Virus record (IMG/VR): IMGVR_UViG_3300009080_000022
Span: 1-42,614 of that record
Direction: 5' to 3' (one strand)
DNA from: a virus
DNA: 42,614 nucleotides
Shown: one piece after another, positions 1-42,614 of the stretch
Layout: the number at the start of each line of letters is the position of its first letter
Numbering within the stretch: the first letter of the stretch is position 1
Translations under genes and position numbers: made by a program
The notes under the pieces: model-generated
Told to the model about the DNA's origin: nothing
Seen by the model: only the letters and a program-made list of their open reading frames with translations
The model's database searches: none

Positions 1-47
1 CTATCCAATTTGTTGAAAATCTCAACCCAGAGCAAGAACTGCTATGA
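1..47 (+). CDS. 3' end of a truncated gene of unknown function
   Basis: Reading from base 3, the frame is open and gives IQFVENLNPEQELL followed by TGA at 45-47. That stop overlaps the ATG of the next gene at 44-46 in an ATGA junction, the same coupling used by the following small genes. Only 14 residues are visible, so no function can be given. The overlap is the main reason for believing it is real rather than chance open sequence. Confidence 0.5.
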   Translation, partial: IQFVENLNPEQELL

Positions 48-343
48 GTAGTAAAATGCTATTCCTAGTTGACATTGGTAATGGTAGATGTGTCAGTCAC
101 GATGGATACATTCAAATTGGTATCTTCTCTCATAGTGTAGAGAAGCATCTTGAGTTATGTCCTGAACAGGAATGGCAGGTAACATACTGGATGCCTGATC
201 CATTCTGTATCAGATATCCAAGACCAAACTATCAGCATACTATGAAAGCGAACGAAGGTTCTCCTAAAACTGATAATGCTACTGATAGTCGTCCTAGAGA
301 CTTCCCAGACCAAGCAACGAATCGACTTGAGAGAACATTATGA
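44..343 (+). CDS. Hypothetical protein, 99 aa
   Basis: I do not recognise this protein. The N-terminal two thirds looks folded, with aromatic and hydrophobic residues (LVDIGNG, YIQIGIF, WQVTYWMPDPFCIRYP). The last 35 residues are polar, charged and probably disordered. It starts inside the stop of the preceding gene (ATGA at 44-47) and ends inside the start of the next (ATGA at 340-343). It is therefore likely the second of at least four translationally coupled small genes. A second Met at codon 5 is an alternative start. No signal peptide or membrane segment is evident. Small coupled genes like these are common between structural operons in T4-like cyanophages and their roles are mostly unknown. 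Confidence 0.6.
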   Translation: MSSKMLFLVDIGNGRCVSHDGYIQIGIFSHSVEKHLELCPEQEWQVTYWMPDPFCIRYPRPNYQHTMKANEGSPKTDNATDSRPRDFPDQATNRLERTL

Positions 344-480
344 AGATGTGGGAGACAAAATGCTCTGGGTGTGGTAAGATGGTTCCAGCGAATGAAACAC
401 CTCAAGTTGGACACCAAGCACCTGATGGCAGTTGGGTAAATTCGTTATGCAAACCTTGTTGGTTAAAATCTAAAAAATGA
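340..480 (+). CDS. Small CxxC zinc-ribbon-like protein, 46 aa
   Basis: The frame runs from ATG at 340 to TGA at 478-480 and encodes 46 residues. It has two cysteine pairs: CSGCGK near residues 8-13 and CKPCW near residues 37-41. This CxxC...CxxC spacing is typical of a small zinc ribbon, suggesting a metal-stabilised fold, perhaps binding nucleic acid or protein. Both ends overlap neighbours by four bases (ATGA at 340-343 and 477-480), which supports it being a true coupled gene despite its size. Zinc binding is inferred from the cysteines only; no specific family is recognised. Confidence 0.65.
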   Translation: MKMWETKCSGCGKMVPANETPQVGHQAPDGSWVNSLCKPCWLKSKK

Positions 481-689
481 ACATCATTGTCCCGATGAGA
501 ATAACTGGTAGTATCCTAGTGATTACTGCCTATTTTGTTGTTCTTCACATTAATACAACTCTTGGAGTTGCATTACATTTTGTTGCAGATATGATTTCAG
601 TACCATATTTTGTACTGACAAAATCATGGGATGTGGTTATAATGCTTATGTTCCTCCTAGCAATCAGCTTTAGTAAACTTTTAGTATGA
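477..689 (+). CDS. Small membrane protein, 70 aa, unknown function
   Basis: The protein is strongly hydrophobic, with two likely membrane-spanning segments: about residues 10-30 (ITGSILVITAYFVVLHI) and about residues 51-70 (WDVVIMLMFLLAISFSKLLV). A short amphipathic stretch with aromatic residues lies between them. It starts in an ATGA overlap with the preceding zinc-ribbon-like gene. Met7 is an alternative start. Similar two-helix proteins are, as I recall, frequent conserved unknowns in T4-like cyanophages. It would sit in the host inner or thylakoid membrane; a holin-like role cannot be excluded, but nothing specific points to it. It converges with gp53, leaving 17 bases between stop codons and no clear terminator. 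Confidence 0.65.
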   Translation: MNIIVPMRITGSILVITAYFVVLHINTTLGVALHFVADMISVPYFVLTKSWDVVIMLMFLLAISFSKLLV

Positions 690-706
690 ACATCTTTGTT
701 AATGAA

Positions 707-1330
707 TTAATTAATATTTCTTTTTAGTGTTTCTGATACAAACTCGGTACTAGTAGTAAATTTCATTTCTTTAGTAAAGATATCAACAAACTCTTCTATT
801 AGATCTTCCTTTAAGATATAGATTTTCTTCTTTTTATCATTTTCACGAGTTTCATATACTAGATTATTTACTGGTCCTCTAGATTCTTCTGCTAATTTTT
901 CATTTCCACGTGGATCGATGAATCTAAATGACTCGCCAACTTCAATACCACCTTGTAAAATTACTCTTTCATTGAATCTTTGTTCTAAAGTTTCATAGTG
1001 ATGAATGCCACCAGGATTTCTGTATTTTCTTTCTATGTAATTCGTTAAAGTGCTAGTATTTCTAGGCCAATCTGAGTGTATATTTCTAATATTATTGATA
1101 ATCATAATGACCCAATCAAGACCAGGATCTTTGTAGAAGTCATATGCTATTGTGTCTGGTCTTTCGTGATCCTGTACAAAGTAATCTTGAAATACAGTTG
1201 CTCCTTCTAAAACTTCGTCGATTACTTTAATACGTCCAAAAATATTCTTAATACGAATAAAATTACCATCATATGGATTTTTATCGTATTTTAGATATAG
1301 TATATCGGGTATTTTGTCGAAGTATGCCAT
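707..1330 (-). CDS. 53: Baseplate wedge protein gp53
   Basis: This 207-residue protein matches the T4 gp53 family, a structural part of the baseplate wedge that joins wedges around the hub. Recognisable features are the N-terminus MAYFDKIPDILY, the central stretch YDFYKDPGLDWVIMIINN (about residues 64-81), in which T4-like gp53 proteins are conserved, and a charged C-terminal tail. T4 gp53 is about 196 residues, so the length fits. It is the last gene of the minus-strand operon gp4-unknown-gp48-gp53 and starts 19 bases beyond the stop of gp48. In T4, gene 53 lies elsewhere, but cyanophages typically place it beside gene 48. Confidence 0.88.
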   Translation of the reverse strand: MAYFDKIPDILYLKYDKNPYDGNFIRIKNIFGRIKVIDEVLEGATVFQDYFVQDHERPDTIAYDFYKDPGLDWVIMIINNIRNIHSDWPRNTSTLTNYIERKYRNPGGIHHYETLEQRFNERVILQGGIEVGESFRFIDPRGNEKLAEESRGPVNNLVYETRENDKKKKIYILKEDLIEEFVDIFTKEMKFTTSTEFVSETLKRNIN

Positions 1331-1349
1331 GTTTCGTTAAAGATGAATT

Positions 1350-2456
1350 TTAATTAGGAGGATTAGATGGTCTTCCAGCACCATTTGTGCCTGTTCCAAA
1401 TGAACCATCGCGACCAGATCCAGTATTTCTTTGAGATTGTCCTATTAGTTTTCTCATTCCATCAGTTCCACCTCTGACGCCAAAACCAAGATCAGTTGGA
1501 TCTTCAATATCAATGATATCTTTTCTTGTGAGGTTTGTAAGTTCTACGAAGGATAAACTCAAACTTACTGCAGTAACAAAATTATTTGGAGTTAATGAAA
1601 TTACGTTATTTGGGGTGTAATTAACGTTTACTGATTTTAAACCACAATATCTAGTTTGTGGTAAGAATGAACTAAAATTTGTATTGTTTTGTAAGGTAGT
1701 TGTTCTATTACCTAATCTGCGACTAACTGTGTTTTTATATTGACTGGGAACAATTCTGAAAATATATGGATATTTTAGGAAAATTGTGTTATTCTTGTTA
1801 TTTGATGTAGAATCAGGATGCATTGCAAGTTTGAAAAACTTGATAATTTGTCTAATTTCTGTTTCTTCGTCAGCATCTCTAGCAACCATAATATATTTAA
1901 AGTCAAAGGATCTGGTATCCATTTTCTCAAAAGTTTGCAAAGTATTATCATTAAATGTAATTCCAAATGAAGCACCAAGAAGATTATCAAGGTCTAAATC
2001 TTGTTTTTTTGGAATATCTTTAGTTAATGCATCTGCTAAACCTACTAATACATTTGCTCCAGTTGCTGCTCCAATTTTCCCTGCTTGTTCTGTTAATCCA
2101 CCTAGAGATTGACCTTGATTAAATGCCGCACCTAAGGCACCAAATTGCATTGCTTGCCAATTTGCTCCATAACTATATTCTAAATTTTGTGGTAAATATA
2201 GTGATACTGAACCAATTCCAGATGCATCACCATCTCCACCACCACCAGTAGCTCCAAATGCGGTTGTGAGTGATGTTCCTAAATTATCTAAGTCAGTACC
2301 ACTAGATAATGGTCCAGATCCTCTTTGAACTTGGTCTCTAATATTTGGGGCACCACCAGCAATTCCAGGAGCAGAACTATAATCGTATGCTCTAAATGTT
2401 AGATATGCGCCTGTATTTTCTAGAGTACTTCTAGGGTATTGAAGTTTTATTGACAT
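1350..2456 (-). CDS. 48: Baseplate tail-tube cap protein gp48
   Basis: This 368-residue protein is close in length to T4 gp48 (364), which caps the hub and gives the platform on which gp54 and the tail tube polymerise. The middle contains LYLPQNLEYSYGANWQ (about residues 86-101). A tail-tube-fold segment follows at about residues 178-215 (FEKMDTRSFDFKYIMVARD, then IIKFFKLAMHP), as seen in gp19/gp48/gp54 relatives. The N-terminal 75 residues and C-terminal 45 residues are Gly/Ser/Asn-rich linkers. Its ATG overlaps the stop of the upstream gene by one base (TAATG). gp48 and gp54 are related; the gp48 call rests on length and on a better gp54 candidate being present at 3390. Confidence 0.82.
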   Translation of the reverse strand: MSIKLQYPRSTLENTGAYLTFRAYDYSSAPGIAGGAPNIRDQVQRGSGPLSSGTDLDNLGTSLTTAFGATGGGGDGDASGIGSVSLYLPQNLEYSYGANWQAMQFGALGAAFNQGQSLGGLTEQAGKIGAATGANVLVGLADALTKDIPKKQDLDLDNLLGASFGITFNDNTLQTFEKMDTRSFDFKYIMVARDADEETEIRQIIKFFKLAMHPDSTSNNKNNTIFLKYPYIFRIVPSQYKNTVSRRLGNRTTTLQNNTNFSSFLPQTRYCGLKSVNVNYTPNNVISLTPNNFVTAVSLSLSFVELTNLTRKDIIDIEDPTDLGFGVRGGTDGMRKLIGQSQRNTGSGRDGSFGTGTNGAGRPSNPPN

Positions 2457-2914
2457 TATCTACCAGATCTTTGTACTTTGCTTGAACTCACAAAACGATT
2501 ATTTTTATCATAAAATTGCTCTATGGGCAATGCAGCAAATTCAATAAGGTCCTCATCTGGAACTTCAAAAAATAAGTTATCTGCTCGATTGATAATATAT
2601 CTATGTAGCAATTTAAATGGAATTTTAACATTACTATTTAGAAACTTTTTAGCAAGTATCATTCTTTGCTTTTCTGTGGTGTAATGAAAATTTGCTCCCA
2701 TAAATCCATCATCATACATTGTAGTTACTAAAACCAATGGATACTTATCCCAACGTTTTAGACGTGCTTTTGTTTTAGGGTTATATTCAAATAGGTAAAA
2801 CTTACCTACCATCACATCATCTTTGACATGATCAAAGAGATATTCAAATGCTACTTGTCTTTGACTATGTTTTGTTTTAGCACCTTCTTCTTTGATCTTT
2901 TCGATAACACTCAT
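2456..2914 (-). CDS. Conserved unknown between gp4 and gp48, 152 aa
   Basis: I recognise this as a recurring type of cyanophage protein with no assigned role. It begins with a charged helix (IEKIKEEGAKTKHSQRQ), followed by a beta-rich core: FYLFEYNPKTKARLKRWDKY at about residues 42-61, PLVLVTTMYDDGFMGANFHY at about 62-81, then a helical segment TEKQRMILAKKF. The pattern YPLVLV...GFMGANFHY suggests a small SH3-like barrel. It overlaps gp4 by four bases (ATGA) and gp48 by one base, so it is translationally coupled to both. That position suggests a head-tail or baseplate assembly role, but this is inference from context only. Confidence 0.75.
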   Translation of the reverse strand: MSVIEKIKEEGAKTKHSQRQVAFEYLFDHVKDDVMVGKFYLFEYNPKTKARLKRWDKYPLVLVTTMYDDGFMGANFHYTTEKQRMILAKKFLNSNVKIPFKLLHRYIINRADNLFFEVPDEDLIEFAALPIEQFYDKNNRFVSSSKVQRSGR

Positions 2915-3345
2915 ATTTTTAGTTCTTTCTCTGTTAGGATTTTAAATTGCCATTTTCTGTCTTTACAATATTTAGTTGCTGCTCTCCACTTTGCATCATT
3001 TACAACATATGTCACGACTTCATTTATATACCTCTTTGTACGACGCTGTTGTTTTTGGGGAGGTGCTGTCTGCTTAAACGGTTTGATCTCGATAATAAAT
3101 TTCTCCGTCCCCCCAGTTTTAGTTCTTGCTCGGACATAGAAATCTGGGAAATAGCGATGGACCCTATTATCAAGAGGAGAGATGTAAGGGATAACAATTT
3201 CTTCACTTCCCCATTGTAAAACATTTGGATTGCTGTCACACCATACCATGAATTTTCTTTCCCATAAAGAGCGGTAGATAACATTTGTAGGGTCCCCCTT
3301 ATACTTATTTGGATAAGATGGTTTGTACTTTCCACTATATGCCAT
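2911..3345 (-). CDS. 4: Head completion protein gp4 (gp50/gp65 family)
   Basis: This 144-residue protein is a clear match to T4 gp4, needed to finish DNA-filled heads so that tails can join. Diagnostic stretches are YRSLWERKFMVWCDSNPN (about residues 24-41), EEIVIPY, HRYFPDFYV (about 63-71), FIIEIKP and the lysine-rich tail ending in WQFKILTE. The E...PDF...EIK pattern resembles a PD-(D/E)XK nuclease core, a known feature of this family; whether it cleaves DNA is not settled. It is the first gene of the minus-strand operon and is read divergently from the gp54-like gene across a 44-base gap. Confidence 0.92.
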   Translation of the reverse strand: MAYSGKYKPSYPNKYKGDPTNVIYRSLWERKFMVWCDSNPNVLQWGSEEIVIPYISPLDNRVHRYFPDFYVRARTKTGGTEKFIIEIKPFKQTAPPQKQQRRTKRYINEVVTYVVNDAKWRAATKYCKDRKWQFKILTEKELKI

Positions 3346-3360
3346 AAAAAAGTCGCTAAA

Positions 3361-3368
3361 TATAAATA
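3361..3368 (+). promoter_or_regulatory. Candidate T4-type late promoter (TATAAATA)
   Basis: An exact T4 late-promoter octamer lies 21 bases before the ATG of the gp54-like gene in the divergent gap. Transcription would begin a few bases downstream, giving a very short leader with no obvious Shine-Dalgarno. On the opposite strand the nearest similar element is only CTAAATA near 3383-3389, a weaker candidate for the gp4 operon. Confidence 0.6.
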
Positions 3369-3389
3369 TACGCTTCCGCTTCTATTTAG

Positions 3390-4070
3390 ATGAAGATAAC
3401 CGATGTTATGACGAATATAGTAGGTCCAAATGGACTTGCGTCTTCAAATCGTTATCAAATATCATTCCAATTTGGTGAAAGTCCTGCTCTTGCAGATGCA
3501 GTTGGACGTGATTTTATCGGTGTACCTGAAGCAGATATTTATGAAACTAGTGCATTAAATAGTGATGCTGCAAAATTAAGTTATCTTGCAGATGAAGTTA
3601 ATATCCCTGGATTTAGTATCAGTACTGGTGATTTTGAAGGGCATATGCCTGGAATGAATCAAAAGTATGCTCATACTAAAACGTTTAGAGATTTTACAAT
3701 TACCTTTTTGATGGACCATGAGCATCTTCCTTATAAGATGCTACATAGGTGGGCAGAATTCATCTTTCCGTTTCAGGTAAGCAATGGTGTTTCTATTGAA
3801 AATAGTAATACTGGACCACTTTTGAGGAATTATGTTCTAACTAATTATTATAATGATTATACCTGCAATATGGTCATTGATAAAGTTGAACCTACATTTG
3901 GTGAGAGGGACACGTCTAAAAAACTACGTTCAAAATCTACACTATTCCTTTATAATGTATACCCATATTTGATCAATGATATTACTGTTTCTAACGGTCC
4001 AAATCAATTGCTCAAATTTCAAGCATCATTTTACTTTGAATATTCTAAACTTCTTAAAGAAGACAATTAA
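3390..4070 (+). CDS. 54: Tail-tube initiator-like protein (gp54/gp19 fold)
   Basis: This 226-residue protein has the tail-tube fold pattern. Segments are VNIPGFSISTGDFEGHMPG (about residues 70-88), TKTFRDFTITFLMDHEHL (about 96-113) and YKMLHRWAEFIF (about 115-126). A C-terminal strand pair follows (TLFLYNVYPYLINDITVS, then LKFQASFYFEYSKLL). T4 gp54 has equivalent stretches (a strand ending SFRMD, then YRAMQDWV, and a closing TTFDVTFAYRV). gp54 starts polymerisation of the gp19 tube on the hub. The protein is shorter than T4 gp54 (320) and longer than gp19 (163), so another tube-like baseplate protein remains possible. It heads the plus-strand hub operon, behind a late-promoter octamer. Confidence 0.68.
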   Translation: MKITDVMTNIVGPNGLASSNRYQISFQFGESPALADAVGRDFIGVPEADIYETSALNSDAAKLSYLADEVNIPGFSISTGDFEGHMPGMNQKYAHTKTFRDFTITFLMDHEHLPYKMLHRWAEFIFPFQVSNGVSIENSNTGPLLRNYVLTNYYNDYTCNMVIDKVEPTFGERDTSKKLRSKSTLFLYNVYPYLINDITVSNGPNQLLKFQASFYFEYSKLLKEDN

Positions 4071-4091
4071 TTAAATTTTGGAGATTATTTT

Positions 4092-4793
4092 ATGTCACTT
4101 CCTACCCTGAGTTTGCCAAGTTATGAGTTGGTAATTCCTTCCTCAAAAAAGAAGGTAAAATATAGACCATTTATGGTTAAAGAGGAGAAAATTCTCCTGA
4201 TGGCATTAGAATCTGAAGATGAAAAGCAAATTGCTGATGCATTAGAATCTATCATTGCCTCATGTATAATCACTAAAGGATTTAAAGTTCAAGATTTAGC
4301 AACTTTTGATATTGAATATATTTTCTTGAATATTAGAGCAAAATCTGTAGGTGAAATTATCGAATTGCTCATACCATGTCCAGATGATCCTGAGACCGAT
4401 GTTAAGGTTACTATTGACATTGAACAAGTAAACGTTGAATTTGAATATGGTCATACTAATAAGATTAAGTTGGATGATAACCTTTGGATTGAAATGAAAT
4501 ATCCTGGTATTGATACTTTTGCAAATCCTCAAGAAGATATTGATGATTCCTTTAAATTTGTAGCAAATTCAGTTGCTAAAATTTATAATGATGAGGAAGT
4601 GTGGGATACTAATACTACAACTGAACATGAATATATTCATTTTATTGAGCAATTAAGTTCAAAGCAGTTTGCAAAACTTCAAAAATTCTTTGATACTATG
4701 CCATCCCTTCGTCATAAACTTAAGTTAGAAAATCCAAAAACAGGATTTGAGTTTGAATATGTAGTTGAAGGTCTTTCCAATTTTTTCGTATAG
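4092..4793 (+). CDS. 26: Baseplate hub subunit gp26 (tail assembly chaperone type)
   Basis: This 233-residue protein belongs to the T4 gp26 baseplate-protein family (T4 gp26 is 208 residues). Signature stretches are LPSYELVIPSSKKKVKYRPF (about residues 8-27), KEEKILLMALESED, and a beta-rich core with a C(P)xD pattern in LIPCPDDPE (about 94-102). Its start follows a GGAG at 4080-4083 with good spacing. The last codons AAT TTT TTC lie on a slippery heptamer, and the -1 frame beyond is open, so part of the product is probably extended into gp51 (see 4781-4787). gp26 is needed for hub assembly in T4. Its place just before the tape-measure candidate is that of the first of two tail assembly chaperones in other phages. 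Confidence 0.85.
   Translation: MSLPTLSLPSYELVIPSSKKKVKYRPFMVKEEKILLMALESEDEKQIADALESIIASCIITKGFKVQDLATFDIEYIFLNIRAKSVGEIIELLIPCPDDPETDVKVTIDIEQVNVEFEYGHTNKIKLDDNLWIEMKYPGIDTFANPQEDIDDSFKFVANSVAKIYNDEEVWDTNTTTEHEYIHFIEQLSSKQFAKLQKFFDTMPSLRHKLKLENPKTGFEFEYVVEGLSNFFV
4781..4787 (+). other. Candidate -1 ribosomal frameshift site T TTT TTC
   Basis: In the gp26 frame the codons are AAT TTT TTC GTA TAG, so bases 4781-4787 form an X XXY YYZ heptamer (T TTT TTC) two codons before the stop. A slip back by one base gives the next codons CGT ATA GCC CTC TTT, a frame that stays open through the gp51-like gene to TAA at 4973-4975. The fused product would be 294 residues (232 from gp26 plus 62). The extra residues before the gp51 ATG read as real protein (RIALFHNSLENYYRSNFAL). 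The layout matches frameshifted tail-chaperone pairs such as lambda G/GT. Efficiency cannot be judged from sequence. Confidence 0.7.
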
Positions 4794-4814
4794 CCCTCTT
4801 TCATAATTCTTTAG

Positions 4815-4837
4815 AAAATTACTATAGGAGTAATTTT
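4815..4837 (+). other. Hairpin with Shine-Dalgarno-like loop downstream of frameshift site
   Basis: AAAATTAC (4815-4822) pairs perfectly with GTAATTTT (4830-4837), leaving a seven-base loop. The sequence AGGAG at 4826-4830 lies in the loop and first stem base, 13 bases before the ATG at 4844. It might tune internal initiation of gp51. It begins 27 bases past the slippery site, farther than typical frameshift stimulators, and the stem is AT-rich, so a stimulator role is doubtful. Confidence 0.4.
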
Positions 4838-4843
4838 GCATTA

Positions 4844-4975
4844 ATGCAACACCACAAATATAGTTTAACAGAGATAGATAATTTAATTCCTTGGGAATAT
4901 GATATCTACACTACTTTGTTAAGACAGTATTTGGAAGAGGAAAAGAAACGTATCGAACAACAGCGTAGAAGTTAA
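4844..4975 (+). CDS. 51: gp51-like baseplate hub assembly protein
   Basis: From the ATG at 4844 this encodes 43 residues, MQHHKYSLTEIDNLIPWEY onward, ending in a charged helix (YLEEEKKRIEQQRR). Cyanophages carry a short gp51 at this place; T4 gp51 is much longer (about 249) and acts catalytically in hub assembly. The frame is also open upstream back through the end of gp26, and the residues there (LFHNSLENYYRSNFAL) look like genuine protein. It is therefore probably made as a gp26-gp51 fusion by -1 frameshifting at 4781-4787, perhaps in addition to internal initiation here. Its stop overlaps the next ATG by one base (TAATG). Confidence 0.65.
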   Translation: MQHHKYSLTEIDNLIPWEYDIYTTLLRQYLEEEKKRIEQQRRS

Positions 4976-7695
4976 TGAGATTTAAACCTAAGGGTAAGCC
5001 TAAAAAAGGCAAATCTAAACCTCAAACTAGTATTATTTCTAAGGGACTACAATCTCTATTTGGAAATAAAAAGAAATCTTCCTCTAATGGTGATAATAAG
5101 AGGAAGAATGCTGGTGGTGGTTCTTATGGTTTAGATAATTATAATGGCATGATAATGGAAATTTATGATGCTAATACTACTACTCCAGAAGGTGTTAACG
5201 AAACAATACCTGTCGAGAAAAAGGAATCAAAGGAAGGAGAATCTAAGTTAGTATCTGAAACGCTAAGATTAAGAAATACTGCAGTTCTTAACTTAAAATT
5301 AAAAGAACAAATATTTAAGTATGAGAAGAATAGATTAAATAAATTAAGATTAGGTGGTGAAGGCAAAGCAGGAGGAGCAGCAGCAGGTGCCAGTGAAGGA
5401 GTTACACCTATCATTCCTGGAGAAGATGGTGGAGGACTAGGATTGCCGGGTGTATTTGGAACTCCCTTCAGAAAAGCACCTAGAAGGACTCCAAAAACTA
5501 ATCCTAATCAACCTAAAAATAGAAATAAGAGTAGAAATAAAAATAAGAGTAGAAATAAAAATAAGAATAGAAACAGGAATAAACCTAGATCATCTAATAA
5601 ACCTGTAACTAGAGGTAAGGGGGGTGCAAGACCTAATCCATTTAGGAGGTTTAATCCATTTAAACCTAAAGTTACTAGTGGTAAACCTGCGGTTCCTCCT
5701 GGTTTAAACAACCCATTCAAGGGATTAGGTAATCCATTTAAAAGATTTGGTCCTAAACCTAGTATTACAATAGGTGGTGCAAATAAAATACCAAAAGGAC
5801 TCAATAATCCTTTTGATGTATTCAAGAAGGGACCAAATGTAACACGATCAATGCCACAAATACCTAGAGGATTGCAAAGTCCTTTAGGTGGTCTTGGATT
5901 ACCTAAGATTAGAAATCCTTTTGCCGGACCAAAAGTAACTACTGGTGGTGCTACCAGACCATTTGGACTTGGACCAGGAGCATCACCAACAGTTACTGGT
6001 GGTGCCGGTGCGGGTCCTTTGGGTGGAATTGCTTCTAAAATTAAAGTACCACCAGGATTAGCACGTGCTGGAGGAATGGCTAGGGGTCTTGCTAGCAAGG
6101 CGCTTGCTCCATTGCTTTTATTAGATGGGTATTTTACAGCCAAAGAAATAGTTAATCCTAATGCTAATATAATTACCAATATCATGGATCTTAGTACAGG
6201 TATCTCGAATGCCTTTAAATCAGATCCTTTTACCAGAAGTTTGACGGAACCCCGTGGTGATATTAATACCATGGAAGATAGAACTCCAGAGAGTAACGCT
6301 TGGAAACTTAATGACAAAGGAAATAGACGTATACTTGCTGAACGTCAGGCAGCAGATCCAAAAAAATATCTTGAACAAAAGCAAAGTATTATAGAAAAGT
6401 ATCCATCAACAGCAAGATACTATGACAATCCCATCCCTGAAATGAAAGAGGGTGGTATTACAGAAGATAAACCACAACTGGTTATTGTTGGAGATGGGGG
6501 TGAGAAGGAGTATATCGTTCCTGAGAGTAAATTATCTTATTTCTTAGGAACAAGTCAAGCAGCAAAATATTTAAACTATGGTGTATCTCCACTTGTAACT
6601 GCTGCTACCGACTATGCAAAAGCAGCAGGAATAAAAACATATGGCATCCCTGAGTTGCAAGATCTTACAAATATACAAAGAGATATTGCGTCACCAATTA
6701 AAGGAATTGCCCTAATTCAAACTACATTTAGTGATCTGGGAGATACAATTTTTGATTATGTAACGAAAGGGTTCATGTCTATCATGGAACCTGTTAAAAA
6801 GATTATTGAATTTGTTAAAAATATAATTCCACCTGGTATTAAAAAAGTAGTAACAGGTGTTACTGGATTTATGGGTAGATTACTTGGTGGAAGACCTGCA
6901 GCGGCAGCTACTCTGCCACCTAGTTTAAGAAAAACTCTTAATGGCAATTTAAATATGAGTTCTGAGGGGGTATTCAATACAGGACTAAAAACTGGTAAAT
7001 CTGCATATATTGGTGGATCCTCTGATTACCACATTGACACTAAGTTTAACTCTTCTCTTTCTATGGAAGAAAAGGTAGCAATGATGGATCAACTTGCAGC
7101 AGGATATGCTGCTCAGGGTAGAAAGATTGAATTCTCTAATAGTATGATTGCCAATACAATATATGATCCTAGTGCTTCTATGGAAGAAAAGAGTGCTCTA
7201 TTACAAAGAGCATTTGAAGCACATAATATTCCTAGGGGACGTGCTATTGATCAAGGTGGTTTCAATAGTATTGATTATTATGCTCCTCTCATGGGAGAAA
7301 ATAGATTTGGATCTAGTGTAGAAGGTCAGGATATTCTTGTTCCAACAGTTGATGGTGGTAAAGTAAATTACCATCAAGGTGGAGGATATGGTGCATTTAT
7401 TACCATGACAGATGCTCAAGGAAATGTTATTTTAAAAACAGGTCATGGTGATGTACGAACTGCAAAATCTGGAAGTGTTAGTGTTCCATCTAAACCTGCA
7501 CTAAATAAAGATACTGCAGTAGATCAAGATCCAATGGATGAAATTCAAGCAGATCTTCCATTAATGAATTTATTTACACTGCCAACGCCACCACCACCGG
7601 ATCCTTTGGTTATTCCATTATCTACTAGATTAGGACAAAAACTGTCTTCATCAAATACTCCTGCCTGGGGTAATGCTGCTCTTATTGGAGGTTGA
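4975..7695 (+). CDS. Tape-measure candidate with degenerate M23-like domain, 906 aa
   Basis: This is probably the tape measure protein, the T4 gp29 counterpart. The N-terminus is basic and low-complexity, with an Asn/Lys/Arg run at about residues 180-209. Six or so spaced NPF motifs follow (about 220-330), then a hydrophobic stretch at about 365-395. Residues 493-520 hold GGITEDKP...VGDGGEKEYIVPESKL, matching the motif (GGI...VGE.G.EAVIPL) common near the C-terminal part of phage tape measures. Residues 757-830 (FNSIDYYAP at 763-771, then GGGYGAF, then GHGD at 823-826) resemble an M23 peptidase core in which the first metal-binding His is Asn764, so activity is doubtful. It directly follows the chaperone pair, the usual tape-measure position. 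Many cyanophages annotate this gene only as structural. Confidence 0.6.
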   Translation: MRFKPKGKPKKGKSKPQTSIISKGLQSLFGNKKKSSSNGDNKRKNAGGGSYGLDNYNGMIMEIYDANTTTPEGVNETIPVEKKESKEGESKLVSETLRLRNTAVLNLKLKEQIFKYEKNRLNKLRLGGEGKAGGAAAGASEGVTPIIPGEDGGGLGLPGVFGTPFRKAPRRTPKTNPNQPKNRNKSRNKNKSRNKNKNRNRNKPRSSNKPVTRGKGGARPNPFRRFNPFKPKVTSGKPAVPPGLNNPFKGLGNPFKRFGPKPSITIGGANKIPKGLNNPFDVFKKGPNVTRSMPQIPRGLQSPLGGLGLPKIRNPFAGPKVTTGGATRPFGLGPGASPTVTGGAGAGPLGGIASKIKVPPGLARAGGMARGLASKALAPLLLLDGYFTAKEIVNPNANIITNIMDLSTGISNAFKSDPFTRSLTEPRGDINTMEDRTPESNAWKLNDKGNRRILAERQAADPKKYLEQKQSIIEKYPSTARYYDNPIPEMKEGGITEDKPQLVIVGDGGEKEYIVPESKLSYFLGTSQAAKYLNYGVSPLVTAATDYAKAAGIKTYGIPELQDLTNIQRDIASPIKGIALIQTTFSDLGDTIFDYVTKGFMSIMEPVKKIIEFVKNIIPPGIKKVVTGVTGFMGRLLGGRPAAAATLPPSLRKTLNGNLNMSSEGVFNTGLKTGKSAYIGGSSDYHIDTKFNSSLSMEEKVAMMDQLAAGYAAQGRKIEFSNSMIANTIYDPSASMEEKSALLQRAFEAHNIPRGRAIDQGGFNSIDYYAPLMGENRFGSSVEGQDILVPTVDGGKVNYHQGGGYGAFITMTDAQGNVILKTGHGDVRTAKSGSVSVPSKPALNKDTAVDQDPMDEIQADLPLMNLFTLPTPPPPDPLVIPLSTRLGQKLSSSNTPAWGNAALIGG

Positions 7696-7698
7696 TAA

Positions 7699-10539
7699 AT
7701 GGCAAGGAAAAGGGATCCTAAAATATTAAGAAAGTCATACGAAGTTAAACTTGGTAAGAAACTTGCTGATCAACTTACTGATGAGCAGATTGGTCTTATT
7801 TCTAAGTATTATAACTCTTTGAGTGATAAAGAGTCGAGTGAACTTGATAGTCAACTTGTTCAGGGGAGGAATAATACTGAACTTCATGCGATGGCAGAGA
7901 GCATGGCATCCGAAAGGAAGGATAAAATTATTAGTAATAATAAAATTGTTACTACTAAAAAAAGTGAAAAAGTTTCTGTATATAAACCTGAAGATAAAAA
8001 TGTAGATGATTTTATTGAGAAAACAGAACAGAAGACAAAGGAAGCATTAGAAGAAACTTCTGATGCGATCATGGATGCAATTGATGAACTCATTGCAGCA
8101 GATAAGAAAAGATTTGAAGATTTTAAGAAGAAAACAGAACAAGAGGCGAAGGGTAAGTTTCAATATGAGAATCCAATTGGTCCTGATGCAATGCAGGGAC
8201 CAAAAGAACCTCCCGAGAAAAAAGAACCTGCTAAGAAAACTGAATCTCAAGTAGAAAATCCTTGGGAAGATGAAGTTCAAGATCAACTTGGAAATAAAAT
8301 TGATGATGTTCTTGATCAAATTAGAAAAGAACCTCTTCCTCAACCCACTCCATCTAAGAGAAGAAAAACTAGAGGTAAAAAGAAGTTTGATCGAAAGGTT
8401 TTATCTTCTGAAAGTATGGGTCTCAGTGAGCAATTATCTGAGATTAAAATTAATGTTATGGAGACGCGAGAAGCACTCTATAACATGTATAAAATTGATA
8501 AAGCAAGATTTGAATTTAAGAAAAGTATTGATAAAAAGTTAACTACCAGATTAGCAGCAAGAAAACGAGAAAAAGAACTTGAGCAGATTAAACCAGATCC
8601 AGGAGATTCAAATACTTCTGCTGTAGGGGAAGGAGAAAAGGAAGAAAGTGCATTGGGAGGTCTTTTAGATTTCCTGCTGGGTCCATTCAAAAAAGCAGGA
8701 ATTGCTGGTCTTAGTGCAGCATTATCAGCACTTGCATTACCTTTGATATTAGATGCTGTTGAGGATTACTTAACTAAAGATACAAAAGGTCCAAGAAATC
8801 AAATATGGGATCCACTTGGTATTATTCCTGATCCAGGTGAAGGTGAAGAAGATGATCCAGTTACTAAATTTTTCAATTGGTTTATTCCTAAAGCAGAAGA
8901 TTCTGCAGAACCATCTGTAAGAGATGGATCACGAACTCCTGAAAGTGAAGCAGAAGCATTTTCTAGTTTTTGGGGAGATATTTTTCGTTCACGTGAAGAA
9001 TCAAATGAACCATCTGTAAGAGATGGATCACGAACTCCACAAACTGGTTTTGATTATGTACCTTCACAAGATAGTAAGGGTAAAAAATATGATAAGGCAC
9101 CTTTAAGTATATCAGTTCGTCGTTCACGTGAAGAATCAAATGAACCATCTATAAGAGATGGATCAAGAACTCCACAAACTGGTTTTGATTATGAACCATC
9201 TATAAGAGATGGATCAAGAACTCCACAAACTGGTTTTGATTATGTACCTTCACCAGATAGTAAGGGTAAAAAATATGGTGAGACACCTTTAAGTATACCA
9301 GTTCGTCGTGCATTTGATGGAGGTAAATTTACTAGAGGTGTAAAGAAACCACTTAAACCAATTACAGATATTCCTCCTGTTGGATCCGGTGTTCAAAAAC
9401 TTACAAAACCACTTAGATCGTCTATTACTGTTCCTCAAAAAGTAGCAACTCTAGGTATATTAAATCTTGCTAATAGTATTCTTCAACCATTTACTTCAAT
9501 TTTACCAGAGGATGCAAATTCAGAAATTAAGAGTTTGTTTACAGGTATTACGTCTAAAAGTGGTTTAGGTAATTTTAATTTAAAAACTAAATCTAAAAAT
9601 ATATTTGATAAGATTAAATCATTTATTGATAATATATTAAATTCTTTGCTTGGAGGTTCTGCTCAAGCATCACCACAAACTCCTGTTGTTTCTGGTGCAG
9701 GTGGGGGTGAATATTATGGTCCTGCCTTTGGTCCATCACCATTAAACAGTAATTTGAGTACATCTACAGGTGTTGGGACAAAGGAACAGCGTGCTCTTCT
9801 CGATGCAATCGCTTTTTCAGAAGGAACGACAAAAAGTTATGGAACAATTTTTGGGGGACAAGTAATTCCTGAACTTGAAAAGGGTGAATTGACTATTGAT
9901 GAAGTTCATGCTATGATGATGTCTGGACAAGTGAAAGGTAGAAGTGCAGGATATTCTCCTGGATCTTTTGCTACAGGTAGATATCAGTTCATGCCAGATA
10001 CTTTACGAGATATTCAAAGAAGTATGAAATTGTCTGGTGATACTTTATTTACGAATGAGATGCAAGATAAAATGTTCTTAGACAGAACTGCATCATATAG
10101 AAAAGTTACGCCTGAACTTTTAGCGAAAGAAGGATTAAGTACAAATGTTCTTGATCGAATGGCACCAGAAATTGCATCATTTCCTAGTTCTGCTCATGGT
10201 GGTGCTAGTTATTATGGACAACCAGTAAAATCTGCTTCAAAACTTAGAGAAGTATATGACCAATCACTGAGGACACCAACACCCGAACCACCAAAAGTGT
10301 CTGGACTAACTCCAACTTCAGAGGATATGAGTTGGTATAATGATAAGATGAAACCTTCTACCCCAATAGATAAAACACCCCCTGAACCCGATCCAAAGAG
10401 ACAATTCAATCCAATGGAGACAATTAAGAATTTAATAGGTGGAACTCCTACAGTTGCTTCGCCAACACAAAAAGTTAATAAACCAAGAACTACTACGCCG
10501 ATAGGCAGTGACCCTATGTTACAACCAGGAGGTTATTGA
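7699..10539 (+). CDS. Tail hub protein with coiled coils and lambda-R-like transglycosylase domain, 946 aa
   Basis: The N-terminal half is rich in charged helices likely to form coiled coils (about residues 90-155 and 235-300). A hydrophobic segment follows at about 316-356 (GGLLDFLLGPFKKAGIAGL, then LPLILDAV). Residues 404-540 carry direct repeats built on RDGSRTPQTGFDY. Residues 696-800 resemble the lambda R / GH104 lytic transglycosylase fold: LLDAIAFSEGT (700-710, Glu708 as the candidate catalytic residue) and FATGRYQFMPDTL (757 onward). The C-terminus is Pro-rich. A good GGAGG precedes the ATG. The protein likely belongs to the tail hub or lumen and cuts peptidoglycan during DNA entry, replacing the lysozyme domain of T4 gp5. 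A second tape-measure-like role is possible. Confidence 0.62.
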   Translation: MARKRDPKILRKSYEVKLGKKLADQLTDEQIGLISKYYNSLSDKESSELDSQLVQGRNNTELHAMAESMASERKDKIISNNKIVTTKKSEKVSVYKPEDKNVDDFIEKTEQKTKEALEETSDAIMDAIDELIAADKKRFEDFKKKTEQEAKGKFQYENPIGPDAMQGPKEPPEKKEPAKKTESQVENPWEDEVQDQLGNKIDDVLDQIRKEPLPQPTPSKRRKTRGKKKFDRKVLSSESMGLSEQLSEIKINVMETREALYNMYKIDKARFEFKKSIDKKLTTRLAARKREKELEQIKPDPGDSNTSAVGEGEKEESALGGLLDFLLGPFKKAGIAGLSAALSALALPLILDAVEDYLTKDTKGPRNQIWDPLGIIPDPGEGEEDDPVTKFFNWFIPKAEDSAEPSVRDGSRTPESEAEAFSSFWGDIFRSREESNEPSVRDGSRTPQTGFDYVPSQDSKGKKYDKAPLSISVRRSREESNEPSIRDGSRTPQTGFDYEPSIRDGSRTPQTGFDYVPSPDSKGKKYGETPLSIPVRRAFDGGKFTRGVKKPLKPITDIPPVGSGVQKLTKPLRSSITVPQKVATLGILNLANSILQPFTSILPEDANSEIKSLFTGITSKSGLGNFNLKTKSKNIFDKIKSFIDNILNSLLGGSAQASPQTPVVSGAGGGEYYGPAFGPSPLNSNLSTSTGVGTKEQRALLDAIAFSEGTTKSYGTIFGGQVIPELEKGELTIDEVHAMMMSGQVKGRSAGYSPGSFATGRYQFMPDTLRDIQRSMKLSGDTLFTNEMQDKMFLDRTASYRKVTPELLAKEGLSTNVLDRMAPEIASFPSSAHGGASYYGQPVKSASKLREVYDQSLRTPTPEPPKVSGLTPTSEDMSWYNDKMKPSTPIDKTPPEPDPKRQFNPMETIKNLIGGTPTVASPTQKVNKPRTTTPIGSDPMLQPGGY
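8908..9315 (+). repeat. In-frame direct repeats encoding EPS(V/I)RDGSRTP units
   Basis: Four near-identical copies of a unit encoding EPS(V/I)RDGSRTP start at 8908, 9007, 9142 and 9193. Copies 2-4 continue into QTGFDY. Copies 2 and 4 extend into a VPS(Q/P)DSKGKKY...PLSI(S/P)VRR unit, and RSREESNEPS precedes copies 2 and 3. Nucleotide identity is high, pointing to recent duplication or gene conversion within the linker. Confidence 0.85.
10527..10533 (+). promoter_or_regulatory. Strong Shine-Dalgarno AGGAGGT fixing the gp27-like start
   Basis: A perfect AGGAGGT lies seven bases before the ATG at 10541, inside the 3' end of the preceding gene. It decides for 10541 over the in-frame upstream ATG at 10508, which has no such site and would overlap the previous gene by 32 bases. 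Confidence 0.8.
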
Positions 10540-10540
10540 T

Positions 10541-11851
10541 ATGTCTGATGGAATGTCAGCACCACTTCTTCTTAAGAATTTTAGAATATTAGGAGTATCT
10601 ATTACGTTTGCCGAGGTAGATGATCCTCAAAATAAAAATAGAGTTTTTATTGATAAATCTTCTATATTGCAATTTGAATATAGAGAGGGATTATTAAATC
10701 AATTTATTTCTGTTACTTTGCAAATTGGTGATACTACAAACCAATTAAGTGATGTTCTTGTTGGTATGGAAAAGGTTGAACTTATTGTTCAAGATAATCT
10801 TACTAATGTAAAATATGAATTCACTGAGGAGTCAATGAATGGACCTTTATATGTGTATCAAATACATGATAAGCAAGTAATTGATACAGGTAAAGTTGTA
10901 GTTCTTGAGTTGTGTAGAAAGGATGCATTAGAATCAGCACAACAAAGAGTTTGCAAAAAGTATAATGCAATTCCGGCATCAGATTTAGTTCAAGATATTC
11001 TTGGAAACTTTTTAAAAACTAAAAAGCAATATTTAGATAATGTTTCTTCTAGTTTGAACAAGTTAACATTTGTTCCACCAATGTCTAGACCATATGATAT
11101 TTTAGTATGGTGTAGAAACAAATATATTTCCAAGGATCAAAAAACTACTGCAGCAGGTGGAAAATATGTAAGTGCTGGATATTTGTTCTGGGAATCTTAC
11201 AAAGGATATTACTTTAAATCAATTGATTCTATTGCGAGTCAACCGGCATCTCAATTTACATATACTACTGGTACTGGACTAAGTGGAACTGATGAAGTTT
11301 TTAGATTAAATAGTCCTGCATTTCCTAAAGCAGTGAATATGATGGCAGATTTTGATAGAGGATTCTTTTCAGGAACTGTAGATTTTTTTGATACGGTAAA
11401 CTGTGAAGTGATTAGTGAACCATATACATTGAAAGAAAATTATCCTAAATGGAAAAAAGTTGCAGAAAACAATGAATTGCCGCAACTATATAGTGATGTA
11501 TTGGATGATCGTCCTACACGTACCATGGCGGTTTCATATAATGATGATTTGTTCTTAGAACCTGGTTCTGAGAAGAACACTGAAAGTAAAATGTTATTTA
11601 AAGAAACCATTTCTCAATCTATTCAAAGAATGGGAGTTTTCTCAAATACTATCCTAACTGCAAACGTTTATGGAAACATGGCAATCAACGCAGGTGAGGT
11701 TATCAACATTGAGTTTTCAGGTGCTGATGGAAAGGTTGACAAAACCTACAGTGGACGCTATGTTATCTTCGACTTAACTCATATTTTTTCAAAATCTGAG
11801 GACAAGTTAACAACCAAACTAACTTTAGTACGAGATTCATTCGGAGTATAA
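10541..11851 (+). CDS. 27: Baseplate hub protein, gp27-like
   Basis: This 436-residue protein fits the T4 gp27 hub family (391 residues), the trimer that links the gp5 needle to the tail tube. The N-terminal domain has beta strands typical of the tube-like hub fold (ILGVSITFAEVDDPQNKNRV, then FEYREGLLNQFISVTLQIGD). A mid segment FVPPMSRPYDILVWCRNKYIS (about residues 171-191) resembles the gp27/gpD/VgrG-type hub motif of a Pro, an aliphatic helix and a Cys. The C-terminal strands read ANVYGNMAINAGEVINIEF and SGRYVIFDLTHIFS, as in gp27-like hubs. Position before gp5-type genes supports the call. The start is set by the AGGAGGT at 10527. Confidence 0.75.
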   Translation: MSDGMSAPLLLKNFRILGVSITFAEVDDPQNKNRVFIDKSSILQFEYREGLLNQFISVTLQIGDTTNQLSDVLVGMEKVELIVQDNLTNVKYEFTEESMNGPLYVYQIHDKQVIDTGKVVVLELCRKDALESAQQRVCKKYNAIPASDLVQDILGNFLKTKKQYLDNVSSSLNKLTFVPPMSRPYDILVWCRNKYISKDQKTTAAGGKYVSAGYLFWESYKGYYFKSIDSIASQPASQFTYTTGTGLSGTDEVFRLNSPAFPKAVNMMADFDRGFFSGTVDFFDTVNCEVISEPYTLKENYPKWKKVAENNELPQLYSDVLDDRPTRTMAVSYNDDLFLEPGSEKNTESKMLFKETISQSIQRMGVFSNTILTANVYGNMAINAGEVINIEFSGADGKVDKTYSGRYVIFDLTHIFSKSEDKLTTKLTLVRDSFGV

Positions 11852-11853
11852 AA

Positions 11854-12081
11854 ATGGAAAACATCGAAGCACACATTGCCAAGGATAAGGAGATTCTTGA
11901 CAATCCTATGACTTCACCTAATCAACGTCGTCACATTGAGGGTGAATTACAAGAACTTGAAATTTATGCACAAAATCACAAACAAGAAATTGAGGCAGGA
12001 GATCATCATGATCCCTCACCTTTAGAATTGTTTTGTGAAATGGAACCAGACGCAGACGAATGTAGAATTTACGAGGATTGA
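11854..12081 (+). CDS. Small acidic conserved protein, 75 aa
   Basis: The protein is highly acidic and helical in its first 50 residues (MENIEAHIAKDKEILDNP, then RRHIEGELQELEIYAQNHK). It ends in a compact PLELFCEMEPDADECRIYED with two cysteines. I recall similar proteins ending in LEC(R/L)VYED next to the hub genes of T4-like cyanophages, but no role is known to me. It sits two bases after gp27-like and six bases before the gp5 OB-fold gene, so it is co-translated with the hub. An accessory or chaperone-like role in hub assembly is inference from place only. Confidence 0.7.
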   Translation: MENIEAHIAKDKEILDNPMTSPNQRRHIEGELQELEIYAQNHKQEIEAGDHHDPSPLELFCEMEPDADECRIYED

Positions 12082-12087
12082 TAGCGT

Positions 12088-14544
12088 ATGTTAGGTGCTG
12101 CCCCTACATTAGAATCTAATTACTGGTTTGGAGCGCAAGGTAATCGTCTCTGGGTGGGTCAAGTTGAGTGTGATGGTGATAAAACCATTACAGGAGATGA
12201 GTGTGTAGATTATCAAGAATCTAACCGAGTTAAGGTTAGGATTATGGGATATCACACTAGAAGTAGATCTCAACTCAAATCTCTTGATCTTCCTTGGGCA
12301 ACCGTTTTAATGCCAACAACTGAGACCATTAGTAGACATTCTGCTGGTGTAGTTCATGGTCTTGAAAATGGTATGTGGGTGCTTGGAACTTTCATGGATG
12401 GTGAAAGTGCTCAACAACCTCTTGTGATGGGTTCTATCGGAATTGTAGATAAAAGACAACAAACTTATACTGATAGAGTATCGGATAAGGGTCTTTCAAA
12501 TGATCATGCTGCGACACACCCAGAAAAGGTAAAAAACAATAAAGCATCTTCGGGTGGTCATGGTCAGTCAAATCGGGGCGAAAACACCGGAACATTTAGT
12601 GCCAATGATAAAGAACAGGAAAGTAATGAAAGACAAACTTTTACTGTTTCAAATGGCAAATGTGGTCCTAGACCAGAAGGTGACTTTGCTAAAATTTTAA
12701 ACGATCTTTTTCAATTTACAGGAAAGAATGAAAAGATTGGTGGGGTTTTTGTAAATAAACTAACTGGCAATATTGTTGAAACTGCTGGTATTATTCAAAC
12801 ATATGTTAGTAGATTAGCAGCAGCAGCAAGTGGTATTCTTGGGGATATTAAACAATTAATTCTTAGTGAGTTTAAAAAGTATTTTCAACAATTTATTATT
12901 ACACCAATTACTACTGCATTAGCACTTAAACCCACAAAAGATTCAGAAATTATTTGGGGTGCTAATAAACTAGGTGATGTATTCATTGAAATTTTTAAAT
13001 GTATTTTTGGAACTATCTTAGAGGAGTTATTAAACTTAATTCTAGACATTGTTACTGGGATTATTGACGACGCTGTAAACAGTGCATTTTGTATGGTCCA
13101 GGATATTATTTCTGGTATTACATCAAAAATTAGTGATTTGGTTGGTTCAGCACTTGGTGCTTTAAGCAATGTAACTTCACTTATTTCTCAGTATGGAGAT
13201 TGGGGTGGAAGTTGGTTAAGCAAAATTGGTGAATTAGTTGCTCTATTTTGTGATGGTCAACTTTCCTGTATTCTTGGTATTGGTGAATATACAACTAAAG
13301 AAGGTGAAAGTAGTGACAATTCTGTTGGTAGTTTTATGAATAGAATTGAAACATTTGGAAATCTTCCAAATGATGCTAAAATTGGATTATTTGGAAGTGA
13401 TTCTTTCCTGTCTACATTTGAGAATACTCAAATCATTGATAGCGATGGTAATGTATCAAAAGGAACATTAAATTGTTCTAAATCTAATAAGTTTACATTT
13501 CCTGCCATTCCAGAACTTGTATTTACTGGTCTTAAATATAAGTTTGATGCTGCTGTTGGAGATTTTCCTGGTCCGTTTCCTGGAACTTATTCAAAGGGTT
13601 CTAAGTATCCAAGAGCAATTCCAGTTATTAATAGTAAGGGAAAAATTATCGGTGCAAAAATTACAAATCCTGGGGTTGATATTTCTCCTGGAGTAAAAAT
13701 TTCAGTAAAACCTTATAGAGATTGGGGATCAGGTGCTGAACTTAAACCAATTATTAAAAATGGAAAAATTGAAGATCTTATTGTAATAAATGGTGGAGGA
13801 GGGTATCCGTATTTTGATGGATCAAATTTAAATCCTAGAATTCCTCTAATTGGTAATCAAGATGGTACTGGATCTGGCACCAATGGCACTGGAGACAGTA
13901 CTAATGGCACTGGATCTGGTACTAATAATGGCACTGGATCTGGTACTAATAATGGCACTGGAGACAGTACTAATAATGGCACTGGATCTGGTACTAATGG
14001 CACTGGATCTGGTACTAATGGCACTGGATCTGGTACTAATAATGGCACTGGAGACAGTACTAATAATGGCACTGGATCTGGTACTAATGGCACTGGAGAC
14101 AGTACTAATAATGGCACTGGAGAACCAGATTATGATAGAATCTATGGAATCTATGCTGAAAATCCGTATTGGATAGGAATTATTACTCCTAATAATCCTC
14201 CACAAGTTCTCAATGCGGGTGAAAATTTAGATGGTACTTGTGGTATTATTGTTGAACCTGGTAAAGATGAGGGAACTAATGTAGTTTTACCTGAATTAGA
14301 ACCAGTTATTGTAAATGGAAGATTAATTTCTATCAAAGTAATTAAAGAAGGATTTGGGTTTACATCACCGCCTAAAATGTATATGGCATGTACTAATTCA
14401 AATATTGATTCTAGTGATCAACGTAGAGTAAAAATTCAACCAGTTCTAAGATACATTCCTAGAAAAGACGCTAAAGATTATCTCAATTTGTTTGATGATT
14501 ATCGCGACATTATTGATTGTGTAGGATTCCCTGGAGATTATTGA
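12088..14544 (+). CDS. 5: gp5-like hub protein with OB-fold and Gly-Thr-Asn repeat, 818 aa
   Basis: The first 135 residues match the OB-fold of T4 gp5/VgrG-type hubs: WFGAQGNRLWVGQVE, RVKVRIMGYHTRSRSQL, LPWATVLMPTTETIS, GLENGMWVLGTFMDG, QQPLVMGSIG. After a polar linker come long hydrophobic or amphipathic helices (about residues 250-410). Then follows a beta-rich domain, an 83-residue repeat of GTG(SGT/DST)N(N) units at 593-675, and a C-terminal beta domain with NGRLISIKVIKEGFGFTSPP. No lysozyme domain as in T4 gp5 is visible, and the beta-helix is on the next gene. It likely forms the top of the central needle, bound to gp27. The gp5 symbol covers the N-terminal part only. Confidence 0.75.
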   Translation: MLGAAPTLESNYWFGAQGNRLWVGQVECDGDKTITGDECVDYQESNRVKVRIMGYHTRSRSQLKSLDLPWATVLMPTTETISRHSAGVVHGLENGMWVLGTFMDGESAQQPLVMGSIGIVDKRQQTYTDRVSDKGLSNDHAATHPEKVKNNKASSGGHGQSNRGENTGTFSANDKEQESNERQTFTVSNGKCGPRPEGDFAKILNDLFQFTGKNEKIGGVFVNKLTGNIVETAGIIQTYVSRLAAAASGILGDIKQLILSEFKKYFQQFIITPITTALALKPTKDSEIIWGANKLGDVFIEIFKCIFGTILEELLNLILDIVTGIIDDAVNSAFCMVQDIISGITSKISDLVGSALGALSNVTSLISQYGDWGGSWLSKIGELVALFCDGQLSCILGIGEYTTKEGESSDNSVGSFMNRIETFGNLPNDAKIGLFGSDSFLSTFENTQIIDSDGNVSKGTLNCSKSNKFTFPAIPELVFTGLKYKFDAAVGDFPGPFPGTYSKGSKYPRAIPVINSKGKIIGAKITNPGVDISPGVKISVKPYRDWGSGAELKPIIKNGKIEDLIVINGGGGYPYFDGSNLNPRIPLIGNQDGTGSGTNGTGDSTNGTGSGTNNGTGSGTNNGTGDSTNNGTGSGTNGTGSGTNGTGSGTNNGTGDSTNNGTGSGTNGTGDSTNNGTGEPDYDRIYGIYAENPYWIGIITPNNPPQVLNAGENLDGTCGIIVEPGKDEGTNVVLPELEPVIVNGRLISIKVIKEGFGFTSPPKMYMACTNSNIDSSDQRRVKIQPVLRYIPRKDAKDYLNLFDDYRDIIDCVGFPGDY
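13864..14112 (+). repeat. Coding minisatellite, 11 units of 21 or 24 bases
   Basis: Eleven tandem units encode GTG(SGT or DST)N or NN, followed by a partial twelfth. Unit types by residue length are 7,7,8,8,8,7,7,8,8,7,8, which keeps the frame throughout. Codons are almost identical between units (GGCACTGGATCTGGTACTAAT pattern, with AAT doubled in the longer ones). Such homogeneity means recent expansion by slippage or unequal recombination. It is a linker in the protein, not a CRISPR array. Confidence 0.92.
14533..14536 (+). promoter_or_regulatory. Shine-Dalgarno GGAG fixing the beta-helix gene start
   Basis: GGAG lies seven bases before the ATG at 14544, which overlaps the previous stop by one base (TGATG). 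This favours 14544 over the in-frame ATG at 14517 and adds a 321-residue product. Confidence 0.65.
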
Positions 14545-15509
14545 TGCCTAATTTTGATAAAGAACTAGCAAAAAAGAATGGTATGTCTGATGCTGCTATT
14601 GAGGCAGCAGACAGCATTAAAAAAACTCAAGAAAATGGAGCAGTAAAGTATCCTTATAACAAAGCAAAAACATTTGCTTGTGGACATAAGTGGGAGTTTA
14701 ATGAAACTGAGGATAATGAGTATATTAACTTCAGGCATGGAACTACTGGTGCATACATTAAAATGTTTGCCAACGGTGACATCCAATTACATACTCCGGT
14801 AAGAGATGTTAATATAATTGCTGCAAGGCATATTAACATTAAAAACGGATCAACAATGGATATTGAAGATCCTAGTAAAAATGATAGGTTTGTTCTTAAT
14901 GTTACCGGTAATGTCCATATGGACATTGAAGGTGACATGCATACTAATGTTAAGGGCAATCGTTATACCACCATCAATGGTGAGGATAATTTAACTGTTA
15001 AGGGTGCTTCGTTATATAATTACTCTGAACTTGGTGAGAATATTTCTGGAGACCATAAGTGTTCTGCAGGTAAATCTGTTACAACTGCCACCAATATGCA
15101 AAGAGATTTGAAACCTGGTGGTGTGATGCGTGATTCATTTGCTGGAACATATATCATTGAGCAAACAAGTCCTGGTGGTACTATGGAAATTAGATCAGCA
15201 GGTGATATGATTTTCAATTCACTGGGTCATATTCGATGCACTACACTCAGCAATTTGGACTTTGTAGTTAATGGTAAAGTTAATTACGCCATTACTGGTC
15301 TAAGAGTGATAGGATCTCCTACAGCGGTCCCTACGGGTCCTCTAGCACCCACTGAACCAGCATTTAATGTAATGGTAGCAACTGGTGCTATTAACCATAC
15401 CACTGCTCTTGGCAACATCAGTACCGTTGCCACCCTGGGAACCATGAATCTGTTTGCTGGTGGTCCGTTCCTTGATGTTGATTGTCTCACAGGAGTGTAC
15501 CTTAACTAA
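14544..15509 (+). CDS. Central spike beta-helix protein, gp5 C-terminal type, 321 aa
   Basis: This protein carries the spike part of T4 gp5 as a separate gene. After a helical N-terminus, the stretch FANGDIQLHTPVRDVNIIAA leads into five successive octads of the VxGxxxxx type at about residues 120-159: VTGNVHMD, IEGDMHTN, VKGNRYTT, INGEDNLT, VKGASLYN. Such octads form the triple-stranded beta-helix of gp5 and VgrG. A beta-rich region with Gly, Thr and Pro follows, ending LDVDCLTGVYLN. It is coupled to the OB-fold gene by a TGATG overlap, so the two likely assemble together as needle and hub. No gp5.4-type PAAR tip protein is seen next to it. Confidence 0.78.
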   Translation: MPNFDKELAKKNGMSDAAIEAADSIKKTQENGAVKYPYNKAKTFACGHKWEFNETEDNEYINFRHGTTGAYIKMFANGDIQLHTPVRDVNIIAARHINIKNGSTMDIEDPSKNDRFVLNVTGNVHMDIEGDMHTNVKGNRYTTINGEDNLTVKGASLYNYSELGENISGDHKCSAGKSVTTATNMQRDLKPGGVMRDSFAGTYIIEQTSPGGTMEIRSAGDMIFNSLGHIRCTTLSNLDFVVNGKVNYAITGLRVIGSPTAVPTGPLAPTEPAFNVMVATGAINHTTALGNISTVATLGTMNLFAGGPFLDVDCLTGVYLN

Positions 15510-15516
15510 GGGGGGG

Positions 15517-15545
15517 TTGACAACGACCAATCCTCATGGTATACT
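15517..15545 (+). promoter_or_regulatory. Consensus sigma70 promoter (TTGACA-17-TATACT)
   Basis: TTGACA at 15517-15522 and TATACT at 15540-15545 are separated by 17 bases, the ideal spacing for host sigma70. It lies eight bases after the stop of the beta-helix gene and about 28 bases before the ATG at 15573. Transcription would start near 15552. This suggests early expression of the following small-gene island, independent of late transcription. Confidence 0.8.
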
Positions 15546-15572
15546 TACAAAGTTCACAAAAGCACATACACT

Positions 15573-15752
15573 ATGTTTACTGACGAATCTGTTTGCAGGG
15601 TAGAGGTGAGTATTACCAAACGGGTAATTACACTTCATTCTGATCTAGGTAGAGAGTTAAGCGTTGATTGTAGAACACCTGATGAGTTTCAGCAGGTTTT
15701 GGGTTTGGTACGTGAAAATTCAGAACGATTTGAAGTCAATTATGATTTCTAA
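15573..15752 (+). CDS. Small conserved protein, 59 aa
   Basis: The frame runs ATG at 15573 to TAA at 15750-15752 and encodes 59 residues. The protein begins MFTDESVCRVEVSITKRVIT and ends with a helix (FQQVLGLVRENSERF) and VNYDF, suggesting a small beta-beta-alpha fold. It is the first gene after the sigma70 promoter. Similar short proteins starting MFTDES occur, as I recall, in several T4-like cyanophages with no known role. Early expression is inferred from the promoter. Confidence 0.7.
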   Translation: MFTDESVCRVEVSITKRVITLHSDLGRELSVDCRTPDEFQQVLGLVRENSERFEVNYDF

Positions 15753-15769
15753 ATTCTAATCTATTTCTT

Positions 15770-15854
15770 GGGAGCGTGACGGAATCGGTAGACGTATCGG
15801 ACTTAAAATCCGCTGACTATATAAGTCGTGGGGGTTCAAGTCCCCCCGCTCCTA
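15770..15854 (+). tRNA. tRNA-Leu (anticodon UAA)
   Basis: An 85-base cloverleaf can be drawn. The acceptor stem pairs GGGAGCG with CGCTCCT (one G-U at the end). The anticodon stem CGGA/TCCG closes the loop CTTAAAA, giving anticodon TAA. A class II variable arm GACT-ATATA-AGTC is present, as in leucine tRNAs. The T stem GGGGG/CCCCC closes TTCAAGT. No CCA is encoded. It would read UUA, a codon that is common in this AT-rich phage DNA. It lies between two protein genes in the promoter-led island. Confidence 0.95.
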
Positions 15855-15862
15855 TTAAAGAA

Positions 15863-16126
15863 ATGTACAAATTAAGATGTGACTACAGACACGTTAATTA
15901 CATAGGAATTGTACTTGTCTACTACTTAAATGGAATGCCATTTATTTATGATGACATTTCAGAAACAGAGAGAGAGGATCCTTACGTAAAAGCAATGGCA
16001 GGATCTGAAGATGCTATCGATGTTGAGCAATTGACAAAGAACAGTGAGTATCTTATGATGGAAGAACTCCATCCATTATTATTTCCAGTAGAATTAGATG
16101 AAATTTCTGAACTCCCACCAGCATGA
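15863..16126 (+). CDS. Hypothetical protein, 87 aa
   Basis: The start is taken at the ATG at 15863, nine bases after the tRNA; the longer open frame starting at 15776 would run through the tRNA and is not credible. The protein begins with strands (MYKLRCDYRHVNYIGIVLVYYLNG). The rest is acidic and helical, with many Glu and Asp (ISETEREDPYVKAMAG, then MMEELHPLLFPVELDEI). I do not recognise it. Its TGA overlaps the next ATG by four bases. The strong acidity resembles small host-takeover or DNA-mimic proteins of phages, but no motif supports that specifically. Confidence 0.65.
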   Translation: MYKLRCDYRHVNYIGIVLVYYLNGMPFIYDDISETEREDPYVKAMAGSEDAIDVEQLTKNSEYLMMEELHPLLFPVELDEISELPPA

Positions 16127-16317
16127 GTAAATATGATTTTGGTGGACTTGAAAGGCATCCTGCTAACATACTAAGATTGATTAGTGAGTTGGAGGGGTCC
16201 TATCAACTCTGTAAATATATGGGTTTTGAGGAGGACATGAAAATCCTTGACGAAATGAAAAGACCATACTATAAACTCTACTTCAAAACTAAGAAAGAGT
16301 ATAACAAACCTTCTTAG
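16123..16317 (+). CDS. Hypothetical helical protein, 64 aa
   Basis: This small, mostly helical protein (HPANILRLISELEGSYQL, then FEEDMKILDEMKRPYYKLYF) starts in a four-base ATGA overlap with the gene before it. It is unrecognised. It has no membrane segment, and the C-terminal tail is basic (KTKKEYNKPS). It is part of the promoter-led small-gene island and ends seven bases before the Phd-like gene. Confidence 0.65.
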   Translation: MSKYDFGGLERHPANILRLISELEGSYQLCKYMGFEEDMKILDEMKRPYYKLYFKTKKEYNKPS

Positions 16318-16324
16318 TACTATT

Positions 16325-16516
16325 ATGGAAACTTACACTATTGAATACTGGCAAGAGCATTGGGATGAATTGATCGCACGTGTGGAAGAAGGTTCTATCA
16401 TAGGTGTGACTGATGGTAAACATAATGCTGTTATGGTTCCATATGATATGTACCTAGATACAATAAATGCAATAGAAACATGTATTCCAAACACGACGGA
16501 TTTGACAGAGCATTGA
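16325..16516 (+). CDS. Phd/YefM antitoxin-like protein, 63 aa
   Basis: The sequence YWQEHWDELIARVEEGSIIG (residues 8-27), then VTDGKHNAVMVPYDMYLDTI, follows the prevent-host-death antitoxin pattern: helix, RVEEG turn, strand, a GK/GKH loop, strand (AVMVP), then a helix starting Y/Y. The usual bacterial form reads ...LLERVEAGEEIVITRRGKPVAVLVPxxEY. The protein is only 63 residues, so it lacks the longer C-terminal toxin-binding tail of many family members. No toxin gene lies beside it. It may repress its own promoter or block host toxins, but both are inference. It overlaps the next gene, which starts at 16480. Confidence 0.6.
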   Translation: METYTIEYWQEHWDELIARVEEGSIIGVTDGKHNAVMVPYDMYLDTINAIETCIPNTTDLTEH

Positions 16517-16647
16517 GTGGATTTGGTAAAAAGGTAGAAATCATCTGTGCAATGGAGTTTGCAGGTAAAATTGATGCCGAGTGTGCTTATCAAAATATTA
16601 AAACTGAATTGAAGTCCGTAAAGAAGGTTCGTAAAGAGTATAAATAA
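16480..16647 (+). CDS. Small basic protein, 55 aa
   Basis: An open frame from ATG at 16480 to TAA at 16645-16647 encodes 55 residues (MYSKHDGFDRALSGFGKKVE, then a helix with IDAECAYQNIKTELKSVKKV). It overlaps the Phd-like gene by 37 bases in another frame. The helix pattern with spaced Leu and Lys looks real, and I recall similar proteins in cyanophages. No function is known. Its stop codon lies within the late-promoter octamer at 16639-16646, so the island ends at the promoter of the next block. Confidence 0.6.
   Translation: MYSKHDGFDRALSGFGKKVEIICAMEFAGKIDAECAYQNIKTELKSVKKVRKEYK
16639..16646 (+). promoter_or_regulatory. Candidate T4-type late promoter (TATAAATA)
   Basis: An exact late-promoter octamer lies 40 bases before the ATG of the 1874-residue fibre gene. 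A sigma70-like TATACT at 16669-16674 follows, but with no matching -35, so the octamer is the better candidate. It would start late transcription of the fibre block. Confidence 0.6.
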
Positions 16648-16685
16648 AACTAAGAAATAGATCTGTGTTATACTAGGACGACTTA

Positions 16686-19600
16686 ATGGCACTAACCCGA
16701 CTGCAGAACATTATATCTTCCGTTGAAGGAAGAATTATTTACGTCAATCCCGATGACTTTGATTCGACGGATGCAATTGACAATAAAGGAAACTCGCCTT
16801 TAAGACCCTTTAAGACAATCGCAAGAGCAGTTCTTGAGGTAGCAAGGTATTCATACGTCAGCGCAGGTAATGCTGACGATAAATTTGACCAGTTTACAAT
16901 TATGTTGTATCCTGGTGATCATATTGTTGATAACCGTCCAGGATCTTATGCTTACGCAATTGATGGAAATTCAAATTATGTTGGTGCTTTATCAGCAGTT
17001 CCATTCTCTGCTGGTCCTGTCTCTGGGCAATATGGTTGGTCTGATACGACTAGACAGTATGCAGATCTTTATAAAATTACTAACTCAGTCCGTGGTGGAC
17101 TGATTATTCCTAGAGGTGTTTCTTTGGTCGGCATGGACCTTAGAAAAACAAAGATTAGACCAAAATTTGTTCCTAATGGTGGAACAAATGATGTAACTGG
17201 TACAACTACGATTAGTTTTACAGCATCGGATACTAACCGTAATGAGTTAACTATTACGGGTGTTTCAAACGGTCCTGATGGTGTTAATAACATTAATGAT
17301 GTTATTATTGGATCTATATTTAAGAAGGGTGTTGCTGGATATTCAATTAGCAATACATTTACTGCAGGTGCAGGCACTCAGTATGATCCAGCAACTGGTG
17401 AGTTAATTCTTAATATTGGATCATTACACGGATTAACTACAGACAATAGTATTCGTATTGCAGACAATTCTCTTGCATTTACTTGTTTATCTGATGGTGG
17501 TAATTCTATAGTAACATATCCTCGTAATACAGACCCTGCATCTGATACTACTATTAGTATTCAATCAGTAGACGACGCAGGTGGAACAATTACTGTTAAC
17601 GTAGGAACTTCTTCAGAAACTTCAGCTCATACTTTTGTACCTGGATCATCTGGGTCAGGTAATATTACTGCAGTAAATACTGGACTGAAAATTCAGGAAG
17701 GGACAGTAATTACTGGTATTTCTACTCAAACTGGTAGTTCTTCTATCGCTGTTGAAATTTCCAAACCTCATAATTATCTCTTAACAGACGTTGGCAATGG
17801 AACTAATATTGGTGCTGGAATAGTTATTGATCTTCCTTATGAAGATGATAATAGTAGAACTGCCTTATTCAGAATTACTGGTGGTTGCTACTTCTGGCAG
17901 TTCTCAATTTTTGATGGTGATCCATCAGGTGTATATAAATCTACTACAGTAAAACCAGAACCAACATGGTCTTTGGTTGATGATTTACAATTTAGTCATA
18001 CTAAATTGACTGTATTTGAATATGCATCATTACACGATCTTAAAACATTTTACAGAAAAGTATCTGATGTAATTTCTGTTATCTCTAGTGAAAAAATTGA
18101 AGCAAAAATTCAAGAGAATAGAATTGTTGGTGCATTAGCAGATCAGGTATCTGTTACTAAAGTAACTAGAAATAATAGTATTGTAACTATAACTCTTTCT
18201 CAAGAACTTGAAATTACTGCCGGTAATTTTGTTGCAGTTAGAGGAGCAGTTAGTGCTGACAACAATGCCAACGCATATTATATTGGACAAAGGCAAGTTA
18301 CTACTGTCAATAGTGGGAGTGAGTTTACTTATACTCTTCCTTCTTCTTCAGTTACGCAACTTGATACTTTAGAAGCATCATCACCAGGAGATAGTGATAC
18401 TTCAACTAATGGAATGCAGGTTGAGTATGCTTCACCATCTGCTGATGTTCAGGTTGAAATTGATACCGTTGAATCTGCATCACCATATATTTTTAACGTA
18501 TCACTTAGATCCACCTATGGGATCTGTGGGATGCACGCTGACGGTTCCAGAGCAACTGGATTCCGTAGCATGGTCGTAGCTCAATATACGGGGATTAGCC
18601 TTCAAAAAGATGACAGTGCATTTCTTAAGTATAATGGCACTACTTTTGTTACTCAAAGTGGTAATGACTCTTTGCATACAGATGCAGAAGCAATTTACAA
18701 CCCTAAACAGAGAAGTTACCATGTAAAGGCATCTAATCGTGCTGTAATTCAAGCAGTTTCTGTTTTTGCTGTTGGTTACGCAGATCACTTTATTGCTGAA
18801 GACGGCGGTGACATGAGTATCACCAACTCAAACAGTAATTTTGGTATGAATTCGATGAGATCCATTGGATTTAGTGACCAAGCATTTAAGAAAGATGCTC
18901 TTGGTAAAATTACACATATCATTCCACCAAGAAATGTAGAATCTACTCTTTCTAATAGTTACTATGAATCTATTGACACCTTAAAAACACAAGCATATGG
19001 TGTTGCAAATTCTTCTTCAAGAATTTATCTCTCAGGTAGAGATGATTTCTTAGCAATCACTAGTGGTGGATCTAATTTTACATCAGGAAATGTTACTGTT
19101 AAGGATTCTACTGGACAAAATAGAACGATTATTTTAAGTGCAACTAATGGAGTTGTAATTAGTGCAACTTTCTCAGGTGGTTATGGAACATTCCAACCAG
19201 GGGATATTGTTACTATCCCAACTAATGCTGTTGATGGTGTTGGTTTAGATTGTGTTCTGACTATTGGTAATGGATTACTGAGAAAAGTTGGCAAATTCAC
19301 TGTTGGTAGTAGAGTTCTTGATAAAGATGGATCTACTATTAAGGATAATATTTATGTGCCTTTATATGAAACTTCAAGTGCAACTGCCACCAGTGAAAGA
19401 TATGCAGAAATTACTCCTTCACTAGGAAATGTTTTTGATTATGATTCTACCAACCCCCAAACAAATACAGCAGGTGGATGGTATATTAATGTAGATAGTT
19501 CAACAAATCAAATTTACACTGCTATTAATGGTAATACTAAGTATGGTTTAAATAAAATTGAGGTCACGCCTACATCATATATTAAGAGAATTGTTGATGA

Positions 19601-22310
19601 AAGAGTTGATGATGATAAGATTTATAGATTGCGCTATGTAACACAATCGGTAAGTGGATCTCCAACCGATCCGTCACCTTCATTCCCACAACGAGGTTAT
19701 GTTCTCCAAGTTAAGAGAGGTCAAGATATTCTTGGAAGGGGTGATAGATTTACTGATGGTGCAAACCTCCTGCTGCTTAATAAGTATTTCCTTGCACATG
19801 AGGCAGTTGCAAGATGGATTAACGACAATGTTGGTAACAGTGAACTTAATCTTGCAAGCGAAAGATTGTCATGTATTGATGACTTAGTTAATATTATTGA
19901 GGCAGTTGCATATAACTTACGTTATGGTGGAAACGATCAAGTTTTTTCAGCAGCAAACAATTACATTACTGGAACAGGTGCTGGTGCTAATGGTATTCAA
20001 GGTGAAAGAGATGAGACAGTAAATATTCTTGACAACTATCTCAAGCAGTTAATGACATATGTTATTAACAATGGTGTTACTGGTAGTCCAGTAAATACTC
20101 CATCTATTGGAAGCATTGAAAATAATAATACCAGTGGTAATAACTCTAATAACTACGGTCTTCCAAATGTTATTAATCCTCAAACAATTTCTAGTGAGGA
20201 GCAACTAATTAATGTATTTGGTGGTTGTACTAATGTAAGAGATGCTGCATTTACTTTAGTTGATATTATTGTACAGGCACTTGGAAGTGATACAACTCCG
20301 GGTAATCTTAATAGCATTACTTCAACAACTCCTGCAGATGAAGATATAAAATACAATAGAATTTCTGGTCATGATTATAATGATGTTTACTATGTTTATG
20401 AAGTTGAAGAAGTAACTCCATTTAAAAAAGCAACGACAACAATACCAGAAGTTCCTGGTGTTTACTACTTAACTGTTCTTAAGGGTTCTATTCCAGTAAG
20501 TACAAACGTTCTTCCTGGAAATACCTTCAAACTTAGTCAGAATATTGATAATATCTATCCAGAAATTGATATTAATAATATTATAAATGATCCAATTATT
20601 GCAGATTCTATTGCAGATCCAATTACAATTGGTGTTGTTAACACTACTAATGGATTAGACAATAATGATCAATCTTTAAATAATTCATTCAGTATTACTA
20701 AAGAATCTCTTTCTTACTTCTTTGATGAATATTTAAATAATGAACTTGAGTGGGATTGGTCAGGTAAATTAAGTGCATCATCTAGTGTTGATCATAGTTA
20801 CATTGTTAATGGTAATTCTGAGGCACATGATTTAATCAGCACAAACATACAAACTGGTATTGGTACTGGTGAAGTTAGAAAGATTCCAATTAATCCACGA
20901 AGACCCACGGATGCAATTGAGGTAGAACTTCGTAGACCATCTACCATTAGATCAGGTAATCATACATTTGAATATGTTGGTTTTGGTCCTGGTAACTATT
21001 CTACTGCTTTCCCAATCAAACAAAATAAAGTACTTACTAATGCTGAAGTTAAGTACTCGCAGTCACTTAAAGAGCAGGGTGGTATTGCATTCTATTCAGG
21101 TCTTAACTCTCAGGGTGATCTTTATATTGGTAACACTGTCATCAATGCTGTTACGGGTAAAACTACCAGTAATGAAATCAGTGAACTTAACTCTTTGACT
21201 CTTAAGGATAACCTCACTGTAATTGGTGGTTCTGGTAATACTATTACTTCTACATTCCAGGGTCCTGTAACGTTCCTCAAAGACACTACGTTTGATTCTG
21301 AAGATAATTTCTTCAGTGCTATTAAGATTAGAAATCCTGATGGTATTGTAACTAAAATTATTAACCGTGATTCTGTTGATGCTCTTACTAGCAATATATT
21401 GGGTGATACCGTATTAAATACTAATCCACTGAATGGTGGTAACCGTGGTTGGATTTACACTGAAGATAATGAGTGGAGAGAGCAGGGAATTATCGGTGTT
21501 GAGAAGATTCATAGTTATAAGGATGGAAGTAATTATACCTTAAATATTGGTTCTGACATTGGCATTGCTAATATCAATACAAATTATGATTTAGATGTAA
21601 CTACTAACCAAAGAATTGGTACAAATCTTGATATTGGTGTAGGACTTACTGGAAGTCAACCAGGTATTAGTGTCAGTAAGCAATCTAGATTGCATATTTC
21701 TCAAACTTGGTCAGGATCTACTCTAGAATATAGACCACTTGAAATTGATATTGCAGGAGCACCAGTAGGAGCACCTGAATCTAGAATTATCGATGCTAAA
21801 GTAGGTGGCAATAGCGTATTCAACGTTGATAAAGTTGGTAATGTTAACATCCCTGTTGGTGCATCTTATGGATTGTCTAAGAAAGCATTCTCAACAACAA
21901 TTTTAATTAAGAGCGTTGCGAATACTACCAACAACCAAGATACTATAACTACTCTTGGTGCTGGTTCTCAGTTAACTATTGACGTTGCTGTTTATCAGGG
22001 TAGTACTCAAGTAAGTGGTTCAAATGGTGTAATTACTCGTTCCTTTGGTCATAGGATGACTAATCAGTTAGTGGACTTTCTTTATTATGGTGCATCTGTT
22101 GATACTCCTCATGTAAGTGGATCAGCAAGAGATGCTGATGTTGGTGGAATTGGTAATCTTGCCGATTTTAATACTAGAAGTATGATAGTTTATGTTAATG
22201 GAGTAATTCAGCAACCATATTTTGATTATCATTTTGATGGCACATACTTATACTTTAATGGTTCTATTGCAGTTGATGGTAGAATTGACATTCGCTGTCT
22301 CGCTAACTAA
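16686..22310 (+). CDS. Giant tail fibre/structural protein, MALTR type, 1874 aa
   Basis: The N-terminus MALTRLQNIISSVEGRIIYV and DDFDSTDAIDNKGNSPLRPF belongs to a large structural protein that recurs in T4-like cyanophages. Residues about 15-170 look like the start of a right-handed beta-helix (PFKTIARAVLEVARYSY, then FDQFTIMLYPGDHIV and GGLIIPRGVSLVGMD). Middle parts are beta-rich with Gly/Thr/Asn loops. Around residues 1020-1110 a helical module appears (LLLLNKYFLAHEAVARW, CIDDLVNIIEAVAYNLRYGG). The C-terminal third has repeated fibre-like strands (GGIAFYSGL, GDLYIGNTVINAVTG) and ends with a compact domain (YVNGVIQQPYFDYHF). It is the first gene of the fibre block. The exact part of the virion is not evident; baseplate or long fibre are both possible. 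Confidence 0.75.
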   Translation: MALTRLQNIISSVEGRIIYVNPDDFDSTDAIDNKGNSPLRPFKTIARAVLEVARYSYVSAGNADDKFDQFTIMLYPGDHIVDNRPGSYAYAIDGNSNYVGALSAVPFSAGPVSGQYGWSDTTRQYADLYKITNSVRGGLIIPRGVSLVGMDLRKTKIRPKFVPNGGTNDVTGTTTISFTASDTNRNELTITGVSNGPDGVNNINDVIIGSIFKKGVAGYSISNTFTAGAGTQYDPATGELILNIGSLHGLTTDNSIRIADNSLAFTCLSDGGNSIVTYPRNTDPASDTTISIQSVDDAGGTITVNVGTSSETSAHTFVPGSSGSGNITAVNTGLKIQEGTVITGISTQTGSSSIAVEISKPHNYLLTDVGNGTNIGAGIVIDLPYEDDNSRTALFRITGGCYFWQFSIFDGDPSGVYKSTTVKPEPTWSLVDDLQFSHTKLTVFEYASLHDLKTFYRKVSDVISVISSEKIEAKIQENRIVGALADQVSVTKVTRNNSIVTITLSQELEITAGNFVAVRGAVSADNNANAYYIGQRQVTTVNSGSEFTYTLPSSSVTQLDTLEASSPGDSDTSTNGMQVEYASPSADVQVEIDTVESASPYIFNVSLRSTYGICGMHADGSRATGFRSMVVAQYTGISLQKDDSAFLKYNGTTFVTQSGNDSLHTDAEAIYNPKQRSYHVKASNRAVIQAVSVFAVGYADHFIAEDGGDMSITNSNSNFGMNSMRSIGFSDQAFKKDALGKITHIIPPRNVESTLSNSYYESIDTLKTQAYGVANSSSRIYLSGRDDFLAITSGGSNFTSGNVTVKDSTGQNRTIILSATNGVVISATFSGGYGTFQPGDIVTIPTNAVDGVGLDCVLTIGNGLLRKVGKFTVGSRVLDKDGSTIKDNIYVPLYETSSATATSERYAEITPSLGNVFDYDSTNPQTNTAGGWYINVDSSTNQIYTAINGNTKYGLNKIEVTPTSYIKRIVDERVDDDKIYRLRYVTQSVSGSPTDPSPSFPQRGYVLQVKRGQDILGRGDRFTDGANLLLLNKYFLAHEAVARWINDNVGNSELNLASERLSCIDDLVNIIEAVAYNLRYGGNDQVFSAANNYITGTGAGANGIQGERDETVNILDNYLKQLMTYVINNGVTGSPVNTPSIGSIENNNTSGNNSNNYGLPNVINPQTISSEEQLINVFGGCTNVRDAAFTLVDIIVQALGSDTTPGNLNSITSTTPADEDIKYNRISGHDYNDVYYVYEVEEVTPFKKATTTIPEVPGVYYLTVLKGSIPVSTNVLPGNTFKLSQNIDNIYPEIDINNIINDPIIADSIADPITIGVVNTTNGLDNNDQSLNNSFSITKESLSYFFDEYLNNELEWDWSGKLSASSSVDHSYIVNGNSEAHDLISTNIQTGIGTGEVRKIPINPRRPTDAIEVELRRPSTIRSGNHTFEYVGFGPGNYSTAFPIKQNKVLTNAEVKYSQSLKEQGGIAFYSGLNSQGDLYIGNTVINAVTGKTTSNEISELNSLTLKDNLTVIGGSGNTITSTFQGPVTFLKDTTFDSEDNFFSAIKIRNPDGIVTKIINRDSVDALTSNILGDTVLNTNPLNGGNRGWIYTEDNEWREQGIIGVEKIHSYKDGSNYTLNIGSDIGIANINTNYDLDVTTNQRIGTNLDIGVGLTGSQPGISVSKQSRLHISQTWSGSTLEYRPLEIDIAGAPVGAPESRIIDAKVGGNSVFNVDKVGNVNIPVGASYGLSKKAFSTTILIKSVANTTNNQDTITTLGAGSQLTIDVAVYQGSTQVSGSNGVITRSFGHRMTNQLVDFLYYGASVDTPHVSGSARDADVGGIGNLADFNTRSMIVYVNGVIQQPYFDYHFDGTYLYFNGSIAVDGRIDIRCLAN

Positions 22311-22316
22311 TAAATA
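22309..22316 (+). promoter_or_regulatory. Candidate late promoter (AATAAATA)
   Basis: This octamer overlaps the stop of the 1874-residue gene and lies 22 bases before the next ATG. It fits the cyanophage NATAAATA variant of the T4 late promoter. It may give the downstream fibre genes their own transcript; in such AT-rich sequence chance occurrence is possible. Confidence 0.45.
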
Positions 22317-22338
22317 AAACATAGGGTAAAAGCACAGA

Positions 22339-25300
22339 ATGGCATTAACTAGAATTACGTCAAGTGTTATTAAGGATTCCACTATAACTGAGGGTAAATT
22401 TGATACCCAATATTTAAACGCAACTGGAACTCCTGACACTGGCAATCAACCAATCACACTAGAGTCCACCTTAAATATTAGGGTTGGTTCAGGAGCAAAT
22501 TATTTCAGTGCGAGTGGAAATAAATTAACACTGAATGCTCCTTCAAATGATTTAAATGCTTTAGATATTGGGGTAGGTGGAATATCATTAACGTCTGGTG
22601 ATATTACGTTATCAGATAATTCTACACAAGTTAGCACACCTAGGTTAAAAGTTAACGATGGTACAGTAATCTTACCGTCAATTTATTTCGGGGATGGTAA
22701 TTCTACAGGTATTTCTAGAGTAGGAACACCTGAAACTTTGCAATTCTCTGTTAATAGTGCTTCTTTATTATCATTAACTAATACAAGTTCTGGTACTCAG
22801 ATTTCTCTTGGTGCTAATGTAGTTAAGATTCTCACTGCAGAGGCAAATTATTCTGATATCTTAGGTTATTCTCCCCCAGATGGATCTTTAACAGTTGGTG
22901 GTTCTGAGAATGTTATTAAGATTAAAAGTGGTGGTGATGATGTAATTCATGTAAGATCAGTTAATGGATTTAGTCAGGCATATCCAGACAACGAGAATAG
23001 AGTAGGTGTTAACGTTGCTGATCCTCAGGCAATGTTAGATGTTGGTGGATCGATTCGTGCTCTAAGTTATCAAAATCTTCAAACGACAGATCTTCCTACT
23101 ATTCCACTTAATAAGGGTGGTACTGGTATTTCAACTGGAGGTCTTCCAGAACAGTTATTGAGAGTTAATGAAGCAGGTACTGCACTTGAGTATTTCACCC
23201 AAAATACTGGTGATGTTAACAACCTTGCTGCCTTTGGTGTTTCTGGTGATAGTACAATTTATAGAACAACTGGTATTGCTATTGATGGTGATGGAAAACT
23301 AAACCTGACTGCTGATGATTTTTTAGATGGTGATACAGTTGAACAAAATATTGGCACATGGAGAATTGGTCAAACTATTAAAGTGTTTGGTATAAACACT
23401 AGAAATATTACACAATATGATTATACAAATTCTGATTCCTCTACTATTTACAATCAGTGGACAGATAGTATTGATCAAAGTTCACAGGTAACTAGTGCGG
23501 TAGGTGGTACTGGTGGTAGTGTGCAATACACATACTATGCACGTATTATGAATGTAAATACTGGAGTAATTTCTTCATTCCATCAACTAAAACATGCTGG
23601 TTCTGGTACAACTCCAAATGTAATTGGGAACTTCCCTCTAGATTCATTCAATGAGCAGAGATTTAATAGTGTAGTTGTTTTTAGACCCGATGCTAATCAT
23701 TCTATCTTAATTTACAGATATCATAATAATATTAATACTGTTGTAACAGATTCTGAAGATAATAACCTCGCACCATCGGTTCATAATGGTAATATAAACC
23801 TGATTTCTATTCTTTCTCAACGAGATATCGGTTCTGATATTAATTTAGGTCCTATTACATATAAAGATTATGGACCATATGATAGATGTGTATGGGGAGA
23901 ATTAAATTCTGATGCAACTATTAATAGTAAGTTTCTCCCACTTAAATCATTCCCTACTACTGTTGTTCCGAGTGCAGTTCCCTTTGCAAGAGCAATTCCT
24001 GGATTTATTGAAAGAGTTGTAGATTCTATAGATTATATTACTAAGCAAGTAACTCTTGCTCCAACTGGAACTCCACTTTATGATGCAGTAGATACATCAT
24101 TGACTAGTAATATTGATCTTTCTGGTGGTGGAGTACAATTTGTACATGATGATACATTAGCAATTCAAACTGTTATTGCTGATGTTATTGACAAAGGATT
24201 AGATTCACTTTACTTAACTGGTGGCACTTACTTAGTCAAGAGATTAGAAATTCCTTCAAATTTCTCTCTCAATGGTGCAGGTAAATCTACGATTATTAAA
24301 AAGCAATTCTTTGATACTAATAGACAGAGAGTATCTAGTGGTGAAAGTAGTAGATTATATGCAGCATTATGGTTAAGAAAAGGATCAAATATTTCGGGTA
24401 ACCCATCTGAAACACTTTCTCAACCTGTTGAGAATATTACTATTCAAAACATAGTCGTCGATGGCAATTATTCTAATAATATTAGATTAGGGAACAGTGG
24501 ATCTCCTGATAGTAATGCTTTAGTATATGCAGATGGAATTAAGAATTTATCGTTATCTGCTATAGATATAAAACGTTCACTTGGTGATGGTGTATGGGTA
24601 GCAAATAGTGAAAGAGTTTCTATTCAAAATTGTTTTGTTAGTGATAATTCAATTACATATAGAACTTCCGATAATCCATTGCAAGCAACAGATACTATTA
24701 TTTTAAAAGTATCTGATAGTGCATTTATTAATAATCCTGGTCCTGTAGATATTACGACAACAGAAGTTGTTGCATTCAATTCTTGCATCATTAGAAATTG
24801 TGGTACAGGACTTAGAATTTTTGGTACTAGAAGTGCTAATACTGAAAATAACTTAATTCTTGGTCCTGATGATGAGTGGATTCCAACCACTGACATTTAT
24901 GACTCTGATTTTAGCAGTATTAATCTTAAGTGCTATAAGACAACAGGAACTGGTTCTAATGGTCCTGTTAAATTTACTTATGTTGAGGAAAATGTTGTTA
25001 AGAACTTTACCAGTACAACATTTAATTCTTTTGTGTATACTGTAACGGTTGATAATAATGGTAATGAAACTTTAGCACCTTCACCATTAACATATGTTAG
25101 TGGTGGAATTCCAAGATCTGTTCTTGAAGTTCAAGTTTATGATGCATTAAATGGAGGAGTTCAGATACAAATTCCAGGCAATGCAAATACATTAGCATCA
25201 ATTCCTTATAGAAGCATTGCTGGTAATGTTGGTATCAACTATAACTACATAATTTATTATGTTAATGCTGAAGAGGAAATAAATATTGGTGAACCCGATA

Positions 25301-25635
25301 ATTATAATATTACCGGGGTTGTCAGTTATGACCAACCATCTCAGCAATATACTATCAAAGTAACATCTGATACAATTGCTGAATTTACAAGAGGAGATAT
25401 TGTAACCTTACAAGAGCATGATCCTTTGACTGGTTACAGTTTACCTTCAGATCTCGAAATTCGTAATACTATCTTTATAAATCAAGCATGGCATATGGTA
25501 TTGTTTAGCACTGATTTTAATACATACAATGCCAATAACAATGGTGGTCCAATTACAATTGACCCTAACGCTACTGGATATATAAAGAAGAAACGTACAT
25601 ACACTATCGCCAAGGGCATCATCGGAGTAGAGTAA
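22339..25635 (+). CDS. Tail fibre/spike with pectin-lyase-type beta-helix, 1098 aa
   Basis: The first residues MALTRITSSVIKDSTITEGK resemble the virion-binding start of the gene before it. Residues about 215-290 form a fibre module (ENRVGVNVADPQAMLDVGGS, then IPLNKGGTGIS). Residues about 595-840 show a right-handed parallel beta-helix of the pectin lyase fold: DDTLAIQTVIADVIDKGLDS, LYLTGGTYLVKRLEIPSNF, LNGAGKSTIIKK, then NITIQNIVVDGNYSNNI, GIKNLSLSAIDIKRS, VSIQNCFVSDNS and FNSCIIRNCGTGLRI. Such domains in tailspikes bind or cut surface polysaccharide. No catalytic residues can be assigned by eye. The C-terminal 250 residues are beta-rich. It likely recognises host lipopolysaccharide. Confidence 0.75.
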   Translation: MALTRITSSVIKDSTITEGKFDTQYLNATGTPDTGNQPITLESTLNIRVGSGANYFSASGNKLTLNAPSNDLNALDIGVGGISLTSGDITLSDNSTQVSTPRLKVNDGTVILPSIYFGDGNSTGISRVGTPETLQFSVNSASLLSLTNTSSGTQISLGANVVKILTAEANYSDILGYSPPDGSLTVGGSENVIKIKSGGDDVIHVRSVNGFSQAYPDNENRVGVNVADPQAMLDVGGSIRALSYQNLQTTDLPTIPLNKGGTGISTGGLPEQLLRVNEAGTALEYFTQNTGDVNNLAAFGVSGDSTIYRTTGIAIDGDGKLNLTADDFLDGDTVEQNIGTWRIGQTIKVFGINTRNITQYDYTNSDSSTIYNQWTDSIDQSSQVTSAVGGTGGSVQYTYYARIMNVNTGVISSFHQLKHAGSGTTPNVIGNFPLDSFNEQRFNSVVVFRPDANHSILIYRYHNNINTVVTDSEDNNLAPSVHNGNINLISILSQRDIGSDINLGPITYKDYGPYDRCVWGELNSDATINSKFLPLKSFPTTVVPSAVPFARAIPGFIERVVDSIDYITKQVTLAPTGTPLYDAVDTSLTSNIDLSGGGVQFVHDDTLAIQTVIADVIDKGLDSLYLTGGTYLVKRLEIPSNFSLNGAGKSTIIKKQFFDTNRQRVSSGESSRLYAALWLRKGSNISGNPSETLSQPVENITIQNIVVDGNYSNNIRLGNSGSPDSNALVYADGIKNLSLSAIDIKRSLGDGVWVANSERVSIQNCFVSDNSITYRTSDNPLQATDTIILKVSDSAFINNPGPVDITTTEVVAFNSCIIRNCGTGLRIFGTRSANTENNLILGPDDEWIPTTDIYDSDFSSINLKCYKTTGTGSNGPVKFTYVEENVVKNFTSTTFNSFVYTVTVDNNGNETLAPSPLTYVSGGIPRSVLEVQVYDALNGGVQIQIPGNANTLASIPYRSIAGNVGINYNYIIYYVNAEEEINIGEPDNYNITGVVSYDQPSQQYTIKVTSDTIAEFTRGDIVTLQEHDPLTGYSLPSDLEIRNTIFINQAWHMVLFSTDFNTYNANNNGGPITIDPNATGYIKKKRTYTIAKGIIGVE

Positions 25636-25638
25636 CAC

Positions 25639-28600
25639 ATGGCAACAAATACAAATGTAAACAATAACTCTGCCGTCGTAGTTGTCGGCAGAACTGCTCC
25701 AGTTCCTACTGGACAACAACCGGCAGAAAAATCTATTCCGGTTGTTATCGCTAGTGACCAGGAAGCAATTCCTGTCGAGGAACAGAATAAACAACAATCA
25801 GAAGTTGCACTATCATTACTTGGCATTCCAAGATCTGAAGTTGCTCTAGGTATCTTTGCTGATGTTAACACTTATGATGTTAACCCATCGGAATGGACTT
25901 CAGTTCCTGAACAAACAATTACTTTACCTGCCGGTGGAACTGGATCATTAAGAAATGAATATACAGGATTCCCAGGATCACAGGACTGGGGTCTTGGTCA
26001 TGTTCCTGCAGAAGCAGGTGCTCTTGTTGAAGCACCAGCAAACGAACATTCCATTTTAACGTCTAAGAGATTCTTTAGGTATCAACCAGGTCGTGTATCT
26101 GCTGGTACTTTTGGTGTTAAATTTGGTCGTGCTCCATATACCACTGCTAGAACAATCAGTGCAACATATTTTCCTAATGGTGCTATTCAGGATAATGGTG
26201 TATCTTATTTACTTGCAGGACATAACGTTCAAGTATTAAATCCATCAGTTAAGAAGTATGGTGTATTTGATAAATTTGATGGATACTATTATGAGAGTAT
26301 TAATGAAGGTCGTGGTGATAATTTCTGCTGTGTAAGAAGAACACAATCATTGATTAGGCAGAAGAATAAAACTTATTTTTATGATCCTGATATTATTACA
26401 AATGCAAGACAGTTTGGCAATAAGCAATATGAAGATTATGGAAATATGGAGGTTGCTGGTGACTTCTATGATTATCATGGTGATGCAGTTATCTTTCGTG
26501 ACGGTCTATTAAACATTCATGGAGGTTTGTTTGATCAATCTCTTCTGAAAGAGAAGAGGGATATTTATATTTCTGCTCAGGGTGGTACTGATGGTTCAGA
26601 TCAAAATGGCACTGATGATGAAGAAATTCTTCTAGATCCTTATGAAAAGCATATCAAGGATTTTTCATATAACAATACTACTGGTGTATGTCAAGTAACC
26701 ACAACTAGTGATCATGGATTTGTAGAGGGTGATAGTGTCACTTTAAAGGATATTTTACTTAAATGTAATACTGGTGCTAAACTGTATCCTAACAAGTATG
26801 CCCAGACACTTTTTAGAGTAACATCTAAATCAACTAACACTCTTAAAGTATTTGTAGGTAAATCATTCTATGATAATCCATCAAGTCCATATGGTGATGA
26901 TAACTTTGAAGGATTTAACGTTTCCGATGCATACAATTTAAACACTGGTATAGTAAAGAAAGTTAATCTTAATGTTGATAATACGACTGATATTGTTGGA
27001 TGGGAATATAATGGTATCACTGGAGTTGCTACGGTAACTTTTTCGAGTGATGTTACCTGGGCATTAGAAGGAACAAGAGTACAAATCAATAATGCGGTAA
27101 CACTCAACGGAAGTGGAAAAACTTCATTCCCTGAATCATTTGACCCAGATGTATTCTATGTAAGAAGAAGAATTGATGCTAGAACCATTCAACTGCAGAT
27201 TGGTAAGCAAGCAGTTTCTGGTATTGATCCTGCAACTAACACCTATAACACTGGTGGACAAATTAAGCAATACTTAAATGATAATATTCCTGATGATGGT
27301 TCTTCTGATTCTTTTAGCATCACTGGTTTTAACTACATTGTTGATTCAACCAGTAATGATTTTGGATACGCATTTATTACAACGACAGGGACAAACAATA
27401 TTGGTGCGAATGATAGAATTCATCTATCTGGTATTGAAACTCAGTGTTCATATAATCCAAAACCAAAAATTTATCCCGCAAAGGATGATGAAGATACATT
27501 CCCAATTGAAAATGTAACAAGTAACACTTTCCAGTTTACACTAAAGACATCTACAGTTGTACATTTTCATGCAGACCTTACGGGTGGTACTAGTGGATCT
27601 GCATTTACCGGCAGATGTACATCATTGGGTCTAAGAAAAGGATCTGGAATTTATCTTTATAAGAATAAGCAACAAGCTGATCAAGAACTAGACAATACAT
27701 TTGGTACTAATAGTAGTGTTGAAAACTCAGTAGTTGATGGTGGTATCTACTATGTGTCTAGCGTTCTTGGTTCCCGCATTAAACTGACCAGAGCAGCAAA
27801 AGGAGATACCAATAATTTTATTCAACCTGTTGCAGACATTTATGACTCTAGACAGATCACTCCAATTGAGATGAGTAGTGGTTCTAGAGTTTCATTTAAA
27901 TTAACTCCAGACCAAACTGCAGGTTTGGAGACGGATAGTGGTACAGTTAATGAAGTAACTGGTGATGGTTCTGGTGGTGGTATTGTATATAATCCAACCA
28001 GTGGTGTTATGCAGATTACTGTTAATGGTCATGCTTTAGAGACAGGTGATTTAATTAAGATTGATGATTACTCTTTGGTCTTTACATGTAATCAAGATAA
28101 TCATAACACAGAGCACAGATATCCAAGATCATTTAACAATAATCTTGACGGTACTGCTGATCCTAATGGTAATGCAACCCAAAATACTAGATCACCTGAC
28201 CCAGTTAGTGGCAAGTGGATTCCAATTACTCGCGTAAATGATGATGACTTTACCGTTCAGGTTCTTGCAAACGTACCATCTACTGACACTAGCACCCATA
28301 GATTTGTAAGATCTGATGCTAATTGTATTGCATTTAAGAAGAACACTCCATATGTAAAAACTCCTGCCCCATTCATTCTTCCCAATACTAAAAACTTTAA
28401 GTATGCAGGAACTACTGATAGCGATCCTCAATCAATTACTAGTTTAAATCCATATGGATGTTTCCCATATAGGTATAGATACGGCACATTAGTTGGAGAT
28501 CAGATTGGATATGTTTCCACAGATATCCCTCTTAATAATTCAGCAAATGCTGATGCAATTAGAAAACAAATTGATGATGTTAATAATAAACTACTGAAAG

Positions 28601-30297
28601 AATGGGTTTACAATCATGTCAAACCAGCACACTGGGGTGTATATGAGTATAGAGTACCACGTTCTAGATTCTCTGGTGAAAAAGTTCATGGTCTTGCCGA
28701 AGGTACAGATGCACTGGGTACAGATGTTCTTTATTCTGACGTTGTATATTCACAAGGTTCTCAAAATTTCCCAGGACAACCAGTAAGAGATGTAAGTACT
28801 GGTAGTGATTTATCTTCTGCATCTAGTTGGAATCTCAATCCTGAGAACGTTACCATGTATAAGATTGAATTCTCATGGTATGGTGCTGTTGGTGCTCTAT
28901 TCCTTGCATACGTCCCTCTGGACTCTGGAGAGGCACGTTGGGTACGTGTACACCATCTGAGGGCATCGAACCAGTTAAAGGTCGCTTCCCTGGGCAATCC
29001 GACGCTACCTATCTCCTATTACGTATACGGTGGTGGTACTCAATATTCATATGGGTATAAGAATGATACAAGAACAGATAACACTGTTGGTTATTCTAAT
29101 TCTTACTCAGAATTCCTTGTTAAGTATGGTGCTTCATACTACATTGATGGTGGTGACCGTGGCACTGTTCGTTTGTTTAACTATGCAACATCAGATTCAT
29201 CTGATGTATATGGTTCTAGATTGAGGTTTAACATTCAAACTACTGAGAATAATGGAGATGGTGGAGATACTTCTGATCCATTCCCATATCTCGATATTAC
29301 TGGTGCAACAAGTACTAATGGACCTACAGTAATTGACCCTACATTCTATATGGGTGCAACTATTGTTACACCTAACAGAGAACCAAATGTCAAGGTAGCA
29401 TGGGTGAATGGTAATAAGATTTATTTAAGCAAACCAATTTCTGCAGCACAATCAGGTAACTTCTTTATGGTTCTTGATCGTCCTAATATTTTAGTTGGTT
29501 TAAACTGTAGATCTAAAGTCAATGGTGTTAGAAATAGAATTCAGGTATATCCTACAAGATTGTCTATTGGTAACTCAAATCAACCTGCTACGATTAAGTT
29601 AATCAAAACTCCTTTATTCCAGACCAAAAGTGCTACAACTCCAGACCTCAATGCTGGAACTGGTGGTTCTGATGGTGATTTCCAAACACTTTACACTAAT
29701 GGTAATGGACTTACTGTAGGATCTATTGGTAGAGCAACTGAACTTGCTGGTGCTAATATTCCTGGAACATCTAAACCATATCTTGAAAATTTAACTTCTA
29801 CATATGGTTACTTCCGTGCTTACTATGAAGGAGATAATGGAAATATATTTACAGTGTTTGGATTACTTCAAAGAAATGCAAGTGGCACATATCTATTCAG
29901 TACTAATGATAAGTTCAGTGCAAACATTGTAATTTTTGGAGATTTCTTAAAAGCAGGTGAGTTTAGAGAACCAAATCCCCAGGCAGGTGGTTTGGATGGT
30001 AGTACTATCGTTCCAACTTCTGATCCTTTAACATCATTATCTGCTATTGCAGTCAGTGATGAGCAGAGAACTCCAATTCCAGGAACAGGACAAGTAATTA
30101 CAACATTATTCACTCCTTCTAATAGTGGAGAACAATTCCCGTTACAACAATTCTTTGATTATAACAAAGATTATCTTTCATTCCCACTTACTGATGAGAT
30201 CGAAAATCTCTTCATTGTTGGTAGTGTAAATAGATTATATGACAGCAGTGCTGCCGAAACGGAAATTAATGCCGCTATTACGTGGGAGGAGCAATAA
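25639..30297 (+). CDS. Large fibre/structural protein, paralogue A, 1552 aa
   Basis: This gene is a paralogue of the next. Shared blocks include LLGIPRSEVALGIFADVNTY (about residues 60-79), FFRYQPGRVSAGTFG (about 145-160), MYKIEFSWYGAVGALFLAYV (about 1073-1092), ARWVRVHHL, YGASYYIDGGDRGTVRLF (about 1163-1180) and a C-terminus FIVGSVNR. Between the second and third blocks are beta-rich inserts with repeated phrases such as GDSVTLKDI / GDLIKIDDY, like Ig-like or small beta modules. The N-terminus (SIPVVIASDQEAIPVEEQNK) is of a type seen in cyanophage fibre genes. It lies three bases after the preceding stop. Role in the virion is inferred as fibre or baseplate-attached adhesin. Confidence 0.7.
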   Translation: MATNTNVNNNSAVVVVGRTAPVPTGQQPAEKSIPVVIASDQEAIPVEEQNKQQSEVALSLLGIPRSEVALGIFADVNTYDVNPSEWTSVPEQTITLPAGGTGSLRNEYTGFPGSQDWGLGHVPAEAGALVEAPANEHSILTSKRFFRYQPGRVSAGTFGVKFGRAPYTTARTISATYFPNGAIQDNGVSYLLAGHNVQVLNPSVKKYGVFDKFDGYYYESINEGRGDNFCCVRRTQSLIRQKNKTYFYDPDIITNARQFGNKQYEDYGNMEVAGDFYDYHGDAVIFRDGLLNIHGGLFDQSLLKEKRDIYISAQGGTDGSDQNGTDDEEILLDPYEKHIKDFSYNNTTGVCQVTTTSDHGFVEGDSVTLKDILLKCNTGAKLYPNKYAQTLFRVTSKSTNTLKVFVGKSFYDNPSSPYGDDNFEGFNVSDAYNLNTGIVKKVNLNVDNTTDIVGWEYNGITGVATVTFSSDVTWALEGTRVQINNAVTLNGSGKTSFPESFDPDVFYVRRRIDARTIQLQIGKQAVSGIDPATNTYNTGGQIKQYLNDNIPDDGSSDSFSITGFNYIVDSTSNDFGYAFITTTGTNNIGANDRIHLSGIETQCSYNPKPKIYPAKDDEDTFPIENVTSNTFQFTLKTSTVVHFHADLTGGTSGSAFTGRCTSLGLRKGSGIYLYKNKQQADQELDNTFGTNSSVENSVVDGGIYYVSSVLGSRIKLTRAAKGDTNNFIQPVADIYDSRQITPIEMSSGSRVSFKLTPDQTAGLETDSGTVNEVTGDGSGGGIVYNPTSGVMQITVNGHALETGDLIKIDDYSLVFTCNQDNHNTEHRYPRSFNNNLDGTADPNGNATQNTRSPDPVSGKWIPITRVNDDDFTVQVLANVPSTDTSTHRFVRSDANCIAFKKNTPYVKTPAPFILPNTKNFKYAGTTDSDPQSITSLNPYGCFPYRYRYGTLVGDQIGYVSTDIPLNNSANADAIRKQIDDVNNKLLKEWVYNHVKPAHWGVYEYRVPRSRFSGEKVHGLAEGTDALGTDVLYSDVVYSQGSQNFPGQPVRDVSTGSDLSSASSWNLNPENVTMYKIEFSWYGAVGALFLAYVPLDSGEARWVRVHHLRASNQLKVASLGNPTLPISYYVYGGGTQYSYGYKNDTRTDNTVGYSNSYSEFLVKYGASYYIDGGDRGTVRLFNYATSDSSDVYGSRLRFNIQTTENNGDGGDTSDPFPYLDITGATSTNGPTVIDPTFYMGATIVTPNREPNVKVAWVNGNKIYLSKPISAAQSGNFFMVLDRPNILVGLNCRSKVNGVRNRIQVYPTRLSIGNSNQPATIKLIKTPLFQTKSATTPDLNAGTGGSDGDFQTLYTNGNGLTVGSIGRATELAGANIPGTSKPYLENLTSTYGYFRAYYEGDNGNIFTVFGLLQRNASGTYLFSTNDKFSANIVIFGDFLKAGEFREPNPQAGGLDGSTIVPTSDPLTSLSAIAVSDEQRTPIPGTGQVITTLFTPSNSGEQFPLQQFFDYNKDYLSFPLTDEIENLFIVGSVNRLYDSSAAETEINAAITWEEQ

Positions 30298-30300
30298 TAA

Positions 30301-33300
30301 ATGGCCGTAACATCAACGCCTTCTTTTGGTAAAGTATATGATGATGAGGGTAATGAAATTCTAAATGAATTTTATTCCCCAGCAAATACAAAAGATCTAA
30401 CGGTATTATCGGGTAGTTCCTTTGATACTAAGATCGGATATAAATTTAGATCAGCAGCACAGAGAGAATTATTTGTAATCCTTCAAGATATTGAAGGAAC
30501 ACCACTTACAGATAGTGCTGGGGAACCGCTGGTCGCTCTTGTCGATGGATTTGTTACTAGTGAACTTACGTCAGAAAAGGCGTTAGGTGTTGTGCTTCCT
30601 ACAATACCTGAAGAGAAGCAGGTTTTTGATTTTACTTTATTTGGTGAGAGTTTTGATTTAAGACGACGCCAAATAGGTGCTGCTCCAGGTGGTGGAGATA
30701 TTCCACCATATGTTGAAATTACTAATCCTCAAGATGGATATAAGTATATTTCAAAAAAAGATACTATTGAAATTGCTACAGGTGCTGATATCTATAGAGA
30801 TATTAGATATGGGGCAACTGAATTTGTGTCAAGTGCTAACTATCAGTTTGGTCAGGTAATCTATGTTGTTGCTGGTGCAACAATACGTTTATATGATGTT
30901 ATTGCTGGATCTTTTAATGACGGTTCATTCTATACTGCTGGAACTACTGCACCAACTCATACCTCTGGGATAGTTAGTAGTAATCAGGTTGACTTTAGAT
31001 TTATTAATGACACTGGAACTATAGATCCAGATAATTCTGAAGTAATTGTTGTAAGTACTCTTGATGGTCGTGAGATTGAATCTTTTACCATTGACGAGAT
31101 TAACGATGTTATTGCGGCCAATGGAACTCGTACTATAACTTATTTTTTAAGTAAGCAACCAACGAATGAAATTAGATTTGATGATGATAATCCTGTATCA
31201 TTAATTAAAAAAATATTAACGTTAACGAGAACAGGCACAGTTAAAGTTGAAGAAGTATTTCCTTCAGCGTCAGAAGTTAGTACTTCTCTATTAGGTATTG
31301 ATCGTGCTGAGACACAGTTGGGACTGTTCTCTAATGTATCCACCTATGGATTTGATCCAGATGAATTTGTATATTATACTGATAATGATAACATTGGTCC
31401 TGTAGTTTGGAGTGAAAGAGAAACTGAAAGAGAAGGACCACACTATCAATCAAGAGTAGAAGAGATTAGTAATGAAGGTGCATTAAGAATTAGTTCTTTC
31501 CCAGTTCCATATACGTTCCCATATCCACCACTTTCACAATCATTTAATGCAGACGGTAATGATACAAATGGATTATTTAATGAAACTAACTGGGACAGAT
31601 GGCAAAACTGGTTATGTTTAGGAAAAACTTTGTATGAAAGGTTCTCTATTGCAAAAGATCTTGCTACAGGAGAAAATAAGAGAAAGTATGCTGATTTATT
31701 GACAAGATTTTTACCTGCAATTAATATTTGGGATGATGCAACATTTTATGGTAATCAATTCTATGGTAATAGCACTACCACATATTATAGACAGATTTCT
31801 ATATGGACAGAAACGTGGAATTTTATTGTTGCGGGTACTTTAACTGATCCAGTAAGTAATCAAAAAATTAATTTTGAGTATATAGATTCTGCACAACCAG
31901 TGTTAAGAGGAACTGGAACTGATACTAGTATTGGTGCTGGTTCTATTCCATCTGGAACACCTAATAATGGTGTAGATCCTTCACTACCTGCAACTTATTT
32001 AAATCCATATCAAGAACAATGGTTAAATCGATTATGGATTTCTGTCGATCCAGATTCTGGTGGAGATCCTGGACCTCTTGATTTTAGACCTGGATATGGT
32101 TTAGTTGGGGGTCAGTATGCATTGCTGCAATCTAGACAGGCATTTAGGTATCAACCAGGACGTATTAGTGGTTATACATTTGGTACTAGAGCAACAATGA
32201 CCAAAGAAACTGTAGGTAATTATGCAGAATGGGGTATCTTTAATGATTTTGATGAATATGTATTTAGAAGAGAAGGTGCAAACTTCTATATTGTAAGAAG
32301 ATCTAATGTACACTTACCATCAAGTACACGACAAGAACTTGGTGTTACTGATGTTGATGGTGTTGATGATATTGATTTAGTAAAATATTACAATAAACTT
32401 ATTGCCGGTAGAACTTATAGTATTCAAGAAATTATTCTTCCCAGAGAGAAGTTTAATGGTGATAGTTTAAATGGTAATGGACCGAGTGGTTATCTGTTGA
32501 CAACAGATGAAATCACAATGTATAAGATTGAGTTTGGTTGGTATGGTGCTATTGGTCTAAGATTATATGCATATATTCCAATTGAAAGTGGAAAAGCACG
32601 TTGGGTAGTTGTTCATACATTTGTTATTGAGAACAAACTATCAGAACCATCTATGGGAGATCCATTCTATAGATTTAAATATGAAATGAGAATTGGTAGT
32701 CAGCAGGCACCACTTATTGATGAACCACAAGTTCTGTATAAGTATGGTACTTCAATGTATATTGATGGTGGTGATGAAGGAACAGTTAGTGTTTATTCTC
32801 AGACATCTGATATTAAAAATTTACCATTCCAATCCGGTGGTGGTAATTATGTATCATTGTTTGGAATTTACCCTAAATCAAATATTGTTAGTGGTGGACA
32901 GGACGCACAGGGAAATCCTGTAGAAATTCCTAACAAGAAAATTATTATTCCAAAATCAATGTCAATTTCTGCTACTGCAGTAAATCCTGGTGAAACAAAT
33001 GCCATGGCAGAAATTAACTTTACTAAGTGTAGTGCTTGTACTGGATCTTCATATCTTTACATGCCAGATATTTCTAATGGTTATTTTAATTCTAGCAGAA
33101 AGTTTAAGAAACTTCCATTAGGTGCAGCATCATCTAAGTTAACATTAGCACCTATTGATATTTCAATTATTAATGTAGAATCTGGTAATAGATTTATCAC
33201 TTCGGATTCTAATTTAAGTTACATTAGAAACGGTGATTATATTGATCAAATTTTTGATGCTAATTCAGTTTCACTATTGAATGCTGGTCATATTATAGAT

Positions 33301-35550
33301 ATGAAGTATAGAGGTGTTACTGGTACTGTGACTAATGGTGGCAGTGCATATGATTCGGGGTCATACACAGATATACCTTTAACTGGTGGAACAGGAACAT
33401 CTATTACTGCAGATATTGTTATAGTTAATGGAATAATTGGATCTGTAATTCCAACAATTAAGGGACAAAATTATACTGTAGGCGATGTATTATCAGTAGA
33501 TCCTGATGTGATGACTGATGTTGCTGCTTCTCCAGGAACTGGAATGCAATTTACAGTAACTGGTGTCGATACCATTGGATTTAGAGTACTATCAGTTCTA
33601 GATACGAATGAGGTTAATACTGCTAATACTGCCATTGCTGGGACAACAATAACAGTACAACCTTGTTTTATTTTAAATGAAACTGAAAGAAGATTGTATG
33701 ATATTGAGATTAGTGATTTAAAATCTAAAGTAATTACCACAAGAATGTGGAATACTTATATTGGAAATGTTGGAGAAGATACTGTAGGTTCTCTTCCTAC
33801 TACTGCTAATATTTTAGGTTACATTAACAGTGATAGATGGAATCTCACCGAGGAAAGATTATTAGATCCTTCTAAAATTGTTATCAATCCATCTTCATTA
33901 GTTGGAGGTGTTATTCCTACACCAGCAGATTTCTTTGGTGATCCTGCTACAGAAACATTTGACGCTAAATTAGATGTTAAGAGTACAATAGTTGCAAGTC
34001 CTCAACCATTATCTGGTCCTACAGGAGTAATAAAATGGTTACAGAATTACTTTAAAGATGGTACTGGTAATGTACGTGAATGGGAAATTGGATTTACTCC
34101 TTTTAGACCTACTTTTAATCAAGCAACAGGCGAATTGGTAAATTGGGTTAGTCCTGCTGGTCAAACTTACACTGAAAATTGTTATCAATATGATCCAATA
34201 ACTGAAACTTATGTGTCATATCCTAAGGAACAAATAAATCTTGGTGATGATAAAACAGTTTCATTAGATTTACATCCATATAATACAAGTGTATCATATA
34301 TTGGGTTTGAAAGTGGTGAGGACTGGTATGGTAGAATTGCTCCATTTACTGAGGATTTCAGAATTCCAACTCCAAAAGGTACAAGTAGTGGTAGATGTGC
34401 TCAAGCAAGATTGTTAAAGCAAGATACAATTACAAAAGCAGTTACTCAAATTGAATCCTCAGAACTTAATTCTATCGATAGGAATCAATTTGAGAATGGA
34501 TCTTTTGCAGATGATGCTGAATACCAAGATTATAAAAATAGTGCTAATTATTTTTTAAAAATATCGGGTGGAGGTACTATCTACGAAGGAACCGGTGATC
34601 CTACTGGAGGTCAAATTGCAATAAATCTTGAAAACACATTATCATATATTAAATTTTTCTATACAAGTGACGGTAGTGGGGGAATTGCTAGTGCTACTCC
34701 ACAAATTGCTAGATTTGCTGGGAAAGAGAAGCAATATAAAGATCCTGCAACGGGCGAATCTTCAGTAACATATAGGATCATTCCAATTCTTGACAATGAT
34801 GGGGTGGATATTAACATTAAAGATTCAGTAGATAGTAATGGTAATTTACTAATTCCTGCAGCAAATGCTGGATTCACTATTGCATATAATGGTGTTGAAA
34901 TGGTATCATGGTTCTCTGGAGGTTATTCTAATTCTGATCCAGATGGAAGATATAATGTTCCAAATTCATATACTGGTGGGGGAAATAATCAAGGAGTATT
35001 TAACTTCGACGCTTTCCCAATGTATGCTTTCTTTAAATTTAGAGATGGTGCTCAAATTAGAGGTGCAGAATTGCATGATATTGATGAATTGAATAACCTG
35101 TCCACTCAAAATCCACAATGGAAAAGAAATTTTGATACTGTAATTAATAAAGTTACTGGTAATACAGAATCTGTTGATAGATGTACTTATGGACTTGCCA
35201 GTTCATTAAGAACAGGACAATTAAATGTTGATGGTGTGGGAAGCACTGTTCAAAATAGTGCAATTCCAAATGATGATGTAGTTCCAGCAGCATTCCAACA
35301 AATTAGTAGATTAAGTTCTGCAAATATTGATACTCAAGGAGAATCCATTCTTAGACCGGGAAGTCGTCTGACGACCCTATATATTAATAATGAGACAAAA
35401 TACTTTGATCTAGAGGATGTATTTGGATTTGATAGAAAAGTTCTCACCCCAGATGTAGTTAATACTGAAGCAATATTTATTGTTGGACGAGCAATAGGTA
35501 ATACTGCAGTAGACATCGAAATCAACATTACATATATCGAACAATTGTAA
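30301..35550 (+). CDS. Large fibre/structural protein, paralogue B, 1749 aa
   Basis: This is the partner of the preceding gene. Matching blocks are LLGIDRAETQLGLFSNVSTY (about residues 328-347), FRYQPGRISGYTFG (about 614-627), MYKIEFGWYGAIGLRLYAYI (about 741-760), ARWVVVHTF, YGTSMYIDGGDEGTVSVY (about 813-830) and the C-terminus FIVGRAIGN. The order is kept, but B has an extra 270-residue N-terminal domain (FGKVYDDEGNEILNEFYS, then VILQDIEGTPLTDSAG). It also has a longer C-terminal half with repeated GTG/GGTGTS loops. A strong Shine-Dalgarno (GGGAGGAG) precedes the start, three bases after the stop of A. Both probably form parts of the same fibre or two fibre types. Confidence 0.7.
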   Translation: MAVTSTPSFGKVYDDEGNEILNEFYSPANTKDLTVLSGSSFDTKIGYKFRSAAQRELFVILQDIEGTPLTDSAGEPLVALVDGFVTSELTSEKALGVVLPTIPEEKQVFDFTLFGESFDLRRRQIGAAPGGGDIPPYVEITNPQDGYKYISKKDTIEIATGADIYRDIRYGATEFVSSANYQFGQVIYVVAGATIRLYDVIAGSFNDGSFYTAGTTAPTHTSGIVSSNQVDFRFINDTGTIDPDNSEVIVVSTLDGREIESFTIDEINDVIAANGTRTITYFLSKQPTNEIRFDDDNPVSLIKKILTLTRTGTVKVEEVFPSASEVSTSLLGIDRAETQLGLFSNVSTYGFDPDEFVYYTDNDNIGPVVWSERETEREGPHYQSRVEEISNEGALRISSFPVPYTFPYPPLSQSFNADGNDTNGLFNETNWDRWQNWLCLGKTLYERFSIAKDLATGENKRKYADLLTRFLPAINIWDDATFYGNQFYGNSTTTYYRQISIWTETWNFIVAGTLTDPVSNQKINFEYIDSAQPVLRGTGTDTSIGAGSIPSGTPNNGVDPSLPATYLNPYQEQWLNRLWISVDPDSGGDPGPLDFRPGYGLVGGQYALLQSRQAFRYQPGRISGYTFGTRATMTKETVGNYAEWGIFNDFDEYVFRREGANFYIVRRSNVHLPSSTRQELGVTDVDGVDDIDLVKYYNKLIAGRTYSIQEIILPREKFNGDSLNGNGPSGYLLTTDEITMYKIEFGWYGAIGLRLYAYIPIESGKARWVVVHTFVIENKLSEPSMGDPFYRFKYEMRIGSQQAPLIDEPQVLYKYGTSMYIDGGDEGTVSVYSQTSDIKNLPFQSGGGNYVSLFGIYPKSNIVSGGQDAQGNPVEIPNKKIIIPKSMSISATAVNPGETNAMAEINFTKCSACTGSSYLYMPDISNGYFNSSRKFKKLPLGAASSKLTLAPIDISIINVESGNRFITSDSNLSYIRNGDYIDQIFDANSVSLLNAGHIIDMKYRGVTGTVTNGGSAYDSGSYTDIPLTGGTGTSITADIVIVNGIIGSVIPTIKGQNYTVGDVLSVDPDVMTDVAASPGTGMQFTVTGVDTIGFRVLSVLDTNEVNTANTAIAGTTITVQPCFILNETERRLYDIEISDLKSKVITTRMWNTYIGNVGEDTVGSLPTTANILGYINSDRWNLTEERLLDPSKIVINPSSLVGGVIPTPADFFGDPATETFDAKLDVKSTIVASPQPLSGPTGVIKWLQNYFKDGTGNVREWEIGFTPFRPTFNQATGELVNWVSPAGQTYTENCYQYDPITETYVSYPKEQINLGDDKTVSLDLHPYNTSVSYIGFESGEDWYGRIAPFTEDFRIPTPKGTSSGRCAQARLLKQDTITKAVTQIESSELNSIDRNQFENGSFADDAEYQDYKNSANYFLKISGGGTIYEGTGDPTGGQIAINLENTLSYIKFFYTSDGSGGIASATPQIARFAGKEKQYKDPATGESSVTYRIIPILDNDGVDINIKDSVDSNGNLLIPAANAGFTIAYNGVEMVSWFSGGYSNSDPDGRYNVPNSYTGGGNNQGVFNFDAFPMYAFFKFRDGAQIRGAELHDIDELNNLSTQNPQWKRNFDTVINKVTGNTESVDRCTYGLASSLRTGQLNVDGVGSTVQNSAIPNDDVVPAAFQQISRLSSANIDTQGESILRPGSRLTTLYINNETKYFDLEDVFGFDRKVLTPDVVNTEAIFIVGRAIGNTAVDIEINITYIEQL

Positions 35551-35553
35551 GAA

Positions 35554-38500
35554 ATGGCAATTAATAATCCAATACTTTTTGGTTTAAAAGTAGCAAATAC
35601 ATTCTCAGACATCCAATCAAAAAATACCGCTCTAAACAATTTAGGGTTAGATATTAGAGATCTTGAAGTTATTCGTGGTATTTCTGAATCTCTCTCAAGA
35701 TCTGAATTACAACAAGTTTCTGGTCTTGATGTTAATTTGACTAGATTTATTGATAGATTGAAATCAGATACTAATCAATATAGTAATTTAATTAATCTAG
35801 CATCTGGTTTTGTAGTTCCAACTAGAGGTAATCTTGAAGCATTTGGTGCCATCTCTGGTGGTGCCATTAGATATCAATACGTGCCAAATGATAAAGGTAT
35901 TGATGTTACTTCTGATGATTTAAAATATGGTGACATTTCAACATCTCGTGTCAGTGCATGGAGTGGTGGATCTGAGATAAATCCTACCGAACCAGTTTCA
36001 TATGGTGCATCGGTTCAAGTAAGAGGATCACTTAAATTAGGTCAAAGTGCCACATATAGTGTTCCTAGCAATGAATCAATTTTAAATGTAATAGATGATC
36101 CAGAACCAGTTAGATTTGATACTGAAGTTCCGACAGAAATCCTTAAGATTAATGTTAATGGGCAACCTGGATATGTGTATGCAATGCGTGGTATTCCACA
36201 GATTTTTACCACAGCATTTAAGAATTTAACTATGCAGTTTGGTTACAATGATTATAATGTTGATGGTATACAATTGACTCCTATCTTTACGTTTACTGAT
36301 ACTGATAATGGTAATGAAATTGTATCCCGACCAATTCCTAATAATCGAGTATCTGTAATTAGATTTAATTCTTCTCAATTTAAAGAAAGGGAAATGAGAG
36401 TTTATTTCCCTCCCAAATTTATTACTTCAATTAATGCTACTAGCTGTAGTTTAGCAACATTCCCTAAAGTAAAATATGAAAGTATTAAAACTATTACATT
36501 AACTAACAATATTTTAACTGAACTTCCTAATTTTTCTGAGATTGCATATAAACCAATATATAATGCTACAAAAACTGCAGTTACTGGTTATGATTCGGAG
36601 TTAATTACTCTAGGTTTACAAAATAATAAATTTTATGTTGATTCTGATGAAGATCAAAGATTTTTAGGTAGTCATTCAATGACAAGATTACCTTCAAATT
36701 TGAGAACTTTGAATATTCGTGGTTGTTATAATCAACATACTAGTTTCTTAGATGCAAATGACTTTGTAGCATTAAGTGTATCTCAGACAGAGTATCTTGG
36801 CGTTCTTCTAAACAGTGAAGAAAAACAAACTTTTACATTTGATATAGGTAATCCAGCACAATCAATTGATGTTAAAGGCATTTACTTCGATAAGTACACA
36901 TATACTCCAACTGGAGGAGGTAATGTATATTATGTTTATATTAAAGAACCAACCAGAGTAGGAACTACAGACACATTTGAAACGATACCAGGTTATAAGG
37001 AACAAGTTGATGTTCTTGATTTCTATACTAAGACACCGAGATTAAAATCTCTAAATCTACAAGATCTAGGGGCTAGGAGAATTTATAGAACTAGTAATTC
37101 TAAGTATGTTGACGTTTATAATGAAGATTACTATGGATATATTAATAACGTAGAAATTACACCAAGGTTAAATCTGTTATTTTTAGAATATTTTAATGTT
37201 TACAATTGTTATTTTACTAAATTAAGTCCAGCATTTGAGAATCCTGAAACAGATGGTGGATTGGGTGTTGAAAATTCTCCATTAGAATATTTTAATGTTA
37301 GTGAAAATGAAGCATTGACATCTAATGATATTAAATTCCTGAAGATGACAGCGATTAAAACTATATCTATTTCCGATACTGCACTTCCAATTCCATCAGG
37401 TCTCTCTAATAAAACACAGTTAACTGATTTAAACTGTAATTATACTAGATTTCCAAGTAGATCTCCTGGTACGTCAAATCTAGCTCCTGGTGGTCAACCA
37501 GAACCACAAAACAATCATTTATGGGGTACTACCACTCCAACTGCATTGAGTGATTATAATCTTCAAGGATGCAGCAATCTTAGAAGTTTAAGATTCTATA
37601 AATCTAGATTAGATGGAATGATTCCTAAATTTACTGGTAATGATGAATTGAGATCTATTGATTTTAGATATACTAATATTGAAGGTGGTCGCCCAGGTGG
37701 TGTAGGTGCTATATTTAATAATGGTGATCATGGCAGACGTTACATTATGTGGGACGATACATTTCAAGATGCTCAAAAAATAACATCAATTAGGATCTTT
37801 AGTAATAAACTTGGTAGAAATATTGGCACATATAGTCCAGGTGCTGGTGATGATTATGTGGGTGAAGATGGTACTAATAAGACAAGTGATTATGTTGGTG
37901 CAGAATTTCAAGATGGTGTATTTAGTTTACCCTTATTAAATTATTTGTTAATTGATACTAACGGTGATTTTTTACAGGGATCATTTTTCTCTACAGGTGG
38001 TGCTCCTTCATTGAGAGAATTGTATTCCAATGGTGTGGGTTGGGGAAGAGCATTTGATGATGGAACTCCATTTCCATCATTTAATGGTAACCTTAACTTG
38101 TATAGAGTTGATCTTAGAAATAATAAGTTTAAAGGAACGATTACTCTCGTCAATCTAAATAAATTAAGATTCTTCTATGCGAGTGGTAATATTATTGATA
38201 ATATTGGTAATTTAAGTAATCTTGGTGCATTAAATTATTTCTATGTCGGCAATAATAGTTTAACTGGTGCTGTGCCAGATTTCTCTGCTTCTGCACCTAA
38301 TTTGCAATTTGCTGGATTAGAAAATAATAGTTTGAATGTGTATCCTATAGGTTCATTGAGAACTATGACTAGGATTAGATCTCTTGATTTGAGTAATAAT
38401 AATTTAAATGATGCTGCTATTGATAAAATTCTTGAAGATCTTCTTATAAATTATAATAGTGCAAAGAGAGGTGGTGTTGTTATTAATTTAACTTCAATTG

Positions 38501-38922
38501 ATAATAGTATGGGAGCACCTACACGTGGTGAAATTATAACTCCTACTACAATTACAACTAAAGTTGGAGAGGAGACGATTGTAGTTAATCAACTAGATCC
38601 ACTTAATCTTGATTTGGTATTCAGATTACAAACGTTAGATATTGAAAATAATACTGTAGGTTCTGCACCTTTCGATACAATTAATTTTGCTAAATTGTAT
38701 ATTGATGGTGTTGAAATTATTTTACCAAATGCCATTGTTCAACTTAATTATGCTACTAACCAGAAAGGAGTTGAATTTCAACCAGGTTTTGCTCCATCAC
38801 AAGGAACTGTAATTAAAGTAGAAGCATGGAAAACTGATAATGGTCAAGATATAACTGAAACTGGTGGTATCTTAATTAAAAGAGAGTTAAACTCCAAAGG
38901 TTGGATCGTTCAAACTAATTAA
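35554..38922 (+). CDS. Leucine-rich-repeat tail adhesin, 1122 aa
   Basis: The N-terminal 110 residues (FSDIQSKNTALNNLGLDIRD, LEVIRGISESLSRSEL) look like a virion-docking module also seen in the next gene. Residues about 288-965 are leucine-rich repeats. The clearest run (about 848-955) reads LYRVDLRNNKFKGTI, LRFFYASGNII, LNYFYVGNNSLTGAV, LQFAGLENNSL and IRSLDLSNNNLNDAA, at 22-24 residue spacing. This is the LxxLxLxxNxLxG form. Several repeats carry long inserts. The C-terminal domain (about 980-1122) has beta strands and ends in WIVQTN. LRR folds bind proteins or glycans, so a receptor-binding role is likely. Start three bases after the preceding stop, with a weak Shine-Dalgarno. Confidence 0.78.
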   Translation: MAINNPILFGLKVANTFSDIQSKNTALNNLGLDIRDLEVIRGISESLSRSELQQVSGLDVNLTRFIDRLKSDTNQYSNLINLASGFVVPTRGNLEAFGAISGGAIRYQYVPNDKGIDVTSDDLKYGDISTSRVSAWSGGSEINPTEPVSYGASVQVRGSLKLGQSATYSVPSNESILNVIDDPEPVRFDTEVPTEILKINVNGQPGYVYAMRGIPQIFTTAFKNLTMQFGYNDYNVDGIQLTPIFTFTDTDNGNEIVSRPIPNNRVSVIRFNSSQFKEREMRVYFPPKFITSINATSCSLATFPKVKYESIKTITLTNNILTELPNFSEIAYKPIYNATKTAVTGYDSELITLGLQNNKFYVDSDEDQRFLGSHSMTRLPSNLRTLNIRGCYNQHTSFLDANDFVALSVSQTEYLGVLLNSEEKQTFTFDIGNPAQSIDVKGIYFDKYTYTPTGGGNVYYVYIKEPTRVGTTDTFETIPGYKEQVDVLDFYTKTPRLKSLNLQDLGARRIYRTSNSKYVDVYNEDYYGYINNVEITPRLNLLFLEYFNVYNCYFTKLSPAFENPETDGGLGVENSPLEYFNVSENEALTSNDIKFLKMTAIKTISISDTALPIPSGLSNKTQLTDLNCNYTRFPSRSPGTSNLAPGGQPEPQNNHLWGTTTPTALSDYNLQGCSNLRSLRFYKSRLDGMIPKFTGNDELRSIDFRYTNIEGGRPGGVGAIFNNGDHGRRYIMWDDTFQDAQKITSIRIFSNKLGRNIGTYSPGAGDDYVGEDGTNKTSDYVGAEFQDGVFSLPLLNYLLIDTNGDFLQGSFFSTGGAPSLRELYSNGVGWGRAFDDGTPFPSFNGNLNLYRVDLRNNKFKGTITLVNLNKLRFFYASGNIIDNIGNLSNLGALNYFYVGNNSLTGAVPDFSASAPNLQFAGLENNSLNVYPIGSLRTMTRIRSLDLSNNNLNDAAIDKILEDLLINYNSAKRGGVVINLTSIDNSMGAPTRGEIITPTTITTKVGEETIVVNQLDPLNLDLVFRLQTLDIENNTVGSAPFDTINFAKLYIDGVEIILPNAIVQLNYATNQKGVEFQPGFAPSQGTVIKVEAWKTDNGQDITETGGILIKRELNSKGWIVQTN

Positions 38923-38927
38923 TAAAA

Positions 38928-41492
38928 ATGGCAAATCAAGGTTTTGTACAACAATTAAATCTCGCTGAAGTTACTGATGGCGAAAAGATTATTAATAACC
39001 TTGCAGGAGGTACATCTGCAAAAGATTTACAAGTATTCAAAGGATTATCTTCTGAGAAATCGTTACTGTTTTTTAATAGATTTCAAAATACTGCGATAAC
39101 TGAAGAATCTGCAAAATCAATTGAACTTGGAACTAAATTTATATTTAATAGTGTATTTAATTACACAGATGATGATGTTGTTGAGATTCAACCTATTAAT
39201 CTAATTGAAGATTTTAGTTTTGAATATGTAGGATTTGCTGCTGACGGTGTAATATCAAATCCTTTGGCAGGTTATGATATTACATTTGATAGAGGACAAT
39301 CATATGAACCTGGAACCTATCAAGTTAAATTTAAAGGTGGTAGTGGAACATTTGAATCTGCTGAAGCAACAGTTATAGTATCTGATGGTGCTCCTGGTTC
39401 TACTGGATTTCGTGGACAAATATCTTCTGTTGAAATTACTAGCAGCGGCACTACACAAGTAAGTGGTGATGATATTGTAGGATTTAAACAGGGAGAAGTT
39501 CTAACTGTATCACAATTTAAGGAGGGATCTTCAGCTTATACTGTAGGTGATTTGCCGGGTGATTTGTCGGGTGTTCCTGGACAAGGTTTTACCGTAACAT
39601 TGACTGGATTTCCCTGGAGAGTAATTTTAGTTGGAAATTATTCATGGGATCCTGCGGATTTAGAAACCCAAGAATTGTCGGTTGAGATTAGTAATACAAG
39701 TGAAAAATTAAATGGAACGTATGATATACTTAGACAAAATGGTGTAAACAAATTTATATCTTCAAATAATAGTACTGAAAAGGCATATGATATTAACAGG
39801 AAAATCTTTGCCCAAGAAAATATTACTACTAATTTAAATTTATTTGACGTTGATGGTGATGGAGTTCTCTCTACTTTTGATATTGATTTATTGGAAGTAT
39901 TCTTTATAAATAGTGAGAATTTTGATCAAACAATACTTGCAGATTTTCTTGATGATGTTAAAACTTGGGTGCAAAGTTATATTGCTGCAGGCAATGCACC
40001 AGGTAATGATGCTGTTAGAACTAATCCTGTTTCATTAGTAGCATATATGGAAGGGTTGAATAAGAAATTAATTAATATTGATGGTATTGGTGAAGATCCA
40101 AGTTCTTCTGATATTACATTATTACGTACTTACATTTCAAACTCTACCAACTCTGATGGTGCAACGGTAGTAAATCCAGGACTATTATATGAACCAATTG
40201 CTGCTAGTACTTCTATTAATCAATCAGAAGTAAATGTTACTGGATTAGGACATGTTATTGCAACCGGAGTAAGAGTAAGAGAATATCCTAATTACACCTT
40301 TACTACTGATGAATATGTAAAACCATTCTTTACGATCTATGAAAAAATAGCTGGATCTGATAAAAATATCTTTGATACTTTTTCTAAGTTTGGGAGAAAG
40401 ATGACATGCAAAACAAATCAAAGTAATTGGATTGCAGTTTCTATTGGCAGTTCTTATAATCAAGGAAATATTGATTATAGAATTGCAGACAAATTTACAT
40501 CAATTATCGATAATGTTGTAAATTATTTTGTAATTGTAGTTGCTTCAGGTGAAGGATTTTCTGTTGGAACAACATTTAGTATTTTCAATTTACAGGTAGT
40601 CAGTTCATTTCCTGTTATTGGTTCTAATGATACTGGTGTAGAGTATGGTATATTTGATGCAAATGGGAGAGATAATTTTTATCTTAGAACACAACCAAGA
40701 TCAACATTAGCATCTGAAAAAGAAATTGTATTGATCGCAGAATCATATATTCTAACATCAGATGAAAGCACCACATATGCTGGTCAAAATGTACCTACAA
40801 CAACATTATTCCCAGATGTTATCTTTAAGAGAGATGACTCTCTAACTATTGAAAATGTTGGTAATTTAGAACCACCTGAAATTCTTGAATCTGGTAATCA
40901 AGCAGAAGGATATGGTAGAGAAGGTGGATTTACTTATAATGTAGATGATGGATATACAGTAGAACTTGATAATGTTAGCAACACAGTAGATCAATCTACA
41001 TTTTTAAAAAATCGAAAGTATAGAATTGACTCAGATTTATATTATGAAAGAAGTATTAACGTTGATGGATTACTGACTGCATTTGATCCTGATAATTTTA
41101 ATAGTAATGATAATCAATTAGCAGAAGATGTATCACCTGGTATTTTTATTAGTGATGCAGGTTCACAAATTACTAATGATCTTAGATCTGACTTTGCTGG
41201 TAAGACACGTTCATTTTCTAGTGATTATAATCCATGGGAAGCAGTGGATGGTAAAATACAAACCACTTCATTTAGAGTCAATATTAATGATCTATTCTTC
41301 TCTACTAGTATTGATATAGATTTGCGTCAAAATGGACTTACCGTTGATAATAGTAAATTTGTCGATGGTAATGGTAACTTAGGAGAAACCTTATCAGATA
41401 ATTTTGCTATTGTTCCCGCAAATCCGACAGCATATAAATTAAAAGTCACTATTAATGGAGAAGAGTTCTTCATTATCATGAAGAAGGTCTAG
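38928..41492 (+). CDS. Tail fibre protein with dockerin-like calcium loops, 854 aa
   Basis: The N-terminus (VQQLNLAEVTDGEKIINNLA, SAKDLQVFKGLSSEKSLLFF) parallels the preceding LRR gene and may dock to the same virion site. Residues 307-318 form a DVDGDGVLSTFD loop, matching the calcium-binding DxDxDGxxxxxD of dockerins and EF hands, followed by IDLLEVFF. A second, weaker copy is at 383-401 (NIDGIGEDPSSSDITLLRTY). Dockerins have two such loop-helix units; here they are 76 residues apart, more than usual. The C-terminal half is beta-rich with fibre-like strands, closing with VTINGEEFFIIMKK. A calcium-stabilised fibre protein is the likely interpretation. Its stop overlaps the stop of the convergent next gene. 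Confidence 0.72.
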   Translation: MANQGFVQQLNLAEVTDGEKIINNLAGGTSAKDLQVFKGLSSEKSLLFFNRFQNTAITEESAKSIELGTKFIFNSVFNYTDDDVVEIQPINLIEDFSFEYVGFAADGVISNPLAGYDITFDRGQSYEPGTYQVKFKGGSGTFESAEATVIVSDGAPGSTGFRGQISSVEITSSGTTQVSGDDIVGFKQGEVLTVSQFKEGSSAYTVGDLPGDLSGVPGQGFTVTLTGFPWRVILVGNYSWDPADLETQELSVEISNTSEKLNGTYDILRQNGVNKFISSNNSTEKAYDINRKIFAQENITTNLNLFDVDGDGVLSTFDIDLLEVFFINSENFDQTILADFLDDVKTWVQSYIAAGNAPGNDAVRTNPVSLVAYMEGLNKKLINIDGIGEDPSSSDITLLRTYISNSTNSDGATVVNPGLLYEPIAASTSINQSEVNVTGLGHVIATGVRVREYPNYTFTTDEYVKPFFTIYEKIAGSDKNIFDTFSKFGRKMTCKTNQSNWIAVSIGSSYNQGNIDYRIADKFTSIIDNVVNYFVIVVASGEGFSVGTTFSIFNLQVVSSFPVIGSNDTGVEYGIFDANGRDNFYLRTQPRSTLASEKEIVLIAESYILTSDESTTYAGQNVPTTTLFPDVIFKRDDSLTIENVGNLEPPEILESGNQAEGYGREGGFTYNVDDGYTVELDNVSNTVDQSTFLKNRKYRIDSDLYYERSINVDGLLTAFDPDNFNSNDNQLAEDVSPGIFISDAGSQITNDLRSDFAGKTRSFSSDYNPWEAVDGKIQTTSFRVNINDLFFSTSIDIDLRQNGLTVDNSKFVDGNGNLGETLSDNFAIVPANPTAYKLKVTINGEEFFIIMKKV

Positions 41493-42614
41493 TTGCCATC
41501 AATGACATCTTGAGGAATACTATCTCCAATAAGTAGATCATACTTTGATCCACTAAAATCAATTCTCAGTTTCTTGTCAACATCAAGATCAGATGTGGTT
41601 ACGCCTGCAGGGATTTCTAAAATGTCTGCAACTGGATGTCTTGCAGAAATAACTCTAACATTTAATCCACCAGCAATACCCATATCTGGTTCATTGATAG
41701 TAGTAGATAGACCAATAGCAGAACTATCAAATGGTGGTGAAGTATCAAGAGGAGGGCAGCATAGTTCTCTATTTGTTGTGGTATTAGTAAATGTATAGAC
41801 AGTCAATGGATTCATGCTATTTTGAATTCTGGTCTCTACACCACTAGTGGTAGCAAATGGATGAACAAATCTTACAAATGGTATAAAGGATTCAGTTTGT
41901 GAGTTACCTAATACTACTTCATAAACTTTACTTCTAAATTGTATAAAGTCAAAGGGATCATCAGCAGAATTTGTACTGGTTCTCTTAGCAGGACTAAAGT
42001 CCTGGTTCTGCATATTAATAATTGGATGAATTCTTAGATCAGAGTTAGTAATATTATTAGTAACTGTCAATCCATTGTCAGTTGTGCCAGTGTAATGCTT
42101 ACCATATACACTATATGCACCTTGGAACTCACTAAACTCGTTAAAGTAAATTAGTTTGGTTGTACCACTAATTTCTGTCCTACGCACATAAGAATCACTA
42201 GGTAATACTCTGTTAGTAGATCCAATATTAATAGGAATACTATTAGGATTGTGGAACCATGAAATCGCTTCAGCACTTGATATAGAAATTGAAGAAGTCA
42301 CTTTGTAATATTGATCACTTCCAGTAGATCCTGCTGTATTACCTAAAGTAGTTTTATTAGTAATGTTAGCACCTTTACTGATGCGATTGGATCTATTTTT
42401 ATAGGACCAACGTTGGACCCAGTAATCAGATGTATTGAACTTAGTCCAATCAATTTGTTTACTTTGAGGATTGCCATCATCATTATTAACTACATCATCC
42501 CACACATATGCCTTAGGGTTCAGTTTAATAATATAATTGTATTGATAGTTACTATTTCTTCTTATTTTAATGTAACCAACAATTCTTCCAATTGGAATAT
42601 AATCATTAGAACCA
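41489..42614 (-). CDS. Minus-strand protein, 5' end beyond the window
   Basis: The frame is open from the window edge to a stop at 41489-41491, so the gene is cut at its 5' end; the apparent GTG start at 42503-42505 is internal. The visible part reads, from the edge, DYIPIGRIVGYIKIRRNSNY, later DYWVQRWSYKNRSN and ISIGSTNRVLPSD-like beta strands. The C-terminus (VRVISARHPVADILEIPAGV, then LDVDKKLRIDFSGSKYDLLI) looks like a small beta domain. I cannot assign a family. Two close cysteines (ELCCPPLD) are present. It converges on the dockerin-like gene with stop codons overlapping by four bases and no terminator between. A structural role is likely from context. Confidence 0.7.
   Translation of the reverse strand, partial: GSNDYIPIGRIVGYIKIRRNSNYQYNYIIKLNPKAYVWDDVVNNDDGNPQSKQIDWTKFNTSDYWVQRWSYKNRSNRISKGANITNKTTLGNTAGSTGSDQYYKVTSSISISSAEAISWFHNPNSIPINIGSTNRVLPSDSYVRRTEISGTTKLIYFNEFSEFQGAYSVYGKHYTGTTDNGLTVTNNITNSDLRIHPIINMQNQDFSPAKRTSTNSADDPFDFIQFRSKVYEVVLGNSQTESFIPFVRFVHPFATTSGVETRIQNSMNPLTVYTFTNTTTNRELCCPPLDTSPPFDSSAIGLSTTINEPDMGIAGGLNVRVISARHPVADILEIPAGVTTSDLDVDKKLRIDFSGSKYDLLIGDSIPQDVIDGN

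Follow-up and report, generated by a model that had tools for sequence, protein, structure and literature searches.

A putative −1 frameshift signal that would join phage genes 26 and 51 into one tail assembly chaperone gene

Phage genes 26 and 51 are annotated in databases as two genes, and the locus described here raises the question of whether they might instead be one tail assembly chaperone gene, the second part of which is reached by a −1 ribosomal frameshift. The window analyzed, 42,614 bases catalogued as a virus record, comes from a marine T4-like phage, and the features described below between 3390 and 7695 lie on its plus strand. A gene for a 226-residue tail-tube-family protein (positions 3390–4070; PF23849 Phage_TTP_2, E = 4e-17; phrog_45 tail tube, E = 5e-29) sits upstream of gene 26 (4092–4793), whose 233-residue product matches PF12322 T4_baseplate (E = 7e-65; 219.1 bits in a profile search, above the curated cut-off of 24.5) and phrog_150 baseplate hub (E = 2e-68) and would represent a short, TAC-N-like form. 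The open −1 frame at 4787–4975, comprised of 62 codons and a stop, contains the usual gp51 ORF and would encode the C-terminal domain of a long form; its peptide matches phrog_634 "baseplate hub assembly catalyst", i.e. gp51, with an E-value of 1e-27. Downstream, a gene for a 906-residue protein (4975–7695) starts at a TAATG overlap and is a tape-measure candidate by position. Because its matches to tape-measure families are non-significant (E = 0.04 and 0.08), placement of the gp26/gp51 pair upstream of the tape measure gene is plausible yet unproven.

Adjoining the tape-measure candidate, positions 7699–10539 encode a 946-residue protein with an endolysin-like C-terminal region (phrog_90, residues 688–861). 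A gp5-like hub lysozyme at 12088–15509 is split into two ORFs by a TGATG overlap at ∼14542, the first of which carries a Gly/Thr/Asn-rich repeat (NGTGSGTNGTGDST-like). A second frameshift at this pair (12088–14544 and 14517–15509) was considered and rejected, since the two ORFs simply overlap at a TGATG and no slippery heptamer is present there. Six very large ORFs of 854–1874 residues follow in succession at 16686–41492 and are perhaps tail fiber or baseplate proteins; the last of these (38928–41492), the one ORF of the six that was searched, had no PHROG match.

The 3′ end of gene 26 reads, in the 0 frame, AAT (4779–4781), TTT (4782–4784), TTC (4785–4787), GTA (4788–4790), and TAG (4791–4793). 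The candidate slippery heptamer T TTT TTC (4781–4787) is located within the overlap of the two ORFs and in the correct X XXY YYZ phase, as tandem −1 slippage requires. The first-pass annotation of this DNA had placed the heptamer in phase, two codons before the gp26 stop; the phase was right but the spacing was not, as the single codon GTA intervenes. As had been claimed, the −1 frame stays open from 4787 through gp51; it reads RIALFHNSLENYYRSNFALMQHHKYSLTEIDNLIPWEYDIYTTLLRQYLEEEKKRIEQQRRS* to the TAA at 4973–4975. The peptide ahead of the ATG commonly annotated as the gp51 start (4844–4846) begins at the Arg encoded from 4787 and is 19 residues long, exactly as first written. Normal reading would give gp26, with 233 residues, and slippage a predicted fusion of 294 residues (232 + 62).

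Three gp26 queries of IMG/VR, together with named phage records, supplied the relatives, and removal of sequences at least 90% identical left 92 complete non-redundant junctions. An in-phase T TTT TTN is found near the gp26 stop in 88 of the 92, as TTTTTTC in 76, TTTTTTT in eight, and TTTTTTA in four, with the one-codon spacing of the window in 70 of the 88 and a distance of at most eight codons in the others. In each of the 88, the −1 frame is open over 54–73 codons. Within the bodies of the gp26 genes, in-phase T6 occurs 11 times in 62,131 bases, or ∼20,700 codons. Against the ∼0.6 occurrences that chance would place within the final 12 codons of 92 genes, 88 were observed, and a chance origin of the heptamer at this position is excluded. 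Nucleotide conservation of the heptamer also goes beyond what retention of the Phe-Phe would require: such pairs at other places in gp26 (n = 91) are preceded by T in nine cases and are encoded mainly by TTTTTT or TTCTTT and almost never by TTT TTC, as compared with a preceding T in 88 of 88 and TTTTTC in 76 of 88 at the slip site. The heptamer is set back eight codons from the gp26 stop in five relatives (L083, L100, L126, L145, and L160), leaving a short lineage-specific gp26 tail past the slip site.

The heptamer is absent from three Ackermannviridae (FKP10, SFP10, and Kevin) and from Vibrio phage K452, where the junctions have ATTTTC, GTTTTC, or CTTTTT instead of TTTTTTN. These four have nevertheless kept an open, homologous −1 frame and likely use a different slip signal. 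The frame following gp26 resembles the gp51 extension, with its PWHL motif, in both the Ackermannviridae (L087, 3289–3462; L090, 3247–3420; L091, 3283–3465) and K452 (L089, 3208–3402), and in SFP10 this gp51-like stretch carries no annotation. The conservation that the first-pass annotation had named as a check, of both the heptamer and the open −1 frame, is thus borne out, with no −1-frame stop between gp26 and the gp51 ATG in any relative compared and the heptamer missing from just the four phages above.

Between the slip site and the putative gp51 Met lie 19 codons, which were compared in 27 disjoint sequence pairs. In the −1 frame, third positions account for 117 of the 204 substitutions and dN/dS is 0.16, as against 1.41 in the gp26 frame (stops in 88 of 88 sequences) and 1.63 in the +1 frame (stops in 78 of 88); the corresponding values are 0.15 for gp26 and 0.11 for the −1-frame part after the Met. 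Given the dN/dS in the −1 frame, this ostensibly "intergenic" stretch evolves as a translated −1-frame protein. Purifying selection on these codons had been named beforehand as a check, and the earlier impression that the residues look like real protein is upheld by it. The gp51 Met itself is dispensable, being replaced by Val, Ile, or Leu in eight of the 88 relatives, none of which has any ATG upstream, and the gp51 of P-HM2, as deposited, begins well inside the conserved domain. ATG 4844 is therefore probably internal to the fusion. The sequence AGGAG at 4826–4830, ∼13 nucleotides 5′ of this ATG, is a possible Shine-Dalgarno motif identified from sequence alone, through which some independently initiated gp51 is possible in this phage.

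A separate gp51 gene, translated from ATG 4844 behind this AGGAG or by re-initiation after the gp26 stop, with the T-run incidental, is very unlikely. An ATG does lie at or near the gp51 start position in 80 of the 88 relatives, the AGGAG precedes it in the window, databases annotate two genes, and Vibrio phage ValKK3 (TAATG) and Stenotrophomonas phage YB07 (TGATG) have stop-start overlaps at the gp26 stop. Against this reading stand the selection on the 19 codons upstream of the ATG as −1-frame protein, the loss of the ATG in the remaining eight relatives, the conservation of the heptamer beyond amino-acid need, and the distribution of Shine-Dalgarno-like motifs, which are present in 12 and missing in 68 of the 80 relatives that have the ATG. 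ValKK3 and YB07 (L088, ∼3329–3333, and L086, ∼3230–3234) carry the heptamer as well as the overlap, and coupled initiation could add a separate gp51 in these two phages.

It is most unlikely that the fusion is made by transcriptional rather than ribosomal slippage at the T run. The homopolymeric site, the A+T-rich window, and the runs of T7 or T8 in some relatives all agree with such a process; transcriptional slippage, however, is independent of codon phase and usually needs longer runs, and exactly TTTTTTC is found in one codon phase in 76 of the 88 relatives. Moreover, T6 runs in other phases are tolerated inside gp26 genes (48 of 59), and the RNA structure downstream of the site in relatives fits ribosomal slippage. 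Homopolymers are also prone to error, and a further reading takes the arrangement to be an artifact of sequencing or assembly, or a decayed fusion gene, confined to this one contig. This explanation is refuted by the occurrence of the same arrangement in 88 of 92 non-redundant relatives, including the isolates P-SSM2, P-HM2, S-RSM4, and Ah1, and its probability is negligible. The preferred reading is −1 ribosomal frameshifting at the heptamer.

Over the 75 nucleotides past the slip site, the RNA of the 88 sequences folds more stably than synonymous recodings do, with a mean z of −1.49 (57% below −1), as compared with −0.38 further downstream. Strong hairpins are predicted 3′ of the slip site in P-SSM2 (z = −3.2), Ah1 (−3.8), L013 (−4.5), L101 (−4.2), and L070 (−4.4). 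As these hairpins are strong but unlike one another, a fast turnover of frameshift stimulators between lineages is suggested. Dissimilar strong hairpins downstream of the heptamer were observed in L013, L070, L101, L082, and L085 (z of −3.2 to −4.5). A common RNA structure for all junctions was rejected, with RNAalifold finding no shared pairs over 18 diverse junctions and the structure being lineage-specific. In the window, the predicted A+U-rich hairpin of 9 bp at 4815–4837 has a z of −0.43, and no downstream structure was better than shuffles by a simple base-pairing prediction that is blind to pseudoknots. A Shine-Dalgarno-like motif upstream, a candidate stimulator, is enriched (76 of 88, as against 59% of control windows), although a Glu-Gly motif conserved at the protein level confounds this excess.

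The AlphaFold2 model of gp26 has a pLDDT of 87.9, with 55 aligned sequences. Among the matches listed for this model in the PDB, the highest probability was that of the HK97 tail assembly chaperone (PDB code 2OB9; probability 0.54, r.m.s. deviation 3.2 Å over 59 columns, E = 1.6), and no PDB match was significant by E-value; the model can thus be said to resemble the HK97 chaperone weakly. Searched against the sequences of solved structures, the gp26 profile gave nothing better than E = 1.1 and matched no solved tail assembly chaperone. A search of predicted viral structures returned gp26-family proteins with TM-scores of up to 0.87. The model of a T4-like gp51 (pLDDT = 85.6) also retrieves gp26-family proteins in a structure search and is predicted to have an order of elements similar to that of gp26, followed by a helical C terminus.

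In T4, the two genes lie on opposite strands, gene 26 on minus and gene 51 on plus, and frameshifting between them is therefore impossible. Residues 1–201 of T4 gp51, a complete protein of 249 residues, match PF12322, the Pfam family of gp26, with an E-value of 4e-52, and T4 gp26 itself aligns with T4 gp51 (E = 2e-6). In profile comparison, the gp26 family of the window aligns to residues 12–201 of T4 gp51 (E = 1e-11), and the −1 extension of the window, including the part before the Met, aligns to residues 204–245 (hhalign, E = 3e-7). Given profile matches over residues 1–201 and 204–245, T4 gp51 is a gp26-like domain joined to a homologue of the −1 extension, such that T4 carries the short and long chaperone forms as separate genes on opposite strands. 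A short protein and the same protein with a C-terminal extension are thus encoded through a predicted frameshift in the window, and the extended form by a single-gene fusion in T4 gp51.

In PMC3004832, T4 gp26 and gp51 appear among the hub assembly chaperones, and gp51 is needed for assembly yet absent from the particle. The gp51 proteins of cyanophage and marine vibriophage lack the first ∼200 residues of T4 gp51 (Sullivan et al. 2010, PMC3037559); the missing residues would correspond to the gp26 domain, supplied through the frameshift, which would explain an old oddity. On the evolution of the two arrangements, a scenario of middling probability is that T TTT TTN frameshifting is ancestral in the T4 superfamily, that T4 and its near relatives lost it when the gene was duplicated and one of the copies became a fusion, and that stimulatory RNA elements turn over fast around a near-invariant heptamer.

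Collectively, these data make it highly probable that genes 26 and 51 are one tail assembly chaperone gene, from which a −1 slip yields a minor gp26-51 fusion beside gp26. What is shown here is the slip signal, a coding −1 frame, and homology to the natural fusion, T4 gp51; slippage itself, its rate, and the chaperone role are inferred. The −1 frameshift fusing gp26 to gp51 that the first-pass annotation had suggested is well supported by comparative evidence, and is predicted to occur at 4781–4787. Most ribosomes would produce gp26, with 233 residues ending in NFFV, and a minority would slip back one base with tRNA-Phe on the TTT TTC of T TTT TTC, continuing in the −1 frame to give the 294-residue fusion (...NFFRIALF...). 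The chaperone role would follow from what is known of the family (T4 gp26/gp51), and the tape measure is a presumed partner by position. As with lambda G/GT, the tape measure protein would be bound during tail assembly by the part common to both forms, and the C-terminal extension of the fusion would recruit the tail tube subunit.

Lambda G/GT and other tail assembly chaperones of long-tailed phages are made by −1 programmed frameshifting, as Xu, Hendrix and Duda reportedly described in 2004 and as is reviewed in PMC5009743. The window shares with lambda G/GT two overlapping ORFs near a tail tube gene, a slip site toward the 3′ end of the first ORF, a −1 extension, and the combination of a short product with a long fusion, which in the window is predicted; the fold match to the HK97 chaperone (2OB9) is weak. 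The slip site of lambda is GGGAAAG rather than T TTT TTC, and lambda G is shorter than the 233-residue gp26. A 2016 review regarded G-T frameshifting as conserved in long-tailed phages "except T4" (PMC5009743). Under the frameshifting reading, one of the ocean's commonest phage groups would fit the general rule for tail assembly, to which T4 itself had been listed as the exception, and the "gp51" of cyanophage records would be either wrongly delimited or absent.

The first-pass annotation had supposed that a link of T4-like gp26 and gp51 to tail assembly chaperones had yet to be made, a view that is out of date: according to passages in PMC10885494 and PMC12846349, Vladimirov, Gautam and Davidson (2022, Virology 566:9–15, PMID 34826709) identified the tail assembly chaperone genes of T4-like phages. 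Neither citing passage names gp26 or gp51. As far as these passages go, the unifying idea that gp26/gp51 are tail assembly chaperones is already published in kind, and the present locus is unannotated, or wrongly annotated, as such. The system cited there is similar to the window in having a short form and a long fusion form and, as described in PMC12846349, frameshift signals of the poly-T type in T4-like TAC-N genes; the cited passage of PMC10885494 stresses that some T4-like phages have a short gene and a separate fused gene instead of frameshifting, whereas the window is of the frameshifting type. The chaperone locus of Vandenendeviridae and Andersonviridae (PMC12846349) likewise has a conserved T-rich motif at the end of TAC-N, an uninterrupted −1 frame through an "intergenic" stretch, and a misannotated second ORF, although it belongs to other phage families and its motif is GTTTTT rather than the TTTTTTC of the window.
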